This document shows positions 1-55,068 of a stretch of DNA of 55,068 nucleotides, piece by piece. The notes under the pieces were generated by a model. The model had not been told where the DNA came from. It did not search any database and saw nothing but the letters and a program-made list of their open reading frames with translations. Origin of the DNA: Clostridia bacterium. Its GTDB lineage: Bacteria; Bacillota; Clostridia; Oscillospirales; Acutalibacteraceae. The position numbers and the translations under genes were made by a program. The stretch lies in assembly GCA_017522205.1 (NCBI GenBank), contig JAFWZS010000024.1, positions 1 through 55,068 on the forward strand, read 5' to 3'. Each line of letters starts with the position of its first letter. Within the stretch, counting starts at the first letter, position 1.

Positions 1-87
1 AATATAGAATAATACTAATAATGGGTTCATTGTAAAATATTATAAAAATTTATAATATCAGTGAAGGAAAATTCAAGGAGGTAGCTT

Positions 88-2259
88 ATGAAAAAGCGAA
101 TATTACTTGTACTTACTATTGTGATGCTTATGTGCGTTGCTGTGTTCGGTGTAAGTGCTGCAGAATGCTCACAAGGAAACCACCGTCAAGCAGAAAGAAC
201 CATACTGCCTACATGTGAGACACAGGGTTGGACAGAGATTTATTGTCCGATCTGCGGTTATATTTTCACAGAAACAAATTATGTAGATCCTATCGCACAT
301 ACAGGCCCGAGTGAGTATGTGTCTGAAGGAGATCATTATGTTAAGAAAATAGAGTGTACACAGGGTTGCAATAATACTGTTACATATCAGGAAAACGGAA
401 AAGATGTGAGGTACTACAAAATCACATTCTTTAACGGTCACGAAATGAAAGACAGATTAACTGACGTCACAGTTGACGGCAACAAAAAGATTACCTTTAA
501 GCACACAAAAATCGCTAAAACCACTGAAGTTAAACAGCTTGTTGAATATATGGTAAAAGCCGGCGATACTGTTGTGTTTGATGGTGCTTGTCCTGAAAGA
601 ATTAAAGATACAGTTAACAGCGCTTATATATTCAGAGGCTGGGTAAAAAGCAATAACGCTTCCTTCGATTATAAAGAAACAGCTGATAAATACTTTGAAA
701 ACAGCGCAGCTTATGTTCCCTGTACAAAATATAACTATACAACAATTAAGATCACTAATGTGAGCGCAAACACAGACTATTATGCTGCATGGGAAGCTAA
801 AAAGGAAACCTATGTTCTTCAGTTTACCACTCATGACGGTATACATCTTGTGGAAAACGTTGAACACGGTCAAAAAGCATACTTCCCGTATGCATATCCC
901 AAGAATTATGTAGATTCAGGTTATGACTATGTCTTTGCAGGCTGGGGTATAGGTGATCCGTCAAAGAAGGATGAAAACGGAAACTATACTGCATATGATG
1001 AATTCCGTGAAGAATATATTCATATCAGCAAAATTCCTGTATATTCAAGCTATGCAATCAGAGCTATCTACGACAGAATCCCGAGAGTATACAAGGTTAT
1101 GCTTCCTTCATTTGCCACTACGGTAGATATGGAATACGGAAGCAGCTTCAATGTTAAGGAAAATGGAAAGAACTTCTCTGTTACGGTGGGTGGTATTACA
1201 AAGGAATACGCAAATCCGAAAGTAGAAGACGATTATACATACTATTTTGAAAAGGCAAACGGATTTATCACCGAAGGCCAGTATACAATGAGAAGCGATT
1301 ACTTCACACTTCCCGATTATGTGCTTGACCGCGATGATTTAGTTTACCTTGTATATAACGTTGGTGCGAAAAAGGGACAGCAGCTCAAAGTCGGAAACGA
1401 CGATGTTATCCTTTTCAATGTAGAAAATCGCACATCAGGCAAGACATTCTTTGATTATTACAACGAAGAACTTGTAAACTACAATGAAGCTTATAATAGT
1501 CCGAGTAAGGAATATAAGCCCATCTATTTTGATATTGAAAAAACAGGTTCCTATTTCAACCTTGTAAACGAACAGGGCAAAAAAATTCTTGATAACAACA
1601 AGAATGAATTTATCATCAGAGCATCCTGGAAGGGTATTTATAAGACCGGTGCAAATGAACTTGAAAGCAAATTCACAGAAGAATCAGCTGAAGCTCTTCG
1701 TGTTGTAAATGTTTCTCCCAACTATTACAGAGCAGTCAGCGATTATGATATTGTTGTTGAAGTTATTATGCCCGTTCAGATTGACGGCGTTTCAAAAGAA
1801 CTGATGTACGAATCATATTCAAATCAGTTTGTTGTTCAGGTTACAAACGGCAGCGGTCAGCTTGTAAGAAGCGGAATGACAGGTAATAGCAAGGATTATC
1901 CGTCTGTATTGAAAAAATCAGGCAACAATGAATACTATCATATGTATTGCGTGCTTAATGTTCCGCACACAGACCGTTACAAGATAAGCGTTGTTGCATC
2001 AGATGCTATGAACGGTAAATATGAAGGTGCGAGAGAGCTTTCATGGGATCAGTTCAAGTACTACAACGGCAATATCCGTGTAGATGTTGATGTTTCAGAT
2101 AGCTTCAACGAGAGCGTAAGATGCTCATGCCTTTGCCACAGTATGTTCAGCAAGGTTTGGGCAACAATCCTTAACATTCTCAACAGCTTCTTTAACGTGA
2201 GACATGTATGTTGTCCTCATATGTTTGAAGAAATCGGCCATCTTCTTAAATACAGATAA
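88..2259 (+). CDS. Secreted Cys-rich surface protein
   Basis: A 723-aa exported protein of unknown specific function. It starts at an ATG behind AAGGAGG and opens with a signal peptide (MKKR, a hydrophobic run, then VSAA). Residues about 26-75 hold a Cys-ribbon segment (PTCETQGW, CPICGY) of a kind common in Clostridia surface proteins. Residues about 105-240 and 245-340 carry aromatic, Gly-Trp-rich stretches (RGWV, YAAWEA, FAGWGIG) resembling InlB B-repeat/Listeria-Bacteroides repeats. The last 45 residues are distinctive: a CSCLCH cluster, an amphipathic stretch (FSKVWATILNILNSFF), then a second CC-H cluster. This looks like a C-terminal attachment or folding module, which is inference. There is no LPXTG motif. 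The gene stands alone and is closed by a strong terminator. It is probably a cell-surface or adhesion protein; no enzymatic motif was seen. Confidence 0.75.
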   Translation: MKKRILLVLTIVMLMCVAVFGVSAAECSQGNHRQAERTILPTCETQGWTEIYCPICGYIFTETNYVDPIAHTGPSEYVSEGDHYVKKIECTQGCNNTVTYQENGKDVRYYKITFFNGHEMKDRLTDVTVDGNKKITFKHTKIAKTTEVKQLVEYMVKAGDTVVFDGACPERIKDTVNSAYIFRGWVKSNNASFDYKETADKYFENSAAYVPCTKYNYTTIKITNVSANTDYYAAWEAKKETYVLQFTTHDGIHLVENVEHGQKAYFPYAYPKNYVDSGYDYVFAGWGIGDPSKKDENGNYTAYDEFREEYIHISKIPVYSSYAIRAIYDRIPRVYKVMLPSFATTVDMEYGSSFNVKENGKNFSVTVGGITKEYANPKVEDDYTYYFEKANGFITEGQYTMRSDYFTLPDYVLDRDDLVYLVYNVGAKKGQQLKVGNDDVILFNVENRTSGKTFFDYYNEELVNYNEAYNSPSKEYKPIYFDIEKTGSYFNLVNEQGKKILDNNKNEFIIRASWKGIYKTGANELESKFTEESAEALRVVNVSPNYYRAVSDYDIVVEVIMPVQIDGVSKELMYESYSNQFVVQVTNGSGQLVRSGMTGNSKDYPSVLKKSGNNEYYHMYCVLNVPHTDRYKISVVASDAMNGKYEGARELSWDQFKYYNGNIRVDVDVSDSFNESVRCSCLCHSMFSKVWATILNILNSFFNVRHVCCPHMFEEIGHLLKYR

Positions 2260-2270
2260 TTATTAATGTA

Positions 2271-2300
2271 AAAAAGAACGTCTGAAAGACGTTCTTTTTT
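2271..2300 (+). terminator. Terminator after the surface protein gene
   Basis: AGAACGTCT and AGACGTTCT pair around a 3-nt GAA loop and are flanked by A-run and T-run, so the hairpin can end transcripts from either strand. It begins 11 bases after the stop codon. Confidence 0.9.
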
Positions 2301-2324
2301 ATGTATTAAAATCAAAAATAAAAA

Positions 2325-2343
2325 CCTCAGCATAAAGCTGAGG
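2325..2343 (-). terminator. Terminator of microgene 1
   Basis: CCTCAGC-N5-GCTGAGG is followed, on the minus strand, by a TTTTTATTTTT tract. It lies 21 bases beyond the stop of the 35-aa gene, completing that gene as its own transcription unit. Confidence 0.85.
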
Positions 2344-2364
2344 ATATATTATATCTGAATTATA

Positions 2365-2472
2365 TCAGTTGATGTCTTCTGGTTTTGTTTCAACGTTGTC
2401 GCTTTTCTTGAAATAAGCAACTATCTGCATAATAAAATCGACTAATGCTCTTATAGCTCTCGCCCAATCCAT
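2365..2472 (-). CDS. Microprotein 1, 35 aa, amphipathic
   Basis: A very short gene supported by signals rather than by length. A TTGACA-N17-TATACT promoter lies upstream, AGGAGG sits 9 bases before the ATG, and a rho-independent terminator follows. The product begins MDWARAIRALVDFIMQIVAY, an amphipathic or membrane-seeking helix, and ends in a charged tail (KKSDNVETKPEDIN). An ATG closer to the ribosome site opens a two-codon frame and was not chosen. Its shape resembles the 39-aa product at 13700-13819: hydrophobic helix, then acidic tail. Function is unknown; a small membrane peptide, a type I toxin-like peptide or a regulatory peptide all remain possible. Confidence 0.72.
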   Translation of the reverse strand: MDWARAIRALVDFIMQIVAYFKKSDNVETKPEDIN

Positions 2473-2505
2473 TAATCCATGCCTCCTGTCAACGATTTGT
2501 AACAA

Positions 2506-2543
2506 CTATAGTATATACTATAGTATGAAATTTGTCAATGATT
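2506..2543 (-). promoter_or_regulatory. Sigma-A promoter of microgene 1 with palindromic operator
   Basis: On the minus strand TTGACA (2538-2543), 17 bases, then TATACT (2510-2515). An 18-bp perfect palindrome, CTATAGTATATACTATAG (2506-2523), covers the -10 box and extends to 20 bp with flanking A/T. A repressor bound there would block the polymerase, so the microgene is probably tightly regulated. Confidence 0.8.
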
Positions 2544-2619
2544 TATTTAAAAAAAGAATGAAATTTATTAATAAACTGTTTAAAAATGGAAAAGGTATAA
2601 ACCTAAATAAAAAAAGATA

Positions 2620-2649
2620 ATCGGCAACACGTCTTGTTGTGTCGCCGAT
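2620..2649 (-). terminator. Terminator of the lipid kinase gene
   Basis: ATCGGC-ACAC pairs with GTGT-GCCGAT with one mismatch and an 8-nt loop, followed on the minus strand by a T-rich tract. A T-run on the other side means it can also work on the plus strand. Confidence 0.8.
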
Positions 2650-2658
2650 TTTTTATTA

Positions 2659-3729
2659 TCAGGATTCTGTGCTTTCTGATTCAGTCTGAAGTGAGGTTTC
2701 GTTTTCTTCTGCCGCAGCTTCTGCAGATGATTTTCCTTTTCTTTTACGGATTCGTTGCTTTTTCTCAACTGCCTTATATTCCGAAATTTCAACGGGATCG
2801 AGAATTTTAGGCTCGTGCTTTATGAAAAGGGGATTTTCAGGTGAGCAGATATCAATTGCCTTTTCCAGAACGTGAATGTTTACGTGGTGGTGTGCACCTG
2901 CAAATTCACCGTCAACTGTCCACTTGACATTTTCGTCCGGAGCGTAAATCTTGATATTCTTTGTTCTGAAGAATATGATTTCCTTTCCGTCATACTGCTG
3001 CTTCTGTACCTTTCTGATAGCAGGAATATACTTTATAAAGGGAATGCTTCTGACGAGAAGAACTTCAAAGTAACCGTCATTAAGCTTGATATCTTCTTTT
3101 CTGAATTTGAAAAATCCGCCTACTGAGGTTGAATTTGAAATTGTGCCGAAAACGAATTCATCTTCAAGAACACCGTTGTCGTGCTCGATTCTCATTCTTG
3201 TGGGGTGAATATCCTTGGTTTCAAGAAAGCCTTTTACAACGTATGCCTTGTGACCGAAGATATTCTTAAGACGCTGAGACGTAGTGTAAGAGGCAGAGCT
3301 GAATGCACCGAAGGATGCAACATAGCAGAAGCATCTGTTGTTGAAAAGACCGAGGTCATAATCGTTGGTGTCGCCGCTTTCAATAAGCTTTACTGCGTCG
3401 GAAAGATTTCCGGGAATACCGAGTGTTGTTGCAAGGTCATTAGTCGTGCCTGCTGGGATGTAACCGATTGGTACACGTCTCGGCATATTCATAACGCCGT
3501 TGATTGTTTCATTAAAAGTACCGTCACCGCCACAGCAGACAACAAGGTCATGGTCGTCCAGTTCTCTTTTTACAATGTTTGTTGCATCACCCTGACAGGT
3601 GGTTTTATGTATGGAAAATTTATAATTATCTGAAAATTTGTCAATAATTTCTTCTACGGTAGCTCTTTTGCTTGACTGTCCCGAGCAGGGATTTACTACC
3701 AGTAATACTTTTTTTATATCATTATCCAT
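2659..3729 (-). CDS. Diacylglycerol/lipid kinase, YegS-DgkB family
   Basis: A 356-aa member of the YegS/Rv2252/BmrU lipid kinase family, which phosphorylates diacylglycerol or related lipids for phospholipid recycling at the inner membrane face. The N-terminal VLLVVNPCSG and the nucleotide-binding GGDGT motif (residues about 66-70) are clear, followed by GYIPAGTTNDLA. The C-terminal half has the family beta-sandwich pattern (FGTISNSTSVGGF, DGYFEVLLVRS). Homologues are near 300 residues; here a Lys/Arg then Glu/Ser-rich tail of about 45 residues is added. The ribosome site is weak: the nearest GGA is over 20 bases from the ATG. The substrate cannot be told from sequence. Confidence 0.88.
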   Translation of the reverse strand: MDNDIKKVLLVVNPCSGQSSKRATVEEIIDKFSDNYKFSIHKTTCQGDATNIVKRELDDHDLVVCCGGDGTFNETINGVMNMPRRVPIGYIPAGTTNDLATTLGIPGNLSDAVKLIESGDTNDYDLGLFNNRCFCYVASFGAFSSASYTTSQRLKNIFGHKAYVVKGFLETKDIHPTRMRIEHDNGVLEDEFVFGTISNSTSVGGFFKFRKEDIKLNDGYFEVLLVRSIPFIKYIPAIRKVQKQQYDGKEIIFFRTKNIKIYAPDENVKWTVDGEFAGAHHHVNIHVLEKAIDICSPENPLFIKHEPKILDPVEISEYKAVEKKQRIRKRKGKSSAEAAAEENETSLQTESESTES

Positions 3730-3774
3730 ATCTTTTGCTTTTTAGCTTCGCATCCTTTCTGTGTTAAATTTTAA

Positions 3775-3812
3775 GATAGAATAATTCTATCACAGTTGAA
3801 ATATAAAGTCAA
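3775..3812 (-). promoter_or_regulatory. Promoter of the lipid kinase gene with 17-bp palindrome
   Basis: Minus-strand TTGACT (3807-3812), 17 bases, TAGAAT (3784-3789). A perfect 8-1-8 palindrome, GATAGAATAATTCTATC (3775-3791), covers the -10 box. The 7-1-7 core ATAGAAT-A-ATTCTAT has the geometry of Fur/PerR-family operators but not their consensus bases. Confidence 0.75.
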
Positions 3813-3878
3813 AGGTAGTTTCACATTATTTACACCTTTATCAAAATATATTAAACATTACGCATAAAAAACGAACAA

Positions 3879-3914
3879 ACAGCACCGCTTTTGACTAATC
3901 AGAAACGGTACTGT
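3879..3914 (-). terminator. Terminator of the acidic membrane protein gene
   Basis: On the minus strand ACAGTACCGTTT pairs with AAGCGGTGCTGT through 12 pairs including two G-U, then TTTGTTCGTTTTTT follows. On the plus strand the wobble pairs become mismatches, so it should act in one direction. Confidence 0.75.
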
Positions 3915-3920
3915 CAGATT

Positions 3921-5702
3921 TTATTCAATTGAGCTGAAAAGATTTTCTTCATCGGTGTCTTCGCTGAAATCGTATTCAGTTTCTTCTTCAGCGGAAATAA
4001 CACCTTTTTTAATCATTTTCTTCATCATCTTGTTGTAAGCCTTTTCCTTGTCTTTGAAAACAAAAGCGAGAAGAAGCACAAGCACAAGACCAAGAATAAG
4101 AAGTGCAGCAATTACAGGAATGAAGTAATCAGTGCAAACGGTGACAATTTTGCCGATTCCGGGATAGGTTTCTGCAACAACACCTCTTGTATCGTCTCGG
4201 AGAACAAGAACTCTTTCTCCGTCATTTTCAGCAATGAAAAGCACATCGCCGCTGTCGTTTACAATGCTGCCGTTACGTTTGCCGAACATAAAGCACTGCT
4301 GGGTGTAATTGATGTATGCGAAAACCTCACCGTCGTTTGCGTAGCGCTTTTCGGTAACAATAAGGTCGCCTTCAAGAATGTTTGAGTTGGTGTAGTCCTG
4401 AGTTGCCGTGAAGATGTATTTTTCGTCGAAGGCGGTTCTGCCTGTGTTTACACCTAAGAGAGTGTTGATACCGATAATTCCCGTCGCAAGTACTGTAAGA
4501 AGAGCAAGAACAATGCTGAGAATTACTCTGCCTGCGATGATACCTTTTTTGTTTACAGGAGCAGCAATTTCGGCTTCGTCATCATATTCCTCTTCCTCCT
4601 CCTCATCATCATCATCTTCTTCTTCGGAATACTGATCCTTGGCGTATTCGGGAAGTGTATTTTTCTTTGTGGGATCGAAGGAATAGATATCCTGAGATTC
4701 ATTCATAAATTCATCGAAGGTTTTGTCGGCGATTTCTTCAGGCACGGGCGGAACCTCGTCGTTTTCATCGGTGATAATGTCAAAGTCGGGTTGTGTCGCA
4801 ACCTCTTCCTTATAGGTGGGAGTTTCGTCTTCATCAACAAAAGCTTCGATGGGCTCTTCCTCAGTTGTTTCAGAATGAGCATACTCAGTAAAGGAAGTGA
4901 ATTCTTCTTCGTCTTCTGCGGTTTCTTCCTGCTCAGCTTCAAATTCCACCTTGAAATTCTGATTCTCTTCGGGAATTTCAGGGGTGTAAATAACTTCTTT
5001 TACGGATGAGGTATCTTCAGCTTCTGCCAACGGAAGTGAAAGGTCGTTTTCTTCTTCAGTTTCTGCTGAAGCTTCGGTGTTTTCTTCCGGGGCTTCCTCT
5101 TCCTTAATTTCGTGACGGAAGAATAAGCCTTTCTTGTGCTTTTTCTTCTTGTCTTTCTTTTTGAATGACTCACGCTTTGAGAAAAAGTCGTCATCGTCGT
5201 CATTCATAATTTTCATATAGTCATTGAAAAGGTCAGTTCTCTCTTCGCTTTTTGCGTTTGCCTTCTGCTGAAGCTCATCGGAAGCCTCAAGAGAATAATG
5301 AACCTTGGGTTTGCTCTGTACAGCCGGAGCAACGGGCTTACTTTCCGCTATGGGAGAAGTCTGCACCTGCTCCTCTTTTTCAAAGGATATTCTTTCGGGT
5401 GTTGCTGCAGGAGCTTCCTTAATTTCGGGAATCTCCGCTTTTTTCACTTCTTTGATTTCTTTTGACTGTATTTCTTCCTTGAAGCGATTTATAAGGGAAT
5501 CAACTTCACTTGAAAATTCTTCAACTGACGGCGTATCCTCTTTAACTGCTTCGGGCTGCTTCGCAGGAAGGTCTGAGGGTACAATCGTTTCAGTTACATC
5601 GTGGAGCTGTTTTGTGGCTTTAATGATTGCTTTTTCAGCAGTTATGGTCTTATCATACATTTCATTAAGCTCATCAAGACTCTTTGGTCTGTAGCCTGCC
5701 AT
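3921..5702 (-). CDS. Acidic membrane protein, signal-peptidase-like ectodomain
   Basis: A 593-aa protein with a long acidic cytoplasmic region (residues 1-385, rich in Glu/Asp/Ser/Pro, including a run of about 14 acidic residues), a membrane segment (about 393-417), an outside domain (418-525), a second membrane segment (526-549) and a basic then acidic tail. The outside domain resembles type I signal peptidases of the SipW/S26B kind: NILEGDLIVTEKR matches the region after the catalytic Ser, and a PGIGKIV stretch followed by a hydrophobic anchor matches their C-terminus. The residue aligned with the catalytic Ser is Tyr (about 437), so it is probably not a peptidase; that reading is inference. 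It lies 44 bases after a DivIVA-like gene under one promoter, so a role in cell envelope or division is plausible. Confidence 0.65.
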   Translation of the reverse strand: MAGYRPKSLDELNEMYDKTITAEKAIIKATKQLHDVTETIVPSDLPAKQPEAVKEDTPSVEEFSSEVDSLINRFKEEIQSKEIKEVKKAEIPEIKEAPAATPERISFEKEEQVQTSPIAESKPVAPAVQSKPKVHYSLEASDELQQKANAKSEERTDLFNDYMKIMNDDDDDFFSKRESFKKKDKKKKHKKGLFFRHEIKEEEAPEENTEASAETEEENDLSLPLAEAEDTSSVKEVIYTPEIPEENQNFKVEFEAEQEETAEDEEEFTSFTEYAHSETTEEEPIEAFVDEDETPTYKEEVATQPDFDIITDENDEVPPVPEEIADKTFDEFMNESQDIYSFDPTKKNTLPEYAKDQYSEEEDDDDEEEEEEYDDEAEIAAPVNKKGIIAGRVILSIVLALLTVLATGIIGINTLLGVNTGRTAFDEKYIFTATQDYTNSNILEGDLIVTEKRYANDGEVFAYINYTQQCFMFGKRNGSIVNDSGDVLFIAENDGERVLVLRDDTRGVVAETYPGIGKIVTVCTDYFIPVIAALLILGLVLVLLLAFVFKDKEKAYNKMMKKMIKKGVISAEEETEYDFSEDTDEENLFSSIE

Positions 5703-5746
5703 TTCAAATCACTTCCTTTGCTTTTTAGTAACATAGCTCACCTTAA

Positions 5747-6172
5747 TCAGTAAGAGCCTTTTTCAAGAACGACGGAAATCATCTTGTTGACGCTTTCCAG
5801 ATTTTTCATTATTTTTGTGTTTTCTGTTCTCAGTTCAACGGAGTTTTCCATTGCCTGACGCACGATGAGCTTTGCCTTTTCGTTTGCCTGCTCGACGATT
5901 TCAACTGCTTTTCTGTCAGCCTCGTCCTTGATTCTTGCAACGGTTGACTTAAGCTCACCGAAGATTTTTTCAATAGCCTCACTCTGGTTGTTTTCGTCTA
6001 TGGTGAAGTAAACGCCAAGCTCTTCCATTTCTTTTCTGAGCTTTTCGTATTTTGCTTCGTTTTCTTCTCCCCACGCAACGGCATTGTGGTACTCAGACTG
6101 AATCATATCAATGTACTTGTCAACCTCAATCGGGTCATAGCCGTTTTCTGTGAGAGTAAATTCTTTAGCCAT
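5747..6172 (-). CDS. DivIVA-domain coiled-coil protein
   Basis: A 141-aa protein of the DivIVA/GpsB type. The N-terminal NGYDPIEVDKYID matches the family signature (GYD-x2-EVD-x-Y/F), and the rest is heptad-rich coiled coil (residues about 30-135). Family members sit at the division site or poles and recruit envelope proteins. This is shorter than DivIVA of Bacillus (about 165 aa) and longer than GpsB (about 98). The start is the ATG behind GGAG. It is the first gene of a two-gene unit with the acidic membrane protein, so the two may act together; the partner relation is inferred from spacing only. Confidence 0.8.
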   Translation of the reverse strand: MAKEFTLTENGYDPIEVDKYIDMIQSEYHNAVAWGEENEAKYEKLRKEMEELGVYFTIDENNQSEAIEKIFGELKSTVARIKDEADRKAVEIVEQANEKAKLIVRQAMENSVELRTENTKIMKNLESVNKMISVVLEKGSY

Positions 6173-6202
6173 ATAACATTCTCCTTAAACCTATTCCATT
6201 TT

Positions 6203-6231
6203 ATTATACTCTAAGTGATTTTAAAATTCAA
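6203..6231 (-). promoter_or_regulatory. Sigma-A promoter of the DivIVA-like operon
   Basis: Minus-strand TTGAAT (6226-6231), 17 bases, TATAAT (6203-6208), about 30 bases before the start codon. Confidence 0.8.
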
Positions 6232-6272
6232 CTGTCTTCACACAATTTTAACTATAAAATCCAAAGACACTT

Positions 6273-8096
6273 TTATTCAACGGTAACCGATTTTGCAAGA
6301 TTACGGGGCTTATCAATATCGCAGCCTTTTTCTTTGGCGGTGTAATAGGCGAGAAGCTGTAAAGGAATTGCTTCAAGCAGGGTAACAAAAAGGTCGTCTG
6401 TGTCGGGAATGATGATTTTTCGGTTTATAACGGTGACGTCTTCGGTGTGCTTTTCTGTGGTAATGAGAATAATGTCACCGCCTCTTGAGCGTATTTCCTC
6501 AATATTGTTTGCTGTCTTTTTGAAAATGCTGTCGTTACAGCAAAGAGCAACAGTAATTGAGCCTTTTTCAACGAGAGATATTGTGCCGTGCTTAAGCTCA
6601 CCTGCAGGATAAGCCTCGCAGGGGATGTAGCTGATTTCTTTCATTTTGAGAGCGCCCTCCATAGCGGCGGCGTAATCTGTGTTTCTGCCGATAAAGCGGA
6701 TACTGCTCTCTGAAGAAAGAAGCTTTCCGAATTCGGCAATCTCATTTTCTCTCTCCAGAATATTCTTAATCTTTTTGGGCAGACAGGAAAGCTCTCTCAT
6801 ATAATAACGAAAATCCCCATCATTTATAACACCGAGATAATATCCTGAAAAAGCTGCAAGAGTGTAAAGGGTGATAAGCTGAGCAGAATAGGCTTTGGTG
6901 GTGGCAACGGCAATTTCAGGTCCTGCCTTTGTATAAATGACCTTGTGGCTTTTTCTTGCAATCGAGCTTTCGGGTACGTTTACAACGGAGAGAATAGTTG
7001 CACCCTTTTCCTTTGCTTTTTTGAGTGCAGAAAGAGTGTCTGCAGTTTCACCGCTCTGACTTACAAAAATGCAGAGCGAATTCTTTCTTACGGGAATACT
7101 GCTTGTGCAGAATTCACTTGCAATTACCGCTTCGGTGGGAAGCTTCGTCAGTTTTTCAAAAACATACTTTCCTGCCACGGCAGTGTGATAAGCAGAGCCG
7201 CATCCCACAATGTAAATACGATCGGTAGTCTGCAGTAACGAGGGCAGAAATGAAAGCTCTTCAGTACTGCTCGTGCCGGATGAAGAAAGAAAACGGTAGG
7301 TATGCTCTGTGGCAGAGGGCTGCTCAAAAATTTCCTTCAGCATAAAATGGGGAAAGTCTCCCTTTTCAGCTGATGAAGCACAAAGGTTGCTTTTTTCAAA
7401 ACGGCGGAAAACCTCGTTACCGTCAGAGAGATAAAAGGTGGCTTTTTCTTTTGTGATTACAGCAATTTCACCGTCGTTCATTGTTATGCTTTCCTCGGCA
7501 ACACCGCAAAGAGCACCCATATCTGAGGCTGCATAAAAGCCGTCTTTACCCTTACCCACAACGAGAGGACTTTCTTTTCTTATGAGAATAAGGGTGTCAG
7601 ACAGATTTTTGCAAATTATACCGAGAGCAAAAGCCCCCTCCAGCTTTTTTACCGTATTCATAAGAGAAGATATGAGATCACCGTTATAATCTCTTTCAAG
7701 AAGGTGTGCAACAACCTCACTGTCCGTGTCAGAGAGAAATGCGTAGCCCTCGTCCTTCAGTTTGTCTCTGAGGGTAGCATAATTTTCAATTATACCGTTA
7801 TGCACCACGGCGAAATCACCTTTATAGCTTACATGGGGATGAGCGTTTCTTTCACTGACTTCACCGTGGGTTGCCCAACGTGTGTGACCTATACCGAGAT
7901 TGCAGCTGAAATTATGCTTTTCGGCTTTATCTCTGAGTGCGGCTACTCTGCCGGTGCATTTTTCCGTCTCAATGCCTTTATCTGTTAAAACTGCAATACC
8001 TGCCGAATCATATCCACGGTATTCAAGCCTTGAAAGACCGTCTAAAAGATAAGGGACTGCATTTTCCTTGCCCACATAACCTACAATTCCGCACAT
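6273..8096 (-). CDS. glmS: Glucosamine-6-phosphate synthase (isomerizing)
   Basis: Makes glucosamine 6-phosphate from fructose 6-phosphate and glutamine, the first step to UDP-GlcNAc for peptidoglycan. I chose the ATG giving MCGIVGYVG because the Cys after Met is the glutaminase nucleophile; AGGAG sits 8 bases upstream. This gives 607 aa, normal for the family. The glutaminase domain (residues 1-220) shows RYDSAG, GHTRWATHG and the NGIIENY loop. Two SIS sugar-isomerase domains follow (FVSQSGETADT and GRNTDYAAAMEGALKMKE), ending with DKPRNLAKSVTVE. No glmS ribozyme was recognised: only 126 bases separate it from the divergent gene and the ribozyme core was not found. Confidence 0.96.
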   Translation of the reverse strand: MCGIVGYVGKENAVPYLLDGLSRLEYRGYDSAGIAVLTDKGIETEKCTGRVAALRDKAEKHNFSCNLGIGHTRWATHGEVSERNAHPHVSYKGDFAVVHNGIIENYATLRDKLKDEGYAFLSDTDSEVVAHLLERDYNGDLISSLMNTVKKLEGAFALGIICKNLSDTLILIRKESPLVVGKGKDGFYAASDMGALCGVAEESITMNDGEIAVITKEKATFYLSDGNEVFRRFEKSNLCASSAEKGDFPHFMLKEIFEQPSATEHTYRFLSSSGTSSTEELSFLPSLLQTTDRIYIVGCGSAYHTAVAGKYVFEKLTKLPTEAVIASEFCTSSIPVRKNSLCIFVSQSGETADTLSALKKAKEKGATILSVVNVPESSIARKSHKVIYTKAGPEIAVATTKAYSAQLITLYTLAAFSGYYLGVINDGDFRYYMRELSCLPKKIKNILERENEIAEFGKLLSSESSIRFIGRNTDYAAAMEGALKMKEISYIPCEAYPAGELKHGTISLVEKGSITVALCCNDSIFKKTANNIEEIRSRGGDIILITTEKHTEDVTVINRKIIIPDTDDLFVTLLEAIPLQLLAYYTAKEKGCDIDKPRNLAKSVTVE

Positions 8097-8222
8097 AACA
8101 AAAACTCCTAACATAAGATTCTTAAAAAATCTTTTCTTTTTATATATTTTATGGTACAATTCCTCTGTATGATTACAAATAATAGTGTTTGACTTTTAAA
8201 GTTTATTAAAGGATGATGATTT

Positions 8223-8825
8223 ATGCTCTTTTTAGAAATACTGCTTATTGTACTGGCTTTTGTTCTCATAGCCGACTTTACGAAAAACATCTGTCTCGTA
8301 ATAAAAGGTGCAACGGGCAACACAGAAAATGAACCCGATTACCTTATGATTCTCGGCTACAGAATTCTGAACAACACTATTGATGCAACCCTCAGAAGCA
8401 GAATAGACGCTGCTGCAAGCTATCTTCTCGCTCATCCTGATGTCAAAGCAATTCCCTGCGGAGGCATCACTCAGAAGGATCAGAAAAGACCGGAGGCTCA
8501 CATTATCGCTGAAGAGCTTATAAAAAAAGGCGTTGAAGAAGGCAGAATCATTCTTGAGGATAAATCAAAAACTACAGAGGAAAACTTCCTTTATGCAAAG
8601 GCTATTATTGACAGTCTTCCTGATGCAGATACAAAAAAGACCGCTTTTCTGTCAAGTGAGCTTCACCTTTACAGAGCAGGCAGACTTGCAAAGGAAATCG
8701 GTTTTGAGGTGACCTCTCTGCCTGCAGAAAGTCCCTTAGACGTTAAAGCAAAGAATTATGTGCGTGAAGCACTTATACTGATGTATATGGATGCGAAAAA
8801 GCTTGGAGGAAAGAAGAATGGCTAA
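8223..8825 (+). CDS. YdcF/SanA-like DUF218 membrane protein
   Basis: A 200-aa protein with an N-terminal membrane anchor (residues 2-20) and a DUF218 domain of the YdcF/SanA/ElyC group, linked to envelope integrity in other bacteria. Seen here are DYLMILGYRI near residue 40, IPCGGIT near residue 80 and the SSELHLYRA segment near 145, which match the family Rossmann-like pattern. Its stop overlaps the start of the next gene by 8 bases, so the two are translationally coupled. No enzymatic activity can be assigned from sequence. Confidence 0.82.
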   Translation: MLFLEILLIVLAFVLIADFTKNICLVIKGATGNTENEPDYLMILGYRILNNTIDATLRSRIDAAASYLLAHPDVKAIPCGGITQKDQKRPEAHIIAEELIKKGVEEGRIILEDKSKTTEENFLYAKAIIDSLPDADTKKTAFLSSELHLYRAGRLAKEIGFEVTSLPAESPLDVKAKNYVREALILMYMDAKKLGGKKNG

Positions 8826-9216
8826 CACAGTAGAAATGAAGGCTTACAAGGTAAGCGAGATAATTTTCAACAACAAGGTTCAGGGAAAGGTTCAGTTGAA
8901 GCTGAATAACAAGGTTTCTCATAACGTAAAATACAGTCAGAACGGTATTTGTGAAGCGGTTATGACCGTTGAGGTTTTCGACAAGGAAAACAAGGATGTT
9001 CTCAATGTAAAGGTTACAATAAACGGTGTGTTCTCGGTAACTCCCGGTGTGGAAAAGGAATTTGTTCACGTGGACACCTTTAAGGAGATGTTCCCCTTTG
9101 CAAAGGCACTTGTGACTACACTTTCCGCAAATGCGGGAATACCGCCTATTATGGTGAAAAATGTGGATATTGAAAAGCAGGAAATCTACCGCTTTGAAAT
9201 GGGTAATAAGGAGTAA
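8818..9216 (+). CDS. SecB-like chaperone-domain protein
   Basis: A 132-aa protein resembling SecB export chaperones. The C-terminal half carries the telling pattern: FKEMFPFAKALVTTLSANAG then IPPIMVKNVDIEKQEIYRF, matching the SecB stretch where a Pro-Phe-Ala-Arg helix precedes GFPP-LxL. I chose MANTVEMK because GGAGG lies 9 bases upstream. It overlaps the previous gene by 8 bases and ends 4 bases before the DUF1292 gene. Canonical SecB belongs to Proteobacteria; SecB-like proteins in Firmicutes are of uncertain role, so export chaperone activity is inferred. Confidence 0.65.
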   Translation: MANTVEMKAYKVSEIIFNNKVQGKVQLKLNNKVSHNVKYSQNGICEAVMTVEVFDKENKDVLNVKVTINGVFSVTPGVEKEFVHVDTFKEMFPFAKALVTTLSANAGIPPIMVKNVDIEKQEIYRFEMGNKE

Positions 9217-9220
9217 AATT

Positions 9221-9508
9221 ATGAGTGAGCTTTTAAACCAGCTTAATGATGACGAGCTTGATTTCACCGTCAGCTTCAGGGACACCGACGGGAACACAAA
9301 CAAGGGAGAGTTTCTCGACATTGTTTTATATGAAAAAAACGAGTATGTTATAATTTACCCTGAAGACAGTGAGGGTTATGTTGACATTTTCAGAATCATG
9401 CATGTGAACGGCAAGGAAGTCTATGTCCGTGTAACTGACGATAAGGTTCTTGACGGAGTTTTTCAGATTTTCAGAATCAAAAATGAGGATGAATTTGATT
9501 TCGGTTAA
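9221..9508 (+). CDS. DUF1292 family small acidic protein
   Basis: A 95-aa acidic protein of the DUF1292 (YrzB-like) family found across Firmicutes, of unknown function. Seen are the N-terminal ELDFTVSFRDTDGN and the central YVIIYPEDSEG...VDIFRIM pattern typical of the family. The start is the ATG after AAGGAG, 4 bases beyond the SecB-like stop, so it is the last gene of a three-gene unit. No terminator hairpin was clear downstream. Confidence 0.8.
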   Translation: MSELLNQLNDDELDFTVSFRDTDGNTNKGEFLDIVLYEKNEYVIIYPEDSEGYVDIFRIMHVNGKEVYVRVTDDKVLDGVFQIFRIKNEDEFDFG

Positions 9509-9603
9509 AAGCAAGAAAGTTACAACTTTGTAGTATTATATGTCAAAGAATGACTAAACTTTAAAGTGAAAATTACGATATTCTTACAAATGGTTAAGGG
9601 TAC

Positions 9604-9632
9604 TTGATTTATTGAAAAAACAGAAGTATTAT
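9604..9632 (+). promoter_or_regulatory. Promoter of the GT8 operon
   Basis: TTGATT (9604-9609), 17 bases, TATTAT (9627-9632), about 50 bases before the GT8 start codon. Confidence 0.6.
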
Positions 9633-9682
9633 TTGTTTACAGCAGAAGCTGTGATTAATTCAGAATTAAAGGAGGTAATTGA

Positions 9683-10498
9683 ATGAATATTCTCGTTACA
9701 TTGGACAGCAATTATGTGGGCCCTCTTACGGTGTTTCTCAAGTCTTTGATGATAACTAACCCGAAAAACGAGTTTGATCTTTACGTTGCACATTCATCAC
9801 TTACCGAAGAAGATTTTATAAAGATAAAAAACGCAACCGTTCCCTCACGCACAAGAGTACATTCAATTGTGGTTTCACCGGGTATTCTTGCTGACGCACC
9901 GGTTTTCAAAAGAATTACAAATGAAACCTACTACAGACTTCTTATGATGGACTATCTGCCGGAAAGTGTTGACAGAGTGCTTTATATTGACCCCGACACG
10001 GTTGTGCTGAGAGACATTTCTCCTCTTTACAACATAGATTTCAAGGGCAAGACCATTGCGGCGGCAGGCCACACAAAGCTTTTCATTGAAGATATCAACC
10101 ATATACGCTTCAGAACGGGCAGAGATTCAAGATATTTCAATGCAGGCGTTATGATGGTAAATCTCGAAAAGATGCGTAAGAATGTTACAAGTCAGATGGT
10201 GTTTGACTATGTAAAGAAAAATAAGCGCTGGCTTTTTGTTGCGGACCAGGATGTACTTAACGGAATGTTCGGCAACGATATGATTCCCATTGACGAGTGC
10301 CTTTACAATCTTGATGAAAAAACCATTATTTATAACCCGAGAAAAGTTAAGGGTGTTAAATGGGTTGAAGAAAACACTGTCATCGTTCACTTCAACGGTA
10401 AATATAAGCCCTGGAAAGAGGGCTATAAGGGAAAGCTTGCACATCTTTGGTTCAGATTTAAAGATGCAGAGCTGCCCGTTGAAACAACGGAAGCATAA
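9683..10498 (+). CDS. Glycosyltransferase family 8
   Basis: A 271-aa glycosyltransferase of family GT8, which moves glucose or galactose from UDP-sugars to cell-surface glycans or lipids. The family DxD metal/nucleotide motif is seen in LYIDPDTVVL (about residue 95), followed by FNAGVMMVNLEKM (about 150), DQDVLN (about 190) and the terminal HFNGKYKPWK. There is no signal peptide, so it acts in the cytoplasm. An AGGAGG site precedes the ATG. The TVP38-type gene begins 12 bases after its stop, suggesting one transcript. The acceptor is unknown. Confidence 0.9.
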   Translation: MNILVTLDSNYVGPLTVFLKSLMITNPKNEFDLYVAHSSLTEEDFIKIKNATVPSRTRVHSIVVSPGILADAPVFKRITNETYYRLLMMDYLPESVDRVLYIDPDTVVLRDISPLYNIDFKGKTIAAAGHTKLFIEDINHIRFRTGRDSRYFNAGVMMVNLEKMRKNVTSQMVFDYVKKNKRWLFVADQDVLNGMFGNDMIPIDECLYNLDEKTIIYNPRKVKGVKWVEENTVIVHFNGKYKPWKEGYKGKLAHLWFRFKDAELPVETTEA

Positions 10499-10510
10499 AG
10501 GTATAACAAA

Positions 10511-11233
10511 ATGGATTTGAAAAAAATTAAGATTCTCAGCACCAACAAGCAGGAGAGAAGACAGCAGATCGGTGTAATTATCACAACAAGCCTGTGTATT
10601 CTTGCTTTTGTAGTGTGCTATATAAAATTCGGCTCGGAGCTTCTCGCTTTTGTCAGCGATGCAGACCGTTTTAAGGCATGGCTTGACTCCTACGGCAGTC
10701 TCGGTAAGATAATTTTTGTAGGAGTAAGAGCACTTCAGACGGTGGTTAAGATAATTCCGGCAGAGCCGCTTGAAATCGGTTCGGGGTACGTTTTCGGTGT
10801 ATGGGGCGGACTTCTCTACTGTATACTTGGTACGGAAATCGGCTCATTCATCATCGTTGCAATTACAAAGATTTTCGGTATGAAGGCAGTCAATCTGTTC
10901 GTCAGCGAGGAGAAAATCAACTCTCTCGGCTTTTTGCAGAACAAGGAAAAGCTTACTCTTTCACTTTTCATAATTTACCTTATTCCCGGCACACCAAAAG
11001 ATGTTATTACATATCTTATCGGTGTTACGGACTACAACATCTGGAAGTTTCTTCTGCTTACAGGATTTGCCCGAATACCGTCGATTATTACGTCAACAAT
11101 TTGCGGTTCACTTCTCGGTGAAAAGAACTACTGGCTTTCTGCAGGAGTGTTCATCGGCACGGCAATTCTCGGCCTTATCGGTGTGAAACTTTACACGATT
11201 TTTGAAAAGAAAATCACAGCTAAAAAGGCATAA
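10511..11233 (+). CDS. TVP38/TMEM64 (DedA-like) membrane protein
   Basis: A 240-aa integral membrane protein with about six hydrophobic segments. The family signature is visible at residues about 80-125: a GVRALQTVVKIIPAEPLEI stretch, then GSGYVFGVWGGLLYCILGT. Members of the TVP38/TMEM64/DedA group are linked to lipid flipping and membrane homeostasis; the substrate here is unknown. It follows the GT8 gene closely and is followed by a hairpin terminator. Confidence 0.85.
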   Translation: MDLKKIKILSTNKQERRQQIGVIITTSLCILAFVVCYIKFGSELLAFVSDADRFKAWLDSYGSLGKIIFVGVRALQTVVKIIPAEPLEIGSGYVFGVWGGLLYCILGTEIGSFIIVAITKIFGMKAVNLFVSEEKINSLGFLQNKEKLTLSLFIIYLIPGTPKDVITYLIGVTDYNIWKFLLLTGFARIPSIITSTICGSLLGEKNYWLSAGVFIGTAILGLIGVKLYTIFEKKITAKKA

Positions 11234-11239
11234 AAAATT

Positions 11240-11269
11240 ACCACTCGTTTCAAGTAAGAAACGGGTGGT
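11240..11269 (+). terminator. Terminator of the GT8-TVP38 unit
   Basis: ACCACTCGTTTC pairs with GAAACGGGTGGT (one G-U) around a 6-nt loop, then TTTTA follows. Confidence 0.7.
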
Positions 11270-11343
11270 TTTATGTTTCGCCAAATTTCACCCTTTAGTT
11301 GACATATAATAAATTGTCATAACACAAGAGGGAGGATTTTCTT

Positions 11344-13656
11344 ATGAAAGAAAAGGTTGAATATGAAAGTGAGATTGATTTAAGCCTTGACGGTACAGAC
11401 CTGGCTGAAGAAAAAACATCCTATGAAAAATGGGGGAAGGTTGCACTCTTCGGCGTGGCGGCATTTCTTTTTTCTCAGCTTGATTTCTTTTACGGTCTGT
11501 CGCCGTTTACCGTTTCTTTCGTGGGGGCAATTCCCTTTGAATTTTGCTTTTCTGCCTTTGTGGGCGGTGCTCTCGGAGCTTTTGCCTGCCTTTCTGCCAT
11601 GGAAGCGGCAAGAGTAAGCTGTGGAATTTTTCTTCTTTGCCTTTTACGGCTGATTATTGAAAAGAAACTGAGGCGTCAGCAGAAGGAGTACATAAACGCA
11701 GCACTTTGTTTTATCGTCTGTTTTTCTACTGGTGCGGTCTACAATTTCTTGTCGGTAGGTGAATGGGGAGGCTTTCTCAGCATATTTGCCGAAAGTGCGG
11801 TTTCATTTGTTTCAGCAGTTGTTTTTATAAAAAGCCTAAGAGTACCTATCGGAAGGGTAACGCCCGAAAATCTCTCCGTAAAAGACAGAGTTTTTATGGG
11901 TACGAGCCTTTGCGTTTTTCTTATGTGTGCCTCAGCATTTGATGTGGAAGGTCTGTCTCCCGTGAGGGTGATAGCCTTTTTGATGATTCTTTTTGTTAGT
12001 ACCCACAAGGGAATAACAGGCAGTGTAACTGTTGGTGTGTGCGTGGCACTTAGTCTTAGCATTAATGAGGATTACCGCTTTCTTTTTCCTTCTGTGGTGC
12101 TTGCTTCTCTTTTTGCAGGAGTGTTTGCGCCCTTGGGTCAGTCTGCTTCCGCAATTGCCTTTGCAGTAGTGTCAGCAGGACTTTCAGCTTTTTCGGGTGA
12201 TTACGGAATAGTTTCAGTTATTGAAACGGTGCTTGCTTCAGCGGTGTTCGTCATTCTTCCGCAAAAGTACGTGGCAGCTTTTCAGAGCTTCATCGTTAAA
12301 AAAGGGCTTTCATCCGATGAAAGTGTTGGCGTTCAGGTTGCAGAAAGCCTCAGCTTGGCCGCTGAAAATATTTACGGTGTGTCTGAAATAGTGTCCTCAA
12401 TCAGTGAAAAGCTTGACGGTGTAATTAACCCCGAGGTGAACCGGCTTTTCACCTTTCTTCAGCAAAGGGTGTGTGACGGGTGTCAGAAAAAATTCCTCTG
12501 CTGGAACAGAAATTTTGACTCTACCGCTTCGGATGTGCTGACTATTGCGGGCATTGAGAAAAATAAAAAGATTGAACTTCAGAAAAAATGCGACAGATTT
12601 GAGAGGCTTTCACTTTGTATTGATGAAGGCTACAGAGAATATGCAGAAAGCCTGCAGAGTAAGCTGAAGCTTTCTGAAATGCGAAAGGTGCTTACCGATC
12701 AGTTTACGGGTATGGGGGATTTTCTTAAATCCACCGCGCTTTCAGTAAGTCAGAGCCGTATTCCCGACAAGGGTAAGGCGGCGGTTCTGAAAACGGCACT
12801 ATCTGATAGCGGAATCTATACCGATGCCCTTTCGGTTTACACGGATACCGGCTCAAAAATGACCGTTGAAATCACCTCTTTTGACACAGAAATTCACGAG
12901 CATCACAAAAAAATCAAAGCAATTCTTGAATTCATCACCAAGCGTAAATTTGAAAAAGCGGACATTACGGTGACGGAAATCAAGACGGTTATTGTTTTTG
13001 AAGAGAAATCTGCATTCAGAGTGCAAATTGGAGTTTCACAAAAAGCTTTAAGGCAGGGTGATGTGTGCGGCGACACGGTTACGGCCATAAAAAAACAAGG
13101 CGGTTTTGCCTCGGTAATACTTTCTGACGGAATGGGGACGGGAGCAAGGGCGAAAATTGACAGTACAATGACCTGCTCCATAATGGAAAAGCTGCTGAGG
13201 TCAGGCTTTACCTTTGAAAGCGCATTGAAAATTGTAAACTCATCGCTGATTATGAAATCAACCGACGAGTCCATTGCAACGATTGACGGAGTGAGGGTTA
13301 ATCTCTTTACAGGAAAGGTGAGTTTTTATAAAGCGGGAGGAAGTCTTACGTTTATCCGTCACGGAAACGAAATAACTACCCTTGAGGGTGCATCGCTTCC
13401 CGTAGGAATTATACGCAGTGTGGAGTTCTGGAAAAGCGAAAGGGAGCTTTCAGCCGGGGATATAGTGCTTATGCTTTCCGACGGTGCAGTGGGTGAAGAC
13501 TGCGGATGGATAAGCGACGAGCTGCTTTCATGGAACACGGCAGATATGGACGACCTTGCAGGACATATTGTGAGACTTGCGTCTCTGCGTATGACAGACA
13601 AAACGAGAGACGACATAACCGTTGCAGCAATAAAATTGGGATATAACAGAGAATAA
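11344..13656 (+). CDS. spoIIE: Stage II sporulation protein E, Ser/Thr phosphatase
   Basis: A 770-aa membrane phosphatase that dephosphorylates SpoIIAA to activate sigma-F in the forespore and also acts at the polar septum. After a short cytoplasmic N-terminus there are about ten hydrophobic segments (residues 30-320), a central region with a Cys cluster (CDGCQKKFLCWN, about 380), and a C-terminal PP2C domain (about 560-770) with ILSDGMGTG and MLSDGAVGEDCGW supplying metal-binding Asp residues. The length is close to Bacillus SpoIIE (about 827 aa). GGGAGG precedes the ATG. It is single-gene and closed by a hairpin. It is the clearest sign that the host forms endospores. Confidence 0.94.
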   Translation: MKEKVEYESEIDLSLDGTDLAEEKTSYEKWGKVALFGVAAFLFSQLDFFYGLSPFTVSFVGAIPFEFCFSAFVGGALGAFACLSAMEAARVSCGIFLLCLLRLIIEKKLRRQQKEYINAALCFIVCFSTGAVYNFLSVGEWGGFLSIFAESAVSFVSAVVFIKSLRVPIGRVTPENLSVKDRVFMGTSLCVFLMCASAFDVEGLSPVRVIAFLMILFVSTHKGITGSVTVGVCVALSLSINEDYRFLFPSVVLASLFAGVFAPLGQSASAIAFAVVSAGLSAFSGDYGIVSVIETVLASAVFVILPQKYVAAFQSFIVKKGLSSDESVGVQVAESLSLAAENIYGVSEIVSSISEKLDGVINPEVNRLFTFLQQRVCDGCQKKFLCWNRNFDSTASDVLTIAGIEKNKKIELQKKCDRFERLSLCIDEGYREYAESLQSKLKLSEMRKVLTDQFTGMGDFLKSTALSVSQSRIPDKGKAAVLKTALSDSGIYTDALSVYTDTGSKMTVEITSFDTEIHEHHKKIKAILEFITKRKFEKADITVTEIKTVIVFEEKSAFRVQIGVSQKALRQGDVCGDTVTAIKKQGGFASVILSDGMGTGARAKIDSTMTCSIMEKLLRSGFTFESALKIVNSSLIMKSTDESIATIDGVRVNLFTGKVSFYKAGGSLTFIRHGNEITTLEGASLPVGIIRSVEFWKSERELSAGDIVLMLSDGAVGEDCGWISDELLSWNTADMDDLAGHIVRLASLRMTDKTRDDITVAAIKLGYNRE

Positions 13657-13661
13657 AAAGA

Positions 13662-13687
13662 GGGGATGCAGAGTGAGCTGCATCCCC
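13662..13687. terminator. Shared terminator between spoIIE and microgene 2
   Basis: GGGGATGCAG and CTGCATCCCC form a perfect 10-bp stem with a 6-nt loop. The minus-strand side is followed by TCTTTTTATT and the plus-strand side by a T-rich stretch, so it serves both convergent genes. Confidence 0.85.
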
Positions 13688-13699
13688 GTAAATTTTATT

Positions 13700-13819
13700 T
13701 TATGCCTCTTCAGGTGTTTCTGCACCTTCGTCTTCCTTGTTAAGACCGCTGAAAATCTCTATAAGCATTTTTATAACGCCGATGAAAATTTCAAGAAATT
13801 CGCCGATTGTGATTCCCAT
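13700..13819 (-). CDS. Microprotein 2, 39 aa, amphipathic with acidic tail
   Basis: A tiny gene with a full set of signals: TTGAAA-N17-TATTAT promoter, AGGAG 8 bases before the ATG, and a perfect hairpin terminator. The product has a hydrophobic helix (GEFLEIFIGVIKMLIEIF) followed by an acidic tail (GLNKEDEGAETPEEA). The plan is the same as the 35-aa product at 2365-2472, though identity is low. Function is unknown. Being next to spoIIE does not show a sporulation role, since it has its own sigma-A-like promoter on the other strand. Confidence 0.72.
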   Translation of the reverse strand: MGITIGEFLEIFIGVIKMLIEIFSGLNKEDEGAETPEEA

Positions 13820-13862
13820 AGTATTTTCTCCTTTCCTTAAAGTGAGCATCTGCTCTGGTTTG

Positions 13863-13891
13863 ATAATATCATATTTTGTTTATTATTTCAA
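13863..13891 (-). promoter_or_regulatory. Promoter of microgene 2
   Basis: Minus-strand TTGAAA (13886-13891), 17 bases, TATTAT (13863-13868). It lies partly inside the intergenic gap after the cysteine hydrolase gene. Confidence 0.72.
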
Positions 13892-13906
13892 TGCTTTGCT
13901 CAAAAA

Positions 13907-14419
13907 TCACTTTATTTCAATCTGACATATTTTCATAGCTGAAAGTGCATTGAGGTGACTTTCGGGTGTTACACCTGCACAGCAGGATGAATCCACGCTT
14001 ATGGGCGTTTCCGTAAATTTTGCTTTAAGGAGCATAGCGTTTGAAATTACGCAGATGTCGGTGCAAAGACCGATAAGCTCAATTGCTTCAACATCGGAAA
14101 GAGTTGCGATATGCTCGGTCAGCTCATAAGAACCAAAGGTAGGCTTATCGATAATTACAGAGCCTTCTGTAATTAATTCGGATGAAACCTCCCAGCCCTT
14201 CGTGTTCTTTATACAGTGAGGTACGGGAAGATTTTTGCCTTCCTGAGTGTTCATATATTCCTCGGTGTGAGTGTCTCTTGTGAAAATTACCGTATCACCG
14301 TTATTACGGTAAAGGTCAATTTTTGCTTTCACGTTTTCAAGGATTGCTTCCGCTTCCTTTGTGCCGAGAGCACCGTCAATAAAATCGTTCTGCATATCAA
14401 TTACGCAAAGAACCTTCAT
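13907..14419 (-). CDS. Isochorismatase-family cysteine hydrolase (nicotinamidase-like)
   Basis: A 170-aa hydrolase of the isochorismatase superfamily, probably a nicotinamidase-like amidase of NAD salvage. The catalytic triad is visible: Asp in VIDMQNDF (residue 8), Lys in IIDKPTFGSY (about 100) and Cys in CTDICVISNA (about 130). TRDTHTEEY carries likely metal-binding Asp/His. Its length suits the short members; nicotinamidases are usually 180-210 aa. It starts 10 bases after the stop of the MgtC-like gene upstream, so the two share a transcript. The substrate is not certain from sequence. Confidence 0.85.
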   Translation of the reverse strand: MKVLCVIDMQNDFIDGALGTKEAEAILENVKAKIDLYRNNGDTVIFTRDTHTEEYMNTQEGKNLPVPHCIKNTKGWEVSSELITEGSVIIDKPTFGSYELTEHIATLSDVEAIELIGLCTDICVISNAMLLKAKFTETPISVDSSCCAGVTPESHLNALSAMKICQIEIK

Positions 14420-14429
14420 TCAGATCACC

Positions 14430-15152
14430 TCAGTCAATGTATAAATCTCTGATTCCCTCAAGGGAACGTATTGCCGAAATTGTAAGGTTTAAGCCTTCCT
14501 CATCTCTCGGGAAAACAACAGCCTTCATAACGATTGAATCACTTTTTCTCTTGGACTGATTTGTGTCGGCATAGAGAATTTCAAGAGTGTGAAGAATGCC
14601 GCCGTAACGCTTGATGATTGCACCAACATCGGCAGCCTGCTTAGTCATATTTTCAGCTTCGATATAGATGTTCTTTGATGGGTTGCCTCTTATGATGAAG
14701 CGCTTGAAGGTGTTGAGGGTGAGGTAAATTACAACGGTTGAAACAAGTGCGCCGATATAGTAGCCTGCGCCGACTGCAAGACCGATACAGGAAACTGCCC
14801 ATAAACTTGCAGCGGTTGTAAGACCCTTTACGCTGAAGCCCTCACGGAGAATTGTACCTGCACCGAGGAAACCGATACCGCTGATTACCTGAGCGCCAAG
14901 TCTCGTGGGGTCAAAGGTGCCGAGACCCTCGTATTCTCTGAAAACATAGCTTGATGTCATCATTACAAGAGCAGAGCCTACGGCAACGAGAATGTGAGTT
15001 CTGAAGCCCGCAGGACGGTGGGAATGCTCTCTTTCATAACCGATAACACCGCTGAAGAAAACAGCAAGTGCCATTTTTACAACAGCGTCAATGATATATT
15101 GCACTTCGCCTATTTCATATAGGCTCACAAGGAAATCTTTTATTGTTTCCAT
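14430..15152 (-). CDS. MgtC/SapB family membrane protein
   Basis: A 240-aa protein with an N-terminal MgtC/SapB membrane domain (residues about 20-145, four or five segments) showing IGYEREHSHRPAGFRTH and the family hallmark GIGFLGAGTI, plus a soluble C-terminal domain. In other bacteria MgtC proteins modulate ATP synthase and magnesium or phosphate homeostasis; the role here is inferred. I chose METIKDF as start because AGGAG sits 9 bases upstream; a longer in-frame extension lacks a ribosome site. Its promoter leaves a leader of about 85 bases with hairpins, which may be regulatory. Confidence 0.88.
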   Translation of the reverse strand: METIKDFLVSLYEIGEVQYIIDAVVKMALAVFFSGVIGYEREHSHRPAGFRTHILVAVGSALVMMTSSYVFREYEGLGTFDPTRLGAQVISGIGFLGAGTILREGFSVKGLTTAASLWAVSCIGLAVGAGYYIGALVSTVVIYLTLNTFKRFIIRGNPSKNIYIEAENMTKQAADVGAIIKRYGGILHTLEILYADTNQSKRKSDSIVMKAVVFPRDEEGLNLTISAIRSLEGIRDLYID

Positions 15153-15247
15153 CGGTTTCATCTCCTTTTTTAGGCAACGGCCCGAATAAACAGCAAAGCA
15201 CACCGAACCCGAAGGCTCAGCGATGCTGAAAAAACTTATCTGTCAGT

Positions 15248-15276
15248 ATTATAGCATTAAAGAGAGGAAAAATCAA
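15248..15276 (-). promoter_or_regulatory. Sigma-A promoter of the MgtC-like operon
   Basis: Minus-strand TTGATT (15271-15276), 17 bases, TATAAT (15248-15253). The transcript leader (about 15153-15241) includes a CAGC-N3-GCTG hairpin and GC-rich segments; I could not match it to a known riboswitch. Confidence 0.78.
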
Positions 15277-15312
15277 ATAAATATTACATTTTTATTTTAA
15301 TATTTATTACTC

Positions 15313-15342
15313 TTGACGGAGAATAATAATTTGATGTATAAT
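15313..15342 (+). promoter_or_regulatory. Promoter of zapA
   Basis: TTGACG (15313-15318), 18 bases, TATAAT (15337-15342), about 60 bases before the zapA start. Confidence 0.7.
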
Positions 15343-15400
15343 TACAATTGATATGATGTAAATTACGTAAGTAAAGGCTTTAAAGAAAGGATGAATTACA

Positions 15401-15796
15401 ATGGCAGCTAATAAAGTTAAACTTTCAATCGGCGGTGCAGAATACACTGTAATTGCTGAAGACGATGCAAGATATGTGCAGTCATTGGGCAAGGAGCTTG
15501 ACAGAGCACTCGCTGCAATTATGAAGGCAAACGACCGTCTTTCAGTAACTCAGGCGGCAATTTTACTTGCTCTCGATTATGCAGATGAATGCAAAAAGGC
15601 AACCGAAACTGCAGACAGACTCCGTGAGCAGATTAAAGACTACCTTGACGACGCTTCAAATGCAAAAAGCAAGGCTGACCTTGCAAGACACGAAAGCGAA
15701 AATCTGCGAAAAGAAAACGAAACTCTCAGAACTCAGAATATGAAAATGAAAGCAGAGCTTGATTCTCTTAAAAAACCGAGAAAGCTTGAGAACTGA
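15401..15796 (+). CDS. zapA: Cell division protein ZapA
   Basis: A 131-aa FtsZ-ring stabiliser. The N-terminal globular part (VKLSIGGAEYTVIAEDDARYVQ style, residues 5-30) matches ZapA. The LAALDYAD-like helix (residues about 48-60) and a long coiled coil (65-130) follow. It is longer than Bacillus ZapA (85 aa) because of the extended coiled coil, as in many Clostridia. The U32 gene starts 2 bases after its stop, a pairing seen widely in Firmicutes, so they are co-transcribed. Confidence 0.88.
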   Translation: MAANKVKLSIGGAEYTVIAEDDARYVQSLGKELDRALAAIMKANDRLSVTQAAILLALDYADECKKATETADRLREQIKDYLDDASNAKSKADLARHESENLRKENETLRTQNMKMKAELDSLKKPRKLEN

Positions 15797-15798
15797 TT

Positions 15799-17859
15799 AT
15801 GAAAAATAAAATTGAGGTTCTGGCTCCTGCGGGCTCCGCAGAAAGCGTAAAGGCCGCAGTGCGCTCTGGTGCAGATGCGGTTTATATGGGAACAAAGAGC
15901 TTCAATGCACGGGCAAAGGCAGATAATTTTTCTTTTGAAGAGTTGAAGGAAACTGTAGACTACTGTCACAGCCACGGCACGGATGTTCACATTACAATGA
16001 ACACACTTATTGCCGATTCTGAGCTTTCTGCCGCAAAAAGCACGTTAAAGCGCATTTGCGAAAGTGGGGCAGATGCGCTTATTTTGCAGGATCTTGGCAT
16101 TGGTCAGCTTGTAAGAAAAATGTGCCCGGATATTGATATGCATGCATCAACACAGATGTCCGTTCAGACGCTTTCAGGTGTGAAGCTTTTAAAAGAACTT
16201 GGGTTCAAACGTGCAGTGCTGCCGAGAGAACTGAGCAAAGAAGAAATTCAATATATAGCCGAAAATACAGATATAGAAATCGAATGCTTTGTTCACGGAG
16301 CACTTTGTATGTGCGTTTCGGGACAGTGCTATATGAGCAGTATGTTCGGAGCGAGAAGCGGCAACAGAGGTCTTTGTGCTCAGCCCTGCCGTCTGCCTTT
16401 CAAAGCAGAAGGCTCTGAGGGTTATGACCTGAGTCTTAAGGATTTGTCTCTCGTTGAAAATGTAAATGAGCTTGCAGATATAGGAGTGGCTTCCCTTAAA
16501 ATTGAAGGAAGAATGAAACGGCCCGAATATGTTGCGGCGGCGGTAACAAGCGTAGTGAAAGCTCTTAAAGGCGAAAAGGACGAGGATCTTCAGAGAAAGC
16601 TCCGTGCTGTGTTCTCACGTTCAGGATTTACGAAAGGCTACTTTGAAGGAAAACTCGGCAAGGATATGTTCGGCACAAGAGGAAAAGAAGATGTAACTGC
16701 CGCAACGAATTCTGTACTTAATGAACTTTCACATCTTTATGAAAAAGAGACACTGCTTATCCCGGTAAACTTTGTTCTTAGCGTAATTGAAAATGAACCC
16801 GTTTCACTATCAGCTTCGGCAGCGGGAAAAACTGTTTTTGTATCGGATGAATGTGTTCCCGAAAAGGCACTCAACAAACCTCTTACAAAAGAGAGCCTGA
16901 CGGAAAGAATTTCAAAATGCGGCGGCACACAGTTCTATGCCGAGAATGTTGAGGTGGAGCTTGACGAGGGGCTTATCGTACCTGCAAGTGTAATAAATAA
17001 CCTCAGACGTGAGGCTCTTCAGAAGCTGTCAGAACAGCTTGTAGGTGTAAAGGAAATTACCTTTACAGATATAGACGTACAAATACCATCATATAAGGCT
17101 GAAAAGCCCCTTAAATTCAACATAAGGGTAGCAAATTTAAGTCAGATACCCCATAACCTTAATAATGTGGAAAACCTTTATATTCCCATAGATTGTGATG
17201 AAAACCTTGTCGAAAAAGTTAAAAATCTCCCCATAAATGTGGGGATTGAGGTGCCGAGAGGTATTTTCGGCAATGAAAATAAGGTGAAAGCCCTTCTGGA
17301 AAAACACAAAAAATGTGGAATAAATACCGCATACTGCAGTACACTTGATGCTCTTGCCATTGCAAGAGAGCTTAAGATGGAGATTCACACAGGCTTTTCA
17401 ATGAACGTGTTCAACAGTCTTTCTGTGGGCGTTTTAGAAAGTTTGGATGTAAAGGAAATCACCTTGTCACCTGAGCTGACACTTAACCGTATTGCAAAAG
17501 TCGGAGGCAGGGCAAAAAGGGGCATAATCGGCTACGGCAGACTGCCTTTAATGCTCACGAGAAACTGCCCCATAAGAAACGGAAAGACTTGCGCAGAGTG
17601 TAAAAGCGACAGCTACCTCACCGACAGAATGGGAATGAAATTTCCGGTTGTCTGCAAAATGGGAGCTTCTGAAATTCTTAACTCTCAGCCGATATATATG
17701 GGCGACAGAATGAATGAAATCAAAAATGTGGATTTCATCACCTTCTATTTCACAAAGGAAAAACGTGAAATGTGCGAGGCTGTGCTTGATGCTTACCGCA
17801 AAGGCAAGGGTGTAAAGGGCAATTTCACCCGTGGACTTTACTATCGAGAAGTTGAATAA
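15799..17859 (+). CDS. U32 family peptidase / RlhA-type protein
   Basis: A 686-aa U32 protein. The family signature is plain at residues about 165-200: ECFVHGALCMCVSGQC, then SGNRGLCAQPCR, whose Cys residues are conserved. The N-terminal (beta/alpha) barrel starts EVLAPAGSAESVKAAVRSGADAVY. Extra Cys residues lie near the end (TRNCPIRNGKTCAEC). Some U32 members (RlhA) hydroxylate 23S rRNA cytidine or otherwise modify RNA, while others were described as collagenases; RNA modification is the better general guess but is inference. The length fits the long U32-DUF3656 type. It is translationally close to zapA. Confidence 0.85.
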   Translation: MKNKIEVLAPAGSAESVKAAVRSGADAVYMGTKSFNARAKADNFSFEELKETVDYCHSHGTDVHITMNTLIADSELSAAKSTLKRICESGADALILQDLGIGQLVRKMCPDIDMHASTQMSVQTLSGVKLLKELGFKRAVLPRELSKEEIQYIAENTDIEIECFVHGALCMCVSGQCYMSSMFGARSGNRGLCAQPCRLPFKAEGSEGYDLSLKDLSLVENVNELADIGVASLKIEGRMKRPEYVAAAVTSVVKALKGEKDEDLQRKLRAVFSRSGFTKGYFEGKLGKDMFGTRGKEDVTAATNSVLNELSHLYEKETLLIPVNFVLSVIENEPVSLSASAAGKTVFVSDECVPEKALNKPLTKESLTERISKCGGTQFYAENVEVELDEGLIVPASVINNLRREALQKLSEQLVGVKEITFTDIDVQIPSYKAEKPLKFNIRVANLSQIPHNLNNVENLYIPIDCDENLVEKVKNLPINVGIEVPRGIFGNENKVKALLEKHKKCGINTAYCSTLDALAIARELKMEIHTGFSMNVFNSLSVGVLESLDVKEITLSPELTLNRIAKVGGRAKRGIIGYGRLPLMLTRNCPIRNGKTCAECKSDSYLTDRMGMKFPVVCKMGASEILNSQPIYMGDRMNEIKNVDFITFYFTKEKREMCEAVLDAYRKGKGVKGNFTRGLYYREVE

Positions 17860-17875
17860 AACTGAAATAAAAATA

Positions 17876-17931
17876 ACACCCCCTTGCCTCCCTTGAAAGG
17901 GGAGGTGGCAGCCGAAGGCTGACGGAGGGGT
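17876..17931. repeat. REP-like palindromic repeat
   Basis: A GC-rich intergenic element with nested hairpins: CCTCCCTT paired with AAGGGGAGG, CAGCCGAAGGCTG, and outer ACCCCC / GGAGGGGT. Very similar units are familiar from many gut Firmicutes genomes (recalled, not searched). Only this copy was noticed in the window. It could also act as a transcript-end structure for the zapA-U32 unit. Confidence 0.65.
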
Positions 17932-17949
17932 AAAAAAGGAGAGAAAACT

Positions 17950-18447
17950 ATGGCAAAAAGAGAAGACTATTTATCATGGGACGAATACTTTATGGGCGTT
18001 GCAATGCTCGCTTCATACAGAAGTAAGGACCCTAACACTCAGGTGGGTGCCTGCATTGTAAACGCAAAAAACAGAATTATGTCTGTGGGTTACAACGGCT
18101 TTCCAATGGGTTGCAGTGACGACGAATTCCCTTGGGAGAGACAGGGCAGCGCTTATGACACAAAGTACTTTTACGTGTGCCACGCAGAGCTGAACGCAAT
18201 TCTCAACAGCCGTGATTCCAACCTTGAGGGCTGCAAGATTTACGTTGCACTTTTCCCGTGTAACGAGTGCGCAAAGGCTATCATTCAGTCAGGCATCAGC
18301 GAGGTGGTTTACATCTCTGACAAGTATGCCGAAACTGAAAGCACACGGGCTTCAAAAAGAATGTTTGAGGCTGCAGGGGTTAAGCTTACAAAGCTTACAC
18401 CGAAACGCACTCAGGTGCTGATTGATTTTTCCGAAGATAAAATTTAA
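17950..18447 (+). CDS. dCMP deaminase (ComEB-like)
   Basis: A 165-aa deoxycytidylate deaminase, converting dCMP to dUMP for thymidylate synthesis. The zinc site is complete: CHAELNAIL (His and the proton-shuttling Glu, about residue 78) and PCNECAK (two Cys, about 100). The TQVGACIVN...GYNGFPMG loop is typical of dCMP deaminases rather than cytosine or tRNA adenosine deaminases. AGGAG precedes the ATG. It stands between the REP-like repeat and a terminator hairpin. Confidence 0.93.
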
Positions 18448-18453
18448 AAGCTT

Positions 18454-18490
18454 AACTCCCACACATTCCTAAGTGAAATGTATGGGAGTT
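18454..18490. terminator. Shared terminator of dCMP deaminase and bile salt hydrolase genes
   Basis: AACTCCCA-ACATT pairs with AATGT-TGGGAGTT around an 8-nt loop, with TTTTCTT on the plus side. The single mismatch becomes G-U on the minus strand, so it can work for both convergent genes. Confidence 0.8.
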
Positions 18491-18493
18491 TTC

Positions 18494-19471
18494 TTATGCT
18501 TTGCTTTCAATAAATATCTCACTTTCCCTCAGCGGATAACTGACAAGTGCAGTTGAATCAAGGTTTTCCCTGTGCATATCCACCCCCGTAATACTGCGGT
18601 TATGATAGGTGGTGTAGTAGTAAATGCCCTTGTCCGTGTTGCAGCAACTTGTGTAAACGGTGCGGACATTTTTGTTTTCGAGAGTTTTAACTGTGCCGTC
18701 AATCTGCTCAACTGAGGAGAGTATATGAAAAAACTGATTCACGTTTTCTTCTTCGATACCGTAAGAAACTGCGTTCAGCTTGTTAAACGCGGCACGTACA
18801 AAGCGTGACTGCGACGAGCAGTCGCCGGGCAGACCCATAGCACCTGTGCCTCTGCTGAAAGATTTAAGGTTAAGCTCTTTGTAAATTTTGTTTTCCTGCG
18901 GGTATGGTGAAAGGTGCATAAAGGTTGTAAGGTGGGTCATGTGGTAGGAAAAAGGCGGATTGTTGGTCAGTACACCAACGGGGTTATGGTAAATTTGTAG
19001 TCCGTGGGCGGTACTCTCAACGGTTATCGCCGCGGTTTTGTCAGCAATAATCCAATGCAAGGGTGAGTTGGGAAATTCATTACTGAAAGGTGTGTCTGTA
19101 AGGTTGATGTTCTTAAGAAGCTCCTTTGCACTTTTCACACTGTCGCACATTGAAAGGATATACGGGATGAATTCAAAGGGTGTTATGTTGATTTTGTTCT
19201 CAGATCTTTTGAAATACTTTGCATTTTCGGGGAAGTTAAGTCCCGCCATGGAAAGCCCTTTTTCGTTGGTGGCATCGTAATAAAGGGGATAGCCGTTTAC
19301 AACCGTTGCCATACCGATTATTGCGTAGTGGCAGTCAATGCGGTTTTCGTTTCTGAATTTAAAAGGGAAAAAACGCGGTGTTACGGTGACGGTTTCATTG
19401 TAGGAATATTCAAGATCGAGAGTACGTCCGAAATAGTTGTCGGTGCCCTTGAAGGTAATAGATGTGCACAT
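18494..19471 (-). CDS. bsh: Bile salt hydrolase / choloylglycine hydrolase
   Basis: A 325-aa Ntn-hydrolase that cleaves the amide bond of glycine- or taurine-conjugated bile acids. The start ATG is followed directly by Cys (MCTSITF), the nucleophile after Met removal; AGGAGG lies 8 bases upstream. Family active-site residues are all visible: Cys2, Arg16 and Asp19 (FGRTLDLEYSY), Asn79 (AGLNFPEN), Asn170/171 (VLTNNPPF) and Arg223 in SRFVRAAF after TGAMGLPGD. This is closer to bile salt hydrolases than to penicillin V acylases, but choice of substrate needs assay. No signal peptide, so it is cytoplasmic. It strongly suggests a gut habitat. Confidence 0.92.
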   Translation of the reverse strand: MCTSITFKGTDNYFGRTLDLEYSYNETVTVTPRFFPFKFRNENRIDCHYAIIGMATVVNGYPLYYDATNEKGLSMAGLNFPENAKYFKRSENKINITPFEFIPYILSMCDSVKSAKELLKNINLTDTPFSNEFPNSPLHWIIADKTAAITVESTAHGLQIYHNPVGVLTNNPPFSYHMTHLTTFMHLSPYPQENKIYKELNLKSFSRGTGAMGLPGDCSSQSRFVRAAFNKLNAVSYGIEEENVNQFFHILSSVEQIDGTVKTLENKNVRTVYTSCCNTDKGIYYYTTYHNRSITGVDMHRENLDSTALVSYPLRESEIFIESKA

Positions 19472-19502
19472 CAAAAATGCCTCCTTCTTTTATATATTAT
19501 GG

Positions 19503-19530
19503 TTGCATTTTACAGTTTCTATGTTAAAAT
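19503..19530 (+). promoter_or_regulatory. Possible promoter of the FliB-like gene
   Basis: TTGCAT (19503-19508), 16 bases, TAAAAT (19525-19530). The spacing is one base short of ideal. Confidence 0.45.
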
Positions 19531-19561
19531 AACCTTAGATATTTTTTGAAGGATTGATTTC

Positions 19562-20524
19562 ATGAAACAGATTGCACCCGACTACTATGAAAAATTCAAA
19601 TGTATTGCCGGTGACTGTAAGCACAACTGCTGTATCGGTTGGGAAATTGATATAGACGAATTCACCCTGGATTATTATAATTCTGTTGAGGGTGAAATGG
19701 GTGAAAGATTTAAAAAGTACATTTCCCGTGAGGGTGATGCTCCTCATTTCTGCCTTTCGGATAATGAGCGCTGTCCATTTCTTAATGAAAAGAACCTCTG
19801 CGATATTATATCTGCTTTAGGTGAGGATGCACTTTGCGACATCTGTGCTGACCATCCGAGATTCAGAAACTATTTTTCCGACAGAGAGGAAATAGGTCTT
19901 GGTCTTTGCTGCGAAAGTGCAGGTCAGCTGATTTTAGGAAATAAGGAAAAAACTAACCTTGTGTGTATCTATGATGACGGTGAAAAAGAAAGCCTTACCA
20001 CTGAGGAAGAGTTGGTTTTAAAGCTTAGAGAAGCACTATTTTCGATTGTGCAAAACAGAGAAAAAACGGTTGACGAAAGAATTAAAGATGCCTTTGAATT
20101 TTTCAGTATAAAACCAAAAGAAAGAAAAATTACGGAGTGGGCAGAGATTTTTCTTTCTATGGAAAGGCTCGACGAAAAATGGACAGAGCTGCTTTTGAAA
20201 ATGAAAAATGCACCTGAATTAACAGATGCACTTACCTTTGAAAATGAGTTTGAAACTGTCTTTGAACAGCTGTTGTGGTACTTTATTTACCGTCAGTTTT
20301 CCCTTTCTGCAGAGGACGGAAGACTGAAAGAACGAATAATATTTGCTTTGGAAAGCTGTCTGTTTATAATGAAAATTTGTGCTTTTCATAAGAAAAGCTA
20401 CGGTAGTATTTCCTTGGATGATATTGTGGAATATTCCAGATTGTACTCCTCTGAAATGGAATATTCCTCTGAAAACGTGGGAAAATACCTAAAGGTAACG
20501 GCAGTCGAAACGCACAAGGTTTAA
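19562..20524 (+). CDS. FliB-family lysine-N-methylase-like protein, 3' end altered by a repeat
   Basis: A 320-aa protein of the FliB/YkgJ Cys-cluster family; FliB methylates flagellin lysines in Salmonella, while most relatives have no proven role. Seen are FKCIAGDCKHNCCIGWEID (residues 12-30), CDICADHPRFRNYF (about 97) and LGLCCESAGQLIL (about 118), likely a metal or Fe-S binding set. The last ten or so codons and the stop lie inside the left terminal repeat of the element at 20494-20765, so the natural C-terminus appears replaced. Family members as I recall run longer (about 350-420 aa). No flagellar gene lies in the window, so flagellin may not be the target. Confidence 0.75.
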   Translation: MKQIAPDYYEKFKCIAGDCKHNCCIGWEIDIDEFTLDYYNSVEGEMGERFKKYISREGDAPHFCLSDNERCPFLNEKNLCDIISALGEDALCDICADHPRFRNYFSDREEIGLGLCCESAGQLILGNKEKTNLVCIYDDGEKESLTTEEELVLKLREALFSIVQNREKTVDERIKDAFEFFSIKPKERKITEWAEIFLSMERLDEKWTELLLKMKNAPELTDALTFENEFETVFEQLLWYFIYRQFSLSAEDGRLKERIIFALESCLFIMKICAFHKKSYGSISLDDIVEYSRLYSSEMEYSSENVGKYLKVTAVETHKV

Positions 20525-20765
20525 TGGAGTATATTTTCCCCGTAGCTGCGTTAAAAGGCTTGGAAATACGCAAGTATTCCCTGCACCTTTTGCCTTGCTA
20601 CAAGAAAAATCTCCACCCATTAAACTCGAAGACCATAAATGCCCGAGGTTCGGTGCATTTGGGATTTTCTTCGACGAAACAATACTCGCGTATTGCGAGG
20701 AGAAAAAATTACAAAGGTGCCGGAAATCGGGCATTTTGGCTTGTTCGGTTTCGGCTACCGTTACC
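20494..20765. repeat. 272-bp palindrome-rich element with terminal inverted repeats
   Basis: Bounded by 18-bp inverted repeats with two differences: GGTAACGGCAGTCGAAAC (20494-20511) and GTTTCGGCTACCGTTACC (20748-20765). Inside are further inverted pairs: AAATGCCCGA with TCGGGCATTT, and a near-palindrome around CAATACTCGCGTATTG. It has no credible coding frame. It resembles a MITE-like dispersed element; similar sequence is familiar from other gut Clostridia (recalled, not searched). It overlaps the end of the FliB-like gene. The rest of the gap, 20766-20911, holds only short hairpins and the trkH terminator. Confidence 0.7.
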
Positions 20766-20861
20766 TTGTGCTGAAAAACTAACATTTTCAACAGAGATTT
20801 CAACCGTTTTAAGCGTTTTCCACACTGAAAAGTCTATGTAAAGGAAATAACTTTACAATAA

Positions 20862-20900
20862 AAATCCCTATGTAAAGCTCTGGACTTTACACAGAGATTT
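20862..20900 (-). terminator. Terminator of the trkA-trkH operon
   Basis: On the minus strand AAATCTCTGTGTAAAG pairs with CTTTACATAGGGATTT (two G-U), then TTTTATTG follows. It ends 12 bases past the trkH stop. Confidence 0.78.
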
Positions 20901-20911
20901 GCTTTTTTGTC

Positions 20912-22357
20912 TTATTTTTTACTCCACGTGGAGGGAGAAAGTGTAAGAATAATCGGATAAATTTCAAGTCTGCCTAAAAGCATCGCGATTGAAAGAACTA
21001 TTTTTGAAAGACCTGAAAATTCTGAATAGTTCATTGCTGCACCGACTCTTCCGAATCCGGGACCGATGTTGTTAAAGCAGGCCGCAACGGCTGATATATT
21101 GGTTTCTAAATCGAAGTTTTCAATTCCGATAATAAAAACAATGAGACAGAAGAAAAGAGTGTAAATTGCAAGATAGGAGCTGACAGCATTTATTGTGGTG
21201 TTGTCAACTCTTTTGCCTTCAAAACGGACAACCGCAACGGAGCGCGGATGAAGCATTCTCTGAAGCTCACGCTTACAGTTCTTTATGAGCATAACAACTC
21301 TTGAAACCTTGATACCGCCACCGGTTGAACCTGCACAGGCACCGATAAACATAAGCAGCAGCAATATTGTTTTTGAAAAAACAGGCCATTTATCAAAGTC
21401 GGTAGTAGCGTAGCCGGTTGTGGTTATAATTGAAGCAACCTGAAAAGCAGCGTGCTTAAGTGAAGAAGAGAAGGATTCAAAGAAAGGTAGGATATTTATT
21501 GTAATAAGTGCTGTCGAGCCCATAACAAGGCCGAGATAAACCCAAAGCTCCGTGCTTTTCAATGCTGTTTTGATTTTACCCATAATGATGAAATAGTAAA
21601 GATTAAAGTTAACACCGAAAAGAAGCATAAACACAGTAATGATCCATTGAAGATAGCTGTTATATGAGCCTATGCTGTCACCTTTGATACCGAAACCGCC
21701 TGTACCTGCTGTGCCGAAAGCGTGGACTATACTGTCATAAAGAGGCATTTTTCCGATGAGAAGTAAGATGATTTCAATAAGCGTCAGAGCAATATAAATG
21801 ATATAAAGAATTCTTGCAGTCTGTCTTAATTTTGGAACAAGCTTACCAACAACAGGACCGGGAACTTCTGCACAGAGCAGATGAATTGAACGGTCGGAAA
21901 AAGAAGGAATAATTGCCATTACAAAAACAAGAACACCCATACCGCCGACCCAATGTGTGAATGAGCGCCAGAAAAGCATACCCTTGCTCATGGCCTCAAT
22001 GTCTGTGAGAATGGACGCACCCGTTGTTGTAAAACCGCTTACCGTTTCAAAAAGAGCATCGACAAAAGACGGAATTTCACCGCTTATTACAAAGGGCAGG
22101 GAACCGACTAAAGAAAGAAACAGCCAGGAAAGTGCAACGGTTACAAAGCCTTCTTTTGCGTAAATAACCTTGCTGCCGGGTTTTACTATCAGTGTCATTG
22201 CAAAACCGATAACAAGGGCGATTGCAATTGAAATAAGAAAAGAAACAGCCGAAGCTTTTTCGCTGTATATCAGCGAAACGATTAAGGGCAGAAGCATCAG
22301 CAGAGCTTCGATTTTGATTACGGAGCCTACCATGTATAAAACCATACGTCTGTTCAT
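20912..22357 (-). CDS. trkH: Potassium uptake protein TrkH
   Basis: A 481-aa pore-forming subunit of a Trk/Ktr potassium uptake system. It has about ten hydrophobic segments in four M1-P-M2 repeats. The selectivity-filter glycines are visible in TVSGFTTTGAS, GTAGTGGFGIKG, ITTTGYATTD and NNIGPGFG. AGGAG precedes the ATG, 11 bases after the trkA stop, so pore and regulator are translated together. The last residues (SPSTWSKK) are typical for the family. Confidence 0.93.
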   Translation of the reverse strand: MNRRMVLYMVGSVIKIEALLMLLPLIVSLIYSEKASAVSFLISIAIALVIGFAMTLIVKPGSKVIYAKEGFVTVALSWLFLSLVGSLPFVISGEIPSFVDALFETVSGFTTTGASILTDIEAMSKGMLFWRSFTHWVGGMGVLVFVMAIIPSFSDRSIHLLCAEVPGPVVGKLVPKLRQTARILYIIYIALTLIEIILLLIGKMPLYDSIVHAFGTAGTGGFGIKGDSIGSYNSYLQWIITVFMLLFGVNFNLYYFIIMGKIKTALKSTELWVYLGLVMGSTALITINILPFFESFSSSLKHAAFQVASIITTTGYATTDFDKWPVFSKTILLLLMFIGACAGSTGGGIKVSRVVMLIKNCKRELQRMLHPRSVAVVRFEGKRVDNTTINAVSSYLAIYTLFFCLIVFIIGIENFDLETNISAVAACFNNIGPGFGRVGAAMNYSEFSGLSKIVLSIAMLLGRLEIYPIILTLSPSTWSKK

Positions 22358-22368
22358 GATTAAACTCC

Positions 22369-23730
22369 TTAATAAACGATATGTGAAAGGTCGTCCAGTC
22401 TGTGGTCAGCAGCAAGAACAATAACCTTGTCACCATTTTTGATAACGTCGTCGCCGGTGGGAATAATGACAACCTTTCCTGCACGGATAATGCCCACAAT
22501 AAGAGTTCCCGGCTTGATTTTAAGATTCTTAAGGGGAACGTCAGTAAGTCTTGCATCACTGCCCACCTTGAATTCAAGAACCTCAGCCTTGCCGTCCATA
22601 ATCTTGTACATGGTTTCAACATTACTGCCCTGAGAATTCTGAAGAGCTCTTGCGTATCTTACAATAACATCGGAAGTGATGGACTTAGGGGAAACAACGC
22701 AGTCAAGACCAAGTCTTTCGGACATTTTGCAAAGCTCGTCACTGTTGATTTTTGTAATCACCTTGGGTACATTGTGAGAAGAAGCGAAAATTGAAATGAT
22801 GATGTTCTCCTCGTCCATACCTGTAAGTGATACACAGGCATCAACATTTCTTATGCCCTCTTCAAGAAGAAGATCCTGATGGGAGCCGTCACCGTGGATA
22901 ATAACGGTTTTCGGAAGATTGTCGCTGAGATGCTGACAGCGTTCTAATTCTTTTTCAACAATCTTCACGTTGATTCCTGAAGAGGTAAGCATTTTTGCAA
23001 GATAGTATGCAATTTTACTGCCTCCGAGGAGAATAACGTCCTTGGCGCCTTTCTGAAGCATACCCATACCCTTGAGGAGCTTCTGCATATCGTTGGGAGA
23101 AGCGGCAATACTGATAATATCGCCTGCCTCAAGCACAAAGCTACCGTCGGGAATATAAACCTGACCACCACGAAGTACAGCGGAAATAAGGAAGTTCTCT
23201 TTGAATTTATCACGAAGCTTCATAAGGGTCATACCGCAGATCTGATGTTCAGCCTTGAGCTTAACTTCAATCATTTCAAGGTTACGTCTTGAGAAGTACT
23301 CAACCTTGAAAGCTGAGGGGAGACGAAGAATGTTGTAAAGCTCCTGAGCTACAAGCTTTTCGGGGTTGATTGACATAGAGATGTCAAGATGCTGACGCAT
23401 AAAGCCCAGAGAACGGTCGTTGTATTCAGGGTTTCTGATTCGTGCAACAGAGTGTGCTGCGCCTATTTTTTTAGCGAGAAAGCAAGCTAGCATATTAAGC
23501 TCGTCTGAGCTGGTTACTGCAATAAACAAATCGCTGTTGTAAACGCTGGCCTCTTCAAGAGTGTCGCAGTCCGTTGCGTTACCGCAAACGCCCATAACGT
23601 CATAGGTGTTGGTAATATCGTCTATGGCTTGAGCACTCTGGTCAATAACGGTTATGTCGTGACCTTCACTTACAAGGTCAGCTACAAGTGTTTTGCCTAT
23701 TTTTCCGCAGCCTGCAATAATTATGTTCAT
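22369..23730 (-). CDS. trkA: Trk potassium uptake regulator TrkA
   Basis: A 453-aa cytoplasmic gating subunit with two RCK halves, each an NAD-binding TrkA-N fold (MNIIIAGCGKIGKTLV at residue 1; DVILLGGSKIAYYLAKML about 225) followed by a TrkA-C domain (about 140-215 and 370-450). This duplicated form matches E. coli TrkA rather than single-domain KtrA. It is the first gene of the operon with trkH. No Shine-Dalgarno lies next to the ATG: the GGAG is about 30 bases upstream with a GAAAGC-N6-GCTTTC hairpin between. Confidence 0.93.
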   Translation of the reverse strand: MNIIIAGCGKIGKTLVADLVSEGHDITVIDQSAQAIDDITNTYDVMGVCGNATDCDTLEEASVYNSDLFIAVTSSDELNMLACFLAKKIGAAHSVARIRNPEYNDRSLGFMRQHLDISMSINPEKLVAQELYNILRLPSAFKVEYFSRRNLEMIEVKLKAEHQICGMTLMKLRDKFKENFLISAVLRGGQVYIPDGSFVLEAGDIISIAASPNDMQKLLKGMGMLQKGAKDVILLGGSKIAYYLAKMLTSSGINVKIVEKELERCQHLSDNLPKTVIIHGDGSHQDLLLEEGIRNVDACVSLTGMDEENIIISIFASSHNVPKVITKINSDELCKMSERLGLDCVVSPKSITSDVIVRYARALQNSQGSNVETMYKIMDGKAEVLEFKVGSDARLTDVPLKNLKIKPGTLIVGIIRAGKVVIIPTGDDVIKNGDKVIVLAADHRLDDLSHIVY

Positions 23731-23808
23731 AATTAAACGTAAGAAAGCTGAAGGGCTTTCCGTCTCCTTATATATTTTAATAATATTATAATCTGTACAA
23801 CTAAGGGC

Positions 23809-23837
23809 ATTCTAATACTTTTTCTTGTATTTTTCAA
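23809..23837 (-). promoter_or_regulatory. Promoter of the trkA-trkH operon
   Basis: Minus-strand TTGAAA (23832-23837), 17 bases, TAGAAT (23809-23814), leaving a leader of about 70 bases. Confidence 0.65.
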
Positions 23838-23919
23838 GGTGTTTGTAATAAAAATTTACTAAATTAAAACTCAGATAATGTTAAAACAGTAAAAAACTTA
23901 CTTTGTATAGACATCTTTG

Positions 23920-23949
23920 TTGACAATAAGGAATGTAATATGATATACT
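23920..23949 (+). promoter_or_regulatory. Sigma-A promoter of ldh
   Basis: TTGACA (23920-23925), 18 bases, TATACT (23944-23949). The expected start of transcription is near 23956, just before the dyad at 23965. Confidence 0.8.
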
Positions 23950-23964
23950 TTACTGCAGAAATTA

Positions 23965-23986
23965 AATCGATAAAAAAATATCGATT
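23965..23986. promoter_or_regulatory. Dyad AATCGAT-N8-ATCGATT in the ldh leader
   Basis: Perfect 7-bp half-sites around an A-rich 8-base spacer, placed about 9 bases downstream of the expected ldh start site, a usual place for a repressor. The same half-sites with the same spacing occur at 54885-54906. It does not match the Rex operator (TTGT-N8-ACAA type) or the CcpA cre site. Confidence 0.7.
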
Positions 23987-24018
23987 GCACATATTAAGAT
24001 GAAAGAGAGAACAAAGCT

Positions 24019-24966
24019 ATGAGAAAGATAACCATTATCGGTTCGGGCAGCGTAGGCTCAACAATTGCATACACTCTTATGATTGAGGGACTTGCAAGTG
24101 AAATCGTTATGATTGACATAAATAACAAAAAGGCTTACGGTGAAGCTCTTGATATTCAGCAGGGTACACCTTTCTGTAATCCCTGCAGTGTTTATTCAGG
24201 CGAGTATGCGGATGCTGTCGATTCTGATATTGTTATCATTACCTCAGGTGCTGCAAGAAAGCCGGGTATGTCAAGGCTTGACCTTGCACAGACAAATGTT
24301 GACATTCTTAAAAGCATAACTCCTGAAATTACAAAATACGCTAAGGATGCAGTTTACATTATCGTAAGCAATCCCGTTGACGTGCTGACTTATGTGTTCT
24401 GCAAAATTTCAGGTATTCCCGAGGAAAGAGTAATCGGCTCAGGTACAATTCTTGACACAGCAAGACTCAGAGCGAAGCTTGCAAAGATTTATGATATAAA
24501 TCAGAGAAATGTTCATGCCTATGTAATGGGCGAACACGGAGACAGCTCCTTTGTGCCATGGAGCCTTGCAAATATTTCAAACATCCCCATTGAGCATTGC
24601 AGCACATCAATTGTCAGAGCAGACGGAAAGCTTTATCCTGAAATTGATTTTGATATTGTTGAAAACTATGTCCGTAACTCAGGGGCAAGGGTTATTCAGG
24701 ACAAGGGTGCAACCTTCTATGCTGTATCAGCATCGGTGTGCCACATCTGCAGAAGTCTTTTAGGCGGTGTAGATACGCCTCTCACCGTTTCAACAATGCT
24801 TCACGGTGAATACGGTATTGACGATGTTTGCCTCAGCCTTCTCAACATTGTAGGCAGACATGGCGCACACAGTAAAATGCTCTTGCCGCTTACAACAAGA
24901 GAGGTTATTGCTCTTCAGAGAAGTGCCAAATGCCTTAAGGATATTATTGCACAGATTGAAATATAA
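24019..24966 (+). CDS. ldh: L-lactate dehydrogenase
   Basis: A 315-aa enzyme reducing pyruvate to L-lactate with NADH. The N-terminal ITIIGSGSVGSTIAYTL is the NAD-binding loop, with the Asp for NADH in VMIDINNKKA. YVMGEHGDSSFVPWS (about residue 175) holds the catalytic His, and the IVSNPVDVLTYV and GSGTILDTARLR segments are typical of lactate rather than malate dehydrogenases. It is the normal length and stands alone between its own promoter and a terminator. The leader carries a dyad shared with the gene at the right edge, likely PFOR, suggesting joint control of pyruvate use. Confidence 0.95.
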   Translation: MRKITIIGSGSVGSTIAYTLMIEGLASEIVMIDINNKKAYGEALDIQQGTPFCNPCSVYSGEYADAVDSDIVIITSGAARKPGMSRLDLAQTNVDILKSITPEITKYAKDAVYIIVSNPVDVLTYVFCKISGIPEERVIGSGTILDTARLRAKLAKIYDINQRNVHAYVMGEHGDSSFVPWSLANISNIPIEHCSTSIVRADGKLYPEIDFDIVENYVRNSGARVIQDKGATFYAVSASVCHICRSLLGGVDTPLTVSTMLHGEYGIDDVCLSLLNIVGRHGAHSKMLLPLTTREVIALQRSAKCLKDIIAQIEI

Positions 24967-24981
24967 ATTGACTCATATAAA

Positions 24982-25012
24982 AAGGACTGTTACCTCAGCG
25001 GTAGCAGTCCTT
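24982..25012. terminator. Shared terminator of ldh and the alpha/beta hydrolase gene
   Basis: AAGGACTGTTACC pairs with GGTAGCAGTCCTT (one G-U) around a 5-nt loop between two convergent genes. Confidence 0.82.
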
Positions 25013-25028
25013 AAGTTCTTTCTTGTTG

Positions 25029-26000
25029 TTAAGCTTCAGTTGTAACCTCAAGCACATACTTGTCAATCATTTCGTCAAGCTTCTTTGAGTAGGTTTCCTT
25101 GTCTGTGGGGAAGGACTGAGCGTGGTCAGCACCTTCGATGTAAAGAATTTCCTTGTTTTCGCTGCCGCAAGCTTCATAAACCTCCTGACACATACTGTGA
25201 GGAATAAAGGTGTCGCCTGTTCCATGAATAAAGAGCATGGGAATCTTTGCCTTTCTTACGCTGTCAACGGGACGGAGCTTGTAGAAATCAAAGCCGAGAT
25301 GAAGCTTGTTGACTGCGTTTACGCCTTTGATAATAAGACCGGCAGGCAGGCCAAGGTCAGAAAGCTTTTCGGTAAATTCCGCAACGGCAGTAGTGTAGCC
25401 ACAGTCGGAAACGGTGAGCTTTACGTTTTCGGGAAGAGCGTCATTACCTGTCATCATCATAACTGTTGCTGCACCCATTGAAACGCCGTGAAGAAGAATC
25501 TTAATGTCGCTTCCGAAGGTGTCCTTCATATAAGCGAGCCACTTGAGGCAGTCAGGCTCTTCATAGTAGCCGAAGGTGCAGTATGTACCCTCACTTTCAC
25601 CTGAAGCAACGTGGTCAGGCATAAATACATTGATGCCCTTTTTGAGATAATATTGAGCAATCTGACAGAATTCACCTTTGGCATCACTTCTGTAGCCGTG
25701 TGCGCAGAAAGCGTAAACGTTACTTTCCTTTTCGGGCTTTACAAGATAAGCCGTTAACTGTTCACCTCTGTCGGAGAGCATATAATATTTTTCATAGCCG
25801 TAGTTTTCAAGCCAAAGCTTGTGTTTGTTATGTTCTTCCTCTCTGTCGCTGAGGTCACAGCCCGTAACCTTTGCTGAAAATTCAGGTGATGGAACCATAT
25901 GTCTGTTAAGCAGGAGATTGTCAACGAGGGTGAAGGCGCCGTAAACAGCGGCAGCAGTACCGACTGCGCTGCCAAGGAGAATTTTTGTACATTTCTTCAT
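25029..26000 (-). CDS. Alpha/beta hydrolase with N-terminal membrane anchor
   Basis: A 323-aa serine hydrolase of the S33/prolyl-oligopeptidase-like alpha/beta group. The N-terminus (residues 6-28) is hydrophobic and probably anchors it in the membrane. The catalytic triad is visible: Ser in HGVSMGAA (about residue 172), Asp in FIHGTGDTFIP (about 255) and His in EGADHAQSFP (about 288); CAHGYRSDAKG is the oxyanion region. The substrate is unknown; esterases and peptidases share these features. It is a single gene with its own promoter. Confidence 0.85.
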   Translation of the reverse strand: MKKCTKILLGSAVGTAAAVYGAFTLVDNLLLNRHMVPSPEFSAKVTGCDLSDREEEHNKHKLWLENYGYEKYYMLSDRGEQLTAYLVKPEKESNVYAFCAHGYRSDAKGEFCQIAQYYLKKGINVFMPDHVASGESEGTYCTFGYYEEPDCLKWLAYMKDTFGSDIKILLHGVSMGAATVMMMTGNDALPENVKLTVSDCGYTTAVAEFTEKLSDLGLPAGLIIKGVNAVNKLHLGFDFYKLRPVDSVRKAKIPMLFIHGTGDTFIPHSMCQEVYEACGSENKEILYIEGADHAQSFPTDKETYSKKLDEMIDKYVLEVTTEA

Positions 26001-26031
26001 AGTAGCACTTCCTTAATTGTATTATGGGAAT

Positions 26032-26060
26032 ATTGTAGCACTAATGGAAACATTTTGCAA
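26032..26060 (-). promoter_or_regulatory. Promoter of the alpha/beta hydrolase gene
   Basis: Minus-strand TTGCAA (26055-26060), 17 bases, TACAAT (26032-26037). Confidence 0.68.
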
Positions 26061-26069
26061 GGTATTATG

Positions 26070-26111
26070 AAATGCAAAATGCAAAGTGCAAAATGCAGAA
26101 TAACTGACGAA
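26070..26111. repeat. Dispersed AAATGC-type repeat, copy 1
   Basis: Near-tandem units of AAAATGCA and AAAGTGCA ending in GCAGAATAACTGACGAA. Related copies lie at 51475-51513 and 52151-52172. It is intergenic in each case. Confidence 0.6.
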
Positions 26112-26139
26112 ACGTAAAAGGATTTTTTTGCCTTTTCTA

Positions 26140-26169
26140 TTGCTTTAAAACTCTAAAGAATGATATAAT
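26140..26169 (+). promoter_or_regulatory. Promoter of the phosphoglucomutase operon
   Basis: TTGCTT (26140-26145), 18 bases, TATAAT (26164-26169), about 31 bases before the start codon. Confidence 0.65.
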
Positions 26170-26199
26170 AGATTGAATAATCCCGAAAGGAGAATAATT

Positions 26200-27825
26200 A
26201 TGAACTACAGAGAAAAGTATGAGCAGTGGCTTACATTTGATGAAGAGACAAAAGCTGAGCTTCTCAGCATCACCGACGAAAAGGAAATTGAGGACCGCTT
26301 TTATAAAGACCTTGCCTTCGGCACGGGTGGACTTCGAGGAATTATGGGTGCAGGCTCAAACCGTATGAACAAATACACCGTTGGTAAGGCTACATACGGC
26401 CTTGCAAAGTATCTTATGAAAAAGCACGAGGGTGAAGAAATCAAGGTTGCTCTCGCCTACGATTCACGTAATAATTCAGCTTATTTTGCAAAGGTTGCGG
26501 CAGGCATTTTTGCTTCCTGCGGCTTCAAGGTTTTCCTTTACGAAATGCTTGTGCCCGTTCCGGTGCTTTCATTTACAACTGCATTTTTAGGCTGTACCTG
26601 CGGCGTTATGCTCACCGCTTCTCACAACCCCAAGGAGTACAACGGCTACAAGGTTTACGATAACAGAGGTTGTCAGTTCTGCACCGAGGACACAAAAAAC
26701 GCAATCGGCTACATAAACGATATCACTGATTTCTCTGCTATTCCCTTCTCCGACAGTATGGATAACATCACAATGATTGGTGAAGACGTGCTTTCAGAGT
26801 TCCTTAAAAAGGTTAAAGAACAGAGCCTCTACGAAGAAAAAAGCGACCTTAAAATCGTATACACACCTCTTCACGGCACAGGTAACATTCCCGTAAGAAG
26901 AATGCTCGAAGGTATGAACGTTACCGTTGTAAAAGAGCAGGAAATGCCCGACGGAAACTTCTCAACCGTTCGTAGTCCCAACCCTGAGGAAAAGGACGCA
27001 CTTACTATTGCAATTGAAAAGGCTAAGGAAATTGATGCCGACCTTGTGCTTGGCACTGACCCCGACTGTGACCGTGTAGGTATTGCAGTAAAAGGTGACG
27101 ACGGCTATGTACTGTTTACAGGCAATCAGACGGGTGCGCTTCTTGTAAATTTTGTGCTTACTATGAAAAAGGCTTCTCTTTCAGAAAAAAGTACACTTGT
27201 AAAAACAATTGTAACCTCAGAGCTTGGCGCAAATATCGGCCGTGCTTTCGGACTTCAGGTTGAAGAAACCCTCACCGGCTTCAAGTATATCGGCGACAAA
27301 ATCAATAAGTACGAGGATTCGGGTGAGCAGGAATTTGTAATCGGCTACGAGGAATCCTACGGCTACCTTGTAGGCACTCACGCAAGAGATAAGGACGCCG
27401 TTGTATCCTCAATGCTTATCTGCCAGATGGCTGCCTGGTATAAGAATCAGGGCAAGACTCTTATTGACGGCCTTAACGAAATCTACGACACCTACGGATA
27501 TTATCTTGATTCTCTCGACAGCTTCACCCTTAAGGGCAAAGACGGTGCTGAGAGAATAGCTGAGCTTATGGTTTACTTCAGAGAAAAGGGTACGGAAATT
27601 TTTGAAGGCGTTGATAAAGTTCTTGACTACAGCACAGGAATCGCTGACTTGCCGAAGGAAAACGTTCTTCGCTTTATCTGGAAGGATGGCTCCTGGATTG
27701 CAGTAAGACCCTCTGGTACAGAGCCGAAAATCAAGGTTTACTACTCTGTTTGTGAAAATAGCAAGGACAAAGCAAAGGAAAGACACGCAAAGCTTAAAGC
27801 TATTGTTGACGGAATTATAGGATGA
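26200..27825 (+). CDS. pgcA: Phosphoglucomutase / phosphomannomutase
   Basis: A 541-aa alpha-D-phosphohexomutase, interconverting hexose 1- and 6-phosphates and linking glycan breakdown with cell-wall precursor synthesis. The phosphoserine loop TASHNPKEYNGYKVY (about residue 143), the metal loop GTDPDCDRVG (about 285), the sugar-binding GYEESYGY (about 383) and the phosphate-binding RPSGTEPKIKVYY (about 505) are all present. I chose MNYREKYEQW because AGGAG sits 7 bases upstream. The size and arrangement match Bacillus PgcA. It begins an operon with a NifU-like gene and an alpha-mannosidase. Confidence 0.93.
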   Translation: MNYREKYEQWLTFDEETKAELLSITDEKEIEDRFYKDLAFGTGGLRGIMGAGSNRMNKYTVGKATYGLAKYLMKKHEGEEIKVALAYDSRNNSAYFAKVAAGIFASCGFKVFLYEMLVPVPVLSFTTAFLGCTCGVMLTASHNPKEYNGYKVYDNRGCQFCTEDTKNAIGYINDITDFSAIPFSDSMDNITMIGEDVLSEFLKKVKEQSLYEEKSDLKIVYTPLHGTGNIPVRRMLEGMNVTVVKEQEMPDGNFSTVRSPNPEEKDALTIAIEKAKEIDADLVLGTDPDCDRVGIAVKGDDGYVLFTGNQTGALLVNFVLTMKKASLSEKSTLVKTIVTSELGANIGRAFGLQVEETLTGFKYIGDKINKYEDSGEQEFVIGYEESYGYLVGTHARDKDAVVSSMLICQMAAWYKNQGKTLIDGLNEIYDTYGYYLDSLDSFTLKGKDGAERIAELMVYFREKGTEIFEGVDKVLDYSTGIADLPKENVLRFIWKDGSWIAVRPSGTEPKIKVYYSVCENSKDKAKERHAKLKAIVDGIIG

Positions 27826-27834
27826 GGAAAAACT

Positions 27835-28074
27835 ATGGATATTAAAACTTATGTTGAAACTGTTCTTCAGCCGAAGCTTCAGGGTGACGGCGGCTGGATT
27901 GAGTTTGTTTCCTTTGAAAATGATGAGCTTACTGTAATTTTCAGAGGGGAATGCTCAAAGTGTCTTATTCTTCACAGATGCGAAGCGTGGATTGAAGAGC
28001 AGATTCAGAAGGATTTAGGATTGAAGGTTAAGCTTTGCGGAATCCGCAAAAAGCCCTACTTTCAGGATACATAA
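27835..28074 (+). CDS. NifU C-terminal-domain protein (Nfu-like)
   Basis: A 79-aa single-domain protein of the NifU C-terminal family, which can carry a transient Fe-S cluster for delivery to enzymes. LQPKLQGDGGWIEFVSF (residues 11-27) matches the family start, and RGECSKCLI carries the CxxC pair that binds the cluster; an unusual third Cys follows (LHRCEAW) before a C-terminal one. It lies 9 bases after the phosphoglucomutase stop and 17 before the mannosidase, so all three share a transcript, although a metabolic link is not evident. Confidence 0.78.
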   Translation: MDIKTYVETVLQPKLQGDGGWIEFVSFENDELTVIFRGECSKCLILHRCEAWIEEQIQKDLGLKVKLCGIRKKPYFQDT

Positions 28075-28091
28075 AGGAGGTCGGATAATTT

Positions 28092-31013
28092 ATGGCACAC
28101 ATAAAAGTTGTAAGACGCTCAATGCGACCCGAGGAGTGGACCGACCTTCGTTTCGGCTGGCTTAAAAGGCATATTTACTCCTCAAAGTGGGAGATTGAAA
28201 ATCTGGAAATCAGAGATGCAAGACAAGTGGCCGAAATGCAGTTTGATTACTACAGTGAGGACTACAGACCACTTAAAAAGGGTGATATGTATTTCACTCC
28301 CGACGGCACTGCATTTATAAAGGCTGAGGTGAATATCCCCAAGGAGCTTCAGGGAAAAGAGCTGTGGTTTTCACTTAAAACTGCGGCAGAAATCTGCGTT
28401 AAGGTCAACGGAAAATACGTAGGCGGCGTTGACCCCAACAGAGAGAGAATGCTCCTTTCACCCTATATCAACGACAGTGAAACTCTGCACTTTGATATGA
28501 TGGGCTACAACCGTTCAAAGCCCGACGATGAACGTAACCCTGAATCACTTTCAGTGCGTGGCTGCCGTCAGGTTTTTGAGGGTGCATACATCTGCACTGT
28601 TAACCATCAGGTTCAGGACCTTGTTTACGATTTTGAACTGCTTTTGGATATTGCAAAAAGTGAGCTTTTCAACGAGGATTACAGAGCTTTCCTCAATAAA
28701 GAGCTTAACAATGCTATGAACCTTATCGACTTTGATTCTGATGAGCTTCAGGGTGTTTCAGAAGCAAAAAAATACGTTGACGAGGTAATCTACGCCAACG
28801 ATAACTATAAGGGTAGCGGTGATGTGGCACTTATTGCACACAGCCACCTTGATGTAGCTTACTACTGGCGAAGAATCCATGCCGTTCAGAAAAACCTGAG
28901 AACGGTGCTTATTCAGCTTCGACTTATGGACAAGTACCCCGATTTCAAATACACTCACACTCAGCCCTACGTTTACGAAACTCTTGAAAAGTATTATCCT
29001 GAGGTTTTTGAAGAGCTTAAGGAAAAAGTAGCAAAGGGTCAGTTTGAGCCTGTAGGTGCGATGTATGTTGAACCCGACTGCAATGTACCCTCAGCTGAAT
29101 CGCTTATCCGTCAATGCCTTTACGGACAGAACACCTATAAGAGAATGTTCGGCAAAAGGGTAAATAACGCATGGCTTCCCGACGTTTTCGGTAACTCCTG
29201 GATTCTTCCGCAGATACTGAAAAAAAGCGGAGTTGACTACTTTGTTTCAAACAAAATGTCAACATGGAACGATACCAACCGTTTCCCTCACAACAACTTT
29301 ATCTGGAAGGGTATTGACGGCAGTGAGGTTTACGCCTGCGTACCTCCAACACACTTCATAACCTGGAATATGCCCTCGCAGATTCAGGAAAACTGGGAGG
29401 CTTACATAGACAAGGACAGCGGCGGACAGACACTCAATATGTTCGGCTACGGTGACGGCGGCAGCGGCTGCACAGAGGAAATGATTGAGCTTATGCACCG
29501 TTTCAAAAAGCTTTCCGTTATGCCAAAGTGTGAACATGTTTCAGGCAGAGAATTCCTCGAAAAGAACCTGAAGGGTAACACAGAGCTTGAAACATGGGAT
29601 GGGGAGCTTTATCTTGAAATGCACAGAGGTACCTTTACCACAAAGAGCAACCTTAAAAAGCTTAACAGAAGCCTTGAATTCAAGTTCAGAACGGCTGAAA
29701 TGCTCTCGCTTATGCGTGGCGAGGACAACAGAGAAAAAATCACTGAGCTTTACAAAAAGTTCCTTATAAATCAGTTCCACGATATTCTTCCCGGCTCACA
29801 CATTCATCCCGTTTATGTTGACGCTATGAAGGACTACGAGGAAATCGAAAAGGGACTTGAGAAAATAATCAATGAGGGTGGAAGATACTTCAACACCCTC
29901 AACTTCAAGCGTGATGCTTTAACGTTTATCGAGGATGAAAACGGCAGTAATGAAAGATACGGTAAGAAAGGCTATTTTGCTGTACCAAATCTTCCTTCAC
30001 TTTCAGGCGGTGAAATCAAAAAGGCTGACTTTGACGGCGAATGGATTACTCTCGGCGATACCATTGAAACACCTTTCTACAAGGTTAAGTTCAACCCCGA
30101 CGGTTCAATTGCCTCACTTTATGACAGAGAGCTTTGCCGTGAATGGGCAGACGGTGACTTCAACAAGCTGAAGATTTACACGGATAATCCCGGTAACTAT
30201 GATGCCTGGGATATTCTTCCCAACTACAAGGATAAGCAGATTGAAGTCAGAACCGAAAAAGCCCTTGAGCTTATTTCAAAGGACAGCGAGTGTGCAACCT
30301 TCAGAACCGTTCTGAAAACAGAAAAATCAACATGGACAATGCTTATCCGACTTTTCAGACAAAGCAGAGGCATTGAGGTTGAAAACATAGTGAATTGGAA
30401 CGAAAAGCACAAGCTTGCAAAGGCTGAATTCAGCTGCAATGTTCTTACAAGAAAGGCTCTTTGTGACACCTCGGCAGGCTTTATTGAAAGAGAAACCCAC
30501 CGCAACACCACCTGGCAGCAGGCTCGTTTTGAGTGCTGTCACCACAAGTGGTGCGATATGTCAGAGACAGACGGCGGCGTTGCAATAATCAACGACGGCA
30601 AGTACGGCGCAGGATTCCATAACAATGTTATCAGCCTTTCACTTCTTCGTGCCACAATCAGACCTGACGTTGTTTCCGATATGGGTATGCACAACTTCTG
30701 CTATATGATTGTGCCTCATAGCGGTGACGTGGTTTCAGCGAAGATAAATAACCTTGCATTCCAGTATAACGTGCCTTTGGTAAAGGCTGACGTAAAATGG
30801 AATATGCCCACCTTTGAGCCGCTTTATCTTCAGAGTGCAAAGAAGAGTGAGGACGGCACAATGACGGTTATCCGACTTTCGGAGCAGGACGGCAGAAGAG
30901 GAAAAATCACTCTTGACAGAAAAGTGAAGCTTCTCAATATGCTTGAAGACGTCACAGGTGAAACAGACGTTATTGAATATAAGCCCTTTGAGATTATTAC
31001 AATCGGATGGTAA
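28092..31013 (+). CDS. Alpha-mannosidase, glycoside hydrolase family 38
   Basis: A 973-aa retaining alpha-mannosidase acting on host or microbial mannose glycans. There is an N-terminal beta-sandwich domain (residues 1-230). The GH38 barrel then starts AHSHLDVAYYWRR, whose His and Asp bind the catalytic zinc, followed by EPVGAMYVEPDCNVPSAESL, the nucleophile Asp in WLPDVFGNSW and GYGDGGSG. A helical bundle with QFHDILPGSHIHPVY and a large C-terminal beta domain complete it. AAGGAGG precedes the ATG. No signal peptide, so it is cytoplasmic and would act on imported oligosaccharides. It is the last gene of the operon. Confidence 0.93.
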   Translation: MAHIKVVRRSMRPEEWTDLRFGWLKRHIYSSKWEIENLEIRDARQVAEMQFDYYSEDYRPLKKGDMYFTPDGTAFIKAEVNIPKELQGKELWFSLKTAAEICVKVNGKYVGGVDPNRERMLLSPYINDSETLHFDMMGYNRSKPDDERNPESLSVRGCRQVFEGAYICTVNHQVQDLVYDFELLLDIAKSELFNEDYRAFLNKELNNAMNLIDFDSDELQGVSEAKKYVDEVIYANDNYKGSGDVALIAHSHLDVAYYWRRIHAVQKNLRTVLIQLRLMDKYPDFKYTHTQPYVYETLEKYYPEVFEELKEKVAKGQFEPVGAMYVEPDCNVPSAESLIRQCLYGQNTYKRMFGKRVNNAWLPDVFGNSWILPQILKKSGVDYFVSNKMSTWNDTNRFPHNNFIWKGIDGSEVYACVPPTHFITWNMPSQIQENWEAYIDKDSGGQTLNMFGYGDGGSGCTEEMIELMHRFKKLSVMPKCEHVSGREFLEKNLKGNTELETWDGELYLEMHRGTFTTKSNLKKLNRSLEFKFRTAEMLSLMRGEDNREKITELYKKFLINQFHDILPGSHIHPVYVDAMKDYEEIEKGLEKIINEGGRYFNTLNFKRDALTFIEDENGSNERYGKKGYFAVPNLPSLSGGEIKKADFDGEWITLGDTIETPFYKVKFNPDGSIASLYDRELCREWADGDFNKLKIYTDNPGNYDAWDILPNYKDKQIEVRTEKALELISKDSECATFRTVLKTEKSTWTMLIRLFRQSRGIEVENIVNWNEKHKLAKAEFSCNVLTRKALCDTSAGFIERETHRNTTWQQARFECCHHKWCDMSETDGGVAIINDGKYGAGFHNNVISLSLLRATIRPDVVSDMGMHNFCYMIVPHSGDVVSAKINNLAFQYNVPLVKADVKWNMPTFEPLYLQSAKKSEDGTMTVIRLSEQDGRRGKITLDRKVKLLNMLEDVTGETDVIEYKPFEIITIGW

Positions 31014-31054
31014 GGATAAAATTTGCTTTCTTCCTAAAAGGTGTGAAAAAGTAG

Positions 31055-31082
31055 ACCGACATCAGAATTTACTGATGCCGGT
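31055..31082 (+). terminator. Terminator of the phosphoglucomutase-mannosidase operon
   Basis: ACCGACATCAG pairs with CTGATGCCGGT (one mismatch) around a 6-nt loop, followed by TTTGTTTTTTT. Confidence 0.85.
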
Positions 31083-31103
31083 TTGTTTTTTTGTATGTAT
31101 TAG

Positions 31104-31418
31104 TTATGAGATCTGTTCTGCATAAAATAAGTAGTTCCATATCCACCCATATTTTTTATATTTCTTACATTCTTCAGAGCTTATCGGGAGATTGCAGGTA
31201 CAAGCGATTTCTTCAATCCTACTAATTTCATCCATAATTCTTTCGCGTTCTGGTTTATCAATATCGATATTTACAACACAAGGGGCAGATTTACAGAAGC
31301 CTAATTTTTCAAGATTGATATCACAAGAAATAAGGTCGATTATTATATCGGGTTTAAAATCTGGCAAGAGATCTTTTAGTCTTTCATAAGTGTTTCGATC
31401 AATGTTTAGTTGATACAT
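31104..31418 (-). CDS. Hypothetical protein, 104 aa
   Basis: I do not recognise this protein. It is soluble, with no signal peptide or membrane segment. It begins MYQLNIDRNTYERLKDLLP and has four Cys in the middle and C-terminal part (FCKSAPC, ACTC) plus one in EECKKYKKYGW, so metal binding is possible. An AGGAGG site lies 7 bases before the ATG and a TTTACT-N17-TATAGT promoter lies upstream, so it is a real gene. It is transcribed divergently from a toxin-antitoxin pair, with the two promoters only about 12 bases apart. Confidence 0.7.
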   Translation of the reverse strand: MYQLNIDRNTYERLKDLLPDFKPDIIIDLISCDINLEKLGFCKSAPCVVNIDIDKPERERIMDEISRIEEIACTCNLPISSEECKKYKKYGWIWNYLFYAEQIS

Positions 31419-31438
31419 AGAACCGCCTCCTTATTATA

Positions 31439-31467
31439 ACTATACCATTAGTGAGAATAAAAGTAAA
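31439..31467 (-). promoter_or_regulatory. Promoter of the 104-aa gene
   Basis: Minus-strand TTTACT (31462-31467), 17 bases, TATAGT (31439-31444). It diverges from the toxin-antitoxin promoter. Confidence 0.65.
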
Positions 31468-31478
31468 GAATTAATCTA

Positions 31479-31508
31479 TTGACAAATCAAAGTTTATAGT
31501 GTACACTA
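31479..31508 (+). promoter_or_regulatory. Toxin-antitoxin promoter with 12-bp palindrome
   Basis: TTGACA (31479-31484), 17 bases, TACACT (31502-31507). TAGTGTACACTA (31497-31508) is a perfect palindrome on the -10 box, a likely site for autorepression by the AbrB-type antitoxin. Confidence 0.78.
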
Positions 31509-31579
31509 AAAATACAAAGAAACCAAGAAACAAAGTTTTTTTAAAAGTGAATGACATATAATATGAAGGAGGAAAAATA

Positions 31580-31954
31580 ATGACTACATTAAGTGCAGCA
31601 CGAGGTAATACTATGTATAACAAAAAATTAAGCATTTCATCAAAACGCCAGATTACTATACCGCAGAAATTTTTCACTATGCTCGGTTTTGATAATGAAG
31701 CCGAATGCTTTGTGCGTGGAAATGAACTTGTTATAAGACCGGTCAAGTCGCAAACAGGAGGAGAATTTGCTGAGCAGATTTTGACTGATTTGATTGCTGA
31801 GGGTTTAAGCGGTGAAAAGCTGCTGAACGAATTTAAAAAAGCACAGAAGAAGGTCAGACCAGCGGTTGAAGCTATGCTTCTTGAAGCAGAAAAAGCAGCC
31901 GTTGGTGAAACAGAAGCCTTTTCTTATGAAGATGTTTTTGGTGTGGAGGACTGA
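31580..31954 (+). CDS. AbrB/MazE/SpoVT-type antitoxin
   Basis: A 124-aa DNA-binding antitoxin. Residues about 12-55 form the swapped-hairpin AbrB domain (LSISSKRQITIPQKFFTMLGF, then VRGNELVIRPV); the longer helical tail (60-124, rich in Glu/Ala/Lys) probably binds and neutralises the toxin. Two starts are possible: the first ATG behind AAGGAGG, chosen here, and an ATG 11 codons later behind GAGG that would begin MYNKKLS. The toxin gene starts 2 bases after its stop. Confidence 0.85.
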   Translation: MTTLSAARGNTMYNKKLSISSKRQITIPQKFFTMLGFDNEAECFVRGNELVIRPVKSQTGGEFAEQILTDLIAEGLSGEKLLNEFKKAQKKVRPAVEAMLLEAEKAAVGETEAFSYEDVFGVED

Positions 31955-31956
31955 TT

Positions 31957-32250
31957 ATGTATGAAATTAAATTTCTCCCGCCTGCTGCCAGGTTCATAAA
32001 AAAGATAAAAGATAAAAAGCTGAAAGAATTATATAAAAATGCAATTGATAAAATAAGAGAAGATTATACAGTTGGGGAATTAAAAACGGGAGATTTATCA
32101 GGAATTTACAGTATTGATATATTCTATAACAAAACCAATTATGAGTTAGCTTACACTGTGGAGTATGCGGAAAATGAAATTGTTGTTGTAATTATGGCAG
32201 GAACAAGAGAAAATTTTTATGAAGAATTGAAAAGATATATGCACGATTAA
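31957..32250 (+). CDS. RelE/ParE-family toxin
   Basis: A 97-aa toxin of the RelE/ParE fold: YEIKFLPPAARFIKKIKDK is the usual first strand and helix, TGDLSGIYSIDIFYNKTNYELAY the central sheet, and VIMAGTRENFYEELKRY the last strand and helix. RelE-like members cut mRNA at the ribosome and ParE-like members poison gyrase; the terminal Arg and Tyr favour RelE/YoeB-like RNase action, but this is not certain. It forms a type II pair with the AbrB-type antitoxin directly upstream. Confidence 0.85.
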   Translation: MYEIKFLPPAARFIKKIKDKKLKELYKNAIDKIREDYTVGELKTGDLSGIYSIDIFYNKTNYELAYTVEYAENEIVVVIMAGTRENFYEELKRYMHD

Positions 32251-32256
32251 AAAATG

Positions 32257-32282
32257 CCCATCGGTTTTGCTGAACCGATGGG
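32257..32282. terminator. Shared terminator after the toxin gene
   Basis: CCCATCGGTT and AACCGATGGG form a perfect 10-bp stem with a 6-nt loop. The minus side has CATTTTTTAA, so it serves the convergent large hydrolase gene too. Confidence 0.88.
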
Positions 32283-32288
32283 TTAGTT

Positions 32289-34772
32289 TTATCTCGCTTT
32301 AATCTGCTGCTTTATAATGTGGAAAATTGCTCTTGAACCCTTTACTGCGTAGTTTCTGAGATTTCCTGCAATACCTGTCATAATGGGGCTTCTCAGCTTC
32401 TTTTCGTCAACACCGTCAGCTTTCGCTTCTCTTACCTTGACGTTGTTGTCATAGAAGGGCTGAAGAAGTGAATCCTCGGGTGCTGAAACAACTGCACCGT
32501 CAGCGAAAGAAAGAATGTCTTTCTCGGGCATATCTCCCTTGTAAGCATAAAGACCTAAAAGAGAAGTTTCACTTACGCCGTTATAGGAGGGAGCGATTGA
32601 CTTGCCCTGAGGTGTAATAAGGGTAAAGGTTCCGAGAATCTGATCTTTTGCTCTGCCCCAATGGTGGCGCTGCTTGCCGTAGTAGGTGCCGAAAGGATTC
32701 ATATGCACCGTTTTATCCTCGTCAAGTCTCATGGGACAGTGTGCCATTGAGCCTGAAACCTGACGTGCGTTGGCAACGGCAAAGGTGTAGTTTTCGTCAA
32801 AAAGACCTACAATACCTGCTGAAAGCTGATGGTTGAAGGAGGCAAGGGAGGTGTTCTTTTCGTCACATTCGGGGAAACTCTGTGTACGGAACGATGAAAT
32901 GTCGTCCATAAAGTTGCGTTTGAGTACGCTTATATCTCCCTTGAAATCGGGTGTGAGCTGGAAGGGGACAGCTTCACTCCACTTCATATCGGAGTATCTT
33001 CCGAGAGCAGAATTCTCAGTTGAAATTGAGGTGGTTTCTGCGGTGTAAGGGTAGTTCACTTCAGTGCGCACGAAAATACCATCTGAAAAATCGGTGGTGA
33101 TATAATCGTAGGTGAAAGAGCCACCGTGAATTTCACTGGGGAGATGAATCTCACCCTTTGTGCGGATTGCAAAACCGTTTCCGCCTACGGGAAGCACTTC
33201 AATTGAGGTGTAACGGAAATCGTATCTTCCTTTATTGTAGGTGATGTAGCTTTCAAGAAAATCTCTGCCGCCGATTCTCTTGTCACCCATATATGCTCTG
33301 TAAGGCTTGCCGTTTTTAAGGAACTTAAGAGTAAGCTCTCCGCCTTTGATTTCGTTGAATTCAAGGGGTGAAACGAGCTTTCTTTCACCTTTTTCTACAT
33401 CGAGGGTGTAGCTCTTTTTAACCTTTTTAAACTTGCACATAAGGTAAACTGAGCTGCAGCTTTCATCCATAGGAATAACTGTATATGACTTAAGGTCGGG
33501 AGAGGAGAGAACAATTTCCGAAGCATCGGTGATGTCACTTCTGACCTTCACCTGAGCCGAAATAAAATCTGTACCCGTGATGTTGTGAAGGGTGAACTTT
33601 TTAACTTTTTTAAGTGCTTCACTTTCGCTTCTGATGATACTTTCAGCAAGAGCATCAGCTTTCTTTTCACGCTGAATATTTAAAACGGGAGTCGCAAGAC
33701 CGAAGTGAGTAGTTGAAAGAAGGAGAACTCTGTCCTTGAATGAGGGAGAATCCTTGTCCTCTTTTGCGTTTACCTTCGCTATGGCTCTTGCTCTGTCGAT
33801 AGCTGTCCAGATTTTACGGTTGTAGGGCTTTTCTGACCAGGAAGCATAGCCTGTAAAGTTGCCGTCGGCTGTATCGTGAGTGAAATCTATATTGCCGAGA
33901 GGCTTGTGAGTTTTTATGTAGTTGCCGGGAGTGTCGAAAACAACATAGGGTAAATCGGCAACCTCTTTGACGAGACCGTGAATGCCGTCGGTGTTGGCGA
34001 GCCTTGAGCCGATTACGGGAAGATTCATGCTCTCCCAGAAAATTGCATCGGCATCCATATTGATGAAAATAAGAAGGTCGTTTTTGATTTCACCGTTTTC
34101 CTGCTTCTTTCTCAGCTCCTTGACCCACGCTCTGAGACAACCCATATCGCATACGTCTGAGTTGCTGTAGGTGGGAAGAATGGTCATACTCTCGCCCTTA
34201 TAGGTGTAGGTGAGTGGGTTGAAAGCAAGTTCGTCGGGGAGCTTAGGCACAATTGTGCGGAAAGCATCGAAGGGTACGCAGGAGTAATAAAGACAAAGAG
34301 CTTTTACACCTGTTTTGTTGTAAAGGCTTACCTGAGAGGGTGTGAACATAACCTCCTGCGGACGGACAAGCATTGCACATTCACCGAAAAGGTCACGAAG
34401 TCCCGAGCCTTCTTCATTGGTAACGGCAAGGTCGATTGAGGCAGTGAATTCATCCTCGTTCATAGCACCGAGAGCACCGTTTGAGTAGCCCATAATAATG
34501 TTTTCATCGCCGTATTTCTGAACACGTTCCTTCATTTTTTGGATGATGTCGGGAGCGTATTCAGGGAGAATCTTTTCAAGAGAGAAGAAGTTTTCGCTGT
34601 CCCAGGTGCCTTTTACGGGAATGCCTGCTTCGTTGAATTCTGTGAGAGTGTCAAGAATTTTTCTGATGATACGAATATCAGAGCCGAAACCTAAGTTGTC
34701 GTTGGTGTCGCCTCTGTATGAATGGTAGCAGTTTACGTGAAAGCCGTAGGCAACGTGAATTTTGTAGTCCAT
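32289..34772 (-). CDS. Large putative glycoside hydrolase, GH38/GH57-like
   Basis: An 827-aa protein that I cannot place in a named family with confidence. The N-terminal 330 residues look like a (beta/alpha)7 barrel of the GH38/GH57/polysaccharide-deacetylase kind: HVAYGFHVNCYHSYRGDT near the start, GIPVKGTWDSENFFSLE (about 50), GYSNGALGAMNEDEF (about 95) and FINMDADAIFWE (about 230) place His, Asp and Glu where such enzymes bind metal or act. The C-terminal half is beta-rich with an FTLITPQGKSIAP stretch. No signal peptide. It has its own promoter and lies near the GH38 mannosidase, so carbohydrate processing is likely; the substrate is unknown. Confidence 0.6.
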   Translation of the reverse strand: MDYKIHVAYGFHVNCYHSYRGDTNDNLGFGSDIRIIRKILDTLTEFNEAGIPVKGTWDSENFFSLEKILPEYAPDIIQKMKERVQKYGDENIIMGYSNGALGAMNEDEFTASIDLAVTNEEGSGLRDLFGECAMLVRPQEVMFTPSQVSLYNKTGVKALCLYYSCVPFDAFRTIVPKLPDELAFNPLTYTYKGESMTILPTYSNSDVCDMGCLRAWVKELRKKQENGEIKNDLLIFINMDADAIFWESMNLPVIGSRLANTDGIHGLVKEVADLPYVVFDTPGNYIKTHKPLGNIDFTHDTADGNFTGYASWSEKPYNRKIWTAIDRARAIAKVNAKEDKDSPSFKDRVLLLSTTHFGLATPVLNIQREKKADALAESIIRSESEALKKVKKFTLHNITGTDFISAQVKVRSDITDASEIVLSSPDLKSYTVIPMDESCSSVYLMCKFKKVKKSYTLDVEKGERKLVSPLEFNEIKGGELTLKFLKNGKPYRAYMGDKRIGGRDFLESYITYNKGRYDFRYTSIEVLPVGGNGFAIRTKGEIHLPSEIHGGSFTYDYITTDFSDGIFVRTEVNYPYTAETTSISTENSALGRYSDMKWSEAVPFQLTPDFKGDISVLKRNFMDDISSFRTQSFPECDEKNTSLASFNHQLSAGIVGLFDENYTFAVANARQVSGSMAHCPMRLDEDKTVHMNPFGTYYGKQRHHWGRAKDQILGTFTLITPQGKSIAPSYNGVSETSLLGLYAYKGDMPEKDILSFADGAVVSAPEDSLLQPFYDNNVKVREAKADGVDEKKLRSPIMTGIAGNLRNYAVKGSRAIFHIIKQQIKAR

Positions 34773-34802
34773 AGTTTTTCTCCTTATTTTATCTTCTGCT
34801 TG

Positions 34803-34831
34803 ATTTTATCATGATACTGTGTTACGGTCAA
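34803..34831 (-). promoter_or_regulatory. Promoter of the large hydrolase gene
   Basis: Minus-strand TTGACC (34826-34831), 17 bases, TAAAAT (34803-34808), about 30 bases before the start codon. Confidence 0.72.
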
Positions 34832-34902
34832 CAGAAGAATTATAAAAATTGATATAAGTTTTTAGTTCCTTTAAAACTCATTGCAAAATAATGTAATATA
34901 AA

Positions 34903-34930
34903 AGCCTGTCCGAGTAATTTCGGACAGACT
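34903..34930. terminator. Hairpin terminator inside the 34.8-35.1 kb gap
   Basis: AG-CTGTCCGA pairs with TCGGACAG-CT around a short loop, with TTTTT on the plus side and TTTTATATT on the minus side. No gene ends here, so it is an orphan terminator or an RNA element. CCGAGTAATT (34910-34919) can also pair with AATTACTCGG at 35012-35021. Nothing else clear was seen in the 336-bp gap apart from the promoter at 34803-34831. Confidence 0.65.
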
Positions 34931-35108
34931 TTTTGCGTGAATGTCCCCAAAAAGTGAAGAAATTAAGAATTATTAAACATTCGCGTTGAAAAAGCTTCTT
35001 CTGTATGATAGAATTACTCGGATTCACTTGAAAAGCAGGGCTTTACAAAAGACAAGGAAATATAAAGTATTGGCTTTCATGTGAACTAATATATTCAGGA
35101 GTTTTTAC

Positions 35109-36833
35109 ATGAACTTAGAAAAAATAACGGAAAAGAGAAAAGCTTCAGAGGAAAAACCGTGGTTACAGTTTTATCCTGAAGCGCTGAGAAATTTTGTGCC
35201 TTCCGAGGACACACTCACAGATTTCATTCTTAAGCACAACCCTGATCACGACAGAGCAGTTATCGAGTTTTACGGAAAAATATTTACCTTTAATGAGGTC
35301 CTTGCCGAAAGAGATAAGGTTGCAAAATCACTTGTGTCTCTCGGCGTAAAGGAAAACGACAAGCTTGTTGTGATTCTCCGCGCAGTGCCCGAATTTATTT
35401 TCGTGCTTCTTGCAGCGGAAAAAGTTGGTGCAGCAATTGTCTGCCACGACGGTGAGCCTGAAGAGCGTGCTGCGGCAATCAGAGACGCAAAGGCAAAGAT
35501 TGTTTTCTCAAATGACTTTATTACAAAAGAAGACGAAGAGCTTTACTTCAAGGATACAGATCTTGAAACTCTCGTGCTGGTTTCACCCTATACTTACGGT
35601 ATCAGGGAAGAAATGCCTGACTATGTAAGTGCAGCTGTTGAAAAGCTTTACTGTGAATCAAGCCCCTCAGACGAAAGAACTTATGTTTGGAACGATTTCC
35701 TTAAAAAAGGCGAAAGCCTTGAAGGCGAAACTTACCCCGAAAAGAATCCTGACAGACATCTCTACTGTTCATACACAAGCGGTTCAACAGGCCCCTCAAA
35801 GCAGGTTATTCACTCTGCTCGTTCAATGAACGGTGTTCTCGGTCAGCTTGTAATTCCCGGCGGAATCGGTTTTTCAATGAAAGTTCTGCATACACTTCTC
35901 CCTCCCGCACTTGTTGCAATTGCAAACTCAATTCTCCTTTTCAATATCGCTTTGGGTAATCACCTTGTACTCAGTCCTTTCTGTGAAGCAGAGGATATTG
36001 ACCTTGAATTTATGAGATATGAGCCCAATCAGATGATTGCAGTGCCTATGATGGCAGAAATTCTTATGAGCAGTAAGCGTATTCCTAAGAATTACTCCAT
36101 GAAGGATCTTTATGTAATCGGCGGTGGCGCTGACCCTGTACATAACAAGTGGCTCAGAAGAATGCAGTCTTTCCTCAGAAGTCACGGTTCATCTGCAGTG
36201 TTTTCAATGTGCTACGGTCTGAGTGAAGCCGGTTCAACTGTTGCAAACCCCCATCCCAACGCTGACTTCAGAAATTGTGGCGGCGGTATACCTATGAGAG
36301 GTACAACAATTTCGATTTTTGAACCCGGCACACACAATGAACTCAGTTACGGCGAAATCGGTGAAATCTGTACTCACGGTCCTTCAAGTATGATTGGCTA
36401 CAGCACAAAGGAAGAAACGGACAAAACTCTTCAGCTTCACGAAGACGGAAAGGTGTGGGTACATACAGGCGATTACGGCTGCATGAATCAGTTCGGTGAG
36501 CTTTTTGTTTACAGCAGAGGACACAATAAGCGCTTCGGCGGCGGTTACCTTTACACAACAGTAATGGAAAACAAGGTTGTTGATGTTAAGGGCGTTGACG
36601 ATTGCTTCTTTGTAATTGTTCCCGATAAAGAACACGAGGGCTGCTTTGTTCCCTATCTTTATGTTGTTCCCGAAAAAGGCGTTGAGCTTAAAAATATTGA
36701 GAGCGAAATCCGCAGTAAACTTGAAAAACACGAACAGCCCAAGGAAATTTTCACAACACCCAAAAGAGAATATTTCCACTTTAAGACCAACCGCAGAATT
36801 CTTGCTGCAAAAATTCTCAAGGGCGAACATTAA
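35109..36833 (+). CDS. Acyl-CoA synthetase-like AMP-binding enzyme
   Basis: A 574-aa member of the ANL adenylating superfamily, which activates a carboxylic acid as acyl-AMP and normally passes it to CoA. Motifs in order: YCSYTSGSTGPSK, the P-loop-like signature (about residue 220); CYGLSEAGST (about 365); GEIGEICTHGPSSMIGY; and VWVHTGDYGCMNQFGELFVYSRGHNKRFGG (about 455), which holds the ribose-binding Asp and hinge Arg. The C-terminal catalytic Lys could be in ILAAKILKG. AGGAG precedes the ATG. Acetate, fatty-acid or bile-acid substrates cannot be told apart from the sequence. Confidence 0.87.
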   Translation: MNLEKITEKRKASEEKPWLQFYPEALRNFVPSEDTLTDFILKHNPDHDRAVIEFYGKIFTFNEVLAERDKVAKSLVSLGVKENDKLVVILRAVPEFIFVLLAAEKVGAAIVCHDGEPEERAAAIRDAKAKIVFSNDFITKEDEELYFKDTDLETLVLVSPYTYGIREEMPDYVSAAVEKLYCESSPSDERTYVWNDFLKKGESLEGETYPEKNPDRHLYCSYTSGSTGPSKQVIHSARSMNGVLGQLVIPGGIGFSMKVLHTLLPPALVAIANSILLFNIALGNHLVLSPFCEAEDIDLEFMRYEPNQMIAVPMMAEILMSSKRIPKNYSMKDLYVIGGGADPVHNKWLRRMQSFLRSHGSSAVFSMCYGLSEAGSTVANPHPNADFRNCGGGIPMRGTTISIFEPGTHNELSYGEIGEICTHGPSSMIGYSTKEETDKTLQLHEDGKVWVHTGDYGCMNQFGELFVYSRGHNKRFGGGYLYTTVMENKVVDVKGVDDCFFVIVPDKEHEGCFVPYLYVVPEKGVELKNIESEIRSKLEKHEQPKEIFTTPKREYFHFKTNRRILAAKILKGEH

Positions 36834-36848
36834 ATTTTACTTTTCGTT

Positions 36849-36876
36849 TATACCATCTGATTTTTCAGGTGGTATA
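36849..36876 (+). terminator. Terminator of the acyl-CoA synthetase-like gene
   Basis: TATACCATCTGA pairs with TCAGGTGGTATA (one G-U) around a T-loop, then ATTTTTTT follows. Confidence 0.85.
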
Positions 36877-36893
36877 ATTTTTTTGGATTTATT

Positions 36894-36921
36894 TGAAACG
36901 TTTTTTATTTTCGTGTGTCTA
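36894..36921 (+). promoter_or_regulatory. Likely ECF-type promoter of the sigma factor gene
   Basis: TGAAAC (36894-36899), 16 bases, TGTCTA (36916-36921), matching the usual ECF pattern of a GAAAC -35 box and a CGTC-like -10 box. It suggests that the sigma factor transcribes its own operon. Confidence 0.58.
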
Positions 36922-36977
36922 ACAGGTGACAGACGAAAGGTCATGACTGTAGCTGTGAAAAGGAAGGAGGGTGAAAT

Positions 36978-37502
36978 TTGAAAAAGAAAACCGAAAATGA
37001 AATTCTGTCAGAAAAAATGCTTTGTGCCGAATATGAAGCGGTTTACCGCTATACTCTTGCTCTTTGTAAAAATGAGACGCTGGCAGAAGACATAACTCAG
37101 GACACTTTTCTGAAGGCTATGAGGGCTTATGATAAGTTCAAGGGCGAGAGCAGTCTTTACACATGGCTTTGTTCAATTGCAAAGCGTGAGTTTCTTAACA
37201 AAATCAGAAAACAAAGCCGTGAAGTGAGCATAGATGAAAACTTCGATGTACCTGACGAAAAGGGCGATTCTTTTGAAAATCTTATTCAGAAAAAGGACAC
37301 GGCAATGTATATCCACGTATGTTTACATAAAATGGACGAGCCTTATAAAGAGGTTTTCAGCCTCAGAGTTTTCGGTGAGCTTTCTTTTTCGGACATTGCA
37401 AAGCTTTTTTCAAAAACTGAAAGCTGGGCAAGAGTAACTTTTCACCGAGCCCGAAAAATCATAAACGAACAGTTGAGAAAGGACGGTTACTATAATGAAT
37501 AA
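36978..37502 (+). CDS. ECF RNA polymerase sigma factor
   Basis: A 174-aa group IV sigma-70 factor. Region 2 (residues about 18-85) shows YTLALCKNETLAEDITQDTFLKAMRAYDKFKG-like sequence with WLCSIAKREFLNKIRK; region 4 (about 115-170) shows the helix-turn-helix FGELSFSDIAKLFSKTESWARVTFHRARK. The start is TTG: AAGGAGG lies 7 bases before it and no in-frame ATG fits. Its last 8 bases overlap the anti-sigma gene. Such pairs usually answer envelope stress; the signal here is unknown. Confidence 0.92.
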   Translation: MKKKTENEILSEKMLCAEYEAVYRYTLALCKNETLAEDITQDTFLKAMRAYDKFKGESSLYTWLCSIAKREFLNKIRKQSREVSIDENFDVPDEKGDSFENLIQKKDTAMYIHVCLHKMDEPYKEVFSLRVFGELSFSDIAKLFSKTESWARVTFHRARKIINEQLRKDGYYNE

Positions 37503-38340
37503 CGAAAAGAAAAAATTAGACTGTGATATAGTAAAGGATTTGCTTCCGCTTTACTATGACGATGTAGTAAGTGAAACCACGAAAAATGCGGTTAAGGATC
37601 ATTTGAGTGACTGCGAAGGCTGCCTTAAGGAGTACAGAGATTTCTGCATTGAAACACCTGAAACAAAAGAAGAAAATACAGGTAAGCGTTTCGGAAAAAT
37701 GATGAATAAGCAAAAGCTCAGACAGAGGATTAAAATAGTAGTTGCAGCAGTGGTTGCATGTCTTGTTCTTGCCGGTACATACTATCTGCTCACTCAGGTT
37801 CCGATGGTCAATGTTGACGATGTTGAGGTGGAAAAAGTATACTTATATGACGGAATTGAGGGCGAAAAGTTTTTTATCATAGGAAATCTGACAGGATATT
37901 CGGGACCAAAAAGCAGTTATCACAAATGTTATACTGAGAACGGAAAAAATGTATATGAGGTTGGCATAAAAAAAGGTGTATTTACTCAGTATGATGAAAA
38001 AGACAAGTGGCTGTTAACCGATACAATAGATATTCTTAATGGCGAAAACGATGCTTACGATGTTGATGTGTTCATATACTGTGGCAATGTTGTCTGGACA
38101 AAGGAAGAAAACGCTGATGATGAAATTCCGGCTTTTGTTTACGGATATGATTTGTTCAATTTCGGAAGCAATAAAGATGAATTCGGCGACAGTGATGCAG
38201 CTTCGTGGTCATGTTGTTTTGACAGAAATACCATAAAAACAGGCGAAGGATATTTTCAGCTTAATCACAAAACAGAAGGTACAATCAGATGGAATCTCGA
38301 CGGTGAGGTTATTTACGATACAAGAAACGAGAACAAATAA
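37495..38340 (+). CDS. Zinc-finger anti-sigma factor, membrane-bound
   Basis: A 281-aa partner of the ECF sigma factor. The N-terminal anti-sigma domain (residues 8-55) has the HLSDCEGCLKEY zinc-binding pattern (His-x3-Cys-x2-Cys) with an upstream Cys (LDCDIVKDLLPLYYDD). One membrane helix follows (about 80-100, IKIVVAAVVACLVLAGTYYLL region), then an outside domain of about 175 residues without a family I recognise, probably the sensor. It overlaps the sigma gene, as usual for co-translated pairs. Confidence 0.88.
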   Translation: MNNEKKKLDCDIVKDLLPLYYDDVVSETTKNAVKDHLSDCEGCLKEYRDFCIETPETKEENTGKRFGKMMNKQKLRQRIKIVVAAVVACLVLAGTYYLLTQVPMVNVDDVEVEKVYLYDGIEGEKFFIIGNLTGYSGPKSSYHKCYTENGKNVYEVGIKKGVFTQYDEKDKWLLTDTIDILNGENDAYDVDVFIYCGNVVWTKEENADDEIPAFVYGYDLFNFGSNKDEFGDSDAASWSCCFDRNTIKTGEGYFQLNHKTEGTIRWNLDGEVIYDTRNENK

Positions 38341-38360
38341 ACTGAATATAAACATCTCCG

Positions 38361-38389
38361 TTGCAAAATATAACAATATATGTTATATT
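38361..38389 (+). promoter_or_regulatory. Promoter of trxB with inverted repeat
   Basis: TTGCAA (38361-38366), 17 bases, TATATT (38384-38389). ATATAAC-N7-GTTATAT (38368-38388) is a perfect inverted repeat lying between and over the two boxes, a likely operator for a redox or stress regulator. Confidence 0.72.
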
Positions 38390-38417
38390 AAAATCAGAAA
38401 ATAACGGAGGTGCAACA

Positions 38418-39341
38418 ATGAATCACGTTTACGATACAGTTATTATCGGTGCAGGCCCTGCGGGCTGCTCAGCGGCTCTTTATGCTTCAAGAGCAGGTCT
38501 TGACACCGCTCTGATTGAAAAGTATTCTCCCGGTGGTCAGATGGCTCTTACGGGTGATATCGATAATTATCCCGGATTTGAAGAGGGCGTTGACGGATTT
38601 ACGCTGGGAATGAAAATGCACAAGGGTGCTGAACGCTTCGGCATAACCACTCTTTACGGTGAAATAACCGGGGTTGACTTTTCGGATAAAATAAAAAAGC
38701 TCACCACATCGTCGGGTGAAATTCTTGCAAAGACAGTTATTATCGCTTCAGGCGCAAAGGCAAGAGAGCTTGGAGTTGAAAACGAAAAGAACCTTATAGG
38801 AAAAGGTGTACATTACTGTGCTCACTGCGACGGTAATTTTTACAGAAACAAAACCGTTGTGGTTGTAGGCGGCGGCTACTCTGCAGTAGCAGATGCACTT
38901 TACCTTTCACGCCTTGCCGAAAAGGTTTATGTGGTACACAGAAGAGACACCCTCAGAGCAACAAAAATCTACCACGAGCCGCTTATGAAGGCTGAGAATG
39001 TTGAGTTTCTCTGGAACAGTACCGTTGAGGAGTTTATTACTGAGCTGAGGGTTAAAGGCGTAAGAATAAAGGATACCGTAACGGGTGAAATGAAGGATGT
39101 GCCTTGTGACGGTGTTTTCGTGAGCATCGGCAGAGATCCTATGACAGAGTTTCTTAAGGGTGCAGTTGACCTTGACGAAAGAGGCTATGTAATTGCCGAC
39201 GAAACAACCAAAACCAACATTGACGGTGTTTTTGCAGCAGGTGATGTGCGCACAAAGGCTCTCAGGCAGGTGGTAACTGCTGTAGCAGACGGAGCGGTTG
39301 CAGTGCATTTTGCTGAGGAATATCTTAATGAAACTGAATAA
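38418..39341 (+). CDS. trxB: Thioredoxin reductase
   Basis: A 307-aa FAD flavoprotein that reduces thioredoxin. The FAD loop YDTVIIGAGPAGCSAALYASRAG starts at residue 5, the redox CAHCDG (CxxC) lies near 135, the NADPH loop VVVGGGYSAVADALYLS near 155, and the terminal FAD-binding GVFAAGDVRTKALRQV near 275. I chose the ATG after GGAGGTG, dropping an N-terminal extension that has no ribosome site. CAHC is the form common in Clostridia, where some members use reduced ferredoxin instead of NADPH; that point is open. Confidence 0.93.
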   Translation: MNHVYDTVIIGAGPAGCSAALYASRAGLDTALIEKYSPGGQMALTGDIDNYPGFEEGVDGFTLGMKMHKGAERFGITTLYGEITGVDFSDKIKKLTTSSGEILAKTVIIASGAKARELGVENEKNLIGKGVHYCAHCDGNFYRNKTVVVVGGGYSAVADALYLSRLAEKVYVVHRRDTLRATKIYHEPLMKAENVEFLWNSTVEEFITELRVKGVRIKDTVTGEMKDVPCDGVFVSIGRDPMTEFLKGAVDLDERGYVIADETTKTNIDGVFAAGDVRTKALRQVVTAVADGAVAVHFAEEYLNETE

Positions 39342-39344
39342 AGA

Positions 39345-39376
39345 AAAGGGCTGTTGCGGAAAAGCAACGGCCCTTT
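39345..39376. terminator. Shared terminator of trxB and the M28 peptidase gene
   Basis: AAAGGGCTGTTGC pairs with GCAACGGCCCTTT (one G-U) around a 6-nt loop; it is followed by a T-rich tail on either strand. Confidence 0.87.
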
Positions 39377-39386
39377 AATCTTATTT

Positions 39387-40622
39387 TTAAATTCCGTTTT
39401 CATCAAAATCACACACTGCCTGAAGGACAATGTTCAGCACCTTGTCGATTGTTTCGGGAACAAGGATTTCTGCCTTGTCAAGACGGGTGTGGTAGTACTG
39501 AGCAGGTGCAGGGTCCATAGCAACCATTGAAGCTGCCTTGATGCCTGCCTGAGAAGCTGCAGCGGCATCAGTTGAACCGAGAGGAATTGCACCAACGGGA
39601 ACATCCTCACCCTGCTTCGCAGCAGCATTTTTAAGAAGTGCGCATACGTCCTTGTTGTTCTTTACCATGCCGGTCATATCTTTTTCGTAAATCATCATAT
39701 AGTCTGCATCACGGATTGTGTCAAGACCGATGAAGATTGTTTCAACACCGTCATTTTTAAGCTCTGGATGAGCCTCAAAGTAAGCCTTTGAGCCACGAAG
39801 ACCGCATTCTTCACCGCCTGTGAGAATAGCAACAACCTCTGTGTTTTCAAATCGGATGTCATTGTCGCTGAGATACTTCATAACTGCTGATGAAATGTAG
39901 CAGCCTGTAAGGTCGTCATTTGCACCGTCAACATAGTTGTTGTGGTTAACGAATTTGAAAAGACCTGCATAAGCGGGAAGGAAAGCAAGCTGACCGAGAG
40001 CCATCTTCTTAGGTGCTTTGCCTCTGAGAATTGAAGCTGTTGTAGCAGCTGTGTAGCCGAGGCCTGCAATTGCATAACCTGCAACGGCAATAACACCGTG
40101 TGAGCCTAATTTGTATGTATAAGTCCATTCGGGAGCTGAGTCGCTGTGACCTGAAATAATAATTCTGCGTTTTGTTTCGCCCTTTGCTTTTCTTACGGCA
40201 ATAACATTACCTGAGGTTTCTTCCTTGAAAAGGGGGTCATACATCTTTTTGTAAAGAAGAAATTCACCAACGATACCTGCAAGAGCACCACCCATAAGAG
40301 CCGCTGAGCCGAGAGCAGCTTTTTTTGAAACCTTACCGAGAGCAGCTGCAGTGTTGATTGCAGTTGCGCCCATAAGACAAGCACCTGCGTGAGGTACGAA
40401 GGACATAAATGCCTTTGGGTTAACCTTAAAGGTTTCACGGATTACACTGTCGCAGTAAGGCTGAAGCTCCTTCATCATCTGCTCCTGTGCGTTCTTTTCA
40501 CTGTCGCTTCCGCAGGGACGGGGACCGTAGGTGTTACAGATATTTGTGATGCCGCTTGTAATGAATTCAGTACAGTCAGCAGTGGTTGTTTTAAGGTTTT
40601 CTGCATTTGCTGAATATTGCAT
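39387..40622 (-). CDS. Membrane-embedded M28 family metallopeptidase
   Basis: A 411-aa zinc aminopeptidase-like protein. The two-zinc ligands are seen in IIISGHSDSAPEW (His, Asp, about 165), DGANDDLTG (Asp, about 238), GGEECGLRGS (catalytic Glu pair, about 270), LDTIRDADY and the terminal YYHTRLDKAE (His). Two hydrophobic stretches (about 70-120 and 180-230) are inserted between motifs, so the fold is threaded through the membrane, unlike most soluble M28 enzymes. No signal peptide. It has its own promoter. The substrate is unknown. Confidence 0.82.
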   Translation of the reverse strand: MQYSANAENLKTTTADCTEFITSGITNICNTYGPRPCGSDSEKNAQEQMMKELQPYCDSVIRETFKVNPKAFMSFVPHAGACLMGATAINTAAALGKVSKKAALGSAALMGGALAGIVGEFLLYKKMYDPLFKEETSGNVIAVRKAKGETKRRIIISGHSDSAPEWTYTYKLGSHGVIAVAGYAIAGLGYTAATTASILRGKAPKKMALGQLAFLPAYAGLFKFVNHNNYVDGANDDLTGCYISSAVMKYLSDNDIRFENTEVVAILTGGEECGLRGSKAYFEAHPELKNDGVETIFIGLDTIRDADYMMIYEKDMTGMVKNNKDVCALLKNAAAKQGEDVPVGAIPLGSTDAAAASQAGIKAASMVAMDPAPAQYYHTRLDKAEILVPETIDKVLNIVLQAVCDFDENGI

Positions 40623-40654
40623 ATTTAATTCTCCTTAGTTATTTATATGGGTTA

Positions 40655-40683
40655 ATTATATTACGGTTTTAAGAATAATGCAA
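40655..40683 (-). promoter_or_regulatory. Promoter of the M28 peptidase gene
   Basis: Minus-strand TTGCAT (40678-40683), 17 bases, TATAAT (40655-40660). Confidence 0.72.
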
Positions 40684-40689
40684 CTGCTA

Positions 40690-41625
40690 TTATTTCTTCT
40701 TTCCTTTTTCTTTTTCCTTGGCACGTTTGTCGTTGATTATCTGCATATGCTCTTCTGTAATAAGCTCAACGCCGTTTTCTCTTGCCCAGTCCACACAGCC
40801 TTTAAGTACAAGCGGAAGGAATACTCTGGGAACGGCTAAAACGGTTTTGAGAGCTTCATCGGTGAACTTGATTTTGTCGTCAACTCTGTCGGCTGCATAG
40901 CGGACTGATTCGAGAGAAGCCTGACGCATCTGAAGAAGCTCAGCTCTCATTCTCTTTTTTCTGTGGAACCAGAAATTCTTACTGTCACGGTAACCGTAGT
41001 CAACGGGAAGAGGAGGAAAGTCGGCTGCTTTTACGCCGTTAATGATTGCATCACTGTACTTTTTCTTCATAAGGATTTTGTCAACGCGAAGAATAAAGTG
41101 AGCACCGAACTGACTTGTAATGCCGTTAAAATCGTGATAAGGTCCTTCGTAGCCGTTAAGCTGACCGGGTTCATCCTTATCTGCACCGTCAAGTTCACGC
41201 ATCCATGTGCATTCAATAGCTTCAATAGCATCGGTGAGAACCATTGGTCTTACTTCACCGGTTTCTTCTTCTATCATACTCTTTTCAAGTCTGAATTTGC
41301 ACTTTGGCATTTTTTCAGAAGGCTTGTCACCCGGCCAGGAAAGCTTTACAGCTTCCTTGAAGGTCGATGGCTTGTCGTCGATAAAGTTAAGTGTGCATTT
41401 TCCGTTGCGAAGGATATTCTGTGCTGTATTTGATGAGTTGCGGCAGCAAAGGAGCATTGCATAGTAGTCCTTGCCTGCAACATAATAAGGCTGTACAAGT
41501 GAATAAGGGCCAAGGTTTGTTGTGCCGTCTTCACAAAGGGTACTGATTATAACAGTGGGCATGGGAAAGAAAAGTGAAGTCTGATAAAAATTGTCTACAA
41601 TTCTTAAGTTTTCAAAACTGCTCAT
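40690..41625 (-). CDS. Flavin-reductase-like protein with PCP_red-like C-terminus
   Basis: A 311-aa protein. Residues about 15-200 match the flavin reductase/FMN-binding split-barrel fold (FPMPTVIISTLCEDGTTNLGPYSLVQP and NTAQNILRNGKCTLNFID), as in FMN-dependent reductases and HpaC-like proteins. Residues about 255-300 (FTDEALKTVLAVPRVFLPLV, then GCVDWARENGVELITEEHM) resemble the PCP_red domain known from light-independent protochlorophyllide reductase, here without photosynthesis. I chose MSSFENLR because AGGAG sits 7 bases upstream. Its function is unknown; a redox role is inferred. Confidence 0.65.
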   Translation of the reverse strand: MSSFENLRIVDNFYQTSLFFPMPTVIISTLCEDGTTNLGPYSLVQPYYVAGKDYYAMLLCCRNSSNTAQNILRNGKCTLNFIDDKPSTFKEAVKLSWPGDKPSEKMPKCKFRLEKSMIEEETGEVRPMVLTDAIEAIECTWMRELDGADKDEPGQLNGYEGPYHDFNGITSQFGAHFILRVDKILMKKKYSDAIINGVKAADFPPLPVDYGYRDSKNFWFHRKKRMRAELLQMRQASLESVRYAADRVDDKIKFTDEALKTVLAVPRVFLPLVLKGCVDWARENGVELITEEHMQIINDKRAKEKEKGKKK

Positions 41626-41674
41626 ATTTGTTCTCCTGATTTTTTTGTTTTTTATGACTTGTGTCAACAGTAAA

Positions 41675-41703
41675 AATATAACACATATTAAAAGAAAAAG
41701 CAA
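41675..41703 (-). promoter_or_regulatory. Promoter of the flavin-reductase-like gene
   Basis: Minus-strand TTGCTT (41698-41703), 17 bases, TATATT (41675-41680). Confidence 0.6.
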
Positions 41704-42004
41704 TCCGGTTAAGATGCGTAAGATAAGAAAAATCCTTTTGCAGCTGATTCGAAAAAATTTCGTATGTTTATTTCACAAGTGTTCCGAAAAGATCAGCATC
41801 ACAAAGTCAGCCAATACTGATTGCTGTTGCGAAAAGCTGACAAATCTGACGGAATCTGCTCGTTTTTGCACGGTCTTCATCTCTTCTTTCAGACTTTGAT
41901 ATTTTTTATTGCATTATAAAGAATTTGCGATATGAGAATTACTTTCTTTGAAATTTTTAACATCGTCTTGTTTGGTTAAATATAGACAATCACCAAAGCC
42001 TTTA
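41704..42004. other. Gene-free stretch
   Basis: About 300 AT-rich bases between a promoter and the 3' end of the rhamnosidase gene. No frame with a ribosome site, no hairpin terminator for the rhamnosidase gene and no repeat was seen on either strand. It may be decayed sequence. Confidence 0.5.
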
Positions 42005-44125
42005 TCAGAAAATATGCTTGCCGGGAGAAAGTTCGTGAGTTTTTCCGTCTATTGTTGCAACAGAATCAACGGGAGTCTCTATTTCATAACGCACTTTTCC
42101 GTCTTCGTGCCACCAATGTGAGGACACCTTGCCGTAAGCAGTGTCAATTTCTGCCTTGAACCAATCAATACGGTCATCAGGCACAGGGGCAAAATGAACT
42201 TTCGCAAAGCCGGGAGCATCCTCAACAGTGTTGATGCCTGCCATAACGCCGTACATCCAATCACCCACAGCACCGTAAGCGTAGTGGTTATAGGAATTCA
42301 TTGATGCGGGCCAGATATCACCGTTTGGTTTAATGCCGTCCCAATGCTCCCATATAGTAGTTGCGCCCTTGCTGATAGGATAGAGCCATGACGGATATTC
42401 CTTTCTCAGAAGCAGTGTGTATGCCAGCTCCTTATATCCGTAGCGTGAAAGCACGTGGAGAATATAGGGAGTACCCACAAAGCCTGTCTGTATCTTATCG
42501 CCCTCTTTGTGAATCATCTCTGCAAGAGAATCTGCAACAGCCTGAGGCTTGTCCGTAAGCTCAAACTGAAGAGCCATAACGTGTTCTGTCTGAGTTTTGA
42601 AATCGTCACGGAATTCTTTTATAAAGGCTGTGCGGATATTTTTGTGAAGCTCTTCATAAGCACTGACATCGTATCCCAATACCTTTCCCATTTTAATGAG
42701 GATATTTACTGAGTTTGCATAATAGGCAGAAGCAACGAGGTCGTCACGTGTCGGACCCTTGCACTTACCGTATTCGCCACCGAGCTCAAGCCAGTCTGCG
42801 TAATGGTCACCGTCAAACCAGAGATTTTTCTTAGCGGTGGTGTTTGTTATATAATCCACCCATTTTTTTACGGGCTCAAAGAGATTTTCTATAATCTCTC
42901 TGTCACCGTAGGTAAGATAGCATTGCCACGGACAAATAGCGATTGCATCAGCCCACGCTGTACTCAGCCTTGGCTTTCTCGGATAAATGCTCGGTATAAA
43001 GTCAGGCACACCGCCGTTTTCATACTGTTCTGCCTTGACATCACTGAGCCACTTTTTGAAAAATCTCAGCACATTATAGTTATAGCTTGCAGTACGGATA
43101 AATACCTGTGCATCACCTGTCCAGCCAAGTCTCTCATCACGCTGAGGACAGTCGGTGGGAATATCAAGGAAATTGCCCTTCTGACCCCATATGATGTTGC
43201 TGAAAAGCTGATTGAGCATCGGGTCGGAGCTTTCAATATATCCGGTGCGCTTCATATCGCTGTGCACTACGATAGCTGTAAAGTTTTCAGGTTTTATTTC
43301 AGTCGGATATGAGTCTATACGGACATAGCGAAAACCGTAAAAGGTGAGATTCGGCTTGTAGGTCTGTACACCGTTTTTGCAGATATATTCGTATATTGCT
43401 TTTGCCTTGCGATAGTTCTCGTTGTAGAAATTGCCGTCCTTGTCGAGAATTTCAGCGAAGGAAAAAGAGATTTTATCGCCTTCTTTTGCATCAACGGTGA
43501 TTTCAAGATAGCCTGTCATATTCTGACCGAAATCAAGAACGGTTTCACCCTTGGGGGTGGTAATAATCTCTTTCACACTCAGTCTTTCCTGCTCTTTTAC
43601 AATTTCACCTTGCTGAGCAACGAGTAAATCCTGACTGTTGTCCCTTGCGATTTTTGCACGGTACTTAAAAACAGGTGAGAGGGCGGCGTTGTATTTTATT
43701 CCGTTGTATAAATGGCAAAAGCGAAGATTGCTTTTTGCAACAAGCCAGCTTTCGTCGGTGCCGATATACTCTTCAATGCCGTCGGTATAGACAATGTGCA
43801 ACTCAGCTATAATTGCCTTCGGTAGCTTGTTCTTAAGTCGCCAAAACCAACCTTCAGCAAGCTCTAAAATAAGAACGTTATCTTCGCTGAGAAGCTCCGT
43901 TACATCATAAGTCTGCACCTGAAGACGGTTATGATATGATGTCCAGCCGGGTGCCATAATGAAATCACCAACACGGTGACTGTTGAGAGTAGCTTCATAT
44001 ACGCCTCGTGCCGTCACGCTCAGAGTGGCAGAAGCAACCTCTTTTTCAATGGAAAAATCCTTTTTAAAAAGGGGACAGACCTTTTTTGACCGATAAGACG
44101 GAACTATCCAATTCGCTTTTAACAT
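42005..44125 (-). CDS. Alpha-L-rhamnosidase, glycoside hydrolase family 78
   Basis: A 706-aa inverting alpha-L-rhamnosidase, removing rhamnose from plant glycosides or polysaccharides. The N-terminal beta domain (residues 1-270) carries ARGVYEATLNSHRVGDFIMAPGWTSY. The (alpha/alpha)6 barrel follows, with IPTDCPQRDERLGWTGDAQVF (about 325, acid residues of the active site), DWLELGGEY and the TTIWEHWDGIKPNG stretch (about 570, catalytic Glu region). The C-terminal domain ends GKTHELSPGKHIF. The chosen ATG lies 8 bases after GAGG. No signal peptide, so it is intracellular. It is a single-gene unit. Confidence 0.9.
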   Translation of the reverse strand: MLKANWIVPSYRSKKVCPLFKKDFSIEKEVASATLSVTARGVYEATLNSHRVGDFIMAPGWTSYHNRLQVQTYDVTELLSEDNVLILELAEGWFWRLKNKLPKAIIAELHIVYTDGIEEYIGTDESWLVAKSNLRFCHLYNGIKYNAALSPVFKYRAKIARDNSQDLLVAQQGEIVKEQERLSVKEIITTPKGETVLDFGQNMTGYLEITVDAKEGDKISFSFAEILDKDGNFYNENYRKAKAIYEYICKNGVQTYKPNLTFYGFRYVRIDSYPTEIKPENFTAIVVHSDMKRTGYIESSDPMLNQLFSNIIWGQKGNFLDIPTDCPQRDERLGWTGDAQVFIRTASYNYNVLRFFKKWLSDVKAEQYENGGVPDFIPSIYPRKPRLSTAWADAIAICPWQCYLTYGDREIIENLFEPVKKWVDYITNTTAKKNLWFDGDHYADWLELGGEYGKCKGPTRDDLVASAYYANSVNILIKMGKVLGYDVSAYEELHKNIRTAFIKEFRDDFKTQTEHVMALQFELTDKPQAVADSLAEMIHKEGDKIQTGFVGTPYILHVLSRYGYKELAYTLLLRKEYPSWLYPISKGATTIWEHWDGIKPNGDIWPASMNSYNHYAYGAVGDWMYGVMAGINTVEDAPGFAKVHFAPVPDDRIDWFKAEIDTAYGKVSSHWWHEDGKVRYEIETPVDSVATIDGKTHELSPGKHIF

Positions 44126-44146
44126 AAAAGTCACCTCGCTGTTGTC

Positions 44147-44175
44147 AGTTTAACAAAAAAAACAGTTTTTTTCAA
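44147..44175 (-). promoter_or_regulatory. Promoter of the rhamnosidase gene
   Basis: Minus-strand TTGAAA (44170-44175), 17 bases, TAAACT (44147-44152), about 20 bases before the start codon region. Confidence 0.65.
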
Positions 44176-44200
44176 TAACTTACAAGCAAAATAAAAAACA

Positions 44201-44222
44201 ACGGCACCCTTATGGGTACCGT
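44201..44222 (-). terminator. Terminator copy beside the tRNA-like remnant
   Basis: ACGGTACCC pairs with GGGTGCCGT (one G-U) on the minus strand, followed by TTGTTTTTTATTTT. It mirrors the terminator that follows the intact tRNA gene and shields the rhamnosidase promoter. Confidence 0.72.
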
Positions 44223-44225
44223 CAT

Positions 44226-44372
44226 TTTTTTGGCGGAGAGCAAGGGATTTTGTCCCGGTGCTGCCGCACCTATCGCCTCGCTTCGCTCGTTGCCACGTCG
44301 GCGAAAATGCTTCCCCGAAGCATTTTCTTCCGCATACTTCGTATGCTCCCTCCTTGTTCGAATCCCTTGCTT
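44226..44372. repeat. tRNA-Ser 3'-end remnant with hairpin-rich insert
   Basis: A 24-bp direct copy of the sequence at 44422-44445 (T-run plus the 3' end of tRNA-Ser) opens the element. It then departs from the tRNA, and AGCAAGGGATT (44239-44249) is matched by inverted AATCCCTTGCT (44361-44371). Between them are compact hairpins such as AATGCTTCCCCGAAGCATT and GCATACTTCGTATGC. This looks like a duplicated and rearranged tRNA 3' end, perhaps left by an integration or a tRNA-targeting repeat. No coding content was seen. Confidence 0.6.
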
Positions 44373-44395
44373 TTGATTTTATTGAAAAAACAAAA

Positions 44396-44416
44396 GGCAG
44401 TACCGTTGGTACTACC
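44396..44416 (-). terminator. Terminator of the tRNA-Ser gene
   Basis: Minus-strand GGTAGTACC pairs with GGTACTGCC (one G-U) around AAC, followed by TTTTGTTTTTT. It starts about 10 bases past the CCA end. Confidence 0.8.
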
Positions 44417-44426
44417 TTCTATTTTT

Positions 44427-44518
44427 TGGCGGAGAGCAAGGGATTCGAACCCTCGAACGGTTTATCGCCGTTACACGATTTCCAATCGTGCTCCTTCGGC
44501 CAGCTCGGACAACTCTCC
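44427..44518 (-). tRNA. tRNA-Ser (anticodon GGA)
   Basis: A 92-base class II tRNA. The acceptor stem GGAGAGT pairs with GCTCTCC (one G-U), the anticodon stem CACGA/TCGTG holds the loop TTGGAAA with anticodon GGA, the long variable arm (AACGGCGATAAACCGTT) is typical of serine, and the T-arm contains GGTTCGAATCC. The CCA end is encoded. It reads serine codons UCC/UCU. A strong promoter lies upstream and a terminator downstream. Confidence 0.95.
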
Positions 44519-44538
44519 CTATTTAATTGAACTATGTT

Positions 44539-44567
44539 ATTATACACAAAGGGTTTGTAAAAATCAA
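44539..44567 (-). promoter_or_regulatory. Promoter of the tRNA-Ser gene
   Basis: Minus-strand TTGATT (44562-44567), 17 bases, TATAAT (44539-44544). Confidence 0.75.
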
Positions 44568-44599
44568 GCCTTTCAGGAAAATTATCGTCATTTTTTAAA

Positions 44600-44628
44600 T
44601 TGACAACAGGGTGTGCAGGTAGTATACT
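44600..44628 (+). promoter_or_regulatory. Promoter of the transglutaminase-like gene
   Basis: TTGACA (44600-44605), 17 bases, TATACT (44623-44628). Confidence 0.82.
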
Positions 44629-44662
44629 GTATTTATTATACGGCAAAAAGAGAGGTCAATGT

Positions 44663-46735
44663 ATGAAGAACATAAAAAAGGCAGGTCTGTTTCTGCTTGT
44701 GCTTACTCTGTGCCTTTGCTTCGGTACGGTTTCAGCTTTTGCGGACTATGACAGATTCAGTGATACGGAGTATTATTTCTACGTTGAAGACGATTATTGG
44801 AACAAGGTTAAATATAACGTAAGTCTTGACTTTGATGCTATGGAAGCACGGATCAATTCCTACAGCGGTGATACCTATGATGTGGAGATTCCTTCATTTT
44901 TTGAGTATGACGGAGAAAGATACATAGTAACTGAAATTCTCGGCGGCGACAAGGATAGCGAGTGGCAGGAGAGCGTAACAGTTCCGACTTCGGTGACAGC
45001 AATTCATCCCGAATCGCTCGGATACTATCTTGGCGAGGTTGAGGTTGATAACTCATACTGGGATGAGTACGGCGATTTTGTCTATGATTTTGACTATGTG
45101 GAAAAAATGCTTCCCATAGACGGCTTTACCGTAAAATGTGAAAAGGGCAGTGTTGCCGAGAAATATGCACTTGATAACGGCTTTTTGTGTGAAACCTTCA
45201 AGAGTATAACTGAAGCTGAAGTATTCTTTGATGAAAGTGAATTGGTTTATACGGGCTGGAGTGTCGAGCCTGAAATAACCGTAATGATTGACGAGGTTGC
45301 GCTCAGACAAGGGAGCGACTATGATGTTTATTATACCTCAAACGTTGATGCAGGTACGGCTTATGTAACCGTAAAAGGACGGGGGTTATATACGGGTGAA
45401 CTTGTGGCAGAGTTTGAAATTCTCCCTGCTGATGTGTCACTTCTCACTTTCAGCTCAATTCCCGCTCAGTATTACAGCGGAAATGCCGTAAGACCTTATG
45501 TGGATGTGGAGTATCAGGGATATTATCTTTATCAGAATGAGGATTATTCAGTTTCTTATGTGAATAATACCGATCCGGGTAAAGCAAAGGCAGTGCTTAC
45601 CTTTATGGGTAACTATACGGGTACAAAAGAAATTGCCTTTGAAATTGTACTGTCTTCTATCGAAAACTTTACGGCAAGTGCTTCAGGTGATAGTGTAAAG
45701 CTCAGCTGGACAAACATTCCCTGCGACGAATACCGTCTTTATGTTTATGACAGCAGCAAGAAAAAATATGTTACGGTGAAGAAGGGTACTGACAGCTCCT
45801 ATACTCATAAAAAGAGAAAGCAGCTCACTACATACAAATATGCGGTTAAGGCTATTGTTTACGGTGAAAACGGCACATACAAAACCGAGAGCATGTATCT
45901 TACGGTTATGACGAAGCCAACAACACCAACTATCAGTCTTACTGCAAAAAACAAGGCCGTAACAATCAAGTGGAGCAAAAACTCAAAGGTTGACGGTTAT
46001 GTGGTGTATCGTATGACTAACTGGGACTATGAGTATGAAAAAATAAAAAGCATAAATAATAAAAACACTACATCATGGACAAATAAAGGTCTCAATAAAG
46101 ATGATGATTACTACTACGTTGTGCGTTCGTATAAAAAGGTGGACGGCAAGTATATCTACAGTGATTACAGTGAGCAGAAATTCAGCGGCTCGTCGCAGTC
46201 AAGACTTAACGCTGCAACCCTGAAATCCAAACGCAGTTACAAGGTTTACAACACCCAGGGAAAGAAGAGCACTCTTGCATGGAAGCAGGCACTCAGTGAT
46301 AACGACATCAAGATTCTTAAGAAGTTTGCAAAGAAGCATTTCACCGAGGATATGTCACGAGAAGAGGTGCTGAAAATCACTCTCGACTGGATTAACCGAA
46401 ATGTGACCTACGCATCGGGAGACCTTTGGTATGAAATTTCGGGTATGAGCTATGTTGAAGCAATTTTTACCCACAAAAAAGGTCAGTGTGTTCAGTATAA
46501 CGGAGCAATGGCTGCTATGATGGCTTATCTCGGTTATGATGTTGAACTTATCCAAGGCTACAGATACAGCCGTACAACCGGCGCAAAGTGGCAGCATTTC
46601 TGGGTTGAGGCTGAAATCAACGGCAACACCTATGTCTTTGAAACGGGTAACTACGGAAAAGACGGCACATGGTCTTACTTCTGCAAAAAGTACAGTGAAA
46701 CCTTCGGCTATATGAAAAACGGAAAGAAATTGTAA
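44663..46735 (+). CDS. Secreted protein with FN3-like repeats and transglutaminase-like domain
   Basis: A 690-aa exported protein. The signal peptide ends at VSAFA (about residue 26). Residues about 60-180 have a BspA-like leucine-rich-repeat flavour (YIVTEILGG, VTAIHPESLG). Two bacterial Ig/MBG-like repeats follow (VYTGWSVEPEITV...YTGELVAEFEI and YSGNAVRPYVDVEY...YTGTKEIAFEI). Then come FN3-like domains (about 350-530) and a transglutaminase-like core (about 585-690) with Cys in KKGQCVQYNGAMAAM, His in KWQHFWVEAE and a third position in VFETGNYG, where the usual Asp seems to be Asn. The start ATG has a weak AGAGG site. It may act as a cell-wall amidase, protease or cross-linker; activity is inferred. 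Confidence 0.82.
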   Translation: MKNIKKAGLFLLVLTLCLCFGTVSAFADYDRFSDTEYYFYVEDDYWNKVKYNVSLDFDAMEARINSYSGDTYDVEIPSFFEYDGERYIVTEILGGDKDSEWQESVTVPTSVTAIHPESLGYYLGEVEVDNSYWDEYGDFVYDFDYVEKMLPIDGFTVKCEKGSVAEKYALDNGFLCETFKSITEAEVFFDESELVYTGWSVEPEITVMIDEVALRQGSDYDVYYTSNVDAGTAYVTVKGRGLYTGELVAEFEILPADVSLLTFSSIPAQYYSGNAVRPYVDVEYQGYYLYQNEDYSVSYVNNTDPGKAKAVLTFMGNYTGTKEIAFEIVLSSIENFTASASGDSVKLSWTNIPCDEYRLYVYDSSKKKYVTVKKGTDSSYTHKKRKQLTTYKYAVKAIVYGENGTYKTESMYLTVMTKPTTPTISLTAKNKAVTIKWSKNSKVDGYVVYRMTNWDYEYEKIKSINNKNTTSWTNKGLNKDDDYYYVVRSYKKVDGKYIYSDYSEQKFSGSSQSRLNAATLKSKRSYKVYNTQGKKSTLAWKQALSDNDIKILKKFAKKHFTEDMSREEVLKITLDWINRNVTYASGDLWYEISGMSYVEAIFTHKKGQCVQYNGAMAAMMAYLGYDVELIQGYRYSRTTGAKWQHFWVEAEINGNTYVFETGNYGKDGTWSYFCKKYSETFGYMKNGKKL

Positions 46736-46750
46736 GACAAAAAATAAACG

Positions 46751-46780
46751 AAAGCAACCCATCGATTGATGGGCTGCTTT
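46751..46780. terminator. Shared terminator of the transglutaminase-like and GH36 genes
   Basis: AAAGCA-CCCATC pairs with GATGGG-TGCTTT with one mismatch, followed by TTTTTTAT on the plus side and placed between convergent genes. Confidence 0.8.
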
Positions 46781-46798
46781 TTTATCTGTTGAAGTTTA

Positions 46799-48943
46799 TT
46801 ACACTTCTTCAAAAAGTATAACCTGTGTTGCAAAGTCGTCACCATTGAAACCTACATCAATACCCCGGTTCATAAGAAGGTCACCGCCGTAAACCTTGCC
46901 GTTTGCGGTGTTCTTGTAAAGTTTTTCAGGGCAAAGTCCCTGAAGCTTAAACTTGGGGTTCTTGTCGTTTGCAACTGCCATGGCCTTGCCCGCAAAAAGG
47001 AAAACTCTGCTCTTATCCTTTGATACAGTTTCCCATGCGCAGTAGTTGCTTTCATAGGGATTTACAAGACGGTAGAAGTCGCCCTCACACATAAGTGAGC
47101 GAACCTTCTTTTCGAATTCGACCTGTTCTTTGATTTCATTCATCTCTTTATCGGTGCATTTGGTAATGTCAAGCTCATAGCCGAAAGCACCCATATATGC
47201 TGTGTCACCTCTTGTTTTAAGGCGTGTTGTTCTGCCGCACTGGTGATTAGGTACTGCAGTAACGTGGCTTCCGATTGAGTAAATAGGATAGCACATTGAG
47301 GTTGTGTACTGAATCTTGAAACGGCAACCTGCATCGGAGTTGTCACTTGCCCAGAATTGAGGCATATATGCGAGAACACCAAGGTCATATCTTCCGCCGC
47401 CTGATGAACAGCCCTCAAAGAGAATGTTCGGGAAAGCAGTTACGATTCTGTGCATAATATCGTAGAAGCCGAGAACATATTTATGGTTGTAGCCGAGACA
47501 GGGCATATCCGTAATCTGACGGTTCATATCCCATTTTACATATTCGATGTTTGCATTTGCAAGAACATCGCTTACAACCTTAACGATGTAATCACGCACC
47601 TCAGGTCTTGTGATGTCAAGCACCAGTTGCTGACGGATTTCAATAGGCGTGCGTTCATCAACGTGTACTGCCCAGTCAGGATGGGCTCTGTAAAGATCGG
47701 AGTCTGGGTTCACCATTTCAGGCTCAAACCAAAGGCCGAATTTCATACCGATATCATTAACCTGCTTTGCAAGACCGTCGATTCCGCAAGGCAGCTTCTT
47801 CTTGTTTACAAACCAGTCGCCGAGACCTCTGTGGTCGTCGTTTCTCTGACCGAACCAGCCGTCATCGAGAACAAACAGTTCAATACCTGCTTCTTTTGCT
47901 CTTTTTGCAATAGAGAGAAGCTTTTCTTCTGTGAAATCAAAGTAAGTGCCTTCCCAGTTGTTGATGAGGATAGGTCTTTCCTTGTGAGTGAAGGGACTTG
48001 TCATAATGTTGTTGCGGATGAGGTCGTGCATCTCTCTTGACATTTTGCCAAAGCCCTTGTCGGAATAACAGATAATGCTCTGAGGTGTGCAGAATTCTTC
48101 ATCCTTTTTAAGTGTCCAACGGAATGAAAGCGGATTGATGCCCTGCTGAACACGAAGGAAACCGAACTGGTCAACCGAGGCAACAGTTGAGTGGTTACCG
48201 CTATAAACAAGAGAAAGACCGAAGACGTCACCATTTGTTTCGTCAGCACCCTCTGAGCAGATAACAGCAAAGGGATTCATCTGATGGCCGCTTGCGCCTC
48301 TTGCGTTGCCTGCTTCAACCTTTACACCAAGCTGTAAGGGTGTGCGGATCATATCTCTTTCTCTGAGCCACGCACCTGCAAAGTGAATCATTTCATAATC
48401 GCCTCTGGGAAAATCGAGAGACATTGAATATGCACTGTTAAGCTCTATATCAGAGTCTGCTCTGTTAACGAGCACAGCATGACGGGCAATAACGTTATAG
48501 TCCTCAAAAACAACATAGTAAAGATGTGCTTCGAATTCAACTGCGTCGTCTGTAAGTATAACCTCAAGAGTGTCAGCCTTGCAGTCGCCCTTATAAAGTG
48601 AAGGCATATCCTTAACCTTAACTACCTCGTTTTCGTGAATGATAACATCCTTTACGGTGAGCTTTGCGCTTGGGTGGCCGAACTTATTCATTATCTGATA
48701 AGCAGGATTCCTGAGGTCTGAAAGCCCGTAAGAAGGATACTCCTGAGGATACACATCAAGAGGAATAACATTAGACATAATTCCTCCGCCCTCAGCCCAT
48801 TCTGTTTTCATTGACGCATAATCTCTGTCGGCGATTTTTTTGCCAATATGAAAATTGATAAGGTCGCCCTTCTCATTTATCACCATTACATAGCTTACTT
48901 CTTTACCCATAAGATGTATGGTGTTGCCGTTTAGCTTAATCAT
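46799..48943 (-). CDS. Alpha-galactosidase, glycoside hydrolase family 36
   Basis: A 714-aa retaining alpha-galactosidase acting on raffinose-type sugars or galactomannan pieces. There is an N-terminal beta-supersandwich (residues 1-300) and a catalytic barrel with LFVLDDGWFGQRNDDHRGLGDW (about 350), LWFEPEMVNPDSDLY (about 400), the nucleophile Asp in YVKWDMNRQITD (about 465) and the acid/base Asp in SDNSDAGCRFKIQY (about 530), then a C-terminal beta domain. No signal peptide. It lies 25 bases after the GH3 gene on the same strand, so both are transcribed from the promoter at 51444-51472. Confidence 0.93.
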   Translation of the reverse strand: MIKLNGNTIHLMGKEVSYVMVINEKGDLINFHIGKKIADRDYASMKTEWAEGGGIMSNVIPLDVYPQEYPSYGLSDLRNPAYQIMNKFGHPSAKLTVKDVIIHENEVVKVKDMPSLYKGDCKADTLEVILTDDAVEFEAHLYYVVFEDYNVIARHAVLVNRADSDIELNSAYSMSLDFPRGDYEMIHFAGAWLRERDMIRTPLQLGVKVEAGNARGASGHQMNPFAVICSEGADETNGDVFGLSLVYSGNHSTVASVDQFGFLRVQQGINPLSFRWTLKKDEEFCTPQSIICYSDKGFGKMSREMHDLIRNNIMTSPFTHKERPILINNWEGTYFDFTEEKLLSIAKRAKEAGIELFVLDDGWFGQRNDDHRGLGDWFVNKKKLPCGIDGLAKQVNDIGMKFGLWFEPEMVNPDSDLYRAHPDWAVHVDERTPIEIRQQLVLDITRPEVRDYIVKVVSDVLANANIEYVKWDMNRQITDMPCLGYNHKYVLGFYDIMHRIVTAFPNILFEGCSSGGGRYDLGVLAYMPQFWASDNSDAGCRFKIQYTTSMCYPIYSIGSHVTAVPNHQCGRTTRLKTRGDTAYMGAFGYELDITKCTDKEMNEIKEQVEFEKKVRSLMCEGDFYRLVNPYESNYCAWETVSKDKSRVFLFAGKAMAVANDKNPKFKLQGLCPEKLYKNTANGKVYGGDLLMNRGIDVGFNGDDFATQVILFEEV

Positions 48944-48968
48944 AATATTTCCTCCGTATTTTTGCTTT

Positions 48969-51413
48969 TTATATAGCCTTTAAAAGCTCTGGTATATTCT
49001 TTATTGCACCGATAAGACCCTTGAGGATTTTACCGAGGCCTCTGCCGGCACTTTTTGAGTTGAGAATCATAATAAGACCTTCAGCCATTTCTTCTGAGAA
49101 CACACCTGCGCTCATAGTGATGAAGTTTCTTATGGGAATTTCAAGAGCCATTGCTTTAACCATAACTGTTGTGGGGTCATCGGGGTCGGTAAATGCATCA
49201 AGAGCAGTATTGAGAAGAGCGTTCACTCTGCTGCCCCACTTAGTATATTTTGCATCGCAGAGACTGTTTGCAAATGTTATTACAGATGTGGGGTCAAGGG
49301 TGGAGGCAGGAATTTCTCTGCCGAGAACTGCTTCAAAGGCACTGTCGGGTACATTCTGCACATCTGCTATATAGTAGCAGGGAGCTGTTTCCTTATAATC
49401 GGGAACTTCGGCCTCTACGGTTGAAGTTACACTTACCGTTGCTTCAAGCTTAATGTCACGGCTTGATGCACCAACCATAATATCAAATTCACCGCTTTCA
49501 ACGTGCCAGTCCATAATGTTCACGTTGTAATAAGCGAAGGCTCTTTTTGAAAGCTCAACTGAAACTTCTTTTTCTTCACCTGCTTCAAGATAAACCTTGC
49601 TAAAGCCACGAAGCTCTTTAACAGGTCGGAAAATGGTGCTTTCCTTGTCACTTACATAAATCTGTGAAACTTCTGCACCTGCCACGTCACCTGTGTTTTT
49701 GATTTTGTAGCTTACGGTAAGAGTATCAGTATCGCTGATTTTATCTGCTGAAAGCTTTATGTCGCTATACTCAAATTTTGTATATGAAAGACCGTAGCCG
49801 AAGGGGAACAAAACATCCTTCATTGCTGAATCGTAATATCTGTAACCAATATAAATACCCTCTCTGTGCTCTGCTGTCTGCTCTGTGCCGGGATAGTAGT
49901 TAAAGCAGGGTGTGTCTGAAAGTGCAGCAGGATAAGTTTCTGCAAGCTTACCCGAGGGATTAACCTTGCCTGCGAGAATATCAGCAATGGCAATACCGCT
50001 TGCCTGACCGCCGAGATAACCGTTAAGAATAGCCTTAACATCGCAGGCAAAAGGCATTTCAACGGGTGAACCGCCTGAAAGCACGACAACTACGTTTTCG
50101 TTTACTGAAAGCACCTCTTCAAGAAGCTTAAGATGTGAAACAGGAAGTCTGAGATGACTTCTGTCATAGCCCTCTGATTCATATTCTTCCGTAAGACCGA
50201 TGAAAACAACAGCTACATCTGCTTTTGAAGCAACAATCTTTGCATCACGAATCATAGTTTCGTTGATTTCGTCCTTTTTCTTGTTATAGCCGGGAGCAAA
50301 AAGAAGATTGAAGCCATTTTCAATAAGACCGTCAAAAGCATCCGAAAGCTTTGTGGGATTAATAAGTGAGCTGCCTGCACCCTGATATCTTGGTGCTCTT
50401 GCCATTTCACCGATAACGGCAATTTTTGCGTCTTTCTTAAGAGGAAGAATATTATCCTCGTTTTTGAGAAGAACAACCGACTGACTGCAGACCTCAGCAG
50501 CAAGCTTATGGTGAGCATCCTTGTCATAAGTATAATCACCAAGCACAGCCTCACTGTTTTTTATTAGTGTAATCATTCTGTCTGCTGCAAGGTCAACATA
50601 TTTTTCGTCAAGTGAACCGTTACGTACTGCGGCACAGATTTTTTTGTCGTTATAGCCGTTTGATGAGGGCATTTCAAGGTCGTTGCCGTTTTTCAGTCCA
50701 AGCACTCTGTCGTTTGCTGCACCCCAGTCGGTTACAACAATACCCTCAAAGCCCCATTCGTTACGGAGAATGTCATTCTGAAGATAACCGTTATCGGAAG
50801 CATAAGTACCGTTAACCTTGTTATATGAATTCATAACTGTCCAGGGCTGAGACTTTTTAACTGCAATTTCAAAAGCGGTGAGATAAATTTCACGCATTGC
50901 TCTTTCGTCAACAACGCTGTCAATTGTCATTCTGCGTTTTTCCTGACTGTTTACTGCAAAATGCTTGATTGATGTGCCGACACCCTTTGACTGAATGCCG
51001 TTAATAAGTCCTGCAGCAAGTTCACCTGCGAGAAGGGGATCTTCCGAAAAATATTCGAAGTTTCTTCCGCAAAGTGGGCTTCTTTTCATATTTACACCCG
51101 GGCCGAGAATAACGCTGACCTTTTCAGCTAAGCACTCTTCGGCCATTGCCTCACCCATTCTGTAAAGAAGCTTAGGATCCCAGGAGCAGGCAGTTGTTGC
51201 CGCCGTCGGGAAGCAGGTTGTAGGTACGGAGTTGGAAAGGCCTTTCTTTTCTCCGTCGGGATTCTGCTTTCTTAAGCCGTGAGGGCCGTCAGTAATCATC
51301 AGCTCGGGAAGACCGAGACGAGTGTTTCCTCTCAGGTGCCAGAAATCCTTACCTGAAAGAAGGGCAACCTTTTCTTCAAGGGTCATTTTTGAAAGTAATT
51401 CTGCGTTCTTCAT
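48969..51413 (-). CDS. Beta-glucosidase-like glycoside hydrolase family 3
   Basis: An 814-aa GH3 enzyme. The N-terminal barrel includes ITDGPHGLR (about 40), KHFAVNSQEKRR (about 150), and the nucleophile Asp229 in GIVVTDWGA. The second domain (about 320-500) has KIAVIGEMARAPRYQGAGSS and the acid/base region EYESEGYDRSHL. A fibronectin-like domain (about 580-680, FPFGYGLSYTKFEY) is standard, and a further 120-residue tail without recognised motifs follows. No signal peptide. AGGAGG precedes the ATG. It heads the operon with the alpha-galactosidase. Beta-glucosidase is the best guess, but GH3 also includes xylosidases. Confidence 0.9.
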   Translation of the reverse strand: MKNAELLSKMTLEEKVALLSGKDFWHLRGNTRLGLPELMITDGPHGLRKQNPDGEKKGLSNSVPTTCFPTAATTACSWDPKLLYRMGEAMAEECLAEKVSVILGPGVNMKRSPLCGRNFEYFSEDPLLAGELAAGLINGIQSKGVGTSIKHFAVNSQEKRRMTIDSVVDERAMREIYLTAFEIAVKKSQPWTVMNSYNKVNGTYASDNGYLQNDILRNEWGFEGIVVTDWGAANDRVLGLKNGNDLEMPSSNGYNDKKICAAVRNGSLDEKYVDLAADRMITLIKNSEAVLGDYTYDKDAHHKLAAEVCSQSVVLLKNEDNILPLKKDAKIAVIGEMARAPRYQGAGSSLINPTKLSDAFDGLIENGFNLLFAPGYNKKKDEINETMIRDAKIVASKADVAVVFIGLTEEYESEGYDRSHLRLPVSHLKLLEEVLSVNENVVVVLSGGSPVEMPFACDVKAILNGYLGGQASGIAIADILAGKVNPSGKLAETYPAALSDTPCFNYYPGTEQTAEHREGIYIGYRYYDSAMKDVLFPFGYGLSYTKFEYSDIKLSADKISDTDTLTVSYKIKNTGDVAGAEVSQIYVSDKESTIFRPVKELRGFSKVYLEAGEEKEVSVELSKRAFAYYNVNIMDWHVESGEFDIMVGASSRDIKLEATVSVTSTVEAEVPDYKETAPCYYIADVQNVPDSAFEAVLGREIPASTLDPTSVITFANSLCDAKYTKWGSRVNALLNTALDAFTDPDDPTTVMVKAMALEIPIRNFITMSAGVFSEEMAEGLIMILNSKSAGRGLGKILKGLIGAIKNIPELLKAI

Positions 51414-51443
51414 ATTTATACCTCCTCAAGTATATACAAGCTA

Positions 51444-51472
51444 ATTATAATATTATATAGAAAGAAGGTCAA
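51444..51472 (-). promoter_or_regulatory. Promoter of the GH3-GH36 operon
   Basis: Minus-strand TTGACC (51467-51472), 17 bases, TATAAT (51444-51449). Confidence 0.78.
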
Positions 51473-51474
51473 GA

Positions 51475-51513
51475 GAAAATGCAAAATGGAAAGTGCAAAA
51501 TAAGCGACGAAGC
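51475..51513. repeat. Dispersed AAATGC-type repeat, copy 2
   Basis: AAAATGCAAAATGGAAAGTG, then CAAAATAAGCGACGAAGC, closely matching the copy at 26070-26111. Confidence 0.58.
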
Positions 51514-51544
51514 ATTAAATATGTTATGAAAGCAATTTTTATCC

Positions 51545-51581
51545 TGTAAGAAAATTGTAAGAAACTTAAGTAAATCGTAAG
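51545..51581 (+). promoter_or_regulatory. GTAAG direct repeats before a promoter
   Basis: TGTAAG at 51545 and 51556 (11 bases apart), and CGTAAG at 51576. Repeats on one face of the helix ending about 11 bases before a -35 box are typical of OmpR/PhoB-type response-regulator sites. Confidence 0.5.
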
Positions 51582-51591
51582 ATTATTTTTG

Positions 51592-51620
51592 TTGATGTAA
51601 AAAAACTCCCGTGATACAAT
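51592..51620 (+). promoter_or_regulatory. Promoter of the 168-aa membrane protein gene
   Basis: TTGATG (51592-51597), 17 bases, TACAAT (51615-51620). Confidence 0.68.
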
Positions 51621-51645
51621 TTAAGTATCAAAGGAGGTTTTTATT

Positions 51646-52152
51646 ATGAAGATTTATAAAAAATTGTCTCATATAGGTGTAACTGCAATTCTGATTTCAG
51701 CCTTTCCACTCTTTTCTTTTGCGAATTCTTCGTGGGTGTGGATTTCTGAAACAAGACCATATGATGTGTTGCCCTTTGTTGCTGCAGCTACGCTGATAAT
51801 TGAAACTGCAGCACTGAATCTTTCTCTTAAACTCAATAATTGGCACAAGACCTTTGTGGGTGTGCTTATAGGAAATCTTATTTCCTTTGCTGTGCCGTAT
51901 ATCGGCTACAGTAATACCCCACCTTATTATGATTTTCCTCTCCGTGATATTCTGGAAAGAGGACCGTTCTATACTGTGGGCGGAGCTTTTCTTATAATTA
52001 CAGTTGCAGTTGAACTACCCTTTATGTATTTCTGGCTGAAGAAAGACGTAAAAAACAAAAAGCTGCTCATCCTCGTTACTGTTCTTGTAAATGTTGTAAC
52101 AACGGCTATGGTGGCACTCTCTGAAAGGCTTCTCTGTGAAGGACATTATTAA
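51646..52152 (+). CDS. Hypothetical membrane protein, 168 aa
   Basis: Not recognised. Four hydrophobic segments are seen at about 8-26 (possibly a signal sequence), 42-62, 70-92 and 112-135, plus a last one about 142-160. There are no catalytic motifs. It stands alone behind its own promoter, with AGGAGG before the ATG. Direct repeats upstream suggest control by a two-component regulator, so it may answer an envelope signal such as antimicrobial peptides, which is inference. Confidence 0.7.
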   Translation: MKIYKKLSHIGVTAILISAFPLFSFANSSWVWISETRPYDVLPFVAAATLIIETAALNLSLKLNNWHKTFVGVLIGNLISFAVPYIGYSNTPPYYDFPLRDILERGPFYTVGGAFLIITVAVELPFMYFWLKKDVKNKKLLILVTVLVNVVTTAMVALSERLLCEGHY

Positions 52153-52172
52153 ATGCAGAACAACTGATGAAG
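52151..52172. repeat. Dispersed AAATGC-type repeat, partial copy 3
   Basis: AAATGCAGAACAACTGATGA matches the end of copy 1 (AAATGCAGAATAACTGACGA) with two differences. It begins at the stop of the membrane protein gene. Confidence 0.5.
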
Positions 52173-52195
52173 GCTGTAAATGCATCATAAACAGT

Positions 52196-52226
52196 AAGGA
52201 CATCCGACCGTTTGGCGGATGTCCTT
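52196..52226. terminator. Terminator between two convergent genes
   Basis: AAGGACATCCG and CGGATGTCCTT form a perfect 11-bp stem with a 9-nt loop, between the 168-aa and 222-aa genes. Confidence 0.85.
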
Positions 52227-52246
52227 TAAGTAAGCTTTTCTGTTTT

Positions 52247-52915
52247 TTATCTGAGAAGAAGGTCGCCGATAATATCGAACATAAATCCGGGGAATCTGCT
52301 CTCATCAATGTTCATATCAGCAATTCTTGTCATTTCAACGATGTCATTGATGAAGCCGAAAACTGCACCGAGAACGATTGACAGAGGATCAGCAAACTGA
52401 TAAATTCTCATGTGAAGATAAAGCTCACCGGCAAAGCGCTTGTAAGTAAGAAGGTCGAAGTTTTCAGGTGAATCTACAAATTCATTCTGCTTATCACAGA
52501 TTTTGTAAACTGCTGCACGGAAAACATCCATTTCGAAAAGCTCGGGATGCTCTCCAACGTTTACGGCAATATAAATTGTTTTCTTGCCGTTTTCAAGAGT
52601 TTTGATTGTATAAACTGAGTCGTTTGCAATAGCTTCAGCAATTGCGTCAACACCGCTTACATCTTCTGCTGCAACAACAGCATACTGTGAAACTGCGCCT
52701 GCAACTTCTTTCTTTGATGGGTTAGCACCAAGCTGGCCGAAGATTGCATTGAAGAAATCATCACCGATTTCTACTTTGCCGCCGAGAAGCTCTGAGAAGA
52801 AAGCTTCAACGCTTTCCTGTGTTTTTGCTGCTGAACTTGCGGCTGATGCGGGAAGCGCAAACATTGTAAAGAGCATCATAACAGCAAGAACAACTGAGAG
52901 TGTTTTCTTGAACAT
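52247..52915 (-). CDS. Secreted protein, 222 aa
   Basis: An exported protein of unknown function. The signal peptide (MFKKTLSVVLAVMMLFTMFALPASAA) is clear, with cleavage after about residue 26. The mature part is acidic and helical, with no motif I recognise; its last third contains a hydrophobic stretch (PLSIVLGAVFGFINDIVEM). AGGAG precedes the ATG. It is a single gene with its own strong promoter and terminator. Confidence 0.78.
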   Translation of the reverse strand: MFKKTLSVVLAVMMLFTMFALPASAASSAAKTQESVEAFFSELLGGKVEIGDDFFNAIFGQLGANPSKKEVAGAVSQYAVVAAEDVSGVDAIAEAIANDSVYTIKTLENGKKTIYIAVNVGEHPELFEMDVFRAAVYKICDKQNEFVDSPENFDLLTYKRFAGELYLHMRIYQFADPLSIVLGAVFGFINDIVEMTRIADMNIDESRFPGFMFDIIGDLLLR

Positions 52916-52969
52916 AATTAAGTTCTCCTTTCGTTTTTTCAGTTGCCTTATAGGACAATCCTTGTTCTG

Positions 52970-52998
52970 ATTATATCAATACTTTATTCATATTTCAA
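52970..52998 (-). promoter_or_regulatory. Promoter of the 222-aa secreted protein gene
   Basis: Minus-strand TTGAAA (52993-52998), 17 bases, TATAAT (52970-52975). Confidence 0.78.
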
Positions 52999-53032
52999 GT
53001 TTGGCAATAAATTTCGTTAGATTGTATATTTT

Positions 53033-53326
53033 TTATCGGAAAATATTGTCAAAAATGCCTTGCTTCCTGCCTCGGCTTTCAGGCGGTACGCATTCTGAGG
53101 CACAGACAAGAATTATATCGTCACCGATAACCTGAATGTCTTTCCACAATATGCGTATATCGTCATCACGTCTGCCGAGTAGTCTTGATTTGCCCCATAT
53201 GAGAAGGGCAACAAGCTTTCCGTCGCAGGTGTTTATTTCAACGTCACTGACGAATCCAAGATGACATCCCGTCTTTGTGTTTATTACCTGCTTTGAGTGC
53301 AGGTCAGTTATTCTGCAGCAATCCAT
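53033..53326 (-). CDS. YlmC/YmxH family sporulation protein
   Basis: A 97-aa PRC-barrel-like protein of the YlmC/YmxH family, found in endospore formers. MDCCRITDLHSKQVINTKTG starts the barrel, LGFVSDVEINTCDGKLVALLIWG and DIRILWKDIQVIGDDIILV complete it. The ATG giving MDCCRI lies 8 bases after GAGG; a GTG three codons earlier was not chosen because it overlaps that site. The biochemical role is unknown, and it supports spore formation by the host. Confidence 0.85.
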   Translation of the reverse strand: MDCCRITDLHSKQVINTKTGCHLGFVSDVEINTCDGKLVALLIWGKSRLLGRRDDDIRILWKDIQVIGDDIILVCASECVPPESRGRKQGIFDNIFR

Positions 53327-53374
53327 ATATATCACCTCGGTAATCTATATGCAACAGCTCTGACATGTATTAAA

Positions 53375-53394
53375 AAACTCCCCGAAGGGAGTTT
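53375..53394 (-). terminator. Terminator of the lipase gene
   Basis: AAACTCCC and GGGAGTTT form an 8-bp stem with a 4-nt loop, followed on the minus strand by TTTAATAC, directly at the lipase stop codon. Confidence 0.78.
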
Positions 53395-53395
53395 C

Positions 53396-54712
53396 TTATC
53401 TTATCGTTGCCATTTCCGCAAGACCTAACCAGAATTTTTCATATCCTTCAGGATAGTCGTCTGTTGTTCCGCAATAGTCGCCGTGGTCCATACCGTAGAT
53501 AGGTTCAAGATAATACCATGAACCGGGTTTTATTGAATTTTCGACAAGAGATTTTTCATATGAAAAGGCGTTGTCGCTTTCATCAATTGGATAAAGAGCA
53601 CTCTTGAGAGGAACCATACCGTCATTGTTTGCCCAGGTTTTATCCATCTTGATTCCGTCAATGGTAAGTCCCTTCGACATTGAAAGGAGAACAGTTGTGC
53701 CACCGAAGATTGGTGCAACGTCGTGAGTTTTCACCTGGCAGCCTTTTTCATTTTCTTCGGTTACCGTGCCTGAAACTGAGTAGTAATAGGTTTCAGGATT
53801 CATTTTAATTTTTTCATTGAGCTTCTGTGAACCGCCGACGGTCAGGTCAATACCTGCGTTGTCCTTAGCCTTCATAAAGTTGATAATGTTTCTGAGACTG
53901 AATTTAACTCTGCCTGTGCCGCCCTCGGGAGTAAGACCAAAGTGTGCAAGGCCTAAATCAGAGTTGAAGCCGATTGGCTTATCTCCGAAAACGCACATTG
54001 AGTGAACGAGCACTGCAATCAGGAAAAGGGGCACAACGGGGTCAACAATAAGGTTCGCAATCTGTGAGCCGTTGTGACAGCCGGAAAGAGTGATTACGCT
54101 GTGAACAGCCTTTTTGTGTCCGCCCTTGAAAAGGGGAGAGGTCTTATCGCCTGTTGCGGCAATTTCCGCCTCGTCACCGAAAGCCATAAGTGAAGCGAAA
54201 AGCCTGCTTGCAGGACCGCCGAATGAGTGACCGATAAGGTTAAGCGGCTCATTGGGATTCCACACCTTGCCCATAATAGGCTTGCCTTCAAAGCTTCTGC
54301 CGAAACGAGCGTGGTTGTGAGCTTTTGAGTGAGCTTCACCGTAGTCTACAACTGTACCTGTAAGCTGAGCGTAGATTTCGCAGGCTCTGTCCCATGCACT
54401 GTTTACGGGACCAACCGAAACTGCATAGGCATCATAGCCGTTATCCTTGAGGAATTTTACAAAGTCGCCGTCGCCTTCACTCATGCCTGCACCTGCGCCC
54501 CAGTAGGGGTAGCTTTCCGTTGCGGAATCGTACTGACCCCAGCCGCCGAGGCCATGAATGAGAATGAAAGGATAGTTGTTTGCCTTTTCTGTAGCTGCTG
54601 CAAAGGTTACGGCTTCTTCAGTGTCACTTTTTGCAAAGGAAGAAAGTGAAAAGATTGACATAATCATAACGAGTGCAAGCAAAATCGAGATAGCTTTTTT
54701 TGTTTTCTTCAT
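53396..54712 (-). CDS. Secreted lipase, staphylococcal-type alpha/beta hydrolase
   Basis: A 438-aa exported lipase. The signal peptide (MKKTKKAISILLALVMIMSI) ends near residue 27. FILIHGLGGWGQ (about 50) is the oxyanion region, NLIGHSFGGPASRL (about 160) holds the nucleophile Ser, an Asp likely lies in TWANNDGMVPLKSALYP (about 365), and His in MDHGDYCG (about 415). The arrangement and size fit the staphylococcal/Geobacillus lipase families I.5-I.6, whose members bind zinc and calcium. AGGAG precedes the ATG. It would release fatty acids from lipids outside the cell. Confidence 0.87.
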   Translation of the reverse strand: MKKTKKAISILLALVMIMSIFSLSSFAKSDTEEAVTFAAATEKANNYPFILIHGLGGWGQYDSATESYPYWGAGAGMSEGDGDFVKFLKDNGYDAYAVSVGPVNSAWDRACEIYAQLTGTVVDYGEAHSKAHNHARFGRSFEGKPIMGKVWNPNEPLNLIGHSFGGPASRLFASLMAFGDEAEIAATGDKTSPLFKGGHKKAVHSVITLSGCHNGSQIANLIVDPVVPLFLIAVLVHSMCVFGDKPIGFNSDLGLAHFGLTPEGGTGRVKFSLRNIINFMKAKDNAGIDLTVGGSQKLNEKIKMNPETYYYSVSGTVTEENEKGCQVKTHDVAPIFGGTTVLLSMSKGLTIDGIKMDKTWANNDGMVPLKSALYPIDESDNAFSYEKSLVENSIKPGSWYYLEPIYGMDHGDYCGTTDDYPEGYEKFWLGLAEMATIR

Positions 54713-54742
54713 GGTGATTTCTCCTTTACTTTTTATAGACAG

Positions 54743-54772
54743 ATTATATCACGTCTGTTCATAATTTGTCAA
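54743..54772 (-). promoter_or_regulatory. Promoter of the lipase gene
   Basis: Minus-strand TTGACA (54767-54772), 18 bases, TATAAT (54743-54748). Confidence 0.78.
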
Positions 54773-54807
54773 CATTTATTTACCTACAACTTCCATAGTA
54801 AAATCCA

Positions 54808-54836
54808 TTGACAAAGACCGTACGAAATGATAAACT
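54808..54836 (+). promoter_or_regulatory. Distal promoter upstream of the PFOR-like gene
   Basis: TTGACA (54808-54813), 17 bases, TAAACT (54831-54836). An inverted repeat CCGTAC-N15-GTACGG (54818-54844) brackets the -10 box. Confidence 0.65.
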
Positions 54837-54884
54837 CAGTACGGCGAATGAGAAAGGAGAGAAGATTTTTTGAAAACAACAGTT

Positions 54885-54906
54885 AATCGATAAAAAATAA
54901 TCGATT
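54885..54906. promoter_or_regulatory. Dyad AATCGAT-N8-ATCGATT upstream of the PFOR-like gene
   Basis: Same half-sites and spacing as the dyad in the ldh leader (23965-23986); only the A-rich spacer differs slightly. It lies between the distal and proximal promoters, about 48 bases before the proximal -35 box. A tiny frame (TTG start at 54870, behind AGGAG) ends inside it. Confidence 0.7.
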
Positions 54907-54953
54907 TCAACAAAAAATATTTTATTTAGCAAAACTTTTTCGCTTTTTAGATA

Positions 54954-54982
54954 TTTACAACTGGACATTTAAGTGATACAAT
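54954..54982 (+). promoter_or_regulatory. Proximal promoter of the PFOR-like gene
   Basis: TTTACA (54954-54959), 17 bases, TACAAT (54977-54982), about 65 bases before the start codon. Confidence 0.7.
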
Positions 54983-55047
54983 GTAATTTGGTAAAATGTA
55001 AAACCGAAAAATATTACCTATGAAAAAATACAAGGAGGACAAATCCA

Positions 55048-55068
55048 ATGGCAAGAAAAATGAAAACC
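55048..55068 (+). CDS. nifJ: Start of a probable pyruvate:ferredoxin oxidoreductase (partial)
   Basis: Only seven codons (MARKMKT) are in the window, behind a strong AAGGAGG site. In Clostridia, PFOR proteins typically begin MARKMKTMDGN, so this is the best reading, but seven residues cannot prove it. PFOR turns pyruvate and CoA into acetyl-CoA, CO2 and reduced ferredoxin. The long upstream region with two promoters and a dyad shared with ldh fits a central fermentation enzyme. Confidence 0.55.

Follow-up and report, generated by a model that had tools for sequence, protein, structure and literature searches.

The stretch of DNA analysed here (55,068 nucleotides, the window) carries one inverted repeat twice, in the leader of the lactate dehydrogenase gene ldh and before a PFOR-like gene, and the question that it raises is which regulator, if any, reads this repeat at both places. 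Based on sequence comparison, we conclude that both dyads are probably operators read by a divergent branch of the NADH sensor Rex, a separate clade to which we give our own label, type 2, with a half-site WATCGATA and usually a 6-bp spacer.

A pattern scan of the window finds AATCGAT-N8-ATCGATT at 23965-23986 (dyad 1, AATCGATA-AAAAAA-TATCGATT, in the ldh leader, the proposed type 2 Rex operator) and at 54885-54906 (dyad 2, AATCGATA-AAAAAT-AATCGATT, before the PFOR-like gene, the proposed second operator), both exact, just as a preliminary description of this DNA had reported. That description had also proposed scanning the whole genome (G000, 82 contigs, 1,448,875 bases or 1.45 Mb, 73.7% complete). 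In it the two window copies are the sole exact ones, where an order-3 Markov model trained on the window expects 0.0025, and a control with the pattern reversed gives 0. Allowing up to 3 mismatches, the window has 4 matches versus 3.6 expected, and therefore the exact form of the dyad is what counts. The N6 form introduced above, WATCGATA-N6-TATCGATW, shows no excess at 2-3 mismatches in the window's genome either (14 matches in total versus 19 for the control). Dyad 2 has 1 mismatch to this form, and a third site, also with 1 mismatch, is found on contig C46 of the same genome, about 200 bp upstream of a NuoE/HoxE-like gene whose score is below the curated cut-offs. The window has 96 perfect inverted repeats of 7 bp separated by 3-12 bases, of which two kinds occur twice, whereas 12 Markov windows together have one such kind. 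The second kind, TGTAAAG with a 7-bp gap, is found at 20837 and 20871, 34 bases apart.

Dyad 1 belongs to the gene at 24019-24966 (forward strand), whose 315 aa product is above two curated L-lactate dehydrogenase cut-offs (NCBIfam TIGR01771, 330.6 bits, cut-off 303.55). The promoter-like scan gives a TTGACA-N18-TATACT site at 23920-23949 on the same strand, with a TG before the second hexamer; the ldh leader has 2 promoter-like sites where shuffles have 1.7. From the start expected by this site, the dyad begins at about +10, close to the 9 bases or so given in the preliminary description, and it is placed for simple repression. The nearest ldh relative is that of the MAG RGIG895 (L007), with an LDH protein 97% identical and a similar TTGACA/TATACT pair. 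There the dyad keeps 22/22 bases in a leader that has diverged on both sides of it (32/60 identical upstream, 16/32 alignment columns identical downstream), which bears out the conservation before an ldh orthologue that the preliminary description had looked to. RGIG895 has a second ldh (L024), 71% identical to the window's ldh, with a leader that lacks the dyad. It is very improbable that the repeats arose by chance, or that they serve as a hairpin in the leader RNA and not as a protein site. A hairpin would suit the ldh dyad, which would be transcribed and where an 8-bp stem is possible (-6.0 kcal/mol for the 22 bases), but in relatives many sites appear to be upstream of the promoter, so that they would be untranscribed; chance has to contend with two exact sites against 0.0025 and with the conservation of one of them within a diverged leader.

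As a definition of the element, AATCGAT-N8-ATCGATT is too narrow and we abandoned it: 4 of 200 family genomes match it, the window's own and three others, and two of the three other matches (L004, L005) fall inside a long open frame. The family-wide element, from 398 family genomes, is WATCGATA-N6-TATCGATW, which occurs exactly in 23 of them, while the control columns have none. There are 27 exact sites once overlapping pairs are merged, and according to our own reading of the loci, 23 of them precede rex, ldh, adhE or alcohol dehydrogenase genes: 15 are before rex, 5 before iron alcohol dehydrogenase-like genes, 2 between adhE and a LysR-type gene, and 1 before ldh. Two of the other four lie about 370-390 bp from an [FeFe]-hydrogenase-like gene below its curated cut-off. 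For these assignments, 16 proteins encoded next to exact and related sites were compared with the family models, and the others were assigned by N-terminal similarity. A site with 1 mismatch is also found before a sulfide/dihydroorotate dehydrogenase-like FAD/NAD-binding subunit in two genomes (G003, G414). The spacer of the half-site pair ranges from 5 to 7. Five loci (L111-L113, L117, L118) have three octamers with a 14-bp period, not two, an arrangement to which two protein dimers, or a larger complex, might bind. In L100, L102, L110, L116 and L078, the dyad is the core of a longer inverted repeat, of about 50 bp in L100. The base frequencies of the 41 sites that we collected reflect the way in which these were selected, and we left them unused.

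The same pair recurs before ldh. Among the best 80 of at least 518 ldh loci, 10 have an N6 pair (≤2 mismatches) within 220 bases before the gene (L007, L011, L012, L013, L018, L037, L055, L068, L072 and L078), and the remaining 503 kb of those 80 loci have none. Canonical Rex sites (≤2 mismatches) are present in other ldh leaders and in 0/10 of the dyad-bearing ones.

The PFOR-like gene is cut by the contig end at 55068, such that the window includes its first seven codons (55048-55068, forward strand), MARKMKT, a start that we take to be PFOR-like by its resemblance to typical PFOR N-termini. Its leader has 7 promoter-like sites versus 2.0 expected. Dyad 2 lies between two of these candidates, both on the forward strand: at +43 to +64 from the upstream one (TTGACA-N17-TAAACT, 54808-54836) and at -104 to -83 from the downstream one (TTTACA-N17-TACAAT, 54954-54982). 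A tiny TTG-to-TAA frame of 7 codons at 54870-54893 (MKTTVNR), after a GGAGA-like stretch, ends within dyad 2; this frame may encode a leader peptide or be there by chance. The preliminary description had suggested that a shared redox operator ties both genes to one regulator, and such an operator for ldh and the PFOR-like gene is plausible. The dyad is rare and is kept before ldh, and its redox role is proposed because dyads elsewhere precede NADH-linked fermentation genes. The part concerning PFOR fares less well: in the nearest relative, RGIG895, there is no counterpart of dyad 2 at ≤1 mismatch, the sole dyad there being the ldh one, and therefore the case for joint control of ldh and PFOR comes from the window's genome.

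The Rex proteins of these genomes are of two types. Type 1 has TASQIRQDLNCFGGFGQQGYGY, and type 2 has roughly (G/N)(E/D)VQVRKDLAxVSGxGKPKxGY. Where the sequences are known, type 1 scores at least 70 bits with PF06971 and type 2 less than 68; the remaining genomes are typed by that score. In a tree of 70 rows, in which type 1 is thinned to every third, the 42 type 2 rows group into a single clade (SH-aLRT 98) that excludes type 1 and three solved Rex proteins. All four type 2 proteins submitted (those of L120, L109, L108 and L114) score 238-288 bits with NF003994, for which the cut-off is 130, and residues 23-220 of the L120 Rex align with 3wg9 with E = 1.1e-31, the NAD(H) domain included. The two types differ at residues 43-45, 49, 52, 60 and 61, and the residues at the DNA-contact positions separate them cleanly: type 2 has Arg48 and Lys49 in 44/44 cases and type 1 has Gln49 in 73/73, and at positions 60/61 type 2 mostly carries Pro-Lys or Pro-Arg, type 1 Gln-Gly. 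In the nearest relative, RGIG895, two rex genes were found, both of type 2. PF06971 finds no rex gene in the window's own genome, an assembly 73.7% complete; the organism's type 2 rex, which we infer, would fall in the part absent from it.

The strongest result is one that was not sought. In the leaders of the rex genes themselves, a half-site pair with spacer N5-N7 (≤2 mismatches) is found for 32 of 44 type 2 genes versus 0 of 73 type 1 genes, counted as distinct genes. The spacers in those 32 leaders are N6 in 22, N7 in 9 and N5 in 1; 12/44 have no pair, and type 1 leaders have none at spacers 3 to 10 even with 3 mismatches. After removing 15 loci that had been chosen for their dyad, the pair remains in 17/29 type 2 versus 0/73 type 1 leaders (p = 5e-12); some of those 29 belong to genomes selected for a different dyad. 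The original hypothesis did not include the N7 form: N7 pairs were first met in a control column and then traced to the type 2 rex leaders of a subclade that lacks N6, where 8/10 rows have one, as does L170, which is outside the tree.

The association also appears genome by genome. We define as possible type 2 the 72 of 398 genomes with a weak Rex match or at least two Rex matches. The exact dyad is in 22/72 of them versus 1/326 others, the one being the window's own (p = 5e-17), a link that is partly built in because many exact sites sit in the type 2 rex leader itself. Apart from the window's own, each of the 22 dyad genomes has a Rex match that scores like type 2, and 50/72 possible type 2 genomes are without the exact dyad. 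In a genus sample of 30, sites with ≤1 mismatch occur in 4/6 type 2 genomes versus 1/24 others, again the window's own (p = 0.003). For the ldh loci, Rex was searched in 50 of 79 genomes, all 10 with the dyad and 40 others, and type 2 Rex is present in 8/10 with the dyad versus 7/40 without (p = 4e-4). One of those ten, L011, has a 2-mismatch site in a genome where no Rex was found. Comparison across relatives shows the conservation at ldh, the kind of gene targeted and the tie to type 2 Rex.

Correlation alone cannot name the protein that reads the dyad, and a third regulator, co-inherited with type 2 Rex, could be the one. In its favour, two genomes (G435, G452) have dyads and no type 2 Rex, and neither Rex nor a LysR-type gene is found in the window's assembly. 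We nonetheless regard it as quite improbable, since the pair stands in the own leader of type 2 rex in those 32/44 cases, amid varied surroundings, as autoregulation predicts. The G435 site and one of the two G452 sites adjoin no recognised redox gene.

Ordinary Rex was our first idea for the reader of the dyad and the LysR-type neighbour came after it; both were given up. The LysR-type reading, in which the dyad is the site of the adjoining regulator, activating from about -61, and the Rex link is one of neighbourhood, was first favoured because both operators are present in L115, L119 and L120; the genomes in question proved to contain Rex of both types. It draws on a LysR-type gene flanking many dyad sites and on several sites being just upstream of a -35 box. 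LysR-type genes are present in 63/398 genomes, in 14/23 with the dyad versus 49/375 others (p = 4e-7), and within type 2 genomes the dyad occurs in 14/31 that have the LysR-type gene versus 8/41 that do not (p = 0.02). Those same 8/41 are cases of the exact dyad with type 2 Rex and no LysR-type gene, whereas the converse combination, a LysR-type gene without possible type 2 Rex, has the exact dyad in 0/32 genomes; with neither gene it is in 1/294. A LysR-type gene is at the same locus for 7/32 of the pair-bearing type 2 rex leaders, a count that can be low given loci of 1.4-3.9 kb, and it was not found in the window's genome (73.7% complete). The seven genomes with exact sites outside the rex leader have both type 2 Rex and the LysR-type gene in 7/7 cases, and therefore cannot tell the two regulators apart. 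A LysR-type regulator may act at some of these promoters; as the reader of the dyad it fits less well than type 2 Rex, leaves the sites as a whole unexplained, and is in our view unlikely.

Some promoters combine two Rex operator words. In 7 of the 22 site loci L099-L120 (L101, L107, L110, L115, L116, L119 and L120), the dyad is followed, toward the gene, by a canonical Rex site (≤3 mismatches) whose start is 51-56 bp away; the L120 copy is exact and seems to extend over the -10 box. Type 1 Rex is present in all seven genomes. In the genomes of L111-L113, no type 1 Rex was found, and there is no canonical site beside the dyad. Judged by eye, the dyad at the two-operator promoters is near -61, a position that would suit an activator or a second operator. 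There, type 2 Rex would activate, or relieve repression by type 1. That type 2 is a parallel second NADH sensor with its own operator language, and that both Rex proteins act jointly from sites about 50-56 bp apart, is a doubtful extension of the proposal. Another arrangement is seen in L106, where TTGTGAATGTTTTCACAA, of the TTGTGAA-N4-TTCACAA form, follows the dyad at a distance of 193 bases, on the flank that faces away from rex. We also considered the mixed half-sites TCGTTA and TTGATA as a continuum toward the new word, and discarded them: several are in genomes where only type 1 was found.

Returning to type 2 Rex as the preferred reader of the window dyads, binding, a response to NADH and repression are what we infer for it by analogy with Rex. 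A type 2 dimer with NAD+ would occupy the site just past the ldh start and keep the gene from being transcribed; as the NADH/NAD+ ratio rises the dimer would come off, turning lactate formation on. Via dyad 2, PFOR would probably be switched on together with ldh. Type 2 Rex would favour TATCGATA-N6-TATCGATA and the ldh dyad over TTGTTAA-N4-TTAACAA, and NADH would release it. The preliminary description had proposed an uncharacterised sensor, a suggestion that we replace, as the dyad is distributed along with one clade of Rex, an NADH sensor already known. The regulator family is most likely one already known and the operator word new. Among the literature matches listed, no title reports this operator for Rex; Ravcheev 2012 or RegPrecise may have it. 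Rex sites are commonly predicted by the canonical word, as in Caproicibacterium (PMC9600882, from the available text), and such searches would overlook the sites reported above. With a second operator word that goes with a recognisable Rex clade, it would become possible to predict, for many uncultured Clostridia, how NADH controls the formation of lactate, ethanol and hydrogen.

Compared with canonical clostridial Rex, type 2 is alike in protein family, by NCBIfam and the solved structures, and in having a dyad in the leaders of its genes. The canonical operator is TTGTTAANNNNTTAACAA, as the available text of the papers gives it for C. thermocellum Rex_2471 (PMC8457756) and C. bescii Rex (PMC6391272). 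Canonical sites in the window are at chance level (7 at ≤3 mismatches versus 7.7 expected), and the window dyads fit neither TTGTTAA-N4-TTAACAA nor TTGTGAA-N4-TTCACAA. The preliminary description, which saw no match to the CcpA consensus either, was right that the dyad does not match the Rex consensus, yet when the two words are aligned by their centres the half-sites differ at 2/6 bases: the canonical one is TTGTTA and that of type 2 is TCGATA plus an outer TA, base 4 being C instead of T and base 6 A instead of T. In the complex of T. maritima Rex with its operator (7WB3), as described in the available text of PMC8836258, Arg48 contacts G5, Lys49 contacts G7 and A8, and the wing reaches bases 4 and 3 through Arg60 and Gly61. 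Arg48 and Lys49 are also those of type 2 (44/44), and the new half-site retains T3, G5 and A8; the wing differs, with mostly Pro-Lys or Pro-Arg in place of Arg60-Gly61, and base 4 is C, not T. These paired changes in wing residues and operator bases offer a direct test of the way in which Rex specificity changes. C. thermocellum itself has a second, divergent Rex, Rex_1799/Cthe_0422, with 34-36% identity to characterised Rex (PMC8457756), which resembles type 2 in being a divergent second Rex in a clostridium that also holds a canonical one; the available text of that paper gives an operator for Rex_2471 only. According to the same source, canonical Rex controls PFOR in C. thermocellum and, by the predicted regulon, lactate dehydrogenase, and PFOR is under canonical Rex in C. 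bescii (PMC6391272). The targets proposed for type 2 resemble those reported for canonical Rex in the available text of these papers (PMC8457756, PMC6391272): rex itself, lactate dehydrogenase, PFOR and hydrogenase.
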